This document shows, piece after piece, positions 1 to 64,000 of a DNA stretch of 64,000 bases. Positions within the stretch are counted from its first letter, which is position 1. Each line of letters starts with the position of its first letter. The notes under the pieces are model-generated. The model saw only the letters and a program-made list of their open reading frames with translations. It made no database searches and was not told where the DNA came from. The stretch spans positions 1 through 64,000 of the forward strand of contig JAMXLO010000064.1 in assembly GCA_024280945.1 (NCBI GenBank), given 5' to 3'. The DNA comes from Acetobacteraceae bacterium. GTDB taxonomy: Bacteria > Pseudomonadota > Alphaproteobacteria > Acetobacterales > Acetobacteraceae. The position numbers and the translations under genes are program-made.

Positions 1-2
1 AT

Positions 3-239
3 CGGCGAGGCAGTTGGACCCGACGTCTGTCAGACGCCGAGGTGCTGGGCATCTTCGAAACCATCAATCGCCAGGGTTACGCCGCCATCGACAACTACGT
101 CTCGGAAGACGAGTTGGCGCCGGTGCGTGCGATCGCGACGGCTGCGGTTCAAGCGCAAGGCGGCGAATATGTCTGCTTCACCGGGCCCGCGGCCCTCGCA
201 GGCTGGATCGATCCACGCCAATGCACCATGCGATCCTGA
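3..239 (+). pseudogene. Truncated oxygenase-like N-terminal fragment
   Basis: The frame is open from the left window edge to a TGA at 237-239. It reads a short basic stretch, then a segment with GYAAIDNYVSEDELAPVRA, which looks like the N-terminal 'GYVVIDNFLSEDEL' region of phytanoyl-CoA-type 2-oxoglutarate dioxygenases. It stops before any HxD or iron-binding motif, so a complete enzyme cannot be encoded. A GTG at 42 is the only in-window start candidate and the gene may begin upstream. It lies next to a recombinase remnant, which suggests a decayed accessory region. The family guess rests on a few residues only. Confidence 0.3.
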
Positions 240-389
240 CAAGTTGCGGGCTACGGCACAGTTCTTTTACGGTGACCCGCATCGGAACTGCAGAACCCGG
301 ACCTGGATCAGAAGCTTCCGAGGTGCTGCCGGTGATCCCGGTCGGACAAGCTGACCGGATTACTCGTCCATCCAGCGTTCGAGCCCGCG

Positions 390-475
390 TCGCACGGGCG
401 CCGACAAGGGCCGGAAGGTTCGCTATGTGCTGCTGGCGCCCCAAGCTGATGGACCTGCTTCGCATTGCCTTGACC
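390..475 (+). pseudogene. Remnant of a tyrosine recombinase (integrase)
   Basis: One frame encodes GADKGRKVRYVLLAP and the next frame, shifted at about 439, continues KLMDLLR. Joined, they match the 'GKGrKdRyvmLspqLlelLR' segment that precedes the catalytic HxxR box in IS91-type and phage-type tyrosine recombinases. No start codon, HxxR or catalytic Tyr is present. It is read as a decayed, frameshifted relic of mobile DNA. The rest of 240-529 shows nothing else I recognise. Confidence 0.35.
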
Positions 476-529
476 TCCTCACGTGCGCAACCCAACATGC
501 CGTGATCAAATTTACCGCTCTCAACGGAA

Positions 530-3500
530 GTGGTGGGCGTGCGGTGCAACCAATGTCATCGGGAGAATCGTGACGGTGCTCGGTTTTGCCGGGCATGCGG
601 AGCAATGCTTTATCTTTCTTGCACGGCCTGCGGTACAAAGCTGGAAGCTGGTAGCCTGTTTTGCGATGGGTGCGGCGCATCGGTGCCGACCCCAGGTTCG
701 TGGCCGCCCGTGCGGGGCAGCGCGGTTCCTACCCCGGGGCATATCGCCGAGAAGATTCTCCTTTCCAAGGCGGCGTTGGAGGGGGAACGAAAGCAGCTCT
801 CTGTCCTCTTCGCCGACCTGAAAGGGTCGACCGAGCACGTCGCCAACCTGGATCCCGACCATGCCCGGCGGCTTCTCGACCCCGTTCTGGAACGGATGAT
901 GGAGGCCGTGTACCAGTACGAAGGCACGGTCAACCAGGTTATGGGCGACGGTATCATGGCGCTGTTCGGGGCACCGCTCGCGCTCGAGGATCACGCGATC
1001 CGCGCATGCCACGCAGCCCTCAGAATGCAAGAGATCATCAAGGCCCACGCGGACGAGGTCCTTCGGACGGAGGGCGTCCCGCTCGAGATACGGGTCGGGC
1101 TCAATTCAGGCGATGTCATCGTGCGCTCGATCGGCAGCGATCTGCACATGAATTACACCGCCATGGGTCTGACGACGCACCTGGCGGCCCGTATGGAGCA
1201 GGTCGCGGCGCCCGGGTCGATTTACATGACCGCGCAGACGTTGCGGCTTGTCGAAGGCTATGTAGCAGTCAGACCATTAGGGTCGTTGCAACTGAAAGGT
1301 GTCACGGAACCGGTCGAAACCCTTGAACTGCTGGGTGCAATCCCGAGGCGATCGCGACTCCGGGCGACTCCATCTCGTGATCTCACGCCATTCGCGGGGC
1401 GCGATGCCGAGATGACGCTGCTGCGGCAGGCGCTGGATCGCGCCGCAGCCGGTCAAGGACAGGTCGTTGCCATCGTGGGAGAGCCTGGTTCCGGAAAGTC
1501 CCGGGTGATCCATGAGTTCATCCATTCGGAAACGAACCATGGCGTGAGGACTCTCGAAGCCAGCGCAGAGTCGGTCGGCATGTCCACGAGCTACCTGGCA
1601 GTCACCGAGCTGCTCCGGCACTATTTTCAGCTTGGCGCATCGGACACGCCGGACGCGATTCGCGAGAGGGTGACCCGCAGGCTCGCGGAACTGGACGGGT
1701 CCTTGACGCCCCTGCTGGCCCCCTTGCTGACCTTGCTGAATCCGGTGATCGAGACGGCGCAAACGGCGACCGCCCCTTCCCCGGCCAACCGGCAACACAT
1801 GCTCGAAGCGGTCAAGCGCCTGCTCTTCGTCGAGAGCATGACACAACCATTGCTGCTGGTGTTGGAGGACCTGCATTCCATCGATCCCGGTTCCCAGGCC
1901 TTGATCGACGGACTTGTCGGCGACCTGCCGACTGCGCGGTGCATGCTCCTGGTCAGCTATCGGCCGGAGTACCAGGACGGCTGGAGCAGCAACTCGTATT
2001 ACACTCAGGTCCGCATCGAGCCGCTTGGCGCGGCAGCCGCGGGCGAGATCCTCGATTCACTTGTCGGCACCGGCGCCGAACTCGATCCGCTCAAGCAACT
2101 GGTCATCAGGAAGACAGGGTGCAATCCGCTGTATCTCGAGGAGAGCGTGCGATCGCTCGTCGAAACCGGAGTCCTGGCCGGCCAGCCTGGAGCGTATCGA
2201 ATAGCGAAGCCGGTTTCGGACTTTTCCGCCCCGGTGACCATCGAGGCGCTGCTGACGTCCAGGATCGATCGCCTGCCCGAGATGGACAAGCGGGTCCTGC
2301 AGTCGGCAGCGGTGGTCGGCAACCCGGCCGATCTGCGTGTCCTGGAAGCCCTTGGGGAGTTCCGGCCGGATGAGGTGCGGCAGTCACTGGAACGGCTGAA
2401 GGCCTTGGACTTCTTGTACGAGACCAGCCCGTTTCCGGTGATCGAATACACGTTCAAACATGCTCTGTTGCATGATGCGGCCTATCGCATGCCGTCGCCG
2501 GACCGGCGCCGCGAGTTGCACAGGGCCGCGCTGGCCGCAGGGGAGGAGTTCAATACCGATTCACTGAGTGAAAAGGCGGAATGGCTGGCGTTTCATGCCT
2601 TCCGCGCCGAGGTGTGGGACAAAGCGGTGAGGCATCTGCAAACCGCGGCCGCCCGCGCGATCGCCCGGTCCGCCAACCGCGTCGCCATCGAGCATCTGGA
2701 GAACGCGCTGATCGCCGCCGGGCACTTGCCGAGCCCGGATCGGACAAGGGTCGCGTTCGATCTGAGGATCGACCTGCGGCACGCCGTGACACCGCTCGGT
2801 CAGGTGCGAAGGACATTGCAACATCTTGAAATCGCCGAAACGCTCGCGAACGAACTGAATGATCGATCGCGGCTCGGCCGGGTGGTCTCCTTCACGGCCA
2901 ACTGTCTTCTCCTGCTCGGGCGTTACGAGGAGGCGCTGACCACAGGCGCCAGGGCGCTGGAGATCGCGCGCGAAATCGGCGATCAGCGTCTGGAACTCAC
3001 GACCCATATGTACGTCGCGCGAGCAATGCGGTCGCTCGGCCGGTACTCGGAGGCGATCACAACCTATCGCAAAGCCACCTACGGAATGGACGACGGTCCG
3101 CTGGACGATTTTCTCATACTCCGCGTCCTTCCCGCGGCAAGGGCGCGCGGCCAGATGGCCGTCGTCTTGGCGGAGGTGGGTGATTTCGACCAGGCTGAAG
3201 CGCAGGCGACAGAGGCCGTACGACGTTCGAATGCCTCGAACCAGCCTGACGCCATGATGTGGGCACACTGGGGTAACGGGATGGCCAAGCTTCTACGCGG
3301 CAACGCCCGCGAGGCCGTCGGAATCTTCGACCATCTATTGCGGCTGTGCAAGGCTCACGATCTCGACGCCTATATTTCACGCATCATGGCCGCGCTCGGA
3401 TGCGCAAAGGCCCGGTCCGGCAATATCCACGGCGGGCTCGAACTGCTGCGAGAGGCCGTTGCCATGGACAGGTCGGACGAGGCTCGTACCACTCACGCGT

Positions 3501-3910
3501 TCGCACTGACGGCTCTGGCTGAAGCGTCGCTGCTGGCTGGCGATGCCGAACAGGCGTTGTCGCACGTAACAGCATCGTTGCGACAAGCCGTCGAATATAG
3601 CGAGCGCGGCGAGGAGGCTTACGCCCGCTGGCTGCACGCCACTATCCTGAGCGCAAGCGGGGAGAATTCCGAGGCCGCAGGTCGCATGTTCACGGGCGCT
3701 GCGGAGCTTGCGGCTGAACTGGGGATGAAGCCGCTTCTGGCCCACTGTCATCTCGGTCTGGGAGACCTCGAGGTGAGTTCTGGTGTGGCCCCGGCGCGGT
3801 CCTCGCGTCGCGAGCGTGGGCTTCGATTGTTGAAGACACTCGGCATGAGGCGGTGGATCGATCTAGACCTTAGCCGAACAACCACAGCCCTCGTGCCCAG
3901 TGGGACCTGA
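530..3910 (+). CDS. Zinc-ribbon / class III cyclase-like / AAA ATPase / TPR signalling protein
   Basis: 1126 residues. Residues 6-48 form a double zinc ribbon (pairs C6/C9, C20/C23, C31/C34, C45/C48). A class III nucleotide cyclase domain spans about 85-260 with both metal aspartates (D96 in FADLKGS, D140 in MGDGIMALF). A P-loop ATPase follows (GEPGSGKS, 317-324), then a long helical TPR-like C-terminus. The residues that normally select and process the nucleotide are changed: the lysine before GD is Q136, the usual D is L213 and the transition-state Asn is H217, while R221 is kept. The cyclase may therefore be regulatory or have altered activity; these changes recur in this AAA/TPR family as I know it. 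GTG starts at 530 and 533 are both possible. Cytoplasmic, with no membrane segment. It stands alone and converges on the 3863-5482 operon. Confidence 0.85.
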   Translation: MVGVRCNQCHRENRDGARFCRACGAMLYLSCTACGTKLEAGSLFCDGCGASVPTPGSWPPVRGSAVPTPGHIAEKILLSKAALEGERKQLSVLFADLKGSTEHVANLDPDHARRLLDPVLERMMEAVYQYEGTVNQVMGDGIMALFGAPLALEDHAIRACHAALRMQEIIKAHADEVLRTEGVPLEIRVGLNSGDVIVRSIGSDLHMNYTAMGLTTHLAARMEQVAAPGSIYMTAQTLRLVEGYVAVRPLGSLQLKGVTEPVETLELLGAIPRRSRLRATPSRDLTPFAGRDAEMTLLRQALDRAAAGQGQVVAIVGEPGSGKSRVIHEFIHSETNHGVRTLEASAESVGMSTSYLAVTELLRHYFQLGASDTPDAIRERVTRRLAELDGSLTPLLAPLLTLLNPVIETAQTATAPSPANRQHMLEAVKRLLFVESMTQPLLLVLEDLHSIDPGSQALIDGLVGDLPTARCMLLVSYRPEYQDGWSSNSYYTQVRIEPLGAAAAGEILDSLVGTGAELDPLKQLVIRKTGCNPLYLEESVRSLVETGVLAGQPGAYRIAKPVSDFSAPVTIEALLTSRIDRLPEMDKRVLQSAAVVGNPADLRVLEALGEFRPDEVRQSLERLKALDFLYETSPFPVIEYTFKHALLHDAAYRMPSPDRRRELHRAALAAGEEFNTDSLSEKAEWLAFHAFRAEVWDKAVRHLQTAAARAIARSANRVAIEHLENALIAAGHLPSPDRTRVAFDLRIDLRHAVTPLGQVRRTLQHLEIAETLANELNDRSRLGRVVSFTANCLLLLGRYEEALTTGARALEIAREIGDQRLELTTHMYVARAMRSLGRYSEAITTYRKATYGMDDGPLDDFLILRVLPAARARGQMAVVLAEVGDFDQAEAQATEAVRRSNASNQPDAMMWAHWGNGMAKLLRGNAREAVGIFDHLLRLCKAHDLDAYISRIMAALGCAKARSGNIHGGLELLREAVAMDRSDEARTTHAFALTALAEASLLAGDAEQALSHVTASLRQAVEYSERGEEAYARWLHATILSASGENSEAAGRMFTGAAELAAELGMKPLLAHCHLGLGDLEVSSGVAPARSSRRERGLRLLKTLGMRRWIDLDLSRTTTALVPSGT

Positions 3911-4108
3911 TTCCGCGATGGCTCTTTTCGGCACAATCGCGGGCTTACCGATTACGGCGACGTCAGTTAGCTCCAGAGCCAGTTTCTGGGCGAGCGCCCG
4001 AACCTCGAGAATGATGTTCTCAGCCATTGCCCGGTCGCCGCTCAACGCGACGGTCAGCATCATCGGCTGCGCGGAAGCGCTCTGCTCCGATCCTGAAGCG
4101 CCGGTCAC
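3863..4108 (-). CDS. Small hypothetical protein, last gene of the ATP-grasp operon
   Basis: 81 residues, not recognised. A strand-helix-strand pattern is visible (LTVALSGDR, then a helix MAENIILEVRALAQKLALEL, then DVAVIGKP), followed by a tail ending GHEGCGCSAKV. Its ATG overlaps the TGA of the preceding small gene by four bases (ATGA, 4105-4108), which suggests translational coupling. Its 3' end overlaps the convergent cyclase gene by 48 bp, so part of the C-terminus is constrained by the other strand. The cysteine-containing tail is curious but no function can be assigned. Confidence 0.45.
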   Translation of the reverse strand: MTGASGSEQSASAQPMMLTVALSGDRAMAENIILEVRALAQKLALELTDVAVIGKPAIVPKRAIAESGPTGHEGCGCSAKV

Positions 4109-4296
4109 GAAGTGGTGGACGCGCCGGACGGTGCCGACGTACCTCCGATTGTCACGCCAACGAGCTTAGGGAACTTTTTCTTGAGATCTGCGACCGCTTG
4201 GTTCCAGTGATCCCGCTGGGCCGCACTGACTTCTCCCTTGATCGTAAAGATCACAACTTGGGTTTCGTGCTCTCTTTGTGGACTGACGAGTCCCAT
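4105..4296 (-). CDS. Small hypothetical protein of the ATP-grasp operon
   Basis: About 63 residues from the ATG at 4296, which has a G-rich Shine-Dalgarno-like GGGGGTC just upstream; a longer form from 4341 is possible. The sequence is strand (VVIFTIKGE), helix (AQRDHWNQAVADLKKKF), strand (VGVTIGG), so a compact alpha/beta fold, with a Ser/Gly-rich tail. It sits between the ATP-grasp gene and the next small gene and overlaps the latter by four bases. The family is unknown to me. Conserved spacing suggests co-expression with the ligase, as a partner or substrate. Confidence 0.5.
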   Translation of the reverse strand: MGLVSPQREHETQVVIFTIKGEVSAAQRDHWNQAVADLKKKFPKLVGVTIGGTSAPSGASTTS

Positions 4297-4384
4297 TGCC
4301 TGACCCCCGTTTACTTGTACGCAAACAATGCTGCGAAACAACGATAAATCGATCCGCCAAACCTCGCAACCCGGTGCGGTCGCG

Positions 4385-5482
4385 TCAAAGCCCTTCCAAC
4401 AGAGCCGACGCGGTGAACACCCGCGGCAGACAGTCGATATCGTGAACCAGGTAAAGCTCCTGGTCAGTCCCGTGCTGTTCAGGTATCGTCATGATCTGCC
4501 CGGCCGAGGCGCGCGCCAAGACCTCGATCATGTTTGTCGGACATGCCGCCAACAGGGTCGATACACCCGAGGGAAAACGGCCCGCGTTGATCTCCATAAG
4601 AGCGGGGTTCCCGTCAGACCTTTCCTTGAATTCTACGATGAAGGCTCCCGACGCACGGTCCTCGAGTGTTCGTATGGCGTCGAGAGCAATCCGCAGCACT
4701 TCCGGCGCCACGACGGTCCTCGCCAGATTGGTCAGCGAAAATGTTCCGCTTGGGTTGTTGCCGGCCGCAAAGTAACTCAGCGCCTCTGTCACCTGCGCCA
4801 GCAGCACCTGGCCGCGATACCAAACGCTGGTCACGTGGTAGTGCCGACCCGGCAGGTATTCCCCCAGAGTAAAGTCGGACACCTGTATTCCGCGCAGATC
4901 CCGCCACTGCGTGATCCAGGAGCGGGCCTGGTCGACGTTCGTTACGGCTGTTGCCCCTAGCGACAAAGATCCTCGGCGGACGCGGCACCACAGGACCCCA
5001 TCGCCCTCGAAACGGGCGAATATTCCCTCGAGGTCGTCGAGGCTGCTGACCTCATAAAATCGCGGGACCGGAATACCCCTGTCACGAAAGAAGACATTCA
5101 GCGCATGCTTGTCCTGGCAAAGATCGACCGTCTTCCGGCTTGGCAGCAGCAGATCGAACGGAAATCGATCGCGTGAGTCAGACAGCGCCTTCACAACGCT
5201 TTCGTCGGTGGCGATGATCAAATTGATCCGATCGCGTGCGACGATGTCCAATATAGCATCGACGAATTCGCCGCCTGTCGGCACCGGAACGACGTAGTTC
5301 AGGTCGGCAAGCGACGCCTTTATGGTGAACCGATCATGGTTCACTCCCACGATTACCGGCATTGGCGTCATGGCCCGGAGAGCGCGCATCAGGTTCCCGC
5401 TGGCACCTGACCCGGCCCTGGTGATAAGGGCGCGGATATCTCGATCGGTCAAAGGCGCGAGCCGGTCATGTGTTGTCCTCAT
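4385..5482 (-). CDS. ATP-grasp carboxylate-amine ligase-like protein
   Basis: 365 residues. A Rossmann-like pre-ATP-grasp region (about 15-110) is followed by an ATP-grasp domain (about 120-320). Visible active-site candidates are E208 in GEYLPG, E284 in FIVEFKE and the metal pair E297/N299 in LMEINAGRF. This arrangement resembles carbamoyl-phosphate synthase large-subunit-like and peptide-ligase ATP-grasp enzymes, which activate a carboxylate as acyl phosphate and join it to an amine. The substrate is not evident. It heads a minus-strand operon whose next genes encode two very small proteins, which leaves open that one is a peptide substrate. It starts at an ATG about 115 bp downstream of the rarA stop. 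Confidence 0.7.
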   Translation of the reverse strand: MRTTHDRLAPLTDRDIRALITRAGSGASGNLMRALRAMTPMPVIVGVNHDRFTIKASLADLNYVVPVPTGGEFVDAILDIVARDRINLIIATDESVVKALSDSRDRFPFDLLLPSRKTVDLCQDKHALNVFFRDRGIPVPRFYEVSSLDDLEGIFARFEGDGVLWCRVRRGSLSLGATAVTNVDQARSWITQWRDLRGIQVSDFTLGEYLPGRHYHVTSVWYRGQVLLAQVTEALSYFAAGNNPSGTFSLTNLARTVVAPEVLRIALDAIRTLEDRASGAFIVEFKERSDGNPALMEINAGRFPSGVSTLLAACPTNMIEVLARASAGQIMTIPEQHGTDQELYLVHDIDCLPRVFTASALLEGL

Positions 5483-5597
5483 TCCCTAGAAGGGCACCGT
5501 GACGATAAGCCGGTTTCGTGGGCTGCACCACCCGGCGCACGCCGAACGTAAGCCGCGCGTAGCAGCAGCGAATCGGTGAAGAGGCCGGCCTGATCGA

Positions 5598-6953
5598 TCA
5601 TACCGGCCCCTGGTCGTCCTTGCGTTCGGCCCTGCGCCGCGCCCAATACTCAAGTCGCTTGCTGATCTCGCGTTCGAACCCGCGGTCGCGCGGGCGATAG
5701 AAATGTTCGCGCGCCATACCGTCGGGGAAGTAATTCTGCCCAGAGAACGCATCGTCTGCTTCGTGGTCGTACTGGTAGCCGGCACCATAACCCAGGTCCT
5801 TCATCAGCCGCGTCGGCGCGTTCAGGATATGCGCCGGCGGCATCAGCGAACCTGTGGCTTTGGCAGACGCGCGCGCACCGCTGTAGGCCGTATACACAGC
5901 GTTCGATTTGGGCGCGGTGCCGAGATAGACCACCACCTGTGCGATCGCCAGTTCGCCCTCGGGCGAACCGAGGCGTTCATACGTTTCCCAACCCGCCAGC
6001 GCCTGCGTCAGTGCGCCAGGATCGGCCATACCGATATCCTCGGCAGCGAAGCGCACCAGACGGCGCGCGATATAGCGCGGATCTTCCCCGCCATTCAGCA
6101 TGCGCGCGAACCAATAGAGTGCCGCATCGGGATCGGAGCCGCGCAGCGACTTGTGCAGCGCGGAGATCAGGTTGTAGTGCTCCTCGCGATCCTTGTCGTA
6201 CAGCGCGGCGCGCCGCGCGAGCAGGGCAGCGAGCGCAGCACTGTCCATACGCGCCGTATCTTCGGGCAACGCGAAGATCTGCTCGGCCATGTTCAGCACG
6301 TAGCGGCCATCGCCATCGGCCATCGCGCGCAGACTGGCGCGCGCTTCGGCATCGAGCGGCAACGCCCGGCCCACCTCCGTCTCGGCTCGCGCCAACAGCT
6401 GTTCCAGCGCAACGTCGTCCAATCGGCGCAGGACCAATACCTGACAACGCGACAACAGAGCGCCGTTCAACGCGAAGGATGGGTTCTCGGTGGTAGCGCC
6501 GATCAGCGTGATGGTGCCGGTCTCGACGACCGGAAGAAAACCGTCCTGCTGCGCGCGGTTGAAGCGATGGATCTCGTCCACGAAGAGGAGAGTCCCCTGC
6601 CCCGTCCGACGCCGACGCGCAGCTTCATCGAAGGCACGTTTGAGATCGGCAACGCCGGAGAACACAGCGGAGAGCTGAACAAAGTAAAGGCCCGAGCGGT
6701 CGGCAAGCAGGCGCGCAATCGTCGTCTTGCCGCAGCCCGGCGGCCCCCAGAGGATCAGTGAGGCGAGCGAGCCGCGCGCCAGCATGCGGGTCAGCGTGCC
6801 GTCGGGGCCCAGCAGATGGTCCTGACCCACCACCTCATCGAGCGAACGCGGGCGCAGACGATCGGCGAGCGGGCGAGTGCCGGCCGCGAACTCTGGCTCG
6901 GGCTCCGAGAGCTGAGGGAACATGTCGTTCTGGCCGGCGGGACGGAGAGACAT
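5598..6953 (-). CDS. rarA: Replication-associated recombination protein A (AAA ATPase)
   Basis: 451 residues from the ATG at 6953 (MSLRPAGQNDMF). An open frame extends further upstream but has non-coding character. RarA/MgsA is a clamp-loader-like AAA ATPase that acts at stalled replication forks and binds SSB. Walker A GPPGCGKT is at about 70-77 and Walker B FVDEIH at about 124-129, followed by ATTENPSF (sensor) and the C-terminal tetramerisation region with the MPPAHILNAPTRLMK segment typical of the family. The length is standard. The gene follows the hypothetical gene 7013-7738 on the same strand. Confidence 0.95.
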   Translation of the reverse strand: MSLRPAGQNDMFPQLSEPEPEFAAGTRPLADRLRPRSLDEVVGQDHLLGPDGTLTRMLARGSLASLILWGPPGCGKTTIARLLADRSGLYFVQLSAVFSGVADLKRAFDEAARRRRTGQGTLLFVDEIHRFNRAQQDGFLPVVETGTITLIGATTENPSFALNGALLSRCQVLVLRRLDDVALEQLLARAETEVGRALPLDAEARASLRAMADGDGRYVLNMAEQIFALPEDTARMDSAALAALLARRAALYDKDREEHYNLISALHKSLRGSDPDAALYWFARMLNGGEDPRYIARRLVRFAAEDIGMADPGALTQALAGWETYERLGSPEGELAIAQVVVYLGTAPKSNAVYTAYSGARASAKATGSLMPPAHILNAPTRLMKDLGYGAGYQYDHEADDAFSGQNYFPDGMAREHFYRPRDRGFEREISKRLEYWARRRAERKDDQGPV

Positions 6954-7012
6954 ACCCGCTGTATATAGGAGCAGGCGGTCCCGCGCAGAGGAACAGGCCA
7001 CCAAGGTTGCCG

Positions 7013-7738
7013 CTAGGGCGGGCCGGTGGCAGACGCGGCGCAGGGAGCGACCGGCTGCTCGCCGATGAAGAATCCGAGCAGATCGCGGATCGTCTCCCGG
7101 CGCGGGGAAGAGCGATTCCAGCCTGGGGTCGGATGCCTGTCCTGTTCCTGGCCGAACGCCTGCTCGCGGCGGCGCCGCTCCAGGACCAGGGTGGCGATGC
7201 TGCCGCCGTGGCACCGGATGAGGTCGAACAGCTCGTTCCAGAATGCGCCGGTGCATAAGCCGGGGACGACGGCGAGATCGAGGCAGATATCGACGACGGT
7301 GCGGCCCAACGGACGGCGCCGCACCTCCCTTTCGAGCTGCTCCAAGCTGGGGGTGTGGAGGTCGGCCGGATCGTCGCGGCCGGAGCGCCGCACGAGCGGC
7401 GGTGCGGGGAAGCGCGGGGCGGGCTGACCAGCCGCCCGGTCTCGGGCTGCATCGGCGGGTGCGGGGACAGTGTCGGGGTTGCAGATGCGGGGTGCGGCGA
7501 ACTCCAGGTCGCGGCCGGCGGCGGCGCGCGCGAGCAGGACGCGCTGCAGGGCGAGAGCACGCAGGATGCCGCGCTGGAGGTGGGCGTGGATGACCGAGAG
7601 GCGGGCGGTGCCAAAGCAGGCGGCGATGGCGGTAAAGCCGGGTGCGGCCGAGCGGTCCCTGACGGTGTCGGCGAGATGGCGGCCGAAGTCCAGCAGGACG
7701 CGGACAATGCGCAGCAGTTGCGCGATGCCCTCGGGCAT
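7013..7738 (-). CDS. Hypothetical protein upstream of rarA
   Basis: 241 residues from the ATG at 7738 (MPEGIAQLLRIVRVLL); an alternative GTG start at 7816 would add 26 residues. The N-terminal third is a helical segment rich in Ala, Leu and Arg. The middle is Pro/Ala/Arg-rich and probably disordered. The C-terminal third has a more conserved look (LCTGAFWNELFDLIRCHGGSIATLVLERRRREQ). No known catalytic motif is visible. Spacing of about 60 bp to rarA and the same strand suggest co-transcription. Related proteins of unknown function occur in acetic-acid-bacteria relatives as far as I recall. Confidence 0.55.
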   Translation of the reverse strand: MPEGIAQLLRIVRVLLDFGRHLADTVRDRSAAPGFTAIAACFGTARLSVIHAHLQRGILRALALQRVLLARAAAGRDLEFAAPRICNPDTVPAPADAARDRAAGQPAPRFPAPPLVRRSGRDDPADLHTPSLEQLEREVRRRPLGRTVVDICLDLAVVPGLCTGAFWNELFDLIRCHGGSIATLVLERRRREQAFGQEQDRHPTPGWNRSSPRRETIRDLLGFFIGEQPVAPCAASATGPP

Positions 7739-7870
7739 GGTTGGGGAGCGATACGGCTGGGGATCGGGCGGGGTGGCGGCGGGGTGCTTGACGATGTGGG
7801 GTTGCTGACGGATCACGGTAGTATAATTAACGGAATGGCGGGGTGGAGAGCAAGGGATTTTTCAGGTGCC

Positions 7871-7944
7871 GCCTGCGGCGCTCGGGGGACAGGAAAGGCT
7901 TAAACGCAGATGAAGGCGCAGATGGACGCCGAACACGCAGATGG
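7871..7944 (+). repeat. CGCAGATG repeat, copy 1 (downstream of GxxExxY gene)
   Basis: A 48-bp core at 7897-7944 is identical to 8471-8518. The homology reaches back to 7871 with a few differences. The core is built from short units resembling CGCAGATGaag/gga. It lies just beyond the 3' end of the GxxExxY gene and runs opposite to that gene. Confidence 0.9.
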
Positions 7945-7955
7945 CCCGGCGCGGT

Positions 7956-8339
7956 TCACAGGCCGTTGACCACGCGTTTGATCTCCAGGCGCGGCCCGCC
8001 GAAATTCAGCAGCAGGCAGAGCCGCAGGCCGGTCGCCTTGAGATAATTGGCGCATTGCATCCGATGCGCCGCGTCCAGTGCCTTGACAGTCTTCAGCTCA
8101 ACCAGAAGCACATCCTCGACCACCAGGTCGGCGAAGTACTCGCCGACCACCACGCCATTGTAGTGAACCGTCACACCACGTTGCTGCGCAATGGAAAGGC
8201 CAGCGGCAGCCAATTCGTGTGCCAACGCATTCTCATACACTTTTTCAAGGAATCCGGCCCCAAGGGTATTGAGCACGGTGAATGCGCAGCCGATCACTCG
8301 CCCCGACAGATCATTCAGCCTGTCGCTATCTGCGTGCAT
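7956..8339 (-). CDS. GxxExxY family protein (PD-(D/E)XK nuclease-like fold)
   Basis: 127 residues. The diagnostic GxxExxY signature is G29-E32-Y35 (GFLEKVY). A PD-(D/E)XK-like core follows: D71, E81 and K83 in FADLVVEDVLLVELK, with Q95 as a candidate accessory residue. The family (PDDEXK_3) is predicted to be nuclease-like but has no settled function. The first codons (MHADSD) lie inside copy 2 of the flanking repeat, so the repeat supplies the 5' end of the reading frame. No partner gene is adjacent, and together with its repeats it looks like a self-contained cassette. Confidence 0.85.
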   Translation of the reverse strand: MHADSDRLNDLSGRVIGCAFTVLNTLGAGFLEKVYENALAHELAAAGLSIAQQRGVTVHYNGVVVGEYFADLVVEDVLLVELKTVKALDAAHRMQCANYLKATGLRLCLLLNFGGPRLEIKRVVNGL

Positions 8340-8373
8340 CCGCGTGCATCTTCTTACATCTGCGTTTTAAGCC
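8328..8373 (-). repeat. CGCAGATG repeat, copy 2 (inverted, at the GxxExxY start)
   Basis: Read on the minus strand this begins GGCTTAAAACGCAGATG and continues into two 10-base units ATGCACGCGG / ATGCACGCAG before and at the start codon (8339). It is related to copies 1 and 3 but in opposite orientation and more diverged. Confidence 0.8.
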
Positions 8374-8442
8374 TTCCTTCGCGAACCTGCAGGGTGGGTG
8401 GTTACGAAAAAGTTGACGGCGCCAGCGCGTAGCGTTGCAAAG

Positions 8443-8518
8443 GCCTGCGGCGCTTGGGGAGGACAAGAAGGGCTTAAACGCAGATGAAGGCGCAGATGGA
8501 CGCCGAACACGCAGATGG
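8443..8518 (+). repeat. CGCAGATG repeat, copy 3 (upstream of GxxExxY gene)
   Basis: The core at 8471-8518 is identical to 7897-7944, with similar sequence (GCCTGCGGCGCTTGGGG) preceding it. Copies 1 and 3 are direct repeats about 574 bp apart and bracket the gene. Confidence 0.9.
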
Positions 8519-8980
8519 TCTGGCGCGAGGAAGGCGGTGAGCCGTGCGGCGTCAGCGATGCTTAGATGCCGAGGGCTGCTCCGTCGCCGATCCCAGCGTT
8601 CTTACTTGCCAGCAAGAACTTGCCTCACAGACTCCGCTTGGTTATCACTAAGTTAAACGCTCAGCAGCGAGACGTTGCTCAGTGCCGGTCCTCCGCCAGT
8701 TGACAGACCGTGGGCATTCGCCGCCATCAGCCGAATGAGATCGATCCCGGGCCCAATAGCGGCCCAGCGGTTGAGGCCGACGATCAGATCAGGTTGGTGG
8801 AGGATAGTCCGTCGCTGCGGTTTACCTCGCAGCGATGCTGCCCGAAGCCCATCCGCCCCGTCGGCGCAAGGCCAAGTAGAGGGCTGGTCTGCTGGAGCTG
8901 CCCGAAATGTGTCCGTGGACGTCGAGCGGGTGTTCAATCAGGCGTTCCGGCCGACCCAGTGGCTGAAGACATGAAAAGAG
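8519..8980. other. Non-coding interval between the GxxExxY cassette and rplQ
   Basis: I see no supportable gene. A minus-strand open frame at 8653-8937 has no recognisable domain or Shine-Dalgarno. An imperfect hairpin (GTTCTT / AAGAAC arms, about 8600-8621) is the only structure seen and could lie in the 3' trailer of the rplQ transcript. Confidence 0.4.
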
Positions 8981-9403
8981 TTACGCCGCCTCGGCTTCCT
9001 CTTCCTGGACCTGCTTGGGGCCACTGTCCTGGCCCTTCGCGCTCACGTCACGCTCGACGAATTCGATCACCGCCATGTCCGCGGCGTCGCCGTAGCGCAC
9101 CCCCGCTTTCAACACGCGGCAATAGCCACCGGCGCGCGCGCGGTAGCGTTCGGCCAGCGGCCCGAACAGCTTGGCCACGATCGCATCGTCGCGCAGCTGT
9201 GCATGCGCCAGCCGTTGATTGGCCAGCCCACCCTTCTTGCCCAGGGTGATCAGCTTTTCCACGACAGGACGCAGTTCCTTCGCCTTCGGCAGTGTCGTGG
9301 TGATCTGCTCGTGCTTGATCAGCGCTACCGCCATGTTGCGGAACATCGCCTGGCGATGGCTGGATGTGACGCCGAGCTTTCGGCCCGCTACCCCGTGACG
9401 CAT
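8981..9403 (-). CDS. rplQ: 50S ribosomal protein bL17
   Basis: 140 residues. The start [20 protein letters not shown] matches the conserved bL17 N-terminus (MRH...KLgr...hR.am...n). The C-terminal 20 residues after VIEFVERD are an alanine/glutamate-rich tail ending EEEAEAA, as often seen in alphaproteobacteria. It is the last gene of the alpha-type operon, 14 bp after rpoA. No convincing intrinsic terminator is visible immediately downstream. Confidence 0.97.
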
Positions 9404-9417
9404 CGTCGGCTACCCCT

Positions 9418-10449
9418 TCAGAACGGCTCTTCCATTCGCTTGGCCAGATCCTCGATGTTCTCCGGCGGCCAGCCGGGCACCGTCATGCCCAAACCGAGGC
9501 CCATCGAGCCGAGAACCTCTTTGATCTCGTTCAGCGATTTCCGCCCGAAGTTCGGCGTGCGCAGCATTTCCTGTTCGGACTTCTGCACCAGGTCGCCGAT
9601 GTAGACGATATTGTCGTTCTTCAGGCAGTTCGCCGAGCGGACGGACAGCTCCAACTCGTCCACCTTACGCAGCAGGTTGCGGTTGAACGGCAGGTTGTCT
9701 TCCGGCTCCTCGGCACGGATCTGCTGCGGTTCCTCGAAGTTGATGAACAGCTGCAATTGGTCCTGCAGAATGCGCGCCGCCACCGCGACGGAATCCTCGG
9801 GCGTCACCGCACCGTTCGTTTCCACCGTGAGAAGCAACTTGTCGTAGTCGGTGACCTGGCCAACACGTGTCGGCTCCACCTTGTAAGAGACGCGGCGCAC
9901 CGGCGAATAAATGCTGTCCACCGGGATGAGGCCAATCGGGGCATCCTCCGGACGGTTGACCGCGGCGGGCTGGTAGCCCTTGCCAAGGTTCACGGTGAAC
10001 TCCATCCCAAGCTTCACGCCATCGTCCAGCGTACACAGAACAAGGCCCGGATTCATGATCTCGATGTCATGACCCGCCTGGATTTGGCCGGCGCGCACCT
10101 CACCGGGTCCGGTCGCGGTCAGCGTCATTCGCTTCGGACCTTCACCGTGCATGCGCAGCGCGAGCTGCTTGATGTTCAGCACGATGTCGGTGACATCCTC
10201 GCGCACGCCTGGAATGCTGCTGAACTCATGCAGCACACCATCGATCTGCACCGCGGTGACCGCGGCGCCTTGCAGCGACGACAGCAGAATTCGCCGGATC
10301 GCGTTCCCCAGCGTCATGCCGAAGCCGCGCTCCAGCGGCTCGGCAACGATGGTCGCCACCTGCGAGGGATCGGCGCCCGGCTCGACTTCCAGCTTTTCCG
10401 GCCGGATCAGCGACTGCCAGTTGCGCTGGATGACTGCACTCTGTCTCAT
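9418..10449 (-). CDS. rpoA: DNA-directed RNA polymerase subunit alpha
   Basis: 343 residues from the ATG at 10449 ([17 protein letters not shown]); earlier in-frame codons give a non-homologous leader. The N-terminal domain (about 1-235) carries the dimerisation motif [20 protein letters not shown]. The C-terminal domain (about 260-325) has the helix-hairpin-helix [18 protein letters not shown] that contacts UP elements and activators. The length is normal. It assembles with the rpoB and rpoC products encoded 18 kb upstream in the same window. Confidence 0.97.
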
Positions 10450-10529
10450 GGCATCTAACCTTTCGGACCACGGCCTTGCCAAAGGTCCAGCAACGACCCA
10501 GTGGGATCGGTACGTTTCGCCGCGCTGCC

Positions 10530-10925
10530 CTAGACCCGTCGGCGTTTGCGCGGGCGGCAGCCGTTGTGCGGAACGGGTGTCATGTCGCGAATCGCCGAGA
10601 TGGAAAACCCAACCGCCTGCAATGCCCGCAATGCACTCTCGCGTCCTGAACCTGGTCCGCTGACCTCGATCTCCAGCATTTCCATGCCGTGCTCACGCGC
10701 CTTGCGACCCGCGTCCTCGGCTGCGACCTGCGCTGCATACGGCGTCGATTTGCGGCTGCCCTTGAAGCCCTGACTTCCAGCCGACGACCAGGCGATCGCG
10801 TTGCCCTGTGCGTCGGTGATGGTAATGACCGTGTTGTTGAAGGTCGCCGCGACGTGCGCGACACCCGAGGTGATGTTCTTGCGCTCCCTTCTGCGAGGGC
10901 GCGTGGAAGTGGCGGTTCTCGCCAT
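10530..10925 (-). CDS. rpsK: 30S ribosomal protein uS11
   Basis: 131 residues with the conserved [18 protein letters not shown] and the C-terminal [15 protein letters not shown], the typical end of uS11, which lies at the platform near the Shine-Dalgarno helix. It lies between rpsM (44 bp upstream) and rpoA. Confidence 0.97.
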
Positions 10926-10969
10926 GCTGCCTTAGATCCTGCTGTTGATGGGGATGGGGCCGGCGCCGA

Positions 10970-11347
10970 TTACTTGGTGACTTTCTTCTTGCCGGCGATC
11001 GCCACTGCCTTGCCCTTGCGGGTACGGGCATTGGTGTGGGTGCGCTGCCCCCGCACCGGCAGACCGCGCCGATGCCGCAGGCCGCGATAGCAGCCCAGGT
11101 CCATCAGCCGCTTGATATTCATCGCCACCTCGCGGCGGAGGTCACCCTCCACTCGGTAGTCGCGGTCGATCATCTCGCGGATGCGCAGCACTTCTTCGTC
11201 GGACAGCTGGTTGACCCGGCGATCCTCGGGAATCCCCAGTTTGCCGCAAATTTCGGCGGCCTTGGTCGGGCCAATCCCATAAATGTAACGCAGGCCAATG
11301 GTCACCCGCTTGTTGGTCGGGATGTTCACGCCGGCAATACGTGCCAC
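10970..11347 (-). CDS. rpsM: 30S ribosomal protein uS13
   Basis: 125 residues starting [15 protein letters not shown], with the internal [11 protein letters not shown] helix-two-turn-helix and the basic C-terminus [15 protein letters not shown] that contacts the P-site tRNA. It is the first gene after a good promoter (11412-11439), so rpsM-rpsK-rpoA-rplQ can be transcribed separately from the longer operon. Confidence 0.97.
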
Positions 11348-11354
11348 GCCGTTA

Positions 11355-11407
11355 CTCCTCGGGAATGTCTACTGGGGCGCAATTCCACGGGGGAAAGCAC
11401 CGAGGAG
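11355..11407 (-). promoter_or_regulatory. Stem-loop in the rpsM leader
   Basis: Arms CTCCTCGG (11355-11362) and CCGAGGAG (11400-11407) are an 8-bp perfect inverted repeat with a 37-base loop. It lies between the predicted transcription start and the rpsM start codon. rpsD, whose S4 product regulates this operon in E. coli, is not in this cluster, so any regulator is unknown. Confidence 0.4.
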
Positions 11408-11411
11408 CCGG

Positions 11412-11439
11412 AATATAGGCCGGCTCGCCGCTCTGTCAA
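11412..11439 (-). promoter_or_regulatory. Sigma-70-type promoter for rpsM-rpsK-rpoA-rplQ
   Basis: On the minus strand -35 TTGACA (11439-11434), a 16-base spacer and -10 TATATT (11417-11412), 11 of 12 consensus positions. It sits just past the adk stop and about 65 bp before rpsM. Confidence 0.7.
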
Positions 11440-11448
11440 CGAGGGCAG

Positions 11449-12111
11449 TCAAATGGCCGTGGGTTGCCGGGACAGCACCTGCTCGACCTGTCGCGTCACC
11501 TCGTCGATATCTGCCATCCCGTCGACCCGACGCAGCAGTCCTTGCGCCTCGTAGTGCGGCAGTATTGGCGCAGTCTGGTGATGATACGCCTCCAGTCGCG
11601 CCGTCACGGTTTCCCTATTGTCGTCAGCCCGACGGGTGAACTCGTGCGAGCCGCACACGTCGCAGACACCGGCGACGGCAGTGGGTTTGAACGTGTCGTG
11701 GTAGCCGGTGCCGCATTTCGCGCAGGTGAAGCGTCCAGCGATTCGTTCCACCAGAGCCGCGTCATCCACGGCGAGCTCGACCACCGCGTCGAGCTTCATC
11801 CGCTTCTCGGCGAGCAATCGGTCCAGTGCCTCGGCCTGGGGCACCGTGCGCGGAAACCCGTCGAGGATGAAGCCCTTCCCCGCATCCGGCTGTTCCACTC
11901 GCTGCCCCAGCATGCGGATGATGATGTCGTCGGAAACGAGTTGACCGGCCTCCATCACCGCTTTCGCCTCGCGCCCGATCGGTGAGCCGGCGGCGACCTC
12001 GGCGCGCAGCATATCCCCGGTGGAGATCTGCGCTATTCCGTAGTGGTCCTGCAGCCGCTTGGCCTGAGTTCCCTTCCCGGCGCCCGGCGGCCCCAGCAGG
12101 ACAAGTCTCAT
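11449..12111 (-). CDS. adk: Adenylate kinase
   Basis: 220 residues. Catalyses ATP + AMP to 2 ADP. The P-loop GPPGAGKGT is at 7-15, and DGFPRT is in the AMP-binding part. The LID region carries four cysteines (CAKC and CDVC, roughly 128-155), predicted to hold a structural zinc as in many non-enteric adenylate kinases. It is located between secY and rpsM, the usual place in alphaproteobacteria. Confidence 0.97.
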
Positions 12112-12169
12112 GTGTAATTCCGGGCGCCAGCCCCGCCTTCAACCGCCACGGCAAGACCCGATCCGGCCA

Positions 12170-13504
12170 TCATCTGTGACGCACCCGGGCCTTGCGGATC
12201 AGGCCCTCATATTGGTGCGCGAGCAGATGCGACTGAATCTGCGTGACCGTGTCCATGGTGACGGACACCACGATCAGGATAGAGGTGCCGCCGAAATAGA
12301 ATGGCAGGCCGTAGTCGCTGATCAGCACCTCGGGCAGCAGGCAGACCGCGACCAGGTAGAGTCCGCCAACCGTGGTCAGTCGCGTGAGCACATGGTCGAA
12401 ATAGTCGGCCGTCGCCGTACCCGGACGGATACCGGGAATAAAGCCGCCATATTTCTTCAGGTTGTCCGCCGTCTCCTGCGGATTGAACACCACCGCGGTG
12501 TAGAAGTACGAGAAGAAAATTATCATCGCGGCATACATAGCCATATACAGCGGCGAGCCGTGCGACAACTCGGTCGATATCCACTGCAGCCACCCCGGTC
12601 CACCGGCGGAGAACCCGGCGATCGTCGCCGGTATCAGCAGGATGGAGCTGGCGAAGATTGGCGGAATGACGCCCGACGTATTGATCTTCAGCGGCATATG
12701 CGTCGAATCACCGCCGAACATCCGATTGCCGACCTGACGCTTGGGGTACTGCACCGGTATCCGCCGCTGCGCACGCTCGATGAACACGATGAACGCGATC
12801 ACGAACACCGCCAGAACCATGAACCCGATGATAAAGAACGGTGACAGCGCACCGGTGCGCCCGAGATCCAGCAGCGAGGCCAGCGCGGTGGGAAGGTTGG
12901 CGACGATGCCCGCCATGATGATCAGCGATGTGCCGTTGCCCACTCCGCGAGCGGTGATCTGCTCGCCGAGCCACATCAGGAACATGGTGCCGCCGACCAG
13001 CGTGATCACGCATGAGAAGCGGAAGAACCAGCCTGGGTTGATCACCGCGGGACCAAAGCTGGCATGCATGCTCTCGAGCCCTACGGCGATGCCATAGGAC
13101 TGGAACATGGCGATGAACACAGTGAGGTAACGAGTGTACTGGTTTAGCTTCTTGCGGCCGGCCTCTCCCTCCTTCTTCAGCGCCTCGAGGCTTGGGACCG
13201 CGGCGGTCATCAGCTGAATGATGATGCTGGCGCTGATGTAGGGCATGATGTTCAGCGCGAATACCGTCATGCGTCGCAGCGCACCGCCGGTGAACATGTC
13301 GAACATGCCGAGGATGCCGCTGCCATGCTGCTGCAGCATCTCGTTCATCACCGCGGCGTCGACGCCGGGTAGTGGAATGTAGGTTCCGATGCGGTAAACG
13401 ACCAGCGCGCCGAGGGTGAACCAGATACGCTTTTTGAGTTCGGTCGCCTTGGAGAAGACCCCAAGGCTCAGGTTTGCCGCAAGTTGTTCGGCAGCGGAGG
13501 CCAT
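12170..13504 (-). CDS. secY: Preprotein translocase subunit SecY
   Basis: 444 residues with about ten transmembrane helices. Forms the channel of the Sec translocon in the inner membrane with SecE and SecG. Visible family signatures include GIGNGTS-like GVGNGTSLIIMAGIVANLP and the cytoplasmic loop PVQYPKRQVGNRMFGG that engages ribosome or SecA. The start is at MASAAEQLAANL. A 112-bp gap separates it from rplO and contains a truncated CTAG-type repeat. Confidence 0.97.
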   Translation of the reverse strand: MASAAEQLAANLSLGVFSKATELKKRIWFTLGALVVYRIGTYIPLPGVDAAVMNEMLQQHGSGILGMFDMFTGGALRRMTVFALNIMPYISASIIIQLMTAAVPSLEALKKEGEAGRKKLNQYTRYLTVFIAMFQSYGIAVGLESMHASFGPAVINPGWFFRFSCVITLVGGTMFLMWLGEQITARGVGNGTSLIIMAGIVANLPTALASLLDLGRTGALSPFFIIGFMVLAVFVIAFIVFIERAQRRIPVQYPKRQVGNRMFGGDSTHMPLKINTSGVIPPIFASSILLIPATIAGFSAGGPGWLQWISTELSHGSPLYMAMYAAMIIFFSYFYTAVVFNPQETADNLKKYGGFIPGIRPGTATADYFDHVLTRLTTVGGLYLVAVCLLPEVLISDYGLPFYFGGTSILIVVSVTMDTVTQIQSHLLAHQYEGLIRKARVRHR

Positions 13505-13575
13505 CGGTCGTCCCTCGTTACTCGAGTCCTATTGTCGGGCTGGGGCAGAGCCAGCGCAAGGCCGACGCTCGTATC

Positions 13576-13620
13576 GGCGGCTGATCCACAAAGCGGCGGA
13601 CTTCGGAACCGCCACACTAG
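13576..13620 (-). repeat. Truncated CTAG-bounded palindromic element at the rplO stop
   Basis: On the minus strand the sequence starts CTAGTGTGGCGGTTCCG and includes CTTTGTGGATCAGCCGC, matching the left half of the full element at 41364-41439. The TAG is the rplO stop codon (13619-13617). No second arm is present, so this is a half-element or a decayed copy. Confidence 0.7.
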
Positions 13621-14102
13621 GCTTCGGCTGCAGGCTCTGCCCTTGCAACCGTGGTCGTCACCGAGCCGCCCGCCTTCTGCACCGCCTCGATTGCCGCCGC
13701 CGACGCACCGGAGACCGTGATGGTGATCGCCCGGGAAATCTCACCCTTTGCCAGCAGCCGTACGCCGGCTGATTTGCCGCGGACCAAGCCGGCCGATTGC
13801 AGTACGGCCTCGTCGATCGGCTGGCCGATATCCAGCTTGCCGGCCGCGATCGCCGCTTCCAGCGCGCCGAGGTTCACCGGCGCGTACTCCTTACGGAACG
13901 GGTTCCAGAAACCACGCTTCGGCAACCGGCGATATAGCGGCATCTGGCCGCCCTCGAAGGAGTTCAGCGACACGCCGGCGCGCGCCTTCTGACCCTTGAC
14001 GCCCTTGCCCGATGTCTTGCCCTTGCCCGAACCAATGCCGCGCCCGAGCCGCTTCGACTTCAGACGCGCGCCGGCATTGTCGCGCAGTTCATTCAGTTTC
14101 AT
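13617..14102 (-). CDS. rplO: 50S ribosomal protein uL15
   Basis: 161 residues. The start [22 protein letters not shown] and the Gly/Lys-rich segment [22 protein letters not shown] are the usual uL15 N-terminus. Its ATG overlaps the rpmD stop by four bases (ATGA). Its own TAG stop lies inside a CTAG repeat boundary. Confidence 0.97.
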
Positions 14103-14284
14103 GTCTGCCGTTCCTCCACCTTCACCAGGTGGGCCACCTTGCGGATCATGCCCCGCACTGCCGGAGTGTCCTCCAGCTCGCGCGTCCGCCGCATCTTGTT
14201 CAGTCCGAGACCGATCAGCGTTTCCCGTTGGCCCGGCTTGCGTCCGGCCGGCGATCCGATCTGGGTCACCCGCACTTTAGGCAC
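14099..14284 (-). CDS. rpmD: 50S ribosomal protein uL30
   Basis: 61 residues from a GTG at 14284 ([16 protein letters not shown]). This start overlaps the rpsE stop by eight bases; upstream in-frame residues are an rpsE shadow. The core [23 protein letters not shown] is typical of uL30. Confidence 0.93.
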
Positions 14285-14897
14285 TTGGCGCCTCCTGCGC
14301 CTGGCCCGGACCCCGATCCGGGGAGGCCGAGGGCCGCGGCGGCGTGGTGTCGCGGCGGGCGAACAACTCGGACACTTTCTTGCCGCGCCGGTTCGCCACC
14401 GACCGCGGCGACGCACAGCGCTCCAGCGCCGCGAACGTCGCCTTCACCATGTTATGTGGATTGCGACTGCCCAGGGACTTGGCCACCACATCGCCGATGC
14501 CGAGTGTCTCGAAGACCGCGCGCAGCGGGCCGCCCGCGATGATGCCGGTGCCAGCCGGTGCCGTGCGCAACACGACCTTGCCGGCGCCGTAACGCCCTTC
14601 GATGTCGTGGTGCAACGTACGGCCTTCCTTCATCGGAACACGAATCAAGCCACGCTTGGCCCGCTCGGTTGCCTTGCGGATCGCCTCTGGGACCTCGCGC
14701 GCTTTCCCCGCTCCGTAGCCGACGCGGCCCTTCTGGTCGCCCACCACCACGAGGGCGGCGAACGCGAAGCGGCGGCCACCCTTCACGACTTTCGCCACGC
14801 GATTGATCGTCACCAGCTTGTCAGTGAGGCCGTCATCGGCGTCACGATCGCTGTCGCGGTCCCGGCGCCGTCCGCCTTCTCTTGGTTCACGTGCCAT
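14277..14897 (-). CDS. rpsE: 30S ribosomal protein uS5
   Basis: 206 residues. A charged N-terminal extension ([15 protein letters not shown]) precedes the double-stranded-RNA-binding domain ([18 protein letters not shown]) and the [15 protein letters not shown] segment. The C-terminus after SELFARRD is a Pro/Ala-rich tail. It is located between rplR and rpmD. Confidence 0.97.
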
Positions 14898-14908
14898 ATG
14901 TCAGTCCT

Positions 14909-15271
14909 TCAGAACGCCAGCCCGCCTTCGCGGGCGGCATCGGCCAGCGCCTTGACGCGGCCGTGGTACAGATAGGCGCCGCGGTCGAACACGACTTCCT
15001 TGATCCCAGCCGCCGCCGCGCGTTCGGCGACCAGCTTGCCAACCGCGGCAGCCGCCGCCTTATCGGCGCCGGTGCGCAGGCTGCCGCGCAGCGTCTTGTC
15101 CAGCGACGACGCTGCCGCCACGGTGCGGCCAGCACTGTCATCGATCACCTGGGCGTAGATGTGCTTGCCGGAACGGAACACCGACAGCCGTGGTCGCCCG
15201 CCCGACTTCTGGCGCAACTGAAACCGCAGCCGCCCACGCCGGCGCGCCCGCAGGTCCTGCAGCGTACTCAC
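14909..15271 (-). CDS. rplR: 50S ribosomal protein uL18
   Basis: 120 residues from a GTG at 15271 ([14 protein letters not shown]) that overlaps the rplF TGA (GTGA). Conserved features include [20 protein letters not shown] and the C-terminal [24 protein letters not shown]. Binds 5S rRNA with uL5. Confidence 0.95.
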
Positions 15272-15801
15272 TTCTTCTTCCCTTCCTTCCGCCGGATCTG
15301 CTCGTCCGAATAGCGGATGCCCTTGCCCTTGTACGGTTCTGGTCCGCGGAACCCGCGAATTTCCGCCGCCACCTGGCCGACCAGCCGCTTGTCCACGCCT
15401 TCCACCTTGATCGCCGTCGGGCGCTCGCAGGTGATCTTGATGCCGTCCGGAATCGGATAGACGATCGGGTGCGAGTACCCAAGTGCAAGTTCCAGATTTT
15501 TGCCCTGCACCGCGGCGCGATAGCCGGTGCCGGTGATCTCCATCGACTTCGTGTAGCCGGCGGACACGCCTTTCACCATGTTGGCGACCAGAGCGCGCGT
15601 GGTGCCCCACATCATCCGCGCCCGCGTCTCCTGAGTGCGCGGCTTTACCGCGACATGGTTGCCCTCGACCGTGGCATCGACGAACTCGGTCAACTCAAGT
15701 TTCAACTCACCCAGCCGTCCTTTTGCCGTGAGCAGCCGGCCGGCAATCGCCACCTGCACGCCTCGCGGAATTTCCACCGGATACTTGCCGACGCGCGACA
15801 T
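15268..15801 (-). CDS. rplF: 50S ribosomal protein uL6
   Basis: 177 residues from the ATG at 15801 ([17 protein letters not shown]); a longer frame is non-homologous. The C-terminal signature [24 protein letters not shown] is standard for uL6. Confidence 0.97.
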
Positions 15802-15826
15802 AGCGGCCCCTCCTTCAATACACGCG

Positions 15827-16225
15827 TCAGAATACGCGGCAGAGCACTTCGCCACCGACATTGGCAGCGCGCGCCTCTGCGTCGCTCATCACGCCGCGTG
15901 GCGTGGACAGAATCGAGATCCCGAGACCGGCGTACACCCGCGGCATCTCCTTGATCTTCGAGTAGACCCGTCTGCCCGGCTTGGAGACCCGGGTGATCTC
16001 TTTGATCACCGGCTCGCCCTCATTGTATTTCAACTCGATCCGCAGCTGTGCCACGCCGGGTCGCAATTCGTGCGCTTCAAAGCCGCGGATGAAGCCCTCG
16101 CGCTTGAGCACATCAAGCACATTGGCGCGCAGCTTCGACGCCGGCGCCAGACACGTGGAATGGCGCGCGCGCTGCGCATTGCGGATGCGCGTCAGCATGT
16201 CGCCCAGGGGATCGGAAACTGCCAT
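15827..16225 (-). CDS. rpsH: 30S ribosomal protein uS8
   Basis: 132 residues starting [18 protein letters not shown], with the C-terminal [20 protein letters not shown] motif. uS8 is a primary 16S rRNA binder and in E. coli the spc-operon repressor; no leader structure could be checked here. Confidence 0.97.
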
Positions 16226-16239
16226 CTGCTCGTTTCCTT

Positions 16240-16545
16240 CTACCAGCTCGCCTTGACCATGCCGGGGATCTGACCCTGATTGCCCAGTTCACGCAGCATG
16301 ATGCGGCTAAGTTCGAACTTGCGGTAATTGCCGCGCGGCCGCCCCGTCAGCTTGCAGCGCAGGCGCACGCGCACCTGCGCGCCGTTGCGCGGCAACTGCG
16401 CGAGCTTCAACGTGGCATTGAAGCGATCCTCCACCGGCAAGGTTCGATCCATCACGATCGCCTTCAGCGCGGCGCGCTTGGATTTGTCGCGCTTCGACTT
16501 GTAGGCGCGCATGGCGTTGCGGTTGACCTGTGAAAGCTTGGCCAT
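16240..16545 (-). CDS. rpsN: 30S ribosomal protein uS14
   Basis: 101 residues, the long zinc-independent form: no CxxC pairs. The family motif [20 protein letters not shown] is followed by the usual end PGMVKASW. Confidence 0.97.
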
Positions 16546-16610
16546 CTGTCTTCCTTCAAGCGTGATGACCGGAGGCGGAATCGCCGGAGGTCTGAATCAC
16601 GCGAAAACCT

Positions 16611-17315
16611 CTAGTTCGCGAACGGTAGATCGAAGGCTCTGAGCAGCGCCTTCGCTTCCGCGTCCGTCCGGGCGGTGGTGACGAATTGGATGTCCATCCC
16701 ACGCACCGCATCGACCCGGTCGTAGTTGATCTCCGGGAATACAATTTGCTCGCGCACACCCATGGCGAAGTTGCCGCGACCGTCAAAACCCTTGCCCTGG
16801 ATGCCGCGAAAGTCGCGCACGCGGGGCATGGCGATGGTGATCAGCCGGTCCAGGAACTCGTACATCCGTGCCTTGCGCAGCGTCACCTTGCAGCCGATGG
16901 GCAGACCCTTGCGGATCTTGAATCCGGCGATCGCCTTCTTCGCCAGCGTCTTCACCGGCTTCTGCCCGGCGATCGCCGTCAGCTCCTCGACCGCCGAGTC
17001 AAGCTTCTTCTGATCGCCCGTCGCCTCGCCCACGCCCATGTTGATGACGATCTTCTCGAGCTTCGGCACCTGCATCGGGTTGGTGTAGCCGAATTCCTGC
17101 TGCAGCTTGGCGCGCACCTCTTCGAGATAGCGCTTCTGCAGCCGGGGCATCTCCTGCGGAGACGCCTTTATCGCCTCGCCACCAGCCGCGGCCTCCGCCG
17201 CACGCATGCGTTCGGCGCGCGCATCGGCTCGGCTCGGTGGCGCGCCAGCACCACGATTCCCGCCACCCTTCGCTGCGGCGGCCTTCTTCTTCGGCTGATT
17301 CCTCGATCCGCTCAT
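16611..17315 (-). CDS. rplE: 50S ribosomal protein uL5 with N-terminal extension
   Basis: 234 residues from the ATG at 17315 ([19 protein letters not shown]). The conserved uL5 core begins at [16 protein letters not shown] (ATG at 17150) and runs through [13 protein letters not shown] and [11 protein letters not shown] to the end, the usual length of about 179. The first 55 residues are an Ala/Gly/Lys/Arg-rich extension not normally present. The 17150 ATG has AGGAG directly abutting it, too close for a normal ribosome site, which favours the long form, though both are possible. Confidence 0.9.
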
Positions 17316-17355
17316 CGCATCACCCGCAATTCCGGGCGTCACCCCGGTCCTCATT

Positions 17356-17382
17356 CGTCATGGCCGGGCTCGACCCGGCCAT
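17356..17382. repeat. REP-like palindrome between rplX and rplE
   Basis: ATGGCCGGG (17360-17368), loop CTCGA, CCCGGCCAT (17374-17382): a perfect 9-bp stem preceded by CGTC. The 12-base CGTCATGGCCGG recurs at both ends of 19044-19183. Its last base is the first base of the rplX stop triplet. Confidence 0.75.
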
Positions 17383-17702
17383 CAGCTCTCGATCACCTCG
17401 CCCGTCGCCTTGGCGACGCGCACCTTGCGTCCGTCGTCCAACACGCGAAACCCGACTTTGGTCGGCTTCTCGCTGCGCGGATCGATCAGCATCAGATTGG
17501 ACAGGTGGATCGCGGCTTCCTGCTCGCGGATACCACCAGGCTCGCCCATGCCGCGCGGCCTGATATGCCGCGTCACCATCGCGACCCCCTGCACCACCGC
17601 GCGTTCAACCTTCGGCATCACACGCAGCACCTGGCCGCGCCGTCCCTTGTTGACGCCCGAGATCACCACCACCGTGTCGCCTTTGCGAATGCGTGCCGCC
17701 AT
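17382..17702 (-). CDS. rplX: 50S ribosomal protein uL24
   Basis: 106 residues from the ATG at 17702 ([16 protein letters not shown]). The KOW motif ([16 protein letters not shown]) is near the N-terminus. It is one of the first proteins to bind 23S rRNA during assembly. It follows rplN by 25 bp. Confidence 0.97.
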
Positions 17703-17727
17703 TATCGCGTCTCCGACACGTGGAACA

Positions 17728-18096
17728 TCACAGCACCTCAGGTGCGAGCGACATGATCTTGGTGAAGCGGCGAGCCCGCAGTTCGCGCACCACCGGGCCA
17801 AAGATCCGCGTGCCGATCGGCTCGAGCTGCTTGTTGATCAGCACCGCAGCGTTGCGGTCGAAGCGAATCGCGCTGCCGTCGCCGCGCCGCACCGGAAAAG
17901 CGGTGCGCACGATGACCGCCTGGTGCACGTCACCCTTCTTCACCTTGCCGCGCGGAATTGCCTCTTTGATCGACACCACGATGATGTCGCCCACCGATGC
18001 GGTCTTCCGCTTCGAGCCGCCGAGCACCTTGATGCACTGAATGCGGCGCGCGCCGGAGTTGTCGGCCACTTCCAGATTGGTCTCGACCGAGATCAT
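17728..18096 (-). CDS. rplN: 50S ribosomal protein uL14
   Basis: 122 residues from the ATG at 18096 ([18 protein letters not shown]), which overlaps the rpsQ stop by four bases. The conserved core [22 protein letters not shown] is present. Confidence 0.97.
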
Positions 18097-18359
18097 GCCG
18101 CCGCTCCTTCCCTGGCCAGAACCTCGCCATTGCGCTCGACGACCAACCAGGTCTTGCGCTTGCTGATCGGCGGGCACTCCTCGATGCGCACCATGTCGCC
18201 CACCTTGCAAAGATTGGCCGCATCATGTGCCGCGTATTTCTTCGAGCGACGAATGAACTTCTTGTACAGCGGATGCATGACACGACGATCCACCAGGACC
18301 GTCACAGTCTTGTCCATCTTGTCACTCGTCACCCGCCCGGTGAGTAAGCGTTTCGGCAT
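18093..18359 (-). CDS. rpsQ: 30S ribosomal protein uS17
   Basis: 88 residues. [21 protein letters not shown] and the [18 protein letters not shown] motif identify uS17. It lies between rpmC and rplN. Confidence 0.97.
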
Positions 18360-18374
18360 CTAGCGCCGGTCTCC

Positions 18375-18611
18375 TTATGACTTCGCCCCAGAATGAGAAG
18401 CACCGCGTTGCTTCTCCGCCCAATTCTTTTCATGAAGTATGGTCTTCACCCGCGCAATCTGTCGCCGCACCTGACGAATGCGCGCGACACCTTCTTGCTG
18501 GCCGGTGGCCCGTTGAAAGCGCAGGTTGAACTGTTCCTTGCGCAGATCGAGCAGCATCGTGCTCAACTCGTCCGCAGTCTTCGCCCGCACGTCGGTTGCG
18601 GCATTTGCCAT
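18375..18611 (-). CDS. rpmC: 50S ribosomal protein uL29
   Basis: 78 residues from the ATG at 18611, which shares one base with the rplP TGA (TGATG). The core [19 protein letters not shown] with [12 protein letters not shown] is typical of uL29. It is slightly extended at both ends. Confidence 0.95.
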
Positions 18612-19027
18612 CACGCGTCCCCGATACGGGCGACGAAACGTGTGCGGATTGGCAGCTTTGCAGCACCAAGGGTCAACGCCTCGCGCGCGAGATTGGCCGG
18701 CACGCCATCGACCTCGAACATGATCCGCCCTGGCGCGACGCGACATACCCAGAACTCAGGCGAGCCCTTGCCCGATCCCATTCGCACTTCCGCCGGTTTC
18801 GCCGAGACCGGCACATCGGGAAAGATCCGGATCCAGACGCGCCCAGTACGGCGCATCGCGCGGGTGATCGCACGCCGCGCCGCCTCGATCTGCCGTGCCG
18901 TGATACGGTCAGGCTCCAACGCCTTCAGTCCATAGGTGCCGAAGTTCAGCGCAAAGCCACCCTTGGCATTGCCATGGATGCGGCCCTTGTGCGCCTTGCG
19001 GTATCTGGTGCGTTTCGGTTGTAACAT
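18611..19027 (-). CDS. rplP: 50S ribosomal protein uL16
   Basis: 138 residues starting [19 protein letters not shown], with [16 protein letters not shown] and [13 protein letters not shown]. It lies at the entrance for A-site tRNA. A 167-bp repeat-filled gap separates it from rpsC, where most bacteria have only a few bases. Confidence 0.97.
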
Positions 19028-19043
19028 GGTTGTTTACTCTTCT

Positions 19044-19183
19044 CCGTCATGGCCGGGCCATGTCCCCGGGCTTGTCCCGGCGATCTCCCGGCCATCCGTC
19101 ATGGCACTTGCCGCTACTGATGGCCGGCACGGGCATGCCCTCGGGCGGGCCGTCGGCCCGACCCGGGGGGCCGGCCATGACGG
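19044..19183. repeat. REP/BIME-like palindromic cluster between rpsC and rplP
   Basis: The block is bounded by inverted 13-base arms CCGTCATGGCCGG (19044-19056) and its complement (19171-19183). Inside are ATGGCC-G-GGCCAT (19049-19061), CCGGG-CTTGT-CCCGG (19065-19080) and CGGGCC-GTC-GGCCCG (19146-19160). It shares CGTCATGGCCGG with the rplX-rplE spacer. Confidence 0.75.
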
Positions 19184-19194
19184 TGAACCGCCCG

Positions 19195-19872
19195 TCACCG
19201 TTGCGGCGCCTGTTCGGCAGCGCGGCGATCCAGCGCCATCGGGTCGTGCGCCATGATCTCGCCCTTGAACACCCAGACTTTCACCCCGCAGGTGCCATAG
19301 GTGGTCTTCGCCGTTGCTTCGCCGAAGTCGATATCGGCACGCAGCGTGTGCAGCGGCACGCGTCCTTCGCGATACCACTCCACGCGCGCTATTTCCGCCC
19401 CCCCGAGCCGGCCGCCGCAATTGATGCGGATGCCCTGCGCTCCGAGCCGCATCGCCGATTGCACCGCGCGCTTCATCGCCCGCCGGAATGCCACCCGACG
19501 CTCGAGCTGCTGCGCGATATTCTCCGCCACCAGCGTGGCATCGATCTCAGGCTTGCGAATCTCGACAATGTTCAACGCCACCTCGGCATTGGCCATCTTG
19601 CTGAGGTCCTTCTTCAGCACCTCGATGTCCTGGCCCCTCTTGCCGATCACCACGCCAGGCCGCGCCGCGTAGATCGTCACGCGTGGCTTCTTCGCCGGCC
19701 GCTCGATCACCACGCGCGATACGCCCGCGCCGTGCAGCTTCCTGCGCAGGTGCCCGCGCAGCTTCAGGTCGTCATGCAGCAACTGGGAATAATCGCCGCC
19801 AGCAAACCAACGGCTGTCCCAGGTACGATTGATGCCGAGACGAAGCCCGACAGGATTCACCTTGTGACCCAT
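19195..19872 (-). CDS. rpsC: 30S ribosomal protein uS3
   Basis: 225 residues from the ATG at 19872 ([20 protein letters not shown]), sharing one base with the rplV stop (TAATG). The KH domain shows [18 protein letters not shown]. The C-terminal domain includes [20 protein letters not shown]. Forms part of the mRNA entry channel. Confidence 0.97.
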
Positions 19873-20273
19873 TATGCGGCCCCTCCTTCCTGCTCGACTT
19901 CCTGCTGGCGTTCGCTCACCACGATCTTCAGGTGGCTGAACCATTTTTCGACGCGCGCCGCGCGGCCGCGGCCACGCGCGTGGAACCGGCGCATGACCAC
20001 CGAGCGTCCCACTTCGGCGCGCGATACCACCAGCCGATCGACGTCGAGCTGATGATTGTTCTCGGCGTTGGCGATCGCGCTCTCCAGTGCCTTGCGCACC
20101 TGCTGCGCAATGCGGCGCTTGGAGAAGGTCAGCGTCGCCACCGCCTGCTGCGCCGGCAGGTTGCGAATCAGCCCGGCCACCAGGTTCAGCTTGCGTGGGC
20201 TGACCCGCACGTTCGACAAGATTGCCTGCGCCTCGGTATCGGCCAGGTCGCGCGGACGGGACGGCTTGCTCAT
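19872..20273 (-). CDS. rplV: 50S ribosomal protein uL22
   Basis: 133 residues. The core [21 protein letters not shown] and the hairpin region [15 protein letters not shown], which lines the peptide exit tunnel, are clear. The start overlaps the rpsS stop by four bases (ATGA). The C-terminus has an extra acidic tail (EQEGGAA). Confidence 0.97.
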
Positions 20274-20548
20274 GTGCGCCTTGCCCTCTTATCGCCGGCA
20301 TGGCCGGTGAACGTGCGCGTCGGCGAGAACTCGCCGAACTTGTGCCCCACCATGTTCTCGTTCACCTGCACCGGCAGGAACTTGCGGCCGTTGTAGACGC
20401 CGAAGGTCAGGCCGACGAACTGCGGCAGGATCGTCGAGCGACGCGACCAGATGCGGATGATCTCGTTGCGGCCCGACGCGCGCGCGGCATCCGCCTTGTT
20501 CAGCAGATAGCCATCGACGAAGGGGCCCTTCCAGACGGAACGCGCCAT
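20270..20548 (-). CDS. rpsS: 30S ribosomal protein uS19
   Basis: 92 residues starting [18 protein letters not shown], with the conserved [24 protein letters not shown] and [21 protein letters not shown] segments. It lies between rplB and rplV. Confidence 0.97.
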
Positions 20549-20549
20549 C

Positions 20550-21380
20550 TTACTTGCCCTTGTTGCGGCGGCGGATGATCAGCTTGTCCGTCCGCTTGTT
20601 GCTGCGTGTCTTGTAGCCCTTGGTCGGGACGCCCCATGGCGTCACCGGATGACGCCCGCCGGAGCTGCGACCTTCGCCCCCACCAAGCGGATGATCGACC
20701 GGGTTCATCACCACGCCACGATTGTGCGGGCGCTTGCCCAGCCAGCGCGACCGACCGGCCTTGCCGATCTTCTGGTTCATGTTGTCAGGGTTCGACACGG
20801 CGCCGATCGAGGCCATGCACTCGGAACGGACGACACGCAGTTCGCCGGAAGACAGCTTGATCTGCGCCCAACCAGCATCCTTGCCCACCAACTGCGCATA
20901 GGTGCCAGCCGAGCGCGCTATCTTGCCGCCGGCGCCGGGCTTCATCTCGATGTTGTGGATGATGGTACCGACCGGGATCGCCGCCATCGGCATGGCATTC
21001 CCGGGCTTGATGTCCACCCGCCGGCCGGAAACGACACTGTCGCCGGCACGCAAACGCTGTGGCGCGATGATGTACCGGAGCTCGCCGTCCTGATACTTCA
21101 GCAGCGCAATGAAAGCGGTGCGGTTTGGATCATACTCGAGCCGCTCCACCGTCGCCGGCACATCAAACTTGCGGCGCTTGAAGTCGACGTAGCGATAGGC
21201 CTGCTTGTGCCCGCCGCCCATGAACCGGCTGGTGATGCGACCATGGTTGTTGCGGCCGCCGGTGCCGGTCTTGCCTTCGGTCAGCGCCTTGACCGGCTTG
21301 CCCTTCCACAGCTCGGAGCGGTTGATCAGGACCGTTCCGCGGAGACTGGCCGTGACCGGATTGAACTGCCTGAGTGCCAT
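20550..21380 (-). CDS. rplB: 50S ribosomal protein uL2
   Basis: 276 residues. [20 protein letters not shown] start; [14 protein letters not shown] and the peptidyl-transferase-proximal loop [19 protein letters not shown] are present, including the conserved His of the HPLGGG motif. It begins one base after the rplW stop. Confidence 0.97.
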
Positions 21381-21710
21381 CTATGCGAGCCCGGTGGTGA
21401 AATCGATCGATTGGCCGGCGGCCAGCTTGACGAACGCCTTCTTGACGTCCGAACGCTGTCCTGGACGGCCGCGGAAGCGCTTTGCCTTGCCCTTTTGAAC
21501 CAGGGTGTTCACCGACACCACCGTAACCCCGAACAGACTCTCGACCGCCGCCTTGATCTCGCGCTTGTTCGCATCCGGCGCGACACGAAAAATGAACTGG
21601 CCGTGCTCGGTCAGCGTCGTCGCCTTCTCGGTGATCACCGGATTGCGGATGATCTGGTACATCGCCTCTCGCGATAGTACGGGCTTGCGCTTTGTCACGG
21701 TCCCGCTCAT
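21381..21710 (-). CDS. rplW: 50S ribosomal protein uL23
   Basis: 109 residues. The core [18 protein letters not shown] and [20 protein letters not shown] identify uL23, which docks SRP and trigger factor at the tunnel exit. The first residues ([15 protein letters not shown]) may be over-long by a few codons. Confidence 0.95.
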
Positions 21711-22441
21711 TGCACGGATCCTTCAGCCGGGCCCACATGGTCGGTGATCACTGCCGGCGCCGGCAGATCCGAGTGAGCCGGGTTCGCGCCTGCGTCAGCC
21801 GTCGTAGAGGCCACGGGCTTCGCTGCGCTATTCAGCCGCTGCTTGAGCGCCTCGACACCGGCAGTGGTGATCGCAAGCATGTCGTGGTTCAGAATATCAT
21901 AGACATTCGCACCGATGGTCGGCAGCACGTCGATGCCAGGAATGTTCCGGCTGGCGCGCAGGAACCCGACGTCCACGGTTCCATCGACGATCAGTACAGA
22001 GGACCAGCCCAGGGCCTTGAGCTTCTTCGCAAGCTCGCCGGTCTTCGCTGAGCCGTTCGCAGCCTCCAGCACCACCAGCTTGCCGTCCGCCCGCTTCTGC
22101 GACAGCGCCGAGATCAACCCGAGCCGCCGCACCTTCTTGTTCAGGCTGTATTCGTGCGCGTGCGGAACCGGACCGTGGACCACGCCCCCACCGCGGAACT
22201 GCGGCGCACGCAGACTGCCCTGGCGTGCATTGCCGGTGCCCTTCTGTCGGTACGGCTTCTTCGTCGTGCCGGAGACGTCGTTCATGCCCTTGGTGCTATG
22301 CGTGCCAGCGCGACGCTTTGCCAGTTGCCAGTGCACCACGCGGGCCATGATGTCAGGACGCGGCCGAGCCGCGAAAATCTCGTCGGGCAGTTCGGCAGTG
22401 CCGGCACTGGCCTTATCCAACGTGGTGATCTCGACCTGCAT
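21707..22441 (-). CDS. rplD: 50S ribosomal protein uL4
   Basis: 244 residues. The typical N-terminal [22 protein letters not shown] and the loop [25 protein letters not shown] reach into the exit tunnel. The C-terminus carries about 30 extra residues ([20 protein letters not shown]) beyond the usual end. It overlaps rplW by four bases. Confidence 0.96.
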
Positions 22442-22446
22442 CGTTT

Positions 22447-23145
22447 TCAGCCCGCCTGCGCTTCGACTAGGGCGGCCGGATAGGGAGCATCCGCTGGCCG
22501 CGCTCGCTTCACCGCATCGCGCACCAAGACGAACCCACCTTTGGCTCCGGGTACGGCTCCCCGCACCATGAGCAGCCCCTTCCCGGCATCCACCGCCGCC
22601 ACTTCCAGGTTCAGTGTGGTGACGCGCTCGACACCGAGATGGCCGGCCATTTTCTTGTTCTTGAACACTTTGCCAGGATCCTGGCGATTGCCGGTCGATC
22701 CATGGCTGCGATGGCTGATCGACACGCCGTGGCTCGCTTCAAGTCCAGAGAAATTCCAGCGCTTCATCGAGCCGGCAAAGCTCTTGCCTTTGGTGGTGCC
22801 ACAGACATCGACCCGTTGCCCCACCGCGAAATGCGCAGCCGACAGGAGCGAACCCGGTTCCAGCAGCGCGTCGGCCGCAACGCGGAATTCGGCAAGCCTT
22901 GCCTTCGGCTCGACCTTTGCCTTGGCGAAATGGCCGCGGTTGGGCTGCGAAACGTTCTTTACCTTGGCCTTGCCCCAGCCAAGCTGCACCGCGTCGTAGC
23001 CATCCTTCTCCGTGGTTCGCTGCGCGACCACCTGCAATCCGTCGAGCTGCAGCACGGTCACCGGCACGTGCGCGCCGTCGTCTCGGAAAATCCGGGTCAT
23101 GCCCAGCTTCTTGGCCAGCAGGCCTGTTCGTTGGTTTGCCATCAC
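22447..23145 (-). CDS. rplC: 50S ribosomal protein uL3
   Basis: 232 residues (or 231 from the second Met). [15 protein letters not shown] start; [32 protein letters not shown] contains the conserved Gln that PrmB methylates in other bacteria. It lies between rpsJ and rplD. Confidence 0.97.
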
Positions 23146-23146
23146 G

Positions 23147-23461
23147 TCAGATCTTGATTTCCACGTCCACGCCCGCGGCGAGGTCGAGCTTCATCAACGC
23201 ATCCACGGTCTGTGGCGTCGGTTCGACGATGTCGAGCAGCCGACGATGTGTGCGGATCTCGAACTGCTCGCGGCTCTTCTTATCGACGTGCGGCGAACGG
23301 TTCACTGTGAACCGTTCGATGTGCGTCGGCAGCGGGATCGGACCGCGAACGCGGGCACCCGTGCGCTTGGCGGTGTTGACGATCTCCTTCGTGCTGTTGT
23401 CCAGCACGCGGTGATCGTAGGCCTTGAGCCGGATGCGAATATTCTGATTGTCGAGCGCCAT
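23147..23461 (-). CDS. rpsJ: 30S ribosomal protein uS10
   Basis: 104 residues from the ATG at 23461 ([21 protein letters not shown]). The conserved [29 protein letters not shown] segment is present; uS10 is also the NusE transcription factor. The start codon lies 22 bases beyond a strong hairpin in the tuf-rpsJ spacer. Confidence 0.97.
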
Positions 23462-23483
23462 TCCCCGAATCCTCTGCAAACGC

Positions 23484-23517
23484 CACCGGCGCCCCTCGTT
23501 GCCGAGGAGCGCCGGTG
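23484..23517 (-). terminator. Strong hairpin between tuf and rpsJ
   Basis: CACCGGCGC (23484-23492) pairs with GCGCCGGTG (23509-23517). Inside, after one C-A mismatch, CCTCG (23494-23498) pairs with CGAGG (23503-23507) around a TTGC loop. That gives 14 pairs in a 34-base element. There is no U-tract, so attenuator, processing site or 3' stabiliser are all possible. Confidence 0.65.
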
Positions 23518-23530
23518 CCGCTGAAACCCG

Positions 23531-24721
23531 CTAGGCCGTGATGCTGGCGACGACGCCGGCGCCGACCGTTCGGCCGCCTTCGCGAATTGCAAAACGCAGC
23601 TGCGCGTCCATCGCGATCGGCGCGATCAGTTCCACGTCCATCGTCACGTTGTCGCCCGGCATCACCATCTCGGTGCCTTCCGGCAGCTGCACGACGCCGG
23701 TGACGTCGGTCGTGCGGAAGTAGAACTGCGGGCGATAGTTGGTGAAGAACGGCGTGTGACGGCCACCTTCTTCCTTCGTCAGGATGTAGGCTTCGGCCTT
23801 GAACTTGGTATGCGGGGTAATGGAGCCGGGCTTGGCCAGCACCTGGCCGCGCTCGATATCCTCGCGCTTGGTGCCGCGCAGCAGCGCACCGATGTTATCG
23901 CCCGCCTCGCCCTGGTCGAGCAGCTTACGGAACATCTCCACGCCGGTGACCACGGTCTTCTGCGTCGGGCGAATGCCAACGATCTCGACCTCTTCGCCGA
24001 CCTTGATGATCCCGCGCTCGACGCGTCCGGTCGCCACGGTGCCACGGCCGGAGATCGAGAAGACGTCTTCCACCGGCATCAGGAACGGACGGTCGGTCGC
24101 ACGCTGCGGCTGCGGGATGTAACTGTCCACCGCTTCCATCAGCTCCAGGATGGACTTTTCGCCTATATCGGGCTCGCGCTCTTCCAGCGCGCACAGCGCG
24201 GATCCCTTGATGATCGGGATATCGTCTCCGGGGAACTGATATGAAGACAGCAGTTCGCGCACTTCGAGCTCGACCAGCTCGAGCAGTTCCGGATCGTCCA
24301 CCATGTCCACCTTGTTGAGGTAGACAACGAGCGCCGGCACACCGACCTGGCGGGCAAGCAGGATGTGCTCACGGGTCTGCGGCATCGGTCCGTCGGCGGC
24401 AGAGACCACAAGAATCGCCCCGTCCATCTGCGCGGCACCGGTGATCATGTTCTTCACGTAGTCGGCGTGGCCCGGGCAATCGACGTGCGCGTAGTGGCGC
24501 TTCTCCGTCTCGTACTCGACGTGTGCCGTCGCAATCGTGATGCCGCGCGCCTTTTCCTCCGGCGCCTTGTCGATCTGGTCATAGGCGGTGAATGTCGCGC
24601 CGCCGGTCTTCGCCAGGATCTTGGTGATTGCCGCGGTCAATGTCGTCTTGCCATGATCCACGTGACCGATCGTGCCGACGTTGCAGTGCGGCTTGGTGCG
24701 CGCGAATTTCGCCTTGGCCAT
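23531..24721 (-). CDS. tuf: Elongation factor Tu
   Basis: 396 residues. GTPase motifs: G1 GHVDHGKT (19-26), G3 [14 protein letters not shown]4 as NKVD (here LNKVDMVDD). Delivers aminoacyl-tRNA to the ribosome. It follows rpsG directly, the place where fusA normally lies between them. Confidence 0.98.
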
Positions 24722-24744
24722 TTTGGGTGTCTCCGGTTAATCGG

Positions 24745-25221
24745 TTACCAGCGGTAGTGGCTGAAGGCCTTGTTCGCCTCGGCCATCCGGTGGGTATCCT
24801 CACGCTTCTTCACCGCTGAGCCGCGATTGTTCACCGCGTCCAGCAGTTCGTTCGACAGGCGGTCTTCCATCGTGTGCTCGCCGCGCTTCCGCGCAGCGTC
24901 GATGATCCAGCGGATCGCCAGCGCCTGGCGGCGCTCGGTGCGGACTTCGACCGGCACCTGGTAGGTGGCACCGCCAACGCGACGCGACCGCACCTCCACT
25001 GCCGGCTTCACGTTGTCCAGCGCCTCGTGGAACATCCGCACCGGATCGGCCTGCGCCCCGCCCCGGCGCTTCAGCACATCGAGCGCGCCATACACGGTGC
25101 CCTCGGCGACCGACTTCTTCCCATCGTACATCAGCGCGTTCATGAAGCGGGTGATGACGACGTCGCCGAACTTGGCGTCCGGCAGGATCTCGCGTTTGAC
25201 GGCGCGGCGGCGGCGGCTCAT
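24745..25221 (-). CDS. rpsG: 30S ribosomal protein uS7
   Basis: 158 residues. [20 protein letters not shown] start, [23 protein letters not shown] core, C-terminal [12 protein letters not shown] primary 16S rRNA binder and in E. coli the str-operon repressor. Its leader here contains a perfect 26-bp tandem duplication. Confidence 0.97.
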
Positions 25222-25226
25222 GGCAT

Positions 25227-25278
25227 CATCTCCAGCGTGCTTCGCACGACCTCATCTCCAGCGTGCTTCGCACGACCT
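25227..25278. repeat. Perfect 26-bp tandem duplication between rpsL and rpsG
   Basis: Units 25227-25252 and 25253-25278 are identical. Each contains CGTGC-TTC-GCACG, so the intercistronic RNA would carry two small hairpins in tandem. The second unit ends on the first base of the rpsL stop triplet. Confidence 0.9.
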
Positions 25279-25649
25279 CACTTCGGCCGCTTGGCGCCGT
25301 ACAGCGAACGGCGCTGGCGGCGCTTGGCGATGCCCTGGGTGTCGAGCACGCCGCGCAGGATATGATATCGCACGCCAGGCAGATCCTTCACGCGGCCGCC
25401 GCGGATCAGCACCACCGAGTGCTCCTGCAGATTGTGACCCTCGCCAGGGATATACGACACGACCTCGTAGCCGTTGGTCAGTCGCACCTTGGCGACCTTG
25501 CGCAGCGCCGAGTTCGGCTTCTTCGGCGTGGTCGTATAGACGCGTGTGCAGACGCCGCGCTTTTGCGGGCAGCCCTGCAGCGCGGGTACCGTGTTCCGCG
25601 TCTTCTGTCGCTCGCGCCCATGGGCGATGAGCTGGTTGATGGTCGGCAT
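25278..25649 (-). CDS. rpsL: 30S ribosomal protein uS12
   Basis: 123 residues from the ATG at 25649 ([19 protein letters not shown]). The decoding loops [18 protein letters not shown] and [29 protein letters not shown] are intact; lysines at the streptomycin-related positions (KKPNS and GRVKD contexts) are wild type. First gene of the long minus-strand run. Confidence 0.97.
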
Positions 25650-25858
25650 CGCGCCTCTTTCATTCGCTCCGTTCGGCTTCCCTTGGGGACCGACCGTCAT
25701 CTGACAGGCAAAGCCCGCCGGCTGGGAGCATCCCATCCTGCGGGTCCTAAAGCCCGCGGCCTAGGCCCGCCGGTCATTCCGGAGGCGGCGCCGCACGCGA
25801 CTTGGGCCTGCAAACGACGGCCGCCCTTCAACTTTTCCGGGTCAGCCAGAGGGGGCGG

Positions 25859-25887
25859 AACCTAGTGGCGGGTCTGGAGGGTGTCAA
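25859..25887 (-). promoter_or_regulatory. Predicted promoter for the rpsL (str-S10-spc) run
   Basis: On the minus strand TTGACA (25887-25882), a 17-base spacer, then TAGGTT (25864-25859). A perfect -35 with a partial -10. It gives a leader of roughly 200 bases before rpsL. 25650-25918 holds no gene. Confidence 0.6.
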
Positions 25888-25918
25888 GCGGGGTGCGGCC
25901 CAAACAGCCTAGGAAAAC

Positions 25919-26794
25919 CTACGCAATCGCGCGTCGATGCAAGCGACCGCCGTCGGCCAGAATGGCCGCAGCGAGTTCACCAGCCGGCCCCCGCCCATCC
26001 CGGGCAGCGCCCTGCACGACGAACTCCACATCGCCTAGATCAGGCAGCCGGTACGCCGCCGGGATTTCCTGCAGCCCCTCCGGCATCAGCCCGTGTGCGT
26101 GCACCGTGATCCCAAGCCCAGCCAGCGCTGCAGCACGCAACCCGCTCAAGCTGCCGCTGGAGCATACGATGCGCCACGGACGCCCGGCTTGCTCCAGCGT
26201 CTCCAGAGCCGCCGTGCGGGTGATCGACGGCGGCGTATACAGGATAAGTGGCAGTGGTTCGGCTGGATCAATCCGGGTCAAGACCGTTCCTATCCAGGCG
26301 AGCCGGTCACGCCAGACCACCCGGCCGCGCTCATCCCCGCCGCGGCGTTTGCACAGCACCAGATCGAGTTCGCCCGCGTCCAGCATCTGATGGAGCGTCG
26401 CGCTCAGATCGACCGTCAGCGCCAGATCGACCAACGGATGCAGCCGGACAAAGTCGGCCAGCACCTCTGGCAGGCGTGAGCTGACGAAGTCTTCCGAGGC
26501 GCCAAATCGCACGCGTCCCCGCAACTGCGAGCCGCTGAAGTAGCGGCGTGCCCGCTCATTGGCCTCGAGAATCGAACGAGCGAAGCCCTCCATCGCCTCG
26601 CCGTCCGGGGTCGGGATTACGGAATGGGTGTCGCGGACAAACAGCCGCCGACCGGCCTCGTCCTCGAGCTTGCGGATGTGCTGGCTGATCGTGGACTGCC
26701 GCAGGCCGAGGCGCCGTCCGGCCTCGCTGAAACTGCGCGCCTGGGTGACGGCGAGGAAACTTTGCAGAAGGACCGGATCGAGCACGATCATCAC
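25919..26794 (-). CDS. LysR family transcriptional regulator
   Basis: 291 residues (the second Met at 26791 is also possible). The winged helix-turn-helix spans about 5-65 (FLAVTQARSFSEAGRRLGLRQSTISQHIRKLEDEAGRRLF). A periplasmic-binding-protein-like effector domain runs from about 92 to the end. It is divergent from the transporter at 26834 with only 39 bp between starts, so it probably controls that gene and itself from a shared operator. Effector unknown. Confidence 0.92.
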   Translation of the reverse strand: MMIVLDPVLLQSFLAVTQARSFSEAGRRLGLRQSTISQHIRKLEDEAGRRLFVRDTHSVIPTPDGEAMEGFARSILEANERARRYFSGSQLRGRVRFGASEDFVSSRLPEVLADFVRLHPLVDLALTVDLSATLHQMLDAGELDLVLCKRRGGDERGRVVWRDRLAWIGTVLTRIDPAEPLPLILYTPPSITRTAALETLEQAGRPWRIVCSSGSLSGLRAAALAGLGITVHAHGLMPEGLQEIPAAYRLPDLGDVEFVVQGAARDGRGPAGELAAAILADGGRLHRRAIA

Positions 26795-26833
26795 AAATCA
26801 CGATAGCAGTAAGCATGTCAAGCGTACTTCACT

Positions 26834-27862
26834 ATGAGCCTCGACCTGCACAGACTAGAGGTTATGAGCAAGCTCCTCAGGCGACTGCATCTCGACCCCT
26901 ACATTGCAGGCATCCTCGGGATGGTCGCACTGGCGTCGGCGATCCCGGCCACGGGTGTCGGAATGACCGTCACAAGCGGCGTCGGGACCGCGATGATTGC
27001 CGCGATGTTCTTTCTCCAGGGTGCCCGGCTGTCGCCGCAGGCCGCCCTGGCCGGAACCAGACATTGGCCGCTGCACGTCGTCGTGCTCTGCAGTACCTTC
27101 CTGCTGTTCCCGGCAATCGGCCTGGCGGCGCGCGCCGTTGCGCCCGACTTGCTGACGCCGCCGCTATGGGCCGGGCTGCTGATGCTCTGCCTTCTGCCGT
27201 CCACCGTTCAGTCTTCGATCGCGTTCACCTCGATCGCACGCGGCAACGTTGCCGCCGCACTATGTGCCGCGACCGCCTCCAATCTGTTCGGCATTCTGCT
27301 GACACCGCTGCTGGCCGGTCTCATCCTGCGGACGCACGGCGGCTTTTCGGCGCAAGGCATCGGCGACATTGTCTTGCAGTTGCTGCTGCCGTTCCTCGCC
27401 GGCCAGGCCGCTCGCCCGTGGATCGGCGACTGGGTCAGCCGGCATAAGAGCCTGACGGGTCTCGTGGACCGCGGCTCAATACTGCTGATCGTGTATGTCG
27501 CCTTCAGCGAGGGTGTGACGCACGGCATCTGGCGGCAGCTCGACGTCACCCAGTTCAGCACCCTGCTGCTGCTGAATGCAGGGCTGCTAGGGGCGGTGCT
27601 GGCGGCGACAACCGCAGGCAGCCGGCTTCTCGGTTTCAATCGCGCCGACCACATCACCATCGTGTTCTGCGGCTCAAAGAAGAGCCTTGCGAGCGGCCTG
27701 CCTATGGCAAGTGTGCTGTTCGCGGGCCAATCGCTCGGGCTTATCGTGCTGCCGCTGATGCTGTTTCATCAGCTCCAGCTGGTGGTGTGCGCTGCGCTGG
27801 CACGGCGGTGGGGGCGAGAGCCGGCGTTCGCCCCGGTTCGCGTGGCGGTATCCCGCTCCTAG
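26834..27862 (+). CDS. SBF-like (bile acid:sodium symporter superfamily) transporter
   Basis: 342 residues, about nine or ten hydrophobic helices beginning near residue 24. Features of the SBF-like group include PSTVQSSIAFTSIARGNVAAALCAATASN and FCGSKKSLASGLPMASVLF, the two crossing helices that bind sodium in this fold. Substrate is not predictable; relatives move organic anions. An inner-membrane protein. Its LysR neighbour is divergent. The start ATG at 26834 could instead be the in-frame ATG at 26864. Confidence 0.88.
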   Translation: MSLDLHRLEVMSKLLRRLHLDPYIAGILGMVALASAIPATGVGMTVTSGVGTAMIAAMFFLQGARLSPQAALAGTRHWPLHVVVLCSTFLLFPAIGLAARAVAPDLLTPPLWAGLLMLCLLPSTVQSSIAFTSIARGNVAAALCAATASNLFGILLTPLLAGLILRTHGGFSAQGIGDIVLQLLLPFLAGQAARPWIGDWVSRHKSLTGLVDRGSILLIVYVAFSEGVTHGIWRQLDVTQFSTLLLLNAGLLGAVLAATTAGSRLLGFNRADHITIVFCGSKKSLASGLPMASVLFAGQSLGLIVLPLMLFHQLQLVVCAALARRWGREPAFAPVRVAVSRS

Positions 27863-27887
27863 AGCTGCTCGCTCTTCAGGAACTCGA

Positions 27888-28292
27888 TCACCTCGCCGTC
27901 GGTCCCGTGACAAACGCGATATGCACGTCGGCTGGGGGCTCGCCGGCCAGGCTTGCCATGCGCGGCGCAATCCGCGCGGTCGCACCGGCCGCAAGGGCGC
28001 GCGCATAGGCCGCCTCCACCTCGGCAACCCGCAGGCAGAAATGCAGCAATGCACCTTCAGTTGCTTCCTCGTCCGGCCGACGTCGCCGTCCCTCCGCCTG
28101 GACCGAGGACCCTGGCCCGAACACTTCAATGAAGCGGCCATCACCTGCATCAAGAAATGCCGCCCGATCGATGCGTCCCGGGACCGAGAACTCATAATGC
28201 ACGGTGCACCCAAGACCCTGAGTATAGAACTTGATGGTCGCGTCGAAATCCGCCGCGCGGATCGCGACGTGATGGAAACCCCGGCCACTCAT
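27888..28292 (-). CDS. VOC (glyoxalase-like) protein with a C-terminal frameshift
   Basis: 134 residues as read. A single VOC domain (FHHVAIRAADFDATIKFYTQGLG ... FIEVFGPGS ... LLHFCLRV). The frame ends FVTGPTAR and stop, but one base out of phase the DNA continues D-G-E-V-I-E-F-L-K-S-E-Q-L to a TAG at 27859, exactly the normal family ending, including the metal-ligand glutamate of VIEF. One lost base around 27905 explains both. The gene is therefore either recently broken or carries a sequencing error. It converges with the transporter gene. Confidence 0.8.
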   Translation of the reverse strand: MSGRGFHHVAIRAADFDATIKFYTQGLGCTVHYEFSVPGRIDRAAFLDAGDGRFIEVFGPGSSVQAEGRRRRPDEEATEGALLHFCLRVAEVEAAYARALAAGATARIAPRMASLAGEPPADVHIAFVTGPTAR

Positions 28293-28325
28293 TCGGTCCC
28301 CCTATCCCAATCTCGCAGAATCGAA

Positions 28326-28353
28326 GACCGGCGGTGCTCTCGCGCCGCCGGTC
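28326..28353 (-). terminator. Terminator-like hairpin after rpoC
   Basis: GACCGGCGG (28326-28334) and CCGCCGGTC (28345-28353) form a perfect 9-bp stem with a 10-base loop, about 30 bases past the rpoC stop. On the minus strand it is followed by TTCGATTCT, a weak T-rich run. Confidence 0.6.
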
Positions 28354-28383
28354 CAGGAAGTAAGCATCAGTCAGTCAGGTAGG

Positions 28384-36859
<8,476 letters not shown>

Positions 36860-36905
36860 AAATTGCCCTGCCTACCTGCCCCTACAGCCGCCGCAACGCG
36901 GAGCG

Positions 36906-36932
36906 GGGCGGGAACCAGCCTGATTCCCGCCC
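36906..36932 (-). promoter_or_regulatory. Hairpin in the rplL-rpoB spacer
   Basis: GGGCGGGAA (36906-36914) and TTCCCGCCC (36924-36932) form a perfect 9-bp stem with a 9-base loop. It occupies the place of the E. coli attenuator and RNase III site that lowers rpoBC relative to rplJL, which suggests a similar role here. Confidence 0.6.
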
Positions 36933-37001
36933 GCATCCAGGTCAGCTTCAGGCGGCGGTGCGGCGAGCCCGCGCGCCCTCGGTTGTCTGCCGATCGTGCT
37001 A

Positions 37002-37388
37002 CTATTTGACCTCCACGGTTGCGCCGGCGTCCTCGAGCATCTTCTTGATCTTCGCAACCTCGTCCTTGCCGATGCTTTCCTTCACCGGCTTCGGCGCGCC
37101 TTCCACCAGGTCCTTGGCCTCTTTCAAGCCGAGGCCGGTGATCGTGCGGACCTCTTTGATCACGTTGATCTTCTTGTCGCCTGCCTTCGACAGGATGACC
37201 GTGAACTCGGTCTGCTCCTCGGCCGGCGCAGCGGCAGCCGCCGCTCCGCCTGCAGGCGCAGCCGCAGCCACTGCTACGGGCGCGGCAGCGGAGACGCCCC
37301 ACTTGTCCTCGAGCAGTTTTGAGAGCTCTGCCGCCTCCAACACCGTGAGGCTGGACAGCTCGTCCACCAGCTTCTGCAGATCAGCCAT
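37002..37388 (-). CDS. rplL: 50S ribosomal protein bL12 (L7/L12)
   Basis: 128 residues. N-terminal dimerisation domain ([27 protein letters not shown]), an Ala/Pro-rich hinge (about 33-57) and the factor-binding C-terminal domain ([19 protein letters not shown]). Several dimers bind bL10 in the stalk. It follows rplJ by 45 bp. Confidence 0.97.
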
Positions 37389-37433
37389 TTGTGTGTGTCC
37401 CTAATCTAGTCGTTGGTTGGTTCCGCGCAAGGG

Positions 37434-37970
37434 TCAGGCCGCAGCAGCCGCCTCCCCCTCCTCGTTTTTCCTGGCAAAGGCGCCAAAGACCCGAGCGAGC
37501 TGCCCAGCCGAGCCCTGGAGGACTCCCGCAACCCGGGTCGCGGGGGTGGCGATCATCCCCACGATCCGAGCCCGCAATGCATCCAGGCTCGGCAACTCGG
37601 CCAGTGCGCGAACTCCCGACGCGTCCAGCATCTGGGAGCCAAGCGAACCGCCGATCAGCACCAGCTTCTCATTTGTTCTGGCGAACTCGACGGTTGCCTT
37701 GGCCGCCGCCACAGGGTCGGTCGACCACGCGAGCGCGGTCGGACCCTTCAGCATCGGCTTCAGTCCGTCGAATGGGGTCCCTTCCAGGGCGAGGTGGGCC
37801 AGGCGGTTCTTCGCGACCCTGAAGGTCACGCCGGCGGTCCGCATCCGGCGCCTCAGATCCGTCGCCTCAGCGACCGAGAGCCCCGTGTTGTGGGTCACCA
37901 CGATCATCGAGGTTGCGGCGAGCGCCTCGTGCAGACCGGCGACGAACTCCCGCTTTTCAGTCCGGTCCAC
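37434..37970 (-). CDS. rplJ: 50S ribosomal protein uL10
   Basis: 178 residues. MDRTEKREFVAGLHEALAAT start and the MRTAGVTFRVAKNRLAHLAL RNA-binding part are typical; the C-terminal helix that holds L12 dimers ends NEEGEAAAAA. A 328-bp spacer precedes it, room for the autoregulatory L10 leader. Confidence 0.97.
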   Translation of the reverse strand: MDRTEKREFVAGLHEALAATSMIVVTHNTGLSVAEATDLRRRMRTAGVTFRVAKNRLAHLALEGTPFDGLKPMLKGPTALAWSTDPVAAAKATVEFARTNEKLVLIGGSLGSQMLDASGVRALAELPSLDALRARIVGMIATPATRVAGVLQGSAGQLARVFGAFARKNEEGEAAAAA

Positions 37971-38298
37971 TTACTACTCCACTCCCGGTCATCCCGGACT
38001 TGATCCGGAACCGGGTATCCTGGGCCTGGCGCGTTTGGACCGCGTCGGGCCGGTTGCCCAAGCTCGTCCTCGGGCTCAACCCGAGGAGCCAGCCGTTCGC
38101 CTGTCCTGCAAGCCGGAACCAATCCCCGGAGCTGATCCGAAGATTTTTCCCGTCTCCCGCTCGCGGACTCTGGGTCCATTACCGCCCGGAAGGGCGACGC
38201 GCGGTCTCGGACAGGTTCGGGACGTCATCTCCGGACTTGACCGGCGACCGCCCCTGCCCGCCTGCCCCGGAGGAACAGGCGTATGGTGCGCGCCGCGC
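37971..38298 (-). promoter_or_regulatory. rplA-rplJ spacer with palindromes; likely L10 leader region
   Basis: No gene. Palindromes seen: CCGGA-CTTGA-TCCGG (37994-38008, in a REP-like GTCATCCCGGACTTGATCCGG context) and CCTCGGG-CTCAA-CCCGAGG (38068-38086). In many bacteria the transcript just before rplJ folds into the L10(L12)4-binding leader. I could not resolve that fold or a clear promoter by eye. Confidence 0.4.
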
Positions 38299-38994
38299 CT
38301 AGCTCGCGGCCAAACTCCCGATATCCACGCGCACACCTGGCCCCATCGTCGAGCTGACGGACACCTTCTGCACGTAGGTACCTTTGGCGCCGGAGGGTTT
38401 TGCCCGCTGGATCGCATCGGCCAGCGCGCGGGCATTCTCCACCAGCTTGTCGTCATCAAAGCTGATCTTGCCGATCCCGGCATGAATGATGCCCGCCTTC
38501 TCGGCGCGGAATTCCACCTGCCCGCCCTTGGCCGCGGCTATCGCCCCCTTCACGTCCATCGTGACGGTGCCAAGGCGGGGATTCGGCATCAGCCCGCGCG
38601 GCCCCAGGATTTTGCCCAGCCGCCCGACCACACCCATCATGTCGGGGGTCGCGATACAGCGGTCGAAGTTGATCTGTCCCGCCTGCACCTGTTCAGCGAG
38701 GTCCTCGGCACCAACCACATCGGCGCCCGCCGCCTGCGCCTCGTCGGCTTTCGGGCCACGTGCAAACACCCCGACCCGCACCGCCTTGCCGGTCCCGTTC
38801 GGCAGCGAGGTCAGGCCGCGCACCATCTGATCGGCGTGCCGCGGGTCGATGCCGAGGTTCATCGACATCTCCACCGTCTCGTCAAACTTCGCCGTGGCGG
38901 TCCGCTTCACCAGCTTGATCGCCTCGGGCAGCGCATAGGCTTTGCTGCGATCGACCTCTCCGTACGCCTTCTTCAGCCGCTTGTCCTTGGCCAT
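38299..38994 (-). CDS. rplA: 50S ribosomal protein uL1
   Basis: 231 residues. Signature [25 protein letters not shown] and the N-terminal [25 protein letters not shown] identify uL1, which moves E-site tRNA and often represses its own operon. It starts 3 bp after the rplK stop. Confidence 0.97.
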
Positions 38995-38997
38995 TTT

Positions 38998-39432
38998 TCA
39001 GCCCTCCACGACGGCGAGGCCCATCGAACGCGCCGAGCCGATCAGCATCCGCACGGCGCCGTCGACGTCGTTGGCATTCATGTCCTTCATCTTCTGTTCG
39101 GCGATCTCGCGCAGCTGCGACATGGTGATCCGCCCGACCGGTCCGCTCTTGCCGACGGTCTGGCTGCCCTTCTCGATATTGGCAGCCTTCTTCAGGAAGT
39201 GGGTGTTGGGCGGGGTCTTGGTGATGAAGCTGAAGGTGCGGTCGGCATAGGCGGTGATCACCACCGGGATCGGCATGCCCGCTTCCAGGTTCTGCGTCGC
39301 GGCATTGAAGTCCTTGCAGAACTGCATGATGTTCAGGCCGCGCTGTCCCAGCGCCGGGCCGACTGGCGGCGACGGGTTCGCCTTGCCGGCCGGAATCTGC
39401 AGCTTGATGTAGCCGGCGATCTTCTTTGCCAT
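38998..39432 (-). CDS. rplK: 50S ribosomal protein uL11
   Basis: 144 residues from the ATG at 39432 ([20 protein letters not shown]). [22 protein letters not shown] and the C-terminal [25 protein letters not shown] are standard. It is the first gene of its operon here; secE and nusG, which usually precede it, are absent and replaced by the hemP module on the other strand. Confidence 0.97.
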
Positions 39433-39536
39433 ATCCCTGGTCCTCGTCCGTCCGGTCCGGGGACCGCGGTGCAAACGGCGGTTCCCCGCCCGCAACCGGC
39501 GGTAGCACAGCCTCCCGCGTTCCGATAGAGCGCGGG

Positions 39537-39565
39537 CGTTTAGCGGAAGCGGAACCTGGAGTCCA
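39537..39565 (-). promoter_or_regulatory. Candidate promoter for rplK
   Basis: Minus strand: TGGACT (39565-39560), a 17-base spacer, TAAACG (39542-39537). A moderate match only, but placed about 100 bp before rplK with nothing better nearby. Confidence 0.3.
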
Positions 39566-39579
39566 GAGGCTGGGCAGCG

Positions 39580-39608
39580 TTGACTCGCCACGCGAAGGCG
39601 GTTACGAG
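39580..39608 (+). promoter_or_regulatory. Candidate promoter for hemP
   Basis: TTGACT (39580-39585), a 17-base spacer, TACGAG (39603-39608). The Fur-like box begins 7 bases after it, where a bound repressor would block initiation. Confidence 0.45.
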
Positions 39609-39615
39609 AACCAAT

Positions 39616-39636
39616 TGCGAGTCATTCGCATTCGCA
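39616..39636 (+). promoter_or_regulatory. Fur-like operator upstream of hemP
   Basis: TGCGA-GTCAT-TCGCA is a palindrome (39616-39630) followed at once by another TTCGCA half (39631-39636). It differs from 41578-41598 at only two of 21 positions. Both copies precede genes linked to iron or haem, so an iron-responsive regulator such as Fur is inferred. Confidence 0.6.
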
Positions 39637-39647
39637 GGAGAGGCTCT

Positions 39648-39857
39648 ATGACCGATGAGCACCGGCTGCTCTGTGGCCGTACCAGCGACGCCCGGTGGGA
39701 CGCCCGGTGGGACGCCCGGTGGATCGAGGCCCCTGTTCACCGCGCAATAACCAGCAAGGACCTATTGGCCGGGGAGCATGTGATCATCATCACGCATGGC
39801 CAAGAGGAATATCGGCTCCGGCTGACCGCGTCGGGAAAGCTGATCCTGACCAAGTAG
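39648..39857 (+). CDS. hemP: Hemin uptake protein HemP
   Basis: 69 residues from the ATG at 39648, preceded by AGGAGAGG at 39636-39643. The C-terminal half ITSKDLLAGEHVIIITHGQEEYRLRLTASGKLILTK matches HemP (S..ll.g...I.H.g..Y.LR.T..gKLILTK). HemP proteins are small and accompany haem uptake; in some bacteria they activate haem-receptor genes. Residues 14-25 are a triple DARW repeat encoded by three identical 12-base units. A Fur-like box lies in the leader. Confidence 0.85.
   Translation: MTDEHRLLCGRTSDARWDARWDARWIEAPVHRAITSKDLLAGEHVIIITHGQEEYRLRLTASGKLILTK
39687..39722 (+). repeat. Triple 12-bp repeat inside hemP
   Basis: GACGCCCGGTGG is repeated exactly three times (39687-39698, 39699-39710, 39711-39722), encoding DARW-DARW-DARW. 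Copy number could vary by slippage without breaking frame. Confidence 0.95.
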
Positions 39858-39945
39858 CACACGCCCGCGTTCAGTGCTGTTGCGCCTACGCAGGTAGCCA
39901 GGCGCGCAATCCCGAAATTGGTCAATGAGGGGGAAAGACCAAAGA

Positions 39946-41367
39946 ATGCACGGCTCGACGACACGCCATTTCGCCATCATCGCCTGGGTTGCCTCCGGCC
40001 TGTTGTGGTCTGGAACCGCTACGGCGCAGAGCGAACAGGAACCTTCATTCACAACCGGTCTGTGGACACGAGGCAACCTGCTGGGTGACGCTGGCGGTGT
40101 TCGCTCCGGGCTCTGGAATGTCGGTATCACCATCGGGATCCAGGACATCAACGAAGTCTGGGGCAACGTGTCTGGTGGCGTGCGACGTGGCGCGGCTTAT
40201 GACGGGGTCACGCTGCTGAGCGTCGGCCTCGACACCCAGCGCGCCTTTGGCTGGGAGGGCGGCACATTCAACGTCAGTGCCTGGAACATCCGGGGCCGCA
40301 ACATAGCCACCGATAACCTGCTCAGCCTGCAGACCCCCAGCGGGATACTCGCCGCGGACACGACGCGATTTTGGGAGATCTGGTACCAGCAGTCGTTTCT
40401 TGACGGCCGCTTCGACGTGAAGCTTGGACAACAGAGCCTCGACCAGGAGTTCATGACCAGCCAGAGCGCGTCGTTGTTTCTGAACACCGCCATGGGCTGG
40501 CCGGTCCTGCCCTCGTCCGACCTCTACGCCGGCGGGCCGGCCTATCCGCTGTCGTCGCTGGGGGTGCGGCTGCGCGGCCAGCCGGCGCCGGGGGTTACCG
40601 CGCTGCTCGGTGTGTTTCAGGACAATCCACCTGGCGGCCCGTTCAACGATGACGGTCAGTTGCGCGGCAGCACACGCTGGGGCGGCAATTTCAATCTCCG
40701 GACCGGAGCGCTGGTCATTGGCGAAATACAATACGCGCTGAACCAGCCCGGCAACGGCGATATGGCCTACGGCAGCACGCCCGGCGGACTACCTGGAACC
40801 TACAAGCTCGGTTTCTGGTACGACAGCGGGCCCTTCCCCGATCAGCGCTTTGACACCGCTGGCCTGCCGCTCGCCTCAGCTTCGAGCACTGGCGCCAACG
40901 CTCTGCTGTGGAACAACTTTAGTATATACGCGGTGGCTGACCAGATGGTCTGGCGTCCGTCTGAGGACAGTCCACGTTCGATCAACGTGTTTGCACGCCT
41001 GATGGGCGCGCCGGGCGATCGCAACCTGATCAACTTCAGCGTCAATGCCGGTGTCACGCTCAAGGCGCCATTCGAGGGCCGCGACGACGACAGCGTCGGC
41101 ATCGGCTTCGGTATCGCACGCATCAGCAACAGCGCGCGGGCGTTCGACAAGGATGTCGCGTTCTTCTCAGGGGTGCCGTTACCGATCCGCAGCACCGAGA
41201 CGTTCCTCGAACTCACCTACCAGATCAACCTCGCCCCCTGGTGGCAGGTCCAGCCCGATTTTCAATACGTGTTCAATCCGTCCGGAGGCATCGCCAATCC
41301 GAACGATCCGACGAGGCGCATTGGCAACGAGGCGATCTTCGGCCTGCGCAACACGATCACCTTCTAG
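39946..41367 (+). CDS. OprB-type carbohydrate-selective porin
   Basis: 473 residues from the ATG at 39946, which has AGGGGGAAAG upstream (39927-39936); an earlier ATG at 39925 adds seven residues. Signal peptide MHGSTTRHFAIIAWVASGLLWSGTATA. The mature protein is rich in alternating aromatic strands and ends NEAIFGLRNTITF, a terminal Phe as in outer-membrane beta-barrels. Segments GTFNVSAWNIRGRNI and LFLNTAMGWPVLPSSDLYAGGPAYPLSSLGVRL match the OprB family. Substrate is unproven. It lies 88 bp after hemP and may share its iron control. Its TAG stop is part of a CTAG palindrome. Confidence 0.88.
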   Translation: MHGSTTRHFAIIAWVASGLLWSGTATAQSEQEPSFTTGLWTRGNLLGDAGGVRSGLWNVGITIGIQDINEVWGNVSGGVRRGAAYDGVTLLSVGLDTQRAFGWEGGTFNVSAWNIRGRNIATDNLLSLQTPSGILAADTTRFWEIWYQQSFLDGRFDVKLGQQSLDQEFMTSQSASLFLNTAMGWPVLPSSDLYAGGPAYPLSSLGVRLRGQPAPGVTALLGVFQDNPPGGPFNDDGQLRGSTRWGGNFNLRTGALVIGEIQYALNQPGNGDMAYGSTPGGLPGTYKLGFWYDSGPFPDQRFDTAGLPLASASSTGANALLWNNFSIYAVADQMVWRPSEDSPRSINVFARLMGAPGDRNLINFSVNAGVTLKAPFEGRDDDSVGIGFGIARISNSARAFDKDVAFFSGVPLPIRSTETFLELTYQINLAPWWQVQPDFQYVFNPSGGIANPNDPTRRIGNEAIFGLRNTITF

Positions 41368-41439
41368 TGTGGTGGTTCCGCGAAGTTCGCCCGCTTTGTG
41401 GATCAGCCGCGGTAGCGGACTTCGGAACCACCACACTAG
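41364..41439. mobile_element. CTAG-bounded palindromic element (MITE-like) after the porin
   Basis: 76 bp from CTAG to CTAG. Left arm CTAGTGTGGTGGTTCCG (41364-41380), right arm CGGAACCACCACACTAG (41423-41439), an exact 17-base inverted pair. The centre holds GCTTTGTGGATCAGCCGC, shared with 13576-13620. TA at each edge fits the TA duplication of IS630/Tc1-type transposition into CTAG. The left TAG is the porin stop codon. Confidence 0.7.
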
Positions 41440-41452
41440 AATCAATAGCTTG

Positions 41453-41528
41453 CTAAGTGTCCTTATCGACTCGGAAGTCCGTATCCACGGGATCCACATC
41501 GTGACGGAGTTCCGAATTGGGACACTAG
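41453..41528. mobile_element. Second 76-bp palindromic element
   Basis: Edges CTAAGTGTCC (41453-41462) and GGGACACTAG (41519-41528) are near-inverted repeats, with a further CGGAAGTCCG / CGGAGTTCCG pairing inside. It has the same total length and the same TA-type edges as the neighbouring element, but a different sequence. A possible second family or a diverged copy. Confidence 0.5.
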
Positions 41529-41577
41529 CTCCTGAACCCGATCCAGCTCTTGAACCCGTTCGGAAGGGCGTAGTATA

Positions 41578-41598
41578 TGCGACTCATTCGCAATCGCA
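41578..41598 (+). promoter_or_regulatory. Fur-like operator upstream of the beta-propeller/efeB pair
   Basis: TGCGA-CTCAT-TCGCA (41578-41592) plus a third half ATCGCA (41593-41598), near-identical to 39616-39636. A promoter candidate, TTGAAC (41550-41555), 18 bases, TATATG (41574-41579), overlaps its left edge. Confidence 0.6.
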
Positions 41599-41611
41599 CG
41601 AGTGACTACGG

Positions 41612-42730
41612 ATGACCTCCTCCGTTCTGGCCAGCGCTGCCACCGCCTTTCTCGTGCTCGGAGGGGTCGGCGCCCAGGCGGCGGAACCCAAGAGCTTTCT
41701 CGAGGGCCTGCGCCGCCACAGCATGGTCACCTCCACCGTTCCCGCGAACGGCGACCAGAACCCGTACGCGATCGTCATCGCTCCGGTGACAGCCGGAAAG
41801 GTTCAGGCGGGCGATGTGCTGGTCGACAACTTCAACGACCGCAACAACCTGCAAGGCCTGGGCAGCACGATCGTTGCCTATCGGCCCGCAACCAAGCAGC
41901 TTCACCTCGTTGCCGCGATACCGCGCAACCTGCCGCAGTGTCCCGGCGGCGTGGGTCTGACCACCGCGATGACCATGCTGAAGACCGGCTGGATCATCGT
42001 CGGCAGCCTGCCCAGCCAGGACGGCACCACCAAGACCAAGGGTGATGGCTGCCTGATCATCCTCGATGCTCAGGGGAATGTCGCCGGCACGATCGCCGGG
42101 CCAAACATCAACGGCCCGTGGGGCAACATGGCGGTGATTGACAATGGCTCGACGGCGACACTGTTCGTCAGCAATACCGGCTTCGACGTCGGCCCTCCCG
42201 AGGACGAACCACCGGTGGTGAACAAGGCCACAGTGCTGCGGCTGGAGCTGTCCATCGCCGAAGGCAAGCCGCCCGTCGTGACGAGGCAGACCGTGATCGG
42301 CAGCGGCTTCGGCGAGCAGGCCGACAAGGACGTATTCATCATTGGCCCCACCGGCCTCGCGCTGGGCAAGGACGGGGCGCTCTACGTGTCAGACGCCCTA
42401 GGCAATCGCATCGCCGCAATACCGAACGCGGCGACACGGGCCGACAGTGCGGGGACAGGGCGCGAGGTCACCAAGGACGGCCTGCTCAAGCGTCCGCTGG
42501 CAATGACGACCGCCCCCAATGGCCACCTGATAGTGACCAACGGCCTGAATGGGCAGGCAGTCGAGATCGATCCGGTGACCGGGCAGCAGGTCGCCGCGCG
42601 CTGGATCGATGCCAACAAGGCGCAATCACCGCCCGGCAGCGGGGACCTGTTCGGCATCGCCATGACGCCATCTGGCGACGGCTTCTATTATGTGGAAGAC
42701 GAGGTGAACATGCTCGTCTTGGCGCATTGA
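41612..42730 (+). CDS. Secreted NHL/SMP-like beta-propeller protein
   Basis: 372 residues. Sec signal peptide about 1-23 (TSSVLASAATAFLVLGGVGAQA). The mature part shows repeated blade-like segments (GPTGLALGKDGALYVSDALGNRIAAI, RPLAMTTAPNGHLIVTNGLNGQAVEI, FGIAMTPSGDGFYYVEDEVN) typical of NHL or gluconolactonase-like propellers. Periplasmic. Its TGA overlaps the TTG start of the DyP peroxidase (TTGA), so the two are translationally coupled. A Fur-like box lies 14 bases before its ATG. Enzymatic role unknown; it could be a scaffold or donor for the peroxidase. Confidence 0.75.
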   Translation: MTSSVLASAATAFLVLGGVGAQAAEPKSFLEGLRRHSMVTSTVPANGDQNPYAIVIAPVTAGKVQAGDVLVDNFNDRNNLQGLGSTIVAYRPATKQLHLVAAIPRNLPQCPGGVGLTTAMTMLKTGWIIVGSLPSQDGTTKTKGDGCLIILDAQGNVAGTIAGPNINGPWGNMAVIDNGSTATLFVSNTGFDVGPPEDEPPVVNKATVLRLELSIAEGKPPVVTRQTVIGSGFGEQADKDVFIIGPTGLALGKDGALYVSDALGNRIAAIPNAATRADSAGTGREVTKDGLLKRPLAMTTAPNGHLIVTNGLNGQAVEIDPVTGQQVAARWIDANKAQSPPGSGDLFGIAMTPSGDGFYYVEDEVNMLVLAH

Positions 42731-43896
42731 GCGGTCGTCGCGCATTCCTTGGTTCAGCTGGCGGACTGGTCGCGGCGGCCGGCCTGTCCCGCGTCGCACG
42801 CGCTTCCGCAAGCACCTCGTTCTTTGGCGAGCATCAGGCCGGCATCGTGTCGCCGCAGCCGACACAGACCTATTTCGCCGCGCTCGACGTGATCACCAAG
42901 CGGCCGGGAGACATCGTCCGCATGTTCCGCGCCTGGACCGATGCGGCGTCCCGGCTGACAAGCGGTGACGAAGCCCCCGGAGACAGCGGCGAGACGCTGG
43001 GGATTGAGACGTCCGGACTCACGCTGACCTTCGGTCTCGGTGCCGGGCTGTTCGACGGCAGATACGGGCTGGCCGCGCACCGACCCGAGGCACTGATGGA
43101 CCTGCCCGGGTTCCATGGCGATCAGTTGGTGCCTGAGCGCAGCGGCGGCGATCTCTCGATCCAGGCATGTGCGGACGATCCGCAGGTGGTGTTTCACGCA
43201 GTGCGGCAGCTTGTCCGGCTCGCCGATGGTGTCGCCCGCGTCCGTTGGGCGCAGACTGGCTTTCTGCCCGACACGCCGAAGGACGCGACACCGCGCAACC
43301 TGATGGGCTTCAAGGACGGGACACGCAACGCACTCGACCACGCACGATTGGTCTGGGTCGGCGACGAAGGGCCCAGCTGGATGCGCGGTGGCAGCTATCT
43401 CGTGGTGCGCAAAATCCGCATGGCGCTCGAGCACTGGGACGTGACGGATGTCGACTTCCAGGAGGAAACGATCGGCCGCTCCAAGCGGTCCGGTGCGCCA
43501 CTTGGGAAGGAACGCGAGCACGACCCGCCCGACTTTGAGTCGATGGACGCGGACGGGAACCCGGTCATCGCCGAAAATGCGCATTTGCGCATGGCGGCGC
43601 CCGAGACCAATTCGGGCGTGCAGATCCTGCGCCGCGGCTATTCCTACAACGACGGGGCGAATTTCACCGCAGAGCGCTGGCCGCCATGGCGGCAAGGCAT
43701 CGAATACGACGCCGGCTTACTGTTCATGGCCTACCAGCGTGACCCGCGCACCGGTTTCATTCCGCTGTTCGAGAACATGGCTAAGCTGGACGCGCTGAAC
43801 CAGTTCACCACCCATGTCGGAAGCGGCCTGTTTGCCTGCCCTGGCGGGATCGCTCCTGGGCAGTTTCTGGCGCAGGGCCTGTTCGACGCGACATAG
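42727..43896 (+). CDS. efeB: Tat-exported DyP-type peroxidase, EfeB-like
   Basis: 389 residues from a TTG at 42727. The twin-arginine signal SGRRAFLGSAGGLVAAAG is at the very N-terminus. The DyP signature GFKDGT is at 194-199 with catalytic D197; H286 is the likely proximal haem ligand and R303 (ILRRGYSY) the distal arginine. EfeB is a periplasmic haem peroxidase of the EfeUOB iron system, also proposed to take iron from haem. No efeU or efeO is adjacent, so the acquisition role is inferred from the Fur-like box and hemP. Confidence 0.88.
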   Translation: MSGRRAFLGSAGGLVAAAGLSRVARASASTSFFGEHQAGIVSPQPTQTYFAALDVITKRPGDIVRMFRAWTDAASRLTSGDEAPGDSGETLGIETSGLTLTFGLGAGLFDGRYGLAAHRPEALMDLPGFHGDQLVPERSGGDLSIQACADDPQVVFHAVRQLVRLADGVARVRWAQTGFLPDTPKDATPRNLMGFKDGTRNALDHARLVWVGDEGPSWMRGGSYLVVRKIRMALEHWDVTDVDFQEETIGRSKRSGAPLGKEREHDPPDFESMDADGNPVIAENAHLRMAAPETNSGVQILRRGYSYNDGANFTAERWPPWRQGIEYDAGLLFMAYQRDPRTGFIPLFENMAKLDALNQFTTHVGSGLFACPGGIAPGQFLAQGLFDAT

Positions 43897-44050
43897 CAGC
43901 ACCATCCGAGCGCTCGGTTTCGAGTGATCGGAAGGAGGCCCGGCAGAGACGCAGCAGCCCAGCCAGAAGCAGCCGAGCGCCCTCGGCCTGCCGCTGCCTC
44001 GCGACAGCGAGCACTGCCGCTTCATCCGCCGTGAGCGGATAAGGCAACAT
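43805..44050 (-). CDS. Hypothetical protein, doubtful
   Basis: 81 residues from the ATG at 44050. A helical segment LTADEAAVLAVARQRQAEGARLLLAGLLRLC is followed by a basic tail. It overlaps the efeB end by 92 bp on the other strand. Not recognised; it may be the out-of-frame continuation of the next small gene. Confidence 0.25.
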   Translation of the reverse strand: MLPYPLTADEAAVLAVARQRQAEGARLLLAGLLRLCRASFRSLETERSDGAAMSRRTGPAPETAQERSRQGRQTGRFRHGW

Positions 44051-44063
44051 CGGACGGCGTCGC

Positions 44064-44261
44064 TCAACCACGAGACGCTCGGGCGAAATCGGCCAGCACA
44101 CCGCCGTGGCCGAGCCAGCGGATATCCCGTTCGACCTTCTCCGCCGAGTGACGCAGCCAGCGATTTGTCAGGTGTCGGAAGAGCCATCCTGTGAGCATGT
44201 GACGGCTGTCCCCAGATGTCGCAGGCAGAACAACGACAGAATTGGCAGCAGTCGGGCCCAT
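44064..44261 (-). CDS. Small hypothetical protein
   Basis: 65 residues from the ATG at 44261 or 44 from the ATG at 44198. The segment LTGWLFRHLTNRWLRHSAEKVERDIRWLGHGG looks like one amphipathic helix pair. No domain recognised. The frame of 43805-44101 overlaps its 3' end, so one longer gene split by a frameshift is possible. The remainder of 43897-44401 shows no other gene. Confidence 0.35.
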   Translation of the reverse strand: MGPTAANSVVVLPATSGDSRHMLTGWLFRHLTNRWLRHSAEKVERDIRWLGHGGVLADFARASRG

Positions 44262-44401
44262 CGTCCGTACTCCTCCGTTCCCGTTGTCTCGACCTTGGCC
44301 TTTCGCATGAACGGCAATCCCGTGCAGTGACCCGGATCACAGCGACCGGCTGTGGCACGGTGGCTCTGGCCGCAGTCATCCGTGGTGCGGCATAAGAAGG
44401 A

Positions 44402-45769
44402 ATGGGCTACGCGCACACACTCGCCAACACGCGCTATAAATTCGAGAACCTCCGCACTCTTCTTGCGCGGGCCTCACCTTACCGTTCGGGCGATGCGCTG
44501 GCCGGGATCGTGGCAGCCGGCGCCGCCGAGCGCGTAGCGGCGCAGATGGCACTCGCCGACGTGCCGCTGGCGACGATCCTCGCCGAACCGGTCGTTCCAT
44601 ACGAAACCGATGAGGTGACGCGGCTGATCATCGATAGCCATGATGCCGCGGCGTTCGCTCCGGTGGCGTCGCTGACCGTGGGCGAATTCCGGGAATATCT
44701 TTTGGCGGCAGGGCCACAGGCTCTCGCGGCACTGCGGTCTGGCATCACGCCGGAAATGGCGGCTGCGGTCAGCAAGCTGATGCGCCAGCAGGACCTGATC
44801 GCGGTTGCGGCGAAGTGTCATGTCGTCACGCGATTTCGCAACACCATAGGGCTGCCGGGACGGCTGTCGGTGCGGTTGCAGCCGAACCATCCCACCGACG
44901 ATCCGCAGGGCGTCGCTGCCTCGACGCTTGATGGTCTGCTGCTCGGTGCCGGTGATGCGGTAATCGGCGTCAATCCAGCCACCGACAGTACCGATGCGGC
45001 CTGCACGTTGCTTGAGATGCTGAATGAGGTGCGCGAGCGCTACGTGATCCCGACGCAGACCTGCGTGCTGGCGCACGTCACCACGACGCTGCACGCCATC
45101 GAGCGCGGCGCCCCGGTCGATCTGGTGTTCCAGTCGATCGGAGGCACGGAGGCAACGAACGCCAGCTTCGGCATGTCGCTGGCGTTGCTGCACGAGGCGC
45201 GGGAAGCGGCGCTGTCACTGAAGCGTGGCAGCATTGGCGACAACGTGATGTATTTCGAAACCGGCCAGGGCAGTGCGCTGTCTGCCGATGCGCATCACGG
45301 CGTCGATCAGCAGACGATCGAGGCGCGTGCCTATGCGGTGGCGCGCGCCTTCTCGCCACTGCTGGTCAACAGCGTGGTCGGGTTCATCGGTCCTGAGTAC
45401 TTGTACGATGGCAAACAGATCACGCGCGCCGGTCTTGAAGACCACTTCTGCGGCAAGCTGCTCGGTCTGCCGATGGGTGTCGACGTCTGCTACACGAACC
45501 ACGCAGAAGCCGATCAGGACGACATGGACGCACTGCTGACGCTACTCGGTGTGGCGGGCGTGACCTATGTGATGGGCGTGCCGGGTGCGGATGACATCAT
45601 GCTGTCGTATCAAAGCACGTCGTTCCATGACGCGCTGTATCTACGCGGCGTTCTCGGGCTGCGACCAGCGCCGGAATTCGAAGCATGGCTTGATGGCCTT
45701 GGCATTGCCCGAGCAACGCCTCAGCGTCTGCCTGCAAGGTTGTCACCAACACTGATCGGGCTTGGGTAA
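44402..45769 (+). CDS. eutB: Ethanolamine ammonia-lyase large subunit
   Basis: 455 residues. Adenosylcobalamin-dependent EutB converts ethanolamine to acetaldehyde and ammonia with EutC. Family segments seen: RYKFENLRTLLARASP, GLPGRLSVRLQPNHPTDDP, FQSIGGTEATNASFG, MYFETGQGSALSADAHHGVDQQTIEARAY. Length is normal. An AAGAAGGA run sits right before the ATG. eutC starts 25 bases after the stop. No transporter, reactivase (eutA) or shell genes are adjacent. Confidence 0.96.
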   Translation: MGYAHTLANTRYKFENLRTLLARASPYRSGDALAGIVAAGAAERVAAQMALADVPLATILAEPVVPYETDEVTRLIIDSHDAAAFAPVASLTVGEFREYLLAAGPQALAALRSGITPEMAAAVSKLMRQQDLIAVAAKCHVVTRFRNTIGLPGRLSVRLQPNHPTDDPQGVAASTLDGLLLGAGDAVIGVNPATDSTDAACTLLEMLNEVRERYVIPTQTCVLAHVTTTLHAIERGAPVDLVFQSIGGTEATNASFGMSLALLHEAREAALSLKRGSIGDNVMYFETGQGSALSADAHHGVDQQTIEARAYAVARAFSPLLVNSVVGFIGPEYLYDGKQITRAGLEDHFCGKLLGLPMGVDVCYTNHAEADQDDMDALLTLLGVAGVTYVMGVPGADDIMLSYQSTSFHDALYLRGVLGLRPAPEFEAWLDGLGIARATPQRLPARLSPTLIGLG

Positions 45770-45794
45770 GCCTGCGAAGTGGACAGGAGGACAG

Positions 45795-46538
45795 TTGGCA
45801 CGCACCGAGGGCACCCCCGCGCATTGGATGGATCTGCGCCGCTTCACTCCGGCGCGCGTGGCTCTCCGCCGAGCAGGGAATGGCCTGCCGACTGCGGCGC
45901 ATCTCGCGTTCCAGGCGGCGCATGCAGCGGCACGCGACGCGGTGCAGGCCAGCCTCGATGTCGGCGCCCTGCAGGCAGAGCTGAAGGGCGCAGGGCTGGC
46001 CAGCATTGCGGTACGCAGCGAGGCTCCCGACCGGCGCAGCTATCTGCTGCGGCCCGATCTCGGGCGGCGCCTGGGTGATCGGGCCGCCATTCCCCGCCTG
46101 CCTGGGGCCATGCTGTTCGTTGTATGCGATGGGCTGTGCGCCATCGCGGTGCAGCGTCATGCCGCTCCGCTGCTGCGCCACGTCGTTGCGCAACTGCCAG
46201 GCCCGGTCGCGCCCATCGTTGTTGCCGAGCAGGGACGCGTGGCACTTGGCGACGAGATTGGCGAGGCGATGGAGGCGGAGGCGGTTGCCGTGTTGATCGG
46301 CGAGCGGCCGGGGCTGTCGGCGCCCGACAGTCTTGGCGTGTATCTGACATGGCAGCCGCGGCGGGGGCGTACCGACGCCGAGCGCAACTGCATTTCCAAT
46401 ATCCGTTCGGAGGGCTTGCCCCCTGAGGCCGCCGCCGACAAGCTGCTTTGGCTGATCGGTGCGATGCGGCGAATGTGCCTGACAGGCGTGCTGCTGAAGG
46501 ACGAGCAGCCTACAACAAGACAGGTCCGGGAGGTTTGA
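45795..46538 (+). CDS. eutC: Ethanolamine ammonia-lyase small subunit
   Basis: 247 residues from a TTG at 45795 that has a perfect AGGAGG four bases upstream; another TTG at 45762 overlapping eutB would add 11 residues. The core RFTPARVALRRAGNGLPTAAHLAFQAAHAAARDAV and the C-terminal RTDAERNCISNIRSEGLPPEAAADKL are diagnostic. It helps bind the cobalamin cofactor. Confidence 0.95.
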   Translation: MARTEGTPAHWMDLRRFTPARVALRRAGNGLPTAAHLAFQAAHAAARDAVQASLDVGALQAELKGAGLASIAVRSEAPDRRSYLLRPDLGRRLGDRAAIPRLPGAMLFVVCDGLCAIAVQRHAAPLLRHVVAQLPGPVAPIVVAEQGRVALGDEIGEAMEAEAVAVLIGERPGLSAPDSLGVYLTWQPRRGRTDAERNCISNIRSEGLPPEAAADKLLWLIGAMRRMCLTGVLLKDEQPTTRQVREV

Positions 46539-46539
46539 T

Positions 46540-46986
46540 ATGCCATCGGCGTCAATGCGCGGCTTTCTGGGTTTCGTGGCCGGAGTGATTGCCGTGCTGA
46601 CGTTCCACCAGGGCATGGTGATCGCCTTGCATGGGATCGCGCCTGGCTGGGTGCCGTTCGCCGCGTTTCGCACCACGCCGGTGCCGCCGTTCGGGGTGCC
46701 CACCATCGTCAGCAACTGCTTCTGGGGCGGGGTGTGGGGGACGCTCTTTGGTCTGCTGCTGCCGCGCTTCACCTGGCCGCAGTGGCTGTGCGGGCTTGTC
46801 CTGGGCGTGATCGCGGCGATGGCTGGGTGGTTCATAGTCGCACCGCTGAAGGGGCTGCCAATCGCCGCCGGGTGGGTGCCGCTTTCCATGCTGCGCTCGT
46901 TGTTGATCAACGGTAGCTTCGGGCTGGGCGTCGGGCTGATCCTGCCACTGCTGATGCCGCGGTCGTTGCTGCACGCCCACACCTGA
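46540..46986 (+). CDS. Integral membrane protein of unknown function
   Basis: 148 residues, about four transmembrane helices (GFLGFVAGVIAVLTFHQGMVIAL; the WGGVWGTLFGLLLP region; GLVLGVIAAMAGWFIVAPL; LLINGSFGLGVGLILPLL). It starts one base after the eutC stop, so it is in the eut operon. No transporter family recognised. Given its position it may act in ethanolamine metabolism, but that is guesswork. Confidence 0.7.
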   Translation: MPSASMRGFLGFVAGVIAVLTFHQGMVIALHGIAPGWVPFAAFRTTPVPPFGVPTIVSNCFWGGVWGTLFGLLLPRFTWPQWLCGLVLGVIAAMAGWFIVAPLKGLPIAAGWVPLSMLRSLLINGSFGLGVGLILPLLMPRSLLHAHT

Positions 46987-46995
46987 CTGCGGCCG

Positions 46996-49002
46996 TCAGT
47001 TCTCCGGCATACCGGCGCGGCGCAGACCTTCCAGCAGTTGCGGGTTGGCGGCGAAGAATGGGAACTTCCGCACCTCCGCCATGCTGTGCCAGGTACGCGG
47101 CGTGGCGAGGAACTTTTGCAGATCAGCGCGCGCCTCGGCTTCCTGTCCGCTCGCGCTTTCGGCAGCGATGAGAGCAAGCCAGGGGTACTCTGCAACGCGA
47201 CCGGCGTCCGACGTGAACTTGGCGATCGCCAGCCGCGCCTGCGGAATCGCCTCTCCGAAGCGATCATTGCCAACCAGTGCGACGGTGAACGTCCCATCAA
47301 TGACGTCAAAATCTGCATTGCTTGGGTTGAGGCGCTTTGCCGTCATGAAACTCTCCAGCGCCTCCTTGGGATGCTTCTGTATCATCAGGATCGTGCCAAG
47401 GTCGTAATACTGATAACCTATTTCCGGCCGAAGCTCGATCGTTCTGCGGACTAGCGCGGCCGCTCCATCCAGATCGCCCTGCGCACGCAGCATACGTGAT
47501 TTGATTCTGAGCGCCCCGTAATCTTCCGGTGCCAACTTTAGCAATCGGTCCAGTGACCGTTCGGCGCGTTCCAGATCCGCCTGGGGATCGGACGAAAAGC
47601 CGGTCAGTACAAAACTTGTATGCCAACTCGCATCCAACCTGAGCGCCCAGAGGTAGTCGGGGTCGAGCGCGAGTGCCCGCTCAACCAGCGACATCTTCTT
47701 TACGAAATTTTCCTTCGACAATGGCTTGAGCGACGTCGCAGACGCGGCAAACAGCAGATCACGTTTGTCCAGGTCCTGCGGATGTTCACGCATGGCGCGG
47801 GCAATTTCAGCATCAACGCTGGTCCGCTCGAACTCGTCGACGATGACGTTGGCAATATCCTTCCTAGCATCGGCGCTGTCCTCTCGATCGAATTGCCGCG
47901 ACCAGATCGACCTGTCATCGTCGGTGCCGATAACTTTCGCGGAGACAAGCAGACGGCCGTTCTGACGGCGCGCGTCGCCCACGACCGCAAAATGAACATT
48001 GAGGTTACGCCCGATCTCATGCAGGTCGACTGACCGGCCGCGATATGCGGCGGCCGTCGTCGCAGGAACAGTCGGACGGCCGGGCTCTGTCGAGATGCCG
48101 TCTGTCACGTCACGGGTCATGGCAGCGGCAATGCCGTCCTGTGCCGGATCACCGCTGCTGTTCTCGAACGGCAGAACAATGACGGATTGGCGCCGGTCCT
48201 GCGGTGAATAGGCGATTGGGCGCGCCGGTGCCTGAGCGATGACGACGCTGGCCGGCGGCGCGCTCCTATCACGCAGCGTCCACCAGCCGCCGAACGCCAG
48301 GAGAGCCACCAGACCTGCCGCGCCGGCTGTGACCAGCTTGCCGACCCGATAGCGGCGTGCCGGCGCGCTCGCATGACCAGCCTCCTCGGCTTGGGGAATT
48401 GCCTCCTCGGGGAGTGCTGCAATGTCCTTCGGCGCCAGCCCAAAGACGCCGATGGCGCGGGCGATATTCTTGACCGTCTGCTCGCCGAGGTCAGCGAACG
48501 CAAGCGACAGCTTGTCGCGCACCTGTTCGTTGGCCGAGCGCGAGATACACACGCCGCCAGGCTCGCACAACGCCTCCAGCCGGGCGGCGACATTCACGCC
48601 ATCGCCAAAGATGTCGCTGCCGTCGATGATGATATCGCCGAGATTGATGCCGATACGCAACACGATCTGGCGGTCAACGGGGACGCCCTCGTTGAATGCG
48701 AGCATTCCGCGCTGGATCGCCACAGCGCAGACAACCGCGTCAACGACACTGGCGAATTCCACCAGCAGCCCATCGCCTGTGGTCTTGACGATGCGGCCGT
48801 GATGGCGAGCGATAATAGGGTCGATGCGCTCGTTGCGGTGCGCCTTCAGCGCTGCCAGCGTGCCAACCTCATCGGCCCCCATGAGCTGGCTGTAACGCGC
48901 CACGTCCGCCGCCAGAATGGCTGCCAGTCGGCGCTCGATCCTCGGCAACGCAGTGGCTCCGGGCTGCGGCATTTCTTGCCTACCCCCGCGGGCATCCACC
49001 AA
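46996..49002 (-). CDS. Adenylate cyclase with membrane anchor and TPR C-terminus
   Basis: 668 residues (a start at 48972, MPQPGATALP, is also possible). The class III cyclase domain (about 22-185) has all key residues: D33 and D77 for metals, K73 and D134 for base selection, N137 and R141 for catalysis (FGDGVNVAARLE). One transmembrane helix at about 222-242 follows, then a CadC/TolB-like domain and TPR repeats (about 430-640). Unlike the protein at 530-3910 this one should make cAMP. It ends just past the eut operon on the opposite strand. Confidence 0.9.
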   Translation of the reverse strand: MVDARGGRQEMPQPGATALPRIERRLAAILAADVARYSQLMGADEVGTLAALKAHRNERIDPIIARHHGRIVKTTGDGLLVEFASVVDAVVCAVAIQRGMLAFNEGVPVDRQIVLRIGINLGDIIIDGSDIFGDGVNVAARLEALCEPGGVCISRSANEQVRDKLSLAFADLGEQTVKNIARAIGVFGLAPKDIAALPEEAIPQAEEAGHASAPARRYRVGKLVTAGAAGLVALLAFGGWWTLRDRSAPPASVVIAQAPARPIAYSPQDRRQSVIVLPFENSSGDPAQDGIAAAMTRDVTDGISTEPGRPTVPATTAAAYRGRSVDLHEIGRNLNVHFAVVGDARRQNGRLLVSAKVIGTDDDRSIWSRQFDREDSADARKDIANVIVDEFERTSVDAEIARAMREHPQDLDKRDLLFAASATSLKPLSKENFVKKMSLVERALALDPDYLWALRLDASWHTSFVLTGFSSDPQADLERAERSLDRLLKLAPEDYGALRIKSRMLRAQGDLDGAAALVRRTIELRPEIGYQYYDLGTILMIQKHPKEALESFMTAKRLNPSNADFDVIDGTFTVALVGNDRFGEAIPQARLAIAKFTSDAGRVAEYPWLALIAAESASGQEAEARADLQKFLATPRTWHSMAEVRKFPFFAANPQLLEGLRRAGMPEN

Positions 49003-49050
49003 CAGAGTTTCACATCCGCTGTGATCAGGTCAACGAACTAGTTCCGGCGG

Positions 49051-50253
49051 CTATCTCTCCCAGCGTCCCATCGGCTGCGGCGGATGGGCGTGGATGACAT
49101 CCTCGTTGACCTCCACGCCCCAGCCTGGCCCACTCGGCAAGATGAACATGCCGTTCTCGATCTTCGGCGTCGGGGATACCAATTCGTCCTTCCAGGGAAC
49201 GTCCTCGATGTCGATCTCCATGACGCGAAAGTTGGGGATTGCCGCGCACATGTGCGCGCTCATCAGCGAGCCGATATGGCCGTTGAAGTTGTGCGGTGCG
49301 ACGTTGACCTCGTAGGCGTCGGCCATCGCCGCGATCTTCATCGACTCCAGGATGCCGTTCCACGCCACGTCGATGATCGCCACATCGACCGACTGCTGCT
49401 CGAAGAACGGGCGGAACTGGCGGCGGCCGTGCAAGGATTCGAGCGACGCGATCCGCGTGCGCGCCGAACGGCGGATCGTGGCGAGTGCGGCCGGGTCGTA
49501 GCTGTCGATCTCCAGCCATACCAGTTCGAACGGTTCCAGTGCCTGCGCGAGCCGGATATAGCCTTCGGTCTTGAAGTTGAAATTCAGATCGAGGTGCAGC
49601 CCGACACCGGGACCCGCGCCGTCTCGGAACGCGATCATCTGCGCGACGAGGCCGTCCACGAGATCCCGGCCGATGTTCAGTTCCGGCCATCCGGGGCCAT
49701 TGAACCCGGGCATGTGGATAAACGGTTCAGGGCCGTCGAAGCGCATGATATTGGTCTTCAGGCCCTTGAACCCGCGACGTGCCACTTCGGCCCCGGCGCG
49801 ACGCACGTCCTCGAGCGAGCGGATCGGATCGAAGCCGGTCCACTCCTTGATGCGGCTGGCGTGGCTGATGCGCCAGGTGCCGCAATGCGACCAGTAAAGT
49901 TGCAGCCGGTCGCGGATCGGGCCGCCGAGCATCTCGTAGACCGGAATGCCTAGCGCCTTGGCCTTCAGGTCCACCAGCGCGTTCTCGATCGCGGCGATCG
50001 CCTGCTGCGCAATCCCACCCATAGACTGACGTGTCACGCCATGCAGGTAGGCGGTGATCTTTTCTACCGCCCGCGGGTCCCAGCCGATCACCCTGCTGCC
50101 AAGTTTGCGAATGACGCCGGCGAGGCCCTCGGAGCCGTATGACTCCATGAATTCCGACCAGCCGACCAGGCCCTCGTCAGTGCTGATCTTCAGGAATGAG
50201 AAGTCGCGCCAGCCGGCGTTGCAGTGCAGGTCCTCGATCTTGGTAATGCGCAT
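49051..50253 (-). CDS. Mandelate racemase/muconate lactonizing (enolase superfamily) enzyme
   Basis: 400 residues. An N-terminal capping domain precedes the barrel. Metal ligands are probably the Asp of LHLDLNFNFK, the Glu of WLEIDSYD and the Glu of ASLESLHG. A histidine in VAPHNFNGHIGS fits the general base of dehydratase-like members. Substrate is likely a sugar acid but cannot be fixed by eye. It is in the same direction as, and upstream of, the cyclase and downstream of the HAD gene. Confidence 0.85.
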   Translation of the reverse strand: MRITKIEDLHCNAGWRDFSFLKISTDEGLVGWSEFMESYGSEGLAGVIRKLGSRVIGWDPRAVEKITAYLHGVTRQSMGGIAQQAIAAIENALVDLKAKALGIPVYEMLGGPIRDRLQLYWSHCGTWRISHASRIKEWTGFDPIRSLEDVRRAGAEVARRGFKGLKTNIMRFDGPEPFIHMPGFNGPGWPELNIGRDLVDGLVAQMIAFRDGAGPGVGLHLDLNFNFKTEGYIRLAQALEPFELVWLEIDSYDPAALATIRRSARTRIASLESLHGRRQFRPFFEQQSVDVAIIDVAWNGILESMKIAAMADAYEVNVAPHNFNGHIGSLMSAHMCAAIPNFRVMEIDIEDVPWKDELVSPTPKIENGMFILPSGPGWGVEVNEDVIHAHPPQPMGRWER

Positions 50254-50285
50254 GTTGTCCCCGCATATCGCCGCCTGGGCCGATG

Positions 50286-50945
50286 CTAGGCTGACGACAG
50301 CAGAGCCGAAAGGCCTGGCATGTCAGCAGCGATCGCGGCCGCGCCGGCCGCGCGCAATCGCTCCGCGTGACCTGCGCGACAATGCGCTCCGCCGGTGAAG
50401 CCGATCGCCTGCATGCCGGCTGCCGCGGCAGCCTGCACGCCTGGTACACTGTCCTCGACGACAATGCATGATCCCGCCGGCACCTGCATCGCGTCTGCGG
50501 CGAACAGGAACAGGTCCGGCGCCGGCTTGCCGCGCGCCACCTGTGCTGCGCTGAAGATGTGCGGCTCGAAGAAGTCGAGCAATCCCGTCACCGACAACGA
50601 ATGCCGCAGGCGTTCCGGCGCGCTGCTGGAGGCGACGCACCGGCGGTGTTGCAGCCTTTGAAGCAACTGCTCGACACCGGCCATGGCGCTGAGTTCAGTG
50701 TCAAAGACCGCCGCGACGCGGTTGTGCAGGGTGAAGATGAAGTCCTGCGGCAAAGCGAGACCATAGCGCTGTTCGATGTCGCGGCACATCGCTGCGGCGC
50801 TGATGCCGAGGTAGCGTTCCATGACTTCTTCAGGGGTCATCGTGATGCCGAGTTCGGCAAGGCAGGCGGAGTCGGCGCGACAAGCGATCGCCTCGCTATC
50901 GATCAGGACGCCGTCGCAATCAAAGATCACCAGTTCGGAGTGCAT
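50286..50945 (-). CDS. HAD superfamily sugar-phosphatase-like hydrolase
   Basis: 219 residues from the ATG at 50945 (MHSELVIFDCDGVLIDSE). Motif I DCDGV (nucleophile D9, acid D11), motif II SSSAPERL, motif III ARGKPAPD and motif IV VVEDSVPG are all intact. A cap domain is inserted after motif I, as in beta-phosphoglucomutase-like enzymes. It precedes the enolase-superfamily gene by 32 bp; joint sugar metabolism is plausible. Confidence 0.9.
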   Translation of the reverse strand: MHSELVIFDCDGVLIDSEAIACRADSACLAELGITMTPEEVMERYLGISAAAMCRDIEQRYGLALPQDFIFTLHNRVAAVFDTELSAMAGVEQLLQRLQHRRCVASSSAPERLRHSLSVTGLLDFFEPHIFSAAQVARGKPAPDLFLFAADAMQVPAGSCIVVEDSVPGVQAAAAAGMQAIGFTGGAHCRAGHAERLRAAGAAAIAADMPGLSALLSSA

Positions 50946-51055
50946 TGACACGCTCGCCAAGTTAGTCCGGCTCGTCACAGTCTATCGCCGGCTTGCAGTC
51001 TCAGTCAGCAGTCCCGAAGCTTCCTCATTGCGTGCGCCAGAGACGGAGAATTCCG

Positions 51056-51484
51056 ATGAGCGTGATGACGGAGCGGAACAAGGCCGTGATAGGGCGGTTC
51101 CTGGAAGCCTGGAACAATCGTGAGGCTGACATGTTTGATCAACTCGTCGCGGCCGATGTCGTGCGCCACTGTCAGGCGACGCCAGCCGTTGAGATCCGCA
51201 ACCTTGCTCAACTCAAGGACTTTTTGAGACAGGACTCCGCCATCTTCCCCGATTCTGTGCAAACGATCACCAATCTGGTGGCAGAGGGGGATTTTGTCGC
51301 CGCGTGGTGCACGTACGAGGGCACGCAGCAGGGACCGATGGGACCATTTCCACCTTCCGGTGCCAGAGTGAACTTTGATTTTGGCGCGATGTTCCGCATG
51401 GAGGGAGGAAGGATCGCGGAGTGGTGGGTGACCTGGGATAACACGGCCATACTGCGTCAACTCGGCCACCTGCCGAGTGATTGA
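51056..51484 (+). CDS. SnoaL-like polyketide-cyclase-fold protein
   Basis: 142 residues from the ATG at 51056, with GGAG a few bases upstream. NTF2-like cone fold: an N-terminal helix NKAVIGRFLEAWNNREADMFDQL, then VRHCQ and the typical end RIAEWWVTWDNTAILRQLG. Such proteins are ester cyclases or hydrolases of unknown substrate. Next gene on the strand is the TVP38 fusion, 18 bp away. Confidence 0.85.
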   Translation: MSVMTERNKAVIGRFLEAWNNREADMFDQLVAADVVRHCQATPAVEIRNLAQLKDFLRQDSAIFPDSVQTITNLVAEGDFVAAWCTYEGTQQGPMGPFPPSGARVNFDFGAMFRMEGGRIAEWWVTWDNTAILRQLGHLPSD

Positions 51485-51502
51485 TAGCAAGATCGCCTCA
51501 TC

Positions 51503-52474
51503 ATGATTCGCCGAATACCGTTGGCCCGTGCGACACTCGGCCTCCTGCTGGCCGCCGGAGCAGGATGGGCGTTGACGCACCGGGACATGCTCAGCCTGGA
51601 GTCCATCCAGCCAACATTGCGTGCACTAGGCGTCTGGGCACCGATTGGCTTCGTCCTGATCTATGCGACCGCTACAGTGCTGTTCTTCTCCGGTGCAATT
51701 CTCAGTCTCGCCGGTGGTGCGCTGTTTGGTCCGGTCTGGGGCAGCGCATGGAACCTGGCCGGTGCGACACTGGGCGCCACCGCTGCCTTTCTCCTGGCGC
51801 GCAACATTGCGGGCGAGTGGGCAGCCCGGCGGACCGGTGGGCGGTTGCGACGCCTGATCGATGGCGTGACAGAAGAGGGCTGGCGCTTCGTCGCCCTCAT
51901 GCGCCTGGTTCCACTCATTCCCTTCAATCTGCTGAACTATGCGCTTGGCCTGACCGGCATTTCGCTTCCGGCCTATGTTCTGACCTCGGCCATCTGCATG
52001 CTGCCGGGCGCTGTCGCTTATACTTGGCTTGGCTATGCAGGCCGCTCGGCCGCGGCAGGTGACATTGGCGCCTTGCGATATGGACTACTTGGCCTTGGAG
52101 GTCTTGCGATGGTTGCTTTCCTGCCCCGGCTGTTTCGCCGGTTCCGCCCAAAGCGACCTGCATGGATCGAAGCGGACGAATTGCAGCGCCGGCTCACCGC
52201 CGGCGAGCGGATCACTCTGCTCGATGTCCGCGAGCCCAGCGAGTTCATGACGCCCCCTGGTCATCTGCCGGGCGCCGTCAATGTGCCGCTCGCCGAACTG
52301 GCGGCCCGTACCGCCGATCTGGCGCGACCCAAACTGCCGATTGTGGTGGTTTGCAAGACCGACCGGCGTTCGGCGAGGGCCGCGGCCGACCTGTTGGCTG
52401 CCGGTCTGGCGGACGTCGCTGTCCTCCGCGGCGGCACTGATGGCTGGCATCAGCGAGGACTGGCGCTGGACTGA
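51503..52474 (+). CDS. TVP38/TMEM64 (DedA-like) membrane protein fused to rhodanese
   Basis: 323 residues. Residues about 5-210 form a VTT/SNARE-associated membrane domain with several helices and the signature GALFGPVWGSAWNLAGATLGATAAFLLAR. Residues about 220-320 are a rhodanese domain with Cys284 in the active loop (VVVCKTDRRSARAA). The fusion places a sulfurtransferase on the cytoplasmic side of the membrane. Family roles include lipid scrambling; in this protein the combined role is unknown. Confidence 0.88.
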   Translation: MIRRIPLARATLGLLLAAGAGWALTHRDMLSLESIQPTLRALGVWAPIGFVLIYATATVLFFSGAILSLAGGALFGPVWGSAWNLAGATLGATAAFLLARNIAGEWAARRTGGRLRRLIDGVTEEGWRFVALMRLVPLIPFNLLNYALGLTGISLPAYVLTSAICMLPGAVAYTWLGYAGRSAAAGDIGALRYGLLGLGGLAMVAFLPRLFRRFRPKRPAWIEADELQRRLTAGERITLLDVREPSEFMTPPGHLPGAVNVPLAELAARTADLARPKLPIVVVCKTDRRSARAAADLLAAGLADVAVLRGGTDGWHQRGLALD

Positions 52475-52558
52475 CCGCGAAGCGAGCGCGTTATGCGATT
52501 GCATCGACTTGGTTGCGTTTTGTATCAGTCGGGGCAGATGCCTGAGTGGCCGAGGACC

Positions 52559-53341
52559 ATGCACCGAGTTGGCCGTATCTGTCTCGCCCTGCTTCTGCTG
52601 CTGCTTGGCGGCGCCACGCCGGCGACACGCACAGTGCTGGCGGCGACGCCGCTTTCACGCATGGACCTGCACTGGTGGCGCGAGCGGTTCGAGGCGAAGC
52701 AGGTGGAACTGCGATCGCGTCAGGTCGATCTGCTCTTCCTGGGTGATTCCATCACGCAGGATTACGAGGTGAGCGGGCCGCCGGAGTGGCGGAATTTCGC
52801 CCCTGTGTGGCAGCGTTATTATGGCAACCGAAACGCGGTGAACCTTGGCTTCAAGGGCGATGCGACCTCGCACCTGCTGTGGCGGATCGAGAATGGCGAA
52901 ACCGACGCTATCAGGCCGAAGGTCGCGGTGATCTTGATCGGAGCCAACAATCTGGGGCGGCTTCACTGGGCGCCGCAGGAGACCGTGGCGGGGATCGACG
53001 CCATCGTGACGCAGCTTCGGCGTCGTCTGCCGACAACCAAGCTGCTGCTGCTGGGTGTGCTGCCCTCGGAACGGTCGGAATGGGCATCGTCGGCGACGGC
53101 GGAGATCAATCGCAGCCTGGCGGCGCGTTACCGGGGCGGCAGCGAAGTCACCTATCTCGATATCGGATCGGTGTTTATGCATGACGGCAAGCTGAACCGC
53201 GAGCTGTTTTTCGATCCGAGGCTGACACCGCCTGCCGCCCCGCTGCATCCGACAGCGGAAGGTCAGGCGCTGATGGCGGCCGCCATCGAGCCAACACTTG
53301 CCGCGCTGCTGGGCGACTCGCCGCACATAGCGGCGCGATAA
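52559..53341 (+). CDS. Secreted SGNH/GDSL hydrolase
   Basis: 260 residues from the ATG at 52559; ATGs at 52538 and 52493 are alternatives. Signal peptide MHRVGRICLALLLLLLGGATPATRTVLA. Block I is LFLGDSIT (nucleophile Ser of GDS), block II the Gly in NLGFKGDATS, block III GANN (the oxyanion Asn), block V HPTAEGQ (catalytic His, though the Asp is replaced by Pro-Thr context). It resembles platelet-activating-factor acetylhydrolase-like esterases. It ends at a hairpin and a palindromic element. Confidence 0.85.
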   Translation: MHRVGRICLALLLLLLGGATPATRTVLAATPLSRMDLHWWRERFEAKQVELRSRQVDLLFLGDSITQDYEVSGPPEWRNFAPVWQRYYGNRNAVNLGFKGDATSHLLWRIENGETDAIRPKVAVILIGANNLGRLHWAPQETVAGIDAIVTQLRRRLPTTKLLLLGVLPSERSEWASSATAEINRSLAARYRGGSEVTYLDIGSVFMHDGKLNRELFFDPRLTPPAAPLHPTAEGQALMAAAIEPTLAALLGDSPHIAAR

Positions 53342-53346
53342 CTAGT

Positions 53347-53366
53347 GACGACTTTCAATGAAAGTC
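53347..53366. terminator. Bidirectional hairpin between SGNH and cinA genes
   Basis: CGACTTTC-AAT-GAAAGTCG region directly after the SGNH stop: a near-perfect 8-bp stem with a 3-base loop, suitable as a terminator for the rightward gene. Confidence 0.5.
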
Positions 53367-53386
53367 GGCACGTCGCCCTTTGGTTT

Positions 53387-53454
53387 GAGTATCCGATTCA
53401 CGCGGCGGATCGTGTGTCGCACGCGACCCACGCTCCTCTGCGATCGGATACTAG
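53387..53454. mobile_element. CTAG-edged palindromic element at the cinA stop
   Basis: Left edge GAGTATCCGATTC (53387-53399), right edge CGATCGGATACTA plus G (53441-53454), an inverted pair with 11 of 13 matches. The right edge CTAG contains the cinA TAG stop (minus strand). Different sequence from 41364-41439 but the same architecture. Confidence 0.5.
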
Positions 53455-53933
53455 CCCAGCGCTTCTGCCAGCAGGTCCAGGGCCCGACGGGCGAACGCGC
53501 GCATGTTGGCCACCCGATCCGCACTGCCGGTTTCCAACGTGATGGCGCGGGAGAAATCCGGACCCTCGAGGCCGATGCAGGTGTGGCCGGCAGCATCGCC
53601 ATAGCGGTTGCCGGTTGGGCCGGTCGCGCCGGTCTCGCTCAGACCCCAGGTGGTGTCGAGGCGCGCACGGACCGTCGTGGCGAGCAGTGCAGCATAGGGC
53701 TCGGACGAGGCGCGCATGCCATTCGGCAGCGGATTTCCAATGTCGAGAAAGGCTGAGCGGGCATAGTGCGTATAGATGACGCTGCCGGCGCGGAAATATG
53801 CGGACGCGCCGGCAACAGAAAGCAAGGCAGCGGAAATCAGTCCGCCGGTCGATGATTCGGCGATGGCGATCGTCTCGCCACGTGCCTTCAGACGGGCGCC
53901 GAGTTTCTCGGCCAATGGCAGCAGGTCCTGCAT
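53451..53933 (-). CDS. pncC: CinA C-terminal / PncC nicotinamide-nucleotide amidase family protein
   Basis: 160 residues, the amidase domain alone. Converts NMN to nicotinate mononucleotide in pyridine-nucleotide recycling. Motifs: AIAESSTGGLISAALL (catalytic Ser region), SVIYTHYARSAFLDI, GLSETGATGPTGNRYGDAAG (oxyanion/substrate loop). It follows the Gfo/Idh gene by 1 bp. Confidence 0.88.
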   Translation of the reverse strand: MQDLLPLAEKLGARLKARGETIAIAESSTGGLISAALLSVAGASAYFRAGSVIYTHYARSAFLDIGNPLPNGMRASSEPYAALLATTVRARLDTTWGLSETGATGPTGNRYGDAAGHTCIGLEGPDFSRAITLETGSADRVANMRAFARRALDLLAEALG

Positions 53934-53934
53934 G

Positions 53935-54927
53935 TCACTCTCCTTTGGTCAGGATTGCGTCGATGATGCGCTGCGTCGCCAGTGCCTCCTCGCCAGGGAT
54001 GGCGGGATCGCGCTGGTGCTCGATGGCGTCGAGGAAATCGCTCAGCACGGCGCGATGCGCATCGTGCGAGAAGGCCATCACATTGGCTCCGCCGCCGGAA
54101 CCCGAGTTATCGGCCAGCACCTCCTCGCGACCATCGATGGTGGCGACGCGCAGACTGCCCCCTTCGATGCGCGCGGTGCCCTTGGAGCCGATGATGTGGA
54201 TCCATTCAGGACTGCCGGGATACGCCGCAGTGGTGGCGATGATGTTGCCCGGAGCGCCATTGCCGAGCCGAACCAGCGCGCAGGCATAGTCTTCGGTTTC
54301 CATCCGATGCACGGCGGTGGTGCGCACCTGCGCCGCGTCGACGCGCTCGATGCCGACCAGCCAGCGAAAGAGGTCGAGCGCATGGATCGCCTGAGTGATC
54401 AGCACGCCACCGCCATCGCGCGCCTTCACGCCCCTGCCCGGCTCGTCATAGTACGACTGCGGACGCCACCACGGCGCCATCATCGTCGCGGCCTGCACCT
54501 CGCCGAGATCGCCGTTGCGCAGCAATTCGTAGAGACGGCGACTGCCGGGGCGAAAGCGCATTTGCAGGCAGATGGCGAGACGGCGGTCGGCGCGACGACC
54601 GGCGGCGATCAGCTGTTCGCCGCGTTCCAGCGTGACCTCGAGCGGCTTCTCGCACAGCACATGCTTGGCGGCGGCAAAAGCTGCCGTCGCAATCTCCAGA
54701 TGCGCATTGGCGGGGGTGAGCAACAGCACAGCATCGACGGCAGGGTCGGTGATAGCGCGCGTTACGTCGGTGGTGGTGGGGAAGCCGTAGCGGTCGGACA
54801 CGTCCTTAAGCCGTGCCGCACTGGTCGCCGCCGCCCAGATGACGCGGACGCGATCGGCGAGGTCGACCAGGCTGCGCGCGTGCGGCCGCAGCGCGTTGCC
54901 GAGGCCGACGACCGCCACACCGATCAT
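53935..54927 (-). CDS. Gfo/Idh/MocA family oxidoreductase (second gene)
   Basis: 330 residues from the ATG at 54927 (MIGVAVVGLGNALRPHA), which overlaps the preceding gene's TGA (ATGA). N-terminal NAD(P) Rossmann fold (VGLGNA), the conserved CEKPL with catalytic-type Lys, and the C-terminal GGVLITQAIHALDLFRWL with the key His. Probably a sugar or inositol dehydrogenase. It forms a coupled pair with the next gene. Confidence 0.92.
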   Translation of the reverse strand: MIGVAVVGLGNALRPHARSLVDLADRVRVIWAAATSAARLKDVSDRYGFPTTTDVTRAITDPAVDAVLLLTPANAHLEIATAAFAAAKHVLCEKPLEVTLERGEQLIAAGRRADRRLAICLQMRFRPGSRRLYELLRNGDLGEVQAATMMAPWWRPQSYYDEPGRGVKARDGGGVLITQAIHALDLFRWLVGIERVDAAQVRTTAVHRMETEDYACALVRLGNGAPGNIIATTAAYPGSPEWIHIIGSKGTARIEGGSLRVATIDGREEVLADNSGSGGGANVMAFSHDAHRAVLSDFLDAIEHQRDPAIPGEEALATQRIIDAILTKGE

Positions 54928-55934
54928 GAGCGGCGTGCCGTGTAGCGTGTGGCCTGCGCCTGCGCCTGGAGTGCGAGCCGGCAGACGTTGAACACCTGGC
55001 GCTGCGGCATTGCAGTTTCCGTGCGGCTGGCAACGTCGTGCAGGAAGTTGCGAAAGTAGGTGACCGGCAGTCTGCTGCAATCGACGTAGCGTGTCGTGGT
55101 CCGGTTGGCGATGAACATATGGTCGGTGCCCTCGCGGCCCTCGATGTCCAGGTTCTTGCGCAGCTCCAGCGTGCCCTCGGTGCCGACGACGAAGAAGCGG
55201 CCGTCGCCCCAGGTCGGCAATCCATCGGGCGTAAACCAGTCGAGCCGGATGTAGCCGCGCAATGACGGCGTCGCCAGCACGAGCTCGGAAAAATCCTCGA
55301 AGCCGGCCGGCTCGGTGCCGAATGCACCGATGGTGCACGACACGATTTCGGCATCGTCCGCATCAGCGAAGGCAAGGAACTGGTCGATCGAGTGTACGCC
55401 GATGTCGTTGATGATACCGCCATAGGCAGGCGTGTCGAAGAACCACGATGGGCGAAGCGCGCGGTTCAGCCGATGCGGGGCGAGTGAGGTGGTGTGGACG
55501 AGACGGCCAAGCTCGCCGGAGCGAACGACACGCAGCGCTTCCTGCACGGCGGGCGACGCGAGGCGGCCGATGCAGATCGACCATATGCGGCCGGTTTCGT
55601 GCACCGTTCGCTCGACCGCGGTGAGCTGTTCGAACGTCGTGATTCCCGGCTTGTCGACCATCACATCCTTGCCGCGCTGCATCGCTGCAATTGCCAGATC
55701 GGCGCGGTCGCAAGGTCGCGCCGCGATGACGACGAAGTCGATCGACGGTTCGTCGAGCAGGCGCTGCGTTTCGGACTGAGGCACCTGAGGGAATCGCTTA
55801 CGGAAACCAGCCAGGACGCGCGGGTCGGTGGTATCGGGGTTGTAGCCGACGCACTCGGCGCCGGCATCCATAAGGTCCTGCGTGAGATCGTAGATGTGGC
55901 GATGATCCAGACCGATGGCAGCGAAACGCGGCAT
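54924..55934 (-). CDS. Gfo/Idh/MocA family oxidoreductase (first gene)
   Basis: 336 residues from the ATG at 55934, with AAAGGAGG nine bases upstream. Motifs: AAIGLDHRHIYDL, VMVDKPGITTFEQ (the EKP-type Lys as DKP), YGGIINDIGVHSIDQFL. It is related to but distant from its downstream neighbour. The pair overlaps by four bases, suggesting joint action in a sugar pathway. Confidence 0.92.
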   Translation of the reverse strand: MPRFAAIGLDHRHIYDLTQDLMDAGAECVGYNPDTTDPRVLAGFRKRFPQVPQSETQRLLDEPSIDFVVIAARPCDRADLAIAAMQRGKDVMVDKPGITTFEQLTAVERTVHETGRIWSICIGRLASPAVQEALRVVRSGELGRLVHTTSLAPHRLNRALRPSWFFDTPAYGGIINDIGVHSIDQFLAFADADDAEIVSCTIGAFGTEPAGFEDFSELVLATPSLRGYIRLDWFTPDGLPTWGDGRFFVVGTEGTLELRKNLDIEGREGTDHMFIANRTTTRYVDCSRLPVTYFRNFLHDVASRTETAMPQRQVFNVCRLALQAQAQATRYTARRS

Positions 55935-56002
55935 GACGTCGGCCTCCTTTCGGAGCAAGGCTGGCATGCAGGTCGCGGCCGATCAACCAGCCAGCGATGG
56001 CC

Positions 56003-56115
56003 TCACCAGCCCGCCGCCGTTTCCGCCTGCTGGCGTTGGCGCGCCGCATAGAACCCGTTGCCGAACAGGTCAGCAGTAGTCGCGTGATGTCCTGACGCGC
56101 CAGCGTGATTGATGC
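56003..56115 (-). pseudogene. C-terminal coding fragment of an unidentified gene
   Basis: One minus-strand frame reads INHAGASGHH...ADLFGNGFYAARQRQQAETAAGW and stop, with clear protein-like composition but an in-frame TGA just upstream (near 56118) and no start codon. I read it as the tail of a decayed gene. The rest of 55935-56247 holds only the presumed promoter of the SDR gene. Confidence 0.35.
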
Positions 56116-56247
56116 GATGTCAAGACCGACGTCGCGTTGCGGCGACCAAGGCAATGTTAGTCTCGAGCAAGCGGCCGCCTATCTTGGCCGTCCCCCGGCG
56201 CTGCGCCAGAATGGTGCCTGCAACGTGAATACGAGGGGAGAGACACC

Positions 56248-56994
56248 ATGGCAGACCGCTTCGCCGTGATCACTGGTGCGGGCACCGGCATCGGCCGCGC
56301 ATCTGCGCTGGCGCTGATGAACGACGGCTGGTCGGTGGCGCTGGCGGGCCGCCGCAAGGAGATGCTGGAGGAAACTGCCGGCATGAAAACCGCCGGACGT
56401 GCTCTGGTGGTGCAGACCGATGTGACCGACCCGGCTCAGGTGGATAACCTGTTCGCACAGATCAAAGCGAATTTCGGTCGGCTGGATATGTTGTTCAACA
56501 ACGCCGGCGGCGGCACGCCGACCACGAACTTCGGCGACTTCACCTATGAGATGTGGCTACGCGTAGTGCAGGTGAACCTGAACGCGATGTTCCTGTGCGC
56601 CAACGCCGCATTCCGCATGATGCGCGACCAGTCACCGCGCGGCGGCCGGATCATCAACAACGGTTCGATCTCGGCGCACGTGCCGCGCGTAGGTTCGTGC
56701 GCCTATACATCGACGAAGCATGGTGTCACCGGACTCACCAGGTCTATCGCGCTCGATGGGCGGGAGTTCGACATCTGCTCGTGTCAGATCGACATCGGCA
56801 ACGCCGCAACGCCGATGACGGCGCGCACCACGGCAGGTCAGATGCAGCCGCATGGGCAACTGATGGTGGAGCCGCGGATGGACGTCAATCATGTCGGCCA
56901 GCAGATACTCTTTATGTCTAACCTACCCTTGGAATCGAATGTGCAGTTCGTTACTATCATGGCAACGAAAATGCCGTTCATCGGACGAGGTTGA
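56248..56994 (+). CDS. Short-chain dehydrogenase/reductase
   Basis: 248 residues, ATG preceded by GGGGAGAG. The nucleotide motif TGAGTGIG is at 9-16, NNAG at 84-87, catalytic S140, Y153 and K157 (YTSTK). A classical SDR of unknown substrate. A secreted small protein begins 2 bases after its stop. Confidence 0.93.
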   Translation: MADRFAVITGAGTGIGRASALALMNDGWSVALAGRRKEMLEETAGMKTAGRALVVQTDVTDPAQVDNLFAQIKANFGRLDMLFNNAGGGTPTTNFGDFTYEMWLRVVQVNLNAMFLCANAAFRMMRDQSPRGGRIINNGSISAHVPRVGSCAYTSTKHGVTGLTRSIALDGREFDICSCQIDIGNAATPMTARTTAGQMQPHGQLMVEPRMDVNHVGQQILFMSNLPLESNVQFVTIMATKMPFIGRG

Positions 56995-56995
56995 G

Positions 56996-57364
56996 ATGTT
57001 TCTGACTCGCTGTATGGCGATTGCCCTGTGGGTTTCGTCCGTTGCGGTGGCAATTGCCGCGGGTCCGTTCGACGGCACTTACAGCGGGGAAAACACCCTG
57101 GTGCGGGGCGGACCTCCGGTTTGCTCTCCCGCACATAGGATCAGTTGGACCGTGGCGGACAATCACTTTAAGGCTGGGTGGTTTTCCTCGACGACGCTGG
57201 ATGCCACGGTTGCTCCGGATGGCTCGTTCAACGCCAGCGCCATGTATAACTACGGCCGCCAGTCATCGAGAGCGATCCTCAGCGGAAGGATCTCGAACGG
57301 CGCATTGGAGGCGGATATCGAGAGTACAGGCTGCAAGTACCACTATTCGCTAAAGAAGACGTGA
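56996..57364 (+). CDS. Small secreted protein of unknown function
   Basis: 122 residues from the ATG at 56996. Signal peptide MFLTRCMAIALWVSSVAVAIAA, mature protein FDGTYSGENTLVRGG... ending STGCKYHYSLKK. The pattern of a short beta-rich domain with two cysteines (PVCSPA and TGCKY) suggests a disulfide. Related to the 'FDGtY.G' families of periplasmic unknowns. Coupled to the SDR gene. Confidence 0.65.
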   Translation: MFLTRCMAIALWVSSVAVAIAAGPFDGTYSGENTLVRGGPPVCSPAHRISWTVADNHFKAGWFSSTTLDATVAPDGSFNASAMYNYGRQSSRAILSGRISNGALEADIESTGCKYHYSLKKT

Positions 57365-57381
57365 TTCTGCTCTCGCGGGCT

Positions 57382-58179
57382 TCATCGACCCAGGCGTAAC
57401 CACCAGCTCCGCTCTTCGACGGCATCGAGAAACGCATCGATCAGCAGTCCCGGCAGGCGGCGTAGCAGTCCGCGGCGGCGGGGGCGGAAGACACGGGCTT
57501 TGGCCTTGTCGCCGCCAAGCTTGCGCACGAGAACGTCCAAGTCGGAGAAGCCGTCGATCAAACCGACCTCCACGCCGCGCTCGCCCAGCATGAAGCTGCC
57601 GTCGAACAGGCCGGCCTCGTCAATCTTCAGCCGGCCCTGCCGCCGGGTGCGGACCCAGACCTTGAAGCGTTCGTGCAGCGCACCCAACAGGTCCTGTACG
57701 AAGGCGACATCCTCCGGCTTTTCCGGACTGAACGGATCGAGGCGTCCCTTGTTGGTGCCGGCGGTGTACAGCCTGCGCTCGACACCGAAGCGCGCAAGCA
57801 TGTCGGGAAAGCCGAAGCCGCCGCCACGGACGCCGATCGACCCGACGATGCTCATCGGATTGGCGTGGATTTCATCGGCGGCACAGGCGAGCCAATAACC
57901 GCCGGAGGCACCCACTTCACGAATGACAGCATAAACCCGCACCTCGTGCTCCTGGGCACGGCGACGGATCAAAGAGGCGATCAGATCGGACTGCACCGGT
58001 GAACCGCCCGGGCTTTCGATGTCGAGCACGACCGGCCGGCCGCGCGCGGACGCGAACGCACGATTGACCAGCGGCACTATGGTGCCCATGCCTACCGCGC
58101 CCGGCCGCGGCGATATCAGACCATGCATTTCGACCACATTGATTCGCGGCCGGCGCCAGGGCAACAGACGAAAAGCCAT
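57382..58179 (-). CDS. S49 family serine peptidase, SohB/SppA-like
   Basis: 265 residues from the ATG at 58179 (GGAGG seven bases upstream). Single catalytic domain with nucleophile Ser92 (EVGASGGYWLACAADEI) and base Lys144 (GTNKGRLDPFSPEK). No clear signal peptide or membrane helix at the N-terminus, so a cytoplasmic or peripheral location is likely. The C-terminus is basic with RRRGLLRRLPGLLIDAFLDAVEERSW. Divergent from the DctP-like gene. Confidence 0.9.
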   Translation of the reverse strand: MAFRLLPWRRPRINVVEMHGLISPRPGAVGMGTIVPLVNRAFASARGRPVVLDIESPGGSPVQSDLIASLIRRRAQEHEVRVYAVIREVGASGGYWLACAADEIHANPMSIVGSIGVRGGGFGFPDMLARFGVERRLYTAGTNKGRLDPFSPEKPEDVAFVQDLLGALHERFKVWVRTRRQGRLKIDEAGLFDGSFMLGERGVEVGLIDGFSDLDVLVRKLGGDKAKARVFRPRRRGLLRRLPGLLIDAFLDAVEERSWWLRLGR

Positions 58180-58237
58180 AAGACCTCCAATACGGGGGGA
58201 TATGGCAAGATGATCGCCGATCCGCCATACACGCGGC

Positions 58238-59098
58238 GTGATTACGCTGCACTTTGCCGGATACCAGCCGGCCCGGTCGGTGCACACGCGGGCGCTGCAC
58301 GCGCTGCGTGACGGCGTTGCCCGGCGGGCAGGACGCGACCTGAGCATTGCCGTAACCGACAGTATCGTGGCAGCCGGGCACAAGGCCTCTGATTTGTTAC
58401 GAATGGTAGCGAGCGGCGAGCTGGACGGGTGCTATTTCGCCTCGAGCTATCTGGCAGCCAGTGTGCCAAGCCTGGGGGTATTCGATCGGCCGTTCGAGGC
58501 AGGGTCACGGCACGCCGTGTTCACCCGACTCGACGGTGAGCCTGGGGCGGCGCTCGCTTGCGACGTAGGCAGCGCCACCGCGTATCGCGTTCTGGGTTGG
58601 TGGGACAACGGCATTCGCCACATCAGCAACGCCGTACGTCCGATTCGTGCGCCGGCGGACTGCGTCGGCCTGCGTCTGCGCACGCTCGACAATCAGCGGC
58701 ACCAGGCGGCGTTTCGTCGAGTGGGGTTCCTGCCGATGTTCATCGACGTGGCAGACCTGTCGCGGGCCGTTGCAGACCATACGGTCGATGCTCAGGAAAA
58801 CCCGCTGACCAATATCGTCAATTTCGGCCTGCACACGCATCACGGGCATGTCAGCCTGACCGGTCATCTGGTGGGAGTAGCGCCGTTGCTCGTCAACCAC
58901 ACGCGATTCGCGACAATGCCCGCCGAGCTACAGCGTGTCCTGGTGGAGGCGAGTGGCGAAAGTGTTGCTGTTCAGCGACGACTTGCACTTGCGGAAGACG
59001 AGGCATGCCGGCAAATATTGGCCGAAACGGGGGTTGCAGTGCTGGAGCCCGATGCAATCGATATGCGGGGGTTCGGCGCAGCCGTTCGCATGCCCTGA
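58238..59098 (+). CDS. DctP-like (TRAP) solute-binding protein without signal peptide
   Basis: 286 residues from the GTG at 58238. The fold runs from LHFAGYQPARSVHTRALHALRDGV through VGLRLRTLDNQRHQAAFRRVGF to TVDAQENPLTNIVNFGLHTHHGHVSLTGHLV, the last being the family's ligand-loop signature. An in-frame stop at 58211 excludes an upstream signal peptide, so it should stay in the cytoplasm. No DctQ or DctM membrane gene is near. Confidence 0.75.
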   Translation: MITLHFAGYQPARSVHTRALHALRDGVARRAGRDLSIAVTDSIVAAGHKASDLLRMVASGELDGCYFASSYLAASVPSLGVFDRPFEAGSRHAVFTRLDGEPGAALACDVGSATAYRVLGWWDNGIRHISNAVRPIRAPADCVGLRLRTLDNQRHQAAFRRVGFLPMFIDVADLSRAVADHTVDAQENPLTNIVNFGLHTHHGHVSLTGHLVGVAPLLVNHTRFATMPAELQRVLVEASGESVAVQRRLALAEDEACRQILAETGVAVLEPDAIDMRGFGAAVRMP

Positions 59099-59181
59099 TC
59101 TGACTCAGGGAGACGAATCTCGCCTTTTTATCTGCGACTTTCCAATCCGCTCGTGCTACAAATCAGGGGTCGGGGCCTGAT

Positions 59182-60387
59182 ATGCAGCTTGTTGTACTGG
59201 ATGACGATCAAGCGGTCGCGGAACTTCTCGCGAGCGTGGGTGTGAGCAGCGGCTGGGCCGTACACGCGGTTGTTCGCGAGGACGAGTTCCAGGCGTTGGT
59301 CAGCGCCTCGCCACCGGACGCGATCATGCTCGACCTGCAGCTGGCCAACAGCGACGGGGTCGAGCAGTTGCACTTCCTGCATGATCGTCAATACACCGGC
59401 GCGATCGTGCTGATGAGCGGGTTCGACGCCCGCGTGCTGTCGTCGGCGCAGCAGATTGGCGGCTCGCTGGGTCTCAATATCATCGCAGCGCTGGAGAAAC
59501 CGGCGCGCCCGGTCAGGGTGCGCGAGGTGCTGGCGCAGATCGCGCGCGTACCGGCGGTCGGCGTCACGGCTCCTGCTGACGCTCGTGCCACCACCACGGT
59601 GATTTCGGCGGACGAGGTTGGGCAGGCGGTGAGCGCCGGGCGCATGGAGTTGCACTTGCAGCCGATCATCGCGGCTGCCAGCCGTACCGTGAGGCGCGCC
59701 GAGGCCTTGATCCGGTGGCGTGATCCAGCGCGCGGGCTGGTTGGACCGGATGAGTTCATACCGGTCGCAGAACAGGACGGTGCGGTCATCGATCGGCTCA
59801 CCATGTGGGTGGCCGAGACTGGCGTGTCGCACTATCGACGATTGGCCCAGATGGGATCTGGGATCCAGATCTGTATCAACATCTCCGGTCGGAATCTGTG
59901 GTCACAGGATTTCCCCGACCGGATGGCCGGTGTGCTGGAGCGTCATGCGGTGCCGCAAGGGGCGCTGGGGCTGGAAATCACCGAGAGCGTCGCCATGCAC
60001 GATCTGGACGCCACCACGTCGGTGCTGACACGGCTGCGCCTCAAGGGATTTCCGGTGGCGATCGATGATTTCGGCACCGGCCACTCGTCGCTGATTGCGC
60101 TGCGGCGAATGCCGTTCTCGTCGGTCAAGATCGACAAGTCATTCGTGGGCGAGTTGGAGACGTCGAAGGATTCACTGACGATCGTCCGGTCGGTCATTCA
60201 GATGGCGCATGAAATGGGACTCACGAGCGTGGCCGAAGGGGTCGGCACGGCCGATGCAGCACAGCTGTTGACCGAACTGGGGATCGATGGCCTGCAGGGC
60301 TACTATTACAGCGAGCCGCTGCCGTTCAGTGGCTTCGCGGCCTGGCTGAAGGACTGGGCGGAAGCCGGTAACGGTCCCGCCCACTGA
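59182..60387 (+). CDS. Response regulator with EAL c-di-GMP phosphodiesterase domain
   Basis: 401 residues. A receiver domain (1-120) has D8/D9, phosphoacceptor D51, S79 and K106. The EAL domain (about 145-390) keeps the metal and catalytic set: E174 of EAL, N233, E265, D295/D296 (DDFGTG), K316, E352, Q372. It should hydrolyse cyclic di-GMP under phosphorylation control. No histidine kinase is adjacent. Confidence 0.93.
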   Translation: MQLVVLDDDQAVAELLASVGVSSGWAVHAVVREDEFQALVSASPPDAIMLDLQLANSDGVEQLHFLHDRQYTGAIVLMSGFDARVLSSAQQIGGSLGLNIIAALEKPARPVRVREVLAQIARVPAVGVTAPADARATTTVISADEVGQAVSAGRMELHLQPIIAAASRTVRRAEALIRWRDPARGLVGPDEFIPVAEQDGAVIDRLTMWVAETGVSHYRRLAQMGSGIQICINISGRNLWSQDFPDRMAGVLERHAVPQGALGLEITESVAMHDLDATTSVLTRLRLKGFPVAIDDFGTGHSSLIALRRMPFSSVKIDKSFVGELETSKDSLTIVRSVIQMAHEMGLTSVAEGVGTADAAQLLTELGIDGLQGYYYSEPLPFSGFAAWLKDWAEAGNGPAH

Positions 60388-60396
60388 ACTCCTCGC

Positions 60397-61677
60397 TCAG
60401 ACCGTCTGCAGGATCGCTTCGCGTTTGACCTCGGGAGCCAACTCTGCGCGCCAGTCCGCACTGTTTGGCACGACCGCCTCATGAGCGCGCAGCGGATAGT
60501 AGCTTGTGCCGGTCCCGTCGGGGGACTGGCCCGCTTCCACAGCCTTGACCGCCTGACGCAGCAACTTGCGTGCCTGGATGATCGCCTTATCGGCTGGGCC
60601 AAGGTGTTCTTTTGAGCGATCGACGATGCGACCCATGCTCTCCTGCAGCGCGCGGTCCTGCGCATTGATGCCGTCGATGCCGGAGAACGTCTCTGTTCGC
60701 TGCACCGACCGATCCAGCATGTAGTCATTCGATCGGTTCGCCTTGGAGCGGAACGTCACCGGATCGACGTGCAGCGGGCCGTTGCCCAGTCCGCGCTCCA
60801 GCTTGTCTTCCTCGGTCAGCGGGCCGTCCGGACAGTAGCTCCAGTTGTAAACCGTGCAGTTCCCGTCATCGATCGGCACCCAGATATGGCCGGCGTCGAG
60901 ATCCAATCCGCTCTCCGACTTCGACGGCCTGATCTGATGGAACGGCATGATGAAATGATAGAAGCGGATATGCACGTCATCGGTGCCGTCGAGCGGGCGG
61001 ATGCCGGCATACTGGTAGCCATAGTTGGTGATATCGACGACCAGTTTGGGTGCCTTGCCGCGGACAAAGGGATTGGACGGCTTGATCCCCCCTCGCTTGC
61101 TGCTGTCGGTCAGCAGCCGGTGCAGGATCGGCGCGTGCGAGGTATCGATACCGCCTTCCAGGGCCTGCAACCAATTGCACTCCTCGATCACCTTGGTGAC
61201 GTGGCGATTGGCCGCGGGCGCCTGCGTCCAGGCGAATTTCGGCAGCGGCGGGATCTTTTCGGCCGGTCCCATATACGTCCAAACGATGCCGCCCAGCTCG
61301 CAGGTGGGATAGGCGGTGACGCGGACCTTGTGCTTGAAGTCGTACTCCTCGGGCTCGTTCATCATGTCGATGCACGCACCGGTCACGTCGAACTTCCAGC
61401 CATGATAGACGCAGCGCAGGCCGCATTCCTCGTTGCGGCCAAAATAAAGCGAGACGCGGCGATGCGGGCAGAACTCTTCGATCAGCCCGATGCGGCCTTC
61501 GGTATCGCGGAATGCGACCAGGTCCTCGCCGAGCAAGCGGACGCGGGCAGGCGGGCCGTCAGGTTCGGCAATCTCGCTGGAAAGCAGCGCAGGGATCCAG
61601 TAGCGGCGAAGGGCGTTGCCCATGGGGGTGTCCGGGCCGACGCGGGTGATGAGTTCATTCTCCTCACGCGAGAGCAT
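60397..61677 (-). CDS. Rieske non-haem iron oxygenase, phthalate-dioxygenase-like
   Basis: 426 residues from the ATG at 61677 (AAGGAGG upstream). Rieske cluster ligands C70/H72 and C89/H92 (CPHRR, CVYHGW). Mononuclear iron ligands H181 and H186 in GGIDTSHAPILHR. It resembles phthalate 4,5-dioxygenase and related ring hydroxylases or demethylases. A reductase is not in the window. Divergent from the cytochrome gene. Confidence 0.92.
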   Translation of the reverse strand: MLSREENELITRVGPDTPMGNALRRYWIPALLSSEIAEPDGPPARVRLLGEDLVAFRDTEGRIGLIEEFCPHRRVSLYFGRNEECGLRCVYHGWKFDVTGACIDMMNEPEEYDFKHKVRVTAYPTCELGGIVWTYMGPAEKIPPLPKFAWTQAPAANRHVTKVIEECNWLQALEGGIDTSHAPILHRLLTDSSKRGGIKPSNPFVRGKAPKLVVDITNYGYQYAGIRPLDGTDDVHIRFYHFIMPFHQIRPSKSESGLDLDAGHIWVPIDDGNCTVYNWSYCPDGPLTEEDKLERGLGNGPLHVDPVTFRSKANRSNDYMLDRSVQRTETFSGIDGINAQDRALQESMGRIVDRSKEHLGPADKAIIQARKLLRQAVKAVEAGQSPDGTGTSYYPLRAHEAVVPNSADWRAELAPEVKREAILQTV

Positions 61678-61762
61678 GGCACTTTCCTCCTTGTCTGACC
61701 TACGCAGAATGTCAGCATGAACGGTAGCGCCGGGCGTGCCGGCCGACAACGTGGGGGCATCG

Positions 61763-62857
61763 ATGCGTGTCACGGGCAAACCGGTCCGCGTATCCGGGCT
61801 CAGCCTGGTCGTGATCCTGTGCGGCCTGTGGGTCACCGCGGCGAGGACGCAGACAGTGCAGCCCAAGCAGGCAGGCAGCGTGCCGGGCTCACATCAACTG
61901 CCGCCGTGGCGCGTGCCGGACATCGCGGCTCTGCCCGATGACGCGAAAGGCCAACTGGTGCGGTATGGACGGGATCTGATGACGCAAACCACCGCGCTGA
62001 TCGGCCCGGACGCACCGGTTGAGCAACTGCGCTTCAGCCGCAGCGGTCTGGAATGCGCCAACTGCCATATCGATGCCGGGACCGTGCGATATGCGCTGCC
62101 ACTGGTGGGAATTGCGAACCTTTATCCCAAGTTCAGTGCCCGCATCGACGCGCAGCAGGATCTGGCGGAACGGGTGAACGACTGCATGGAACGCAGCGTG
62201 AATGGCAGGCCGCTGCCGCTCGACAGCCGCGAGATGCAGGCACTGCTCGCCTATCTGAGCTTCCTCGGCTCGGGGAGTACGCCTGGTCAGGCGCCAATCG
62301 GACGCGGCGCTCCGCAGTTGCCGCTGCCAACGCGTGCCGCAGACCCGCGACGTGGCGCAACCGTCTATCAGAGCGTCTGTGCCGCCTGCCATCAGGCAAA
62401 TGGACTTGGCGTGCAATTGCAACTCAGCGACCGGCTGATCCGGAAGCAGCGTTACCTCTATCCGCCGCTATGGGGTCCGGACAGCTATAACGACGGTGCC
62501 GGCATGGCACATATCGTCACCGGCGCCTGGTTCGTGCACGCCAACATGCCGAAGGGCGTCAGTTTCCAGTATCCGCTGCTGGCGGTCGATGATGCCTACG
62601 ATGTGATGGCATTCGTCGATACGCAGGCGCGGCCGCACAAAGCGGATCTGGCGAAGGACTATCCGGACGAGTGGCTGAAACCGATCGGCACCCTGTATCC
62701 GCCGTGGCCCGGCAAATTCAGCGCGGCACAGAACCGCTTCGGGCCGTGGCAGCCGATCCTGGCGTGGCGCAAGGCGAACCCACCGCCACCTGCGTCAATC
62801 GGACAGCCGGCGGCGAACGACCTGGAAGAGATCGTGCATTCAACGGCGCCGCGTTAA
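61763..62857 (+). CDS. tsdA: Dihaem cytochrome c, TsdA-like thiosulfate dehydrogenase
   Basis: 364 residues from the ATG at 61763. N-terminal signal or anchor RVSGLSLVVILCGLWVTAA. Two haem sites: C98xxC101-H102 (ECANCHIDAG) and C206xxC209-H210 (VCAACHQANG). C141 (VNDCMERSVNGRPLPLDSREM) sits about 40 residues after the first haem, where TsdA enzymes have the unusual Cys axial ligand. TsdA oxidises thiosulfate to tetrathionate or runs in reverse. Periplasmic. Confidence 0.85.
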   Translation: MRVTGKPVRVSGLSLVVILCGLWVTAARTQTVQPKQAGSVPGSHQLPPWRVPDIAALPDDAKGQLVRYGRDLMTQTTALIGPDAPVEQLRFSRSGLECANCHIDAGTVRYALPLVGIANLYPKFSARIDAQQDLAERVNDCMERSVNGRPLPLDSREMQALLAYLSFLGSGSTPGQAPIGRGAPQLPLPTRAADPRRGATVYQSVCAACHQANGLGVQLQLSDRLIRKQRYLYPPLWGPDSYNDGAGMAHIVTGAWFVHANMPKGVSFQYPLLAVDDAYDVMAFVDTQARPHKADLAKDYPDEWLKPIGTLYPPWPGKFSAAQNRFGPWQPILAWRKANPPPPASIGQPAANDLEEIVHSTAPR

Positions 62858-62869
62858 GCCGATGTCGCG

Positions 62870-63850
62870 TCAGCTCCGCGCTTTGATGGAGTCCCACCAG
62901 GGACACACGCCGCTCATGCGATGGAAGTTGCCTTCCATGACCTGCACCGGCGCGCGTCTTGTCGCGGGCGGCTCGGGCGGTGGAGCACCAAGAGCATCGA
63001 ACAGGCCGTGATGTCCCCAGAAGCTGCCCACACTCGTCATCTCATGCGGCTGCCACGTTGCATCATCCACCTCGACGCCGCCCCAGCCATATTCGACCAG
63101 AATGTCGGACGGTGTGTGCATGTAGAAAGACGTGACGAGGTCGTTCGGGTGGCGCCCGAGCGTGGCGACAATCTTCTCCTTATCGCCGAGGGCGATGTCG
63201 TAGCCCTGTCCGACATCATCGAACGAATACAGTTCGACCATGAGGTGATGCATGCCATTGAACGGCGCCTCGAACAGCGCGAGGCTGTGGTGCCGGGGAT
63301 TGACATGCATGAAGTACCCCGTGAGCGGACCGCGGACGAAGTCGCTGATGCGGAAGCCAAGCAGGTCACGATAGAACGCCAGTGCCGTATCGACATTCGT
63401 CACCATCAGCACTGCATGGCCCATACCCAGAGGTCCGGTGCGGAACCCGGAGATCGAGCGACCTGGGCGGAACGGCTCATCGGCAATCTGCGCGCCGTGG
63501 AATGCCTCCAGCCGGTTACCGAACGGGTCGGCGAACGAGACCAGGTCGCTGACGAAGCGCTGGTCCGCGAGCGATTTTGGTTCGCGTGTGACCGCAATAC
63601 TGGCCGCTTCCAACCGTGCTCCAAGCGCGTCGAGCGCGGCGGCGTCGGCAACCTCCCAACCAAAATAGCGCTGGCCTTCAGCGAGCGAGCGGTCGACGAC
63701 CAGGCGCTGCTTGCGGTCGTCCATGCGGAAGGCGCGGACACCAGCGCCGCGGTTGACGGCCTGCATGCCGAGCCAGTTGGTGGCGTAGTCGGTCCAGTCA
63801 TCGAGCCTGTCGGTGCCGATGCCGAGATAGCCGAGTGCCTGAATGGCCAT
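62870..63850 (-). CDS. Extradiol-type VOC ring-cleavage dioxygenase
   Basis: 326 residues from the ATG at 63850 (AGGGGGAA upstream). Two VOC domains: an N-terminal remnant (about 5-120) and the active one (about 140-260). Iron ligands are likely H145, H201 and E253, matching the spacing of 2,3-dihydroxybiphenyl 1,2-dioxygenase (146, 210, 260). Cleaves catechol-type rings beside the hydroxyls. It ends 12 bp from tsdA on the opposite strand. Confidence 0.88.
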   Translation of the reverse strand: MAIQALGYLGIGTDRLDDWTDYATNWLGMQAVNRGAGVRAFRMDDRKQRLVVDRSLAEGQRYFGWEVADAAALDALGARLEAASIAVTREPKSLADQRFVSDLVSFADPFGNRLEAFHGAQIADEPFRPGRSISGFRTGPLGMGHAVLMVTNVDTALAFYRDLLGFRISDFVRGPLTGYFMHVNPRHHSLALFEAPFNGMHHLMVELYSFDDVGQGYDIALGDKEKIVATLGRHPNDLVTSFYMHTPSDILVEYGWGGVEVDDATWQPHEMTSVGSFWGHHGLFDALGAPPPEPPATRRAPVQVMEGNFHRMSGVCPWWDSIKARS

Positions 63851-63882
63851 TGGATGTGTTCCCCCTGTTTGAGGGGAGAATA

Positions 63883-63999
63883 TCACGCTGCCGCGCGGGC
63901 TGCATCCTGTCCGCTGAGCCAGGCGCCGGCGACGGTGCCGGTCATGCCGGAGTGGCAGGCCTCACCCGCGAACACCAGGCGGCCGTCGGCCAGCGGTGT
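63883..63999 (-). CDS. C-terminus of a flavin amine oxidase-like protein (partial)
   Basis: 39 codons in the window, stop at 63883-63885. The reading TPLADGRLVFAGEACHSGMTGTVAGAWLSGQ is the characteristic FAD-binding end of monoamine/polyamine oxidase family flavoproteins (GRLvFAGE......GtvhGA..SG). The gene continues beyond the right edge. It precedes the dioxygenase on the same strand, separated by 32 bp. Confidence 0.75.
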   Translation of the reverse strand, partial: TPLADGRLVFAGEACHSGMTGTVAGAWLSGQDAARAAA

Positions 64000-64000
64000 T

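Follow-up and report, generated by a model that had tools for sequence, protein, structure and literature searches.

Comparison across species shows that the predicted genes for an OprB-family porin, an exported β-propeller and an EfeB-like DyP-type haem peroxidase form one conserved unit, which is represented in a 64,000-nucleotide stretch of an Acetobacteraceae genome (hereafter the window). We consider it probable, from sequence comparisons, that Fur represses this unit and that it serves as the front end of iron uptake, passing iron to an inner-membrane importer that can be exchanged. The gene block looks like a widespread and little-noticed iron front end of acid-soil bacteria.

In the window, the genes and both boxes lie on the forward strand. 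Fur box 1 (39614-39636; 19-mer at 39614-39632, three half-sites at 39616-39636) stands 11 bases 5′ of the start of hemP (39648-39857; 69 aa; Pfam hemP, 56.3 bits). This is followed by the porin gene, oprB (39925-41367, with an alternative start at 39946; Pfam OprB, 339 bits over the whole model), by a copy of a dispersed repeat (41364-41529, no strand assigned) and by Fur box 2 (41576-41598; 19-mer at 41576-41594, three half-sites at 41578-41598), which lies 13 bases 5′ of the propeller gene (41612-42730; 372 aa). The peroxidase gene (42727-43896; 389 aa) has a TTG start and encodes a twin-arginine signal. An earlier sequence-only reading of this DNA had placed two boxes ahead of hemP and of the propeller/peroxidase pair, at 39616-39636 (TGCGAGTCATTCGCATTCGCA) and 41578-41598 (TGCGACTCATTCGCAATCGCA), differing at two positions, and had noted a TTGA overlap joining the pair; the boxes are where it put them, with mismatches at positions 6 and 16 only, and the overlap is present at 42727-42730. 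Genes matching eutB and eutC in Pfam lie 3′ of the peroxidase gene.

A scan of 84,980 species genomes for the propeller gave 78 loci. Porin, propeller and DyP stand together in 47 of these (counting L037 and L050, where one gene is cut by a contig end), and the order porin-propeller-DyP holds in every three-gene locus but L061. The propeller and DyP occur as a pair in 10 of the 78, three of them at contig edges (L042, L045, L069), and no porin was found beside the pair at the seven away from contig edges. The propeller and porin occur as a pair in a further six, four of them at contig ends (L067, L078, L080, L086), and at L021 and L034 no DyP was found despite sequence continuing past the propeller. 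The propeller is alone at 15 loci, whose records bear actinobacterial, acidobacterial, planctomycete and similar titles, one of them gammaproteobacterial. Because seven loci lack the porin and 15 hold only the propeller, this protein can evidently serve without the partners seen here, and such partner-free loci count against the uptake reading. Within a set of 150 genomes of the same family, and with the DyP type defined by at least 54% identity, the propeller is found in 33 genomes and the DyP type in 30, all of them among the 33 (Fisher P 1.7e-28, kinship ignored). The best DyP of five genomes that lack the propeller is 40-47% identical and has an FTR1 gene (30-38%) within about 2.2 kb, which is the usual Efe arrangement; one propeller genome (G007) has a further 41% DyP on a separate contig. 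By their record titles, the organisms that carry the unit include acidophile, bog and soil Acetobacteraceae and Burkholderiales; Acidisphaera sp. L21, Acidocella aminolytica and Herbaspirillum sp. Sphag64 are examples. The co-occurrence of four families suggested by the sequence-only reading is thus borne out for porin, propeller and peroxidase; it fails for hemP, which lies 5′ of oprB in only 3 of the 44 loci with enough sequence.

The boxes of the window look like predicted Fur sites, in that they match a Fur-type operator motif common to other species. A de novo search with random-word seeds, over some 480 bases spanning the start of the porin at 47 loci (window included), returned AATGAGAATNATTCTCATT 5′ of the porin, with a log-likelihood of 266.5 against 72.4, 74.9 and 73.6 in Markov-resampled controls run with fewer seeds. 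This motif we take to be the Fur consensus. A 19-base version retrained on 36 other loci, with the window left out, ranked box 1 first (24.1 bits) and box 2 second (18.8 bits) across the 64 kb, the third place scoring 7.4, so the identification of the two as predicted Fur boxes was recovered with a motif learned from other species only. Forty first-order Markov replicas of the window gave maxima that averaged 13.5 bits and peaked at 22.4, and across all of them two sites attained the score of box 2; box 1 therefore exceeds every replica, and box 2, taken alone, is strong without being beyond chance. When the loci were split for two-fold held-out testing, a site of at least 14 bits was present in 22 of 41, as against none of 436 control stretches taken from these loci. 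The other 19 loci had no box at that threshold, which counts against the uptake reading. Propeller-first loci with DyP and upstream sequence, which lay outside the training set, scored 16-33 bits in 10 cases out of 10 (L069 begins at a contig edge), and the 15 propeller-only loci all scored below 8. We reject chance as the origin of the boxes on the de novo motif, the 64 kb ranking and the held-out test. A scan found no consensus sigma-70 promoter at either box; weak candidates picked by eye are TTGACT (39580) with TACGAG (39603) and TTGAAC (41550) with TAGTAT (41571).

What the unit might import is indicated by the genes that adjoin it. Clustering of the neighbours at the 78 loci yielded, in addition to porin, propeller and DyP themselves, recurrent transport-related families (ABC ATPase, binding protein, fused permease and cupredoxin), along with response-regulator, antisense and a few further clusters. 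The linked binding protein matches HitA best among solved structures (267 bits), with FbpA structures next, and its nearest NCBIfam models are phosphonate models, far below their cut-offs. The string NNYYW, which we take to be the place of the iron tyrosines of FbpA, is present in 10 of 12 such proteins. FbpA/HitA-type ABC genes adjoin the unit in 12 of the 78 loci and an FtrB-like cupredoxin in 10, never the two together. In Paraburkholderia largidicola and Caballeronia sp. SBC1 the unit is carried on megaplasmids and is followed by FbpA- and FbpB-type genes; at three loci (L038, L051, L087) the cupredoxin is followed by FTR1, and a contig end in G003 reads cupredoxin-FTR1-oprB-propeller. These partners are importers of free iron, and they point the unit towards free iron and not haem.

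At the level of whole genomes, the Fbp-type permease is associated with the propeller, being present in 12 of the 33 propeller genomes and in 3 of the 117 others (15 genomes at 57% identity or more; eight at 41-45%, including the propeller genomes G066 and G076, were left out of the count). FTR1 failed as a genome-level partner, for the expected enrichment did not appear (9 of 33 against 34 of 117, leaving out a partial match in G134, matches below 40% identity and a weak propeller match in G001), and this counts against the uptake reading. Not one of the 33 propeller genomes has FTR1 together with the Fbp-type permease (hypergeometric P 0.0076), and 12 have neither, the latter being a further point against the uptake reading.

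The sequence-only reading had seen a distinct haem/iron handling unit with an outer-membrane channel. In its haem form, the unit would join hemP to a porin that passes haem or porphyrin, and to a deferrochelatase-type DyP freeing iron from haem with the propeller as its partner, as has been reported for EfeB with EfeO and FepB with FepA. The position of hemP behind box 1 favours this, as does the name deferrochelatase carried by the nearest solved DyPs; EfeB-type proteins have been credited with releasing iron from haem, and in E. coli it is FepA and FepB that drive the use of haem iron (PMC3577903). However, hemP is found at only those 3 of 44 loci, the importers found beside the unit belong to the ferric-ion and FTR1 kinds, and no haem receptor was found among the 28 window ORFs scanned with Pfam; nor did these ORFs include haem ABC genes beside hemP. 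The lack of a TonB haem receptor had been noted by the sequence-only reading. We therefore set the haem unit aside as the main reading and regard it as unlikely; the distinct iron unit with its outer-membrane channel is supported, the haem part is not.

The porin carries a full-length OprB domain (model positions 1-372 of 372), which places it in the OprB porin family, and it matches the solved OprB 4gey at 88.5 bits. By sequence, the sole Pfam match of the propeller is a weak one to NHL (22.1 bits), and its profile gave only partial matches to solved structures. An AlphaFold2 model built with 44 sequences (mean pLDDT 90.1, pTM 0.88) predicts that the protein is a six-bladed propeller of the SMP-30/NHL class, the best structural match being the lactonase RPA3624 (8djf; Z 29.6, rmsd 2.4, 268 aligned). 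Because all 973 chains aligned to the model score Z 8 or more, these matches indicate the fold and not the function. Thirty columns of the propeller are invariant, thirteen of them glycine, and C110 and C147 are each at least 90% conserved. The peroxidase contains both Dyp_perox domains, N and C, and so belongs to the DyP family; at 408.2 bits it falls just below the cut-off (428) of the EfeB equivalog TIGR01412, and we call it EfeB-like. It matches a solved 'deferrochelatase' (8rgs) at 310 bits, and the alignment with 8rgs contains GFKDG, AHLR and RRGYSY, matching the GxxDG, His and RRGY motifs of DyP peroxidases. Across 56 loci, the strict strings were found in 53 (GF[KR]DG-like), 38 (H[ILVM][RA]) and 36 (RRG[YF]). 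The twin-arginine start is visible in the sequence, and RR-x-[FLM]-[LIMVF] lies within at most 105 residues around the DyP start at 56 of 56 loci, an uncontrolled count. A mirror-tree comparison of the three proteins at 46 loci gave Pearson values of 0.64-0.79, which carry little weight as kinship was ignored.

The fold of the propeller bears on a quite different explanation, in which a porin for sugars or aromatics, an SMP-30-like lactonase and a DyP oxidase would form a catabolic unit that is under Fur control only because DyP needs haem. The nearest structures are indeed lactonases, a point that also counts against the uptake reading, OprB porins are by family name carbohydrate-selective, and eutB and eutC lie downstream. 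Against this stand the Fur motif common across species, the ferric-ion ABC or cupredoxin/FTR1 neighbours, and the lack of any recurrent catabolic family among the identified neighbour clusters; we find this explanation very improbable.

The genome that contains the window (6.42 Mb, 99% complete) holds further boxes of the same kind. The box pattern, allowing two mismatches at most, occurs at 21 places as against 4 for the reversed pattern, and the exact half-site pattern occurs at 19 places as against 10. As several boxes fall inside genes, only promoter-proximal ones were used. One of these adjoins a gene for a BFD-type ferredoxin and another the iron exporter gene mbfA (MbfA, 516.9 bits, cut-off 450); a further box lies at least 300 bases before a bacterioferritin gene (221.6 bits, cut-off 125.6). 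A cupredoxin gene on contig C122, its start codon inferred, lies directly 3′ of a box of 13.3 bits, and its product resembles Brucella FtrB (8vuk, 55.9 bits). The FTR1 gene is on contig C4, unlinked to the unit (NCBIfam EfeU model, 136.1 bits, cut-off 255), and the exact half-site pattern stands 13 bases 5′ of its likely start; this is a weak site of 8.8 bits, and its weakness counts against the uptake reading. No match to M75, the EfeO/EfeM domain, was found in the genome. Of the efeU and efeO partners that had been reported missing, therefore, efeO is indeed without a match in this 99% complete genome, whereas efeU is missing only from the locus. The searches yielded one Fur-like and one Zur-like regulator, both below the cut-offs of their own NCBIfam models, and the hemP of the window is the only copy found. 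That the unit serves protection and not uptake, with DyP and the propeller detoxifying periplasmic peroxide or excess ferrous iron, would suit the peroxidase family of DyP and the boxes near mbfA and bacterioferritin but is highly doubtful, given that the recurrent linked genes are importers and that the porin is part of the unit in 47 of the 78 loci.

On the uptake reading, Fur would leave both promoters when iron is scarce, and OprB would admit iron in a small form, as Fe2+ or a small chelate, to the periplasm, where the Tat-exported DyP and the propeller may oxidise the iron, collect it or present it. Passage across the inner membrane would then fall to whichever importer the genome possesses, carrying ferric iron inward: the unlinked FTR1 permease and FtrB-like cupredoxin in the genome of the window, and an FbpABC-type transporter in other species. 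The propeller would stand in for EfeO/EfeM, the M75 protein of EfeUOB. We infer both the role of the propeller and the form in which iron enters. More tentatively, and at a little short of even, we propose that porin, propeller and DyP make up a self-standing, portable cassette, reaching from the outer membrane to the periplasm, that docks on unrelated importers, either FTR1/cupredoxin or FbpABC, with the propeller as a new kind of iron protein of the periplasm replacing EfeO, and the OprB family as a TonB-free route for iron through the outer membrane.

Several known systems resemble the unit in part. EfeUOB, a system that low pH stimulates, is made up of EfeU, EfeB and EfeO, the last combining a cupredoxin with M75 (PMC9174327). 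Like EfeUOB (YcdNOB) and FepABC, the unit has an EfeB-type Tat-exported DyP and predicted Fur control, and its genome has, at a distance, FTR1/EfeU and an EfeO-like cupredoxin. Unlike them, the genome lacks an M75 EfeO/EfeM, the operon has a propeller and an OprB porin instead, and EfeU/FTR1 and the cupredoxin lie outside the operon; a canonical EfeUOB was rejected because of the missing M75. FtrABCD is approached through the FtrB-related cupredoxin and the FTR1 permease, which are adjacent in some relatives, but in the window's own genome the relatives of FtrB and FtrC lie apart from one another and from the unit, and DyP, propeller and porin are not among the parts given in the description of FtrABCD (PMC11966278). 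The unit, which resembles EfeUOB and FtrABCD but has no EfeO, is thus a new variant and not a member of either. The binding protein, fused permease and ATPase of FbpABC/HitABC adjoin the unit in relatives, but no such genes lie beside that of the window, and the best match in its genome to the linked Fbp-type permease is 30% identical. FeoP of Acidithiobacillus is an OprB-family porin for which a Fur box has been predicted close to feoABC (PMC2631029), so that it is likened to our porin by family and by its setting in iron uptake under Fur, although its partner is FeoABC and not a propeller and DyP. An EfeU-cupredoxin-kelch cluster is described in Leptospirillum (PMC2631029), in which FTR1 and a cupredoxin accompany a propeller-class protein, but this is kelch by description, not NHL/SMP-30, and the passages that describe it mention neither DyP nor porin. 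An iron porin and a propeller with EfeU therefore both have precedents. No description of a porin-propeller-DyP unit with exchangeable importers was found in the open-access literature searched.

The cassette bears on how iron may get through the outer membrane independently of a TonB receptor and on what EfeO does beside EfeB, since natural genomes offer a propeller in the place of EfeO and the same periplasmic pair beside two unrelated importers. Its recurrence in the Acetobacteraceae and Burkholderiales named above suggests that it may be a common route for iron at low pH.

Finally, between oprB and the propeller gene of the window, 257 bases separate the porin stop from the point where the propeller profile begins, as against 9 to 240 in 46 relatives (L061 aside). 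The repeat copy in this gap has inverted arms of 19 bases (41362-41380 and 41423-41441) and supplies the region of the oprB stop codon. Among the matches listed, the genome contains further near-full-length copies, at least 22 at 79-88% identity and two at 72% (60 matches, many of them single arms; 40 of 45 candidates scored). Box 2 may be what keeps propeller and DyP under Fur now that this repeat has inserted; it need not follow from the insertion, however, because six other loci carry a box of at least 14 bits in the porin-propeller gap.

The intergenic space between oprB and the propeller gene contains a dispersed repeat (window 41364-41529) with 19-base inverted arms, which begins at the stop codon of oprB. 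About two dozen near-full-length copies of this repeat occur in the genome, and it is probably a small mobile element. Repetition on a smaller scale is found in the 5' part of hemP, where three tandem units of the 12-base sequence GACGCCCGGTGG (window 39687-39722) encode a WDAR-type repeat.

Elsewhere in the same genome, a strong Fur-type box (20.6 bits) is located on contig C141 (positions 5219-5237 of L116), 21 bases upstream of an ORF of 79 residues. A Pfam search with this ORF returned no match, and it may be an unknown member of the iron regulon. Two box-like sites were also located on contig C20 (L140, at about 2045 and 5178); between them lie two ORFs, one of which resembles, by eye, a radical-SAM maturase, and the other, of 264 residues, has a signal-like start.

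Among the other loci, Paraburkholderia largidicola and Caballeronia sp. SBC1 (L155 and L156) carry the unit on megaplasmids, accompanied by FbpA- and FbpB-type genes. L021 and L090 depart from the full unit: in L021 (2936-12132), no DyP gene occurs in the roughly 8 kb downstream of the hemP, porin and propeller genes, and in L090, a planctomycete record, several propeller paralogues stand side by side without DyP or porin (7722-12695).
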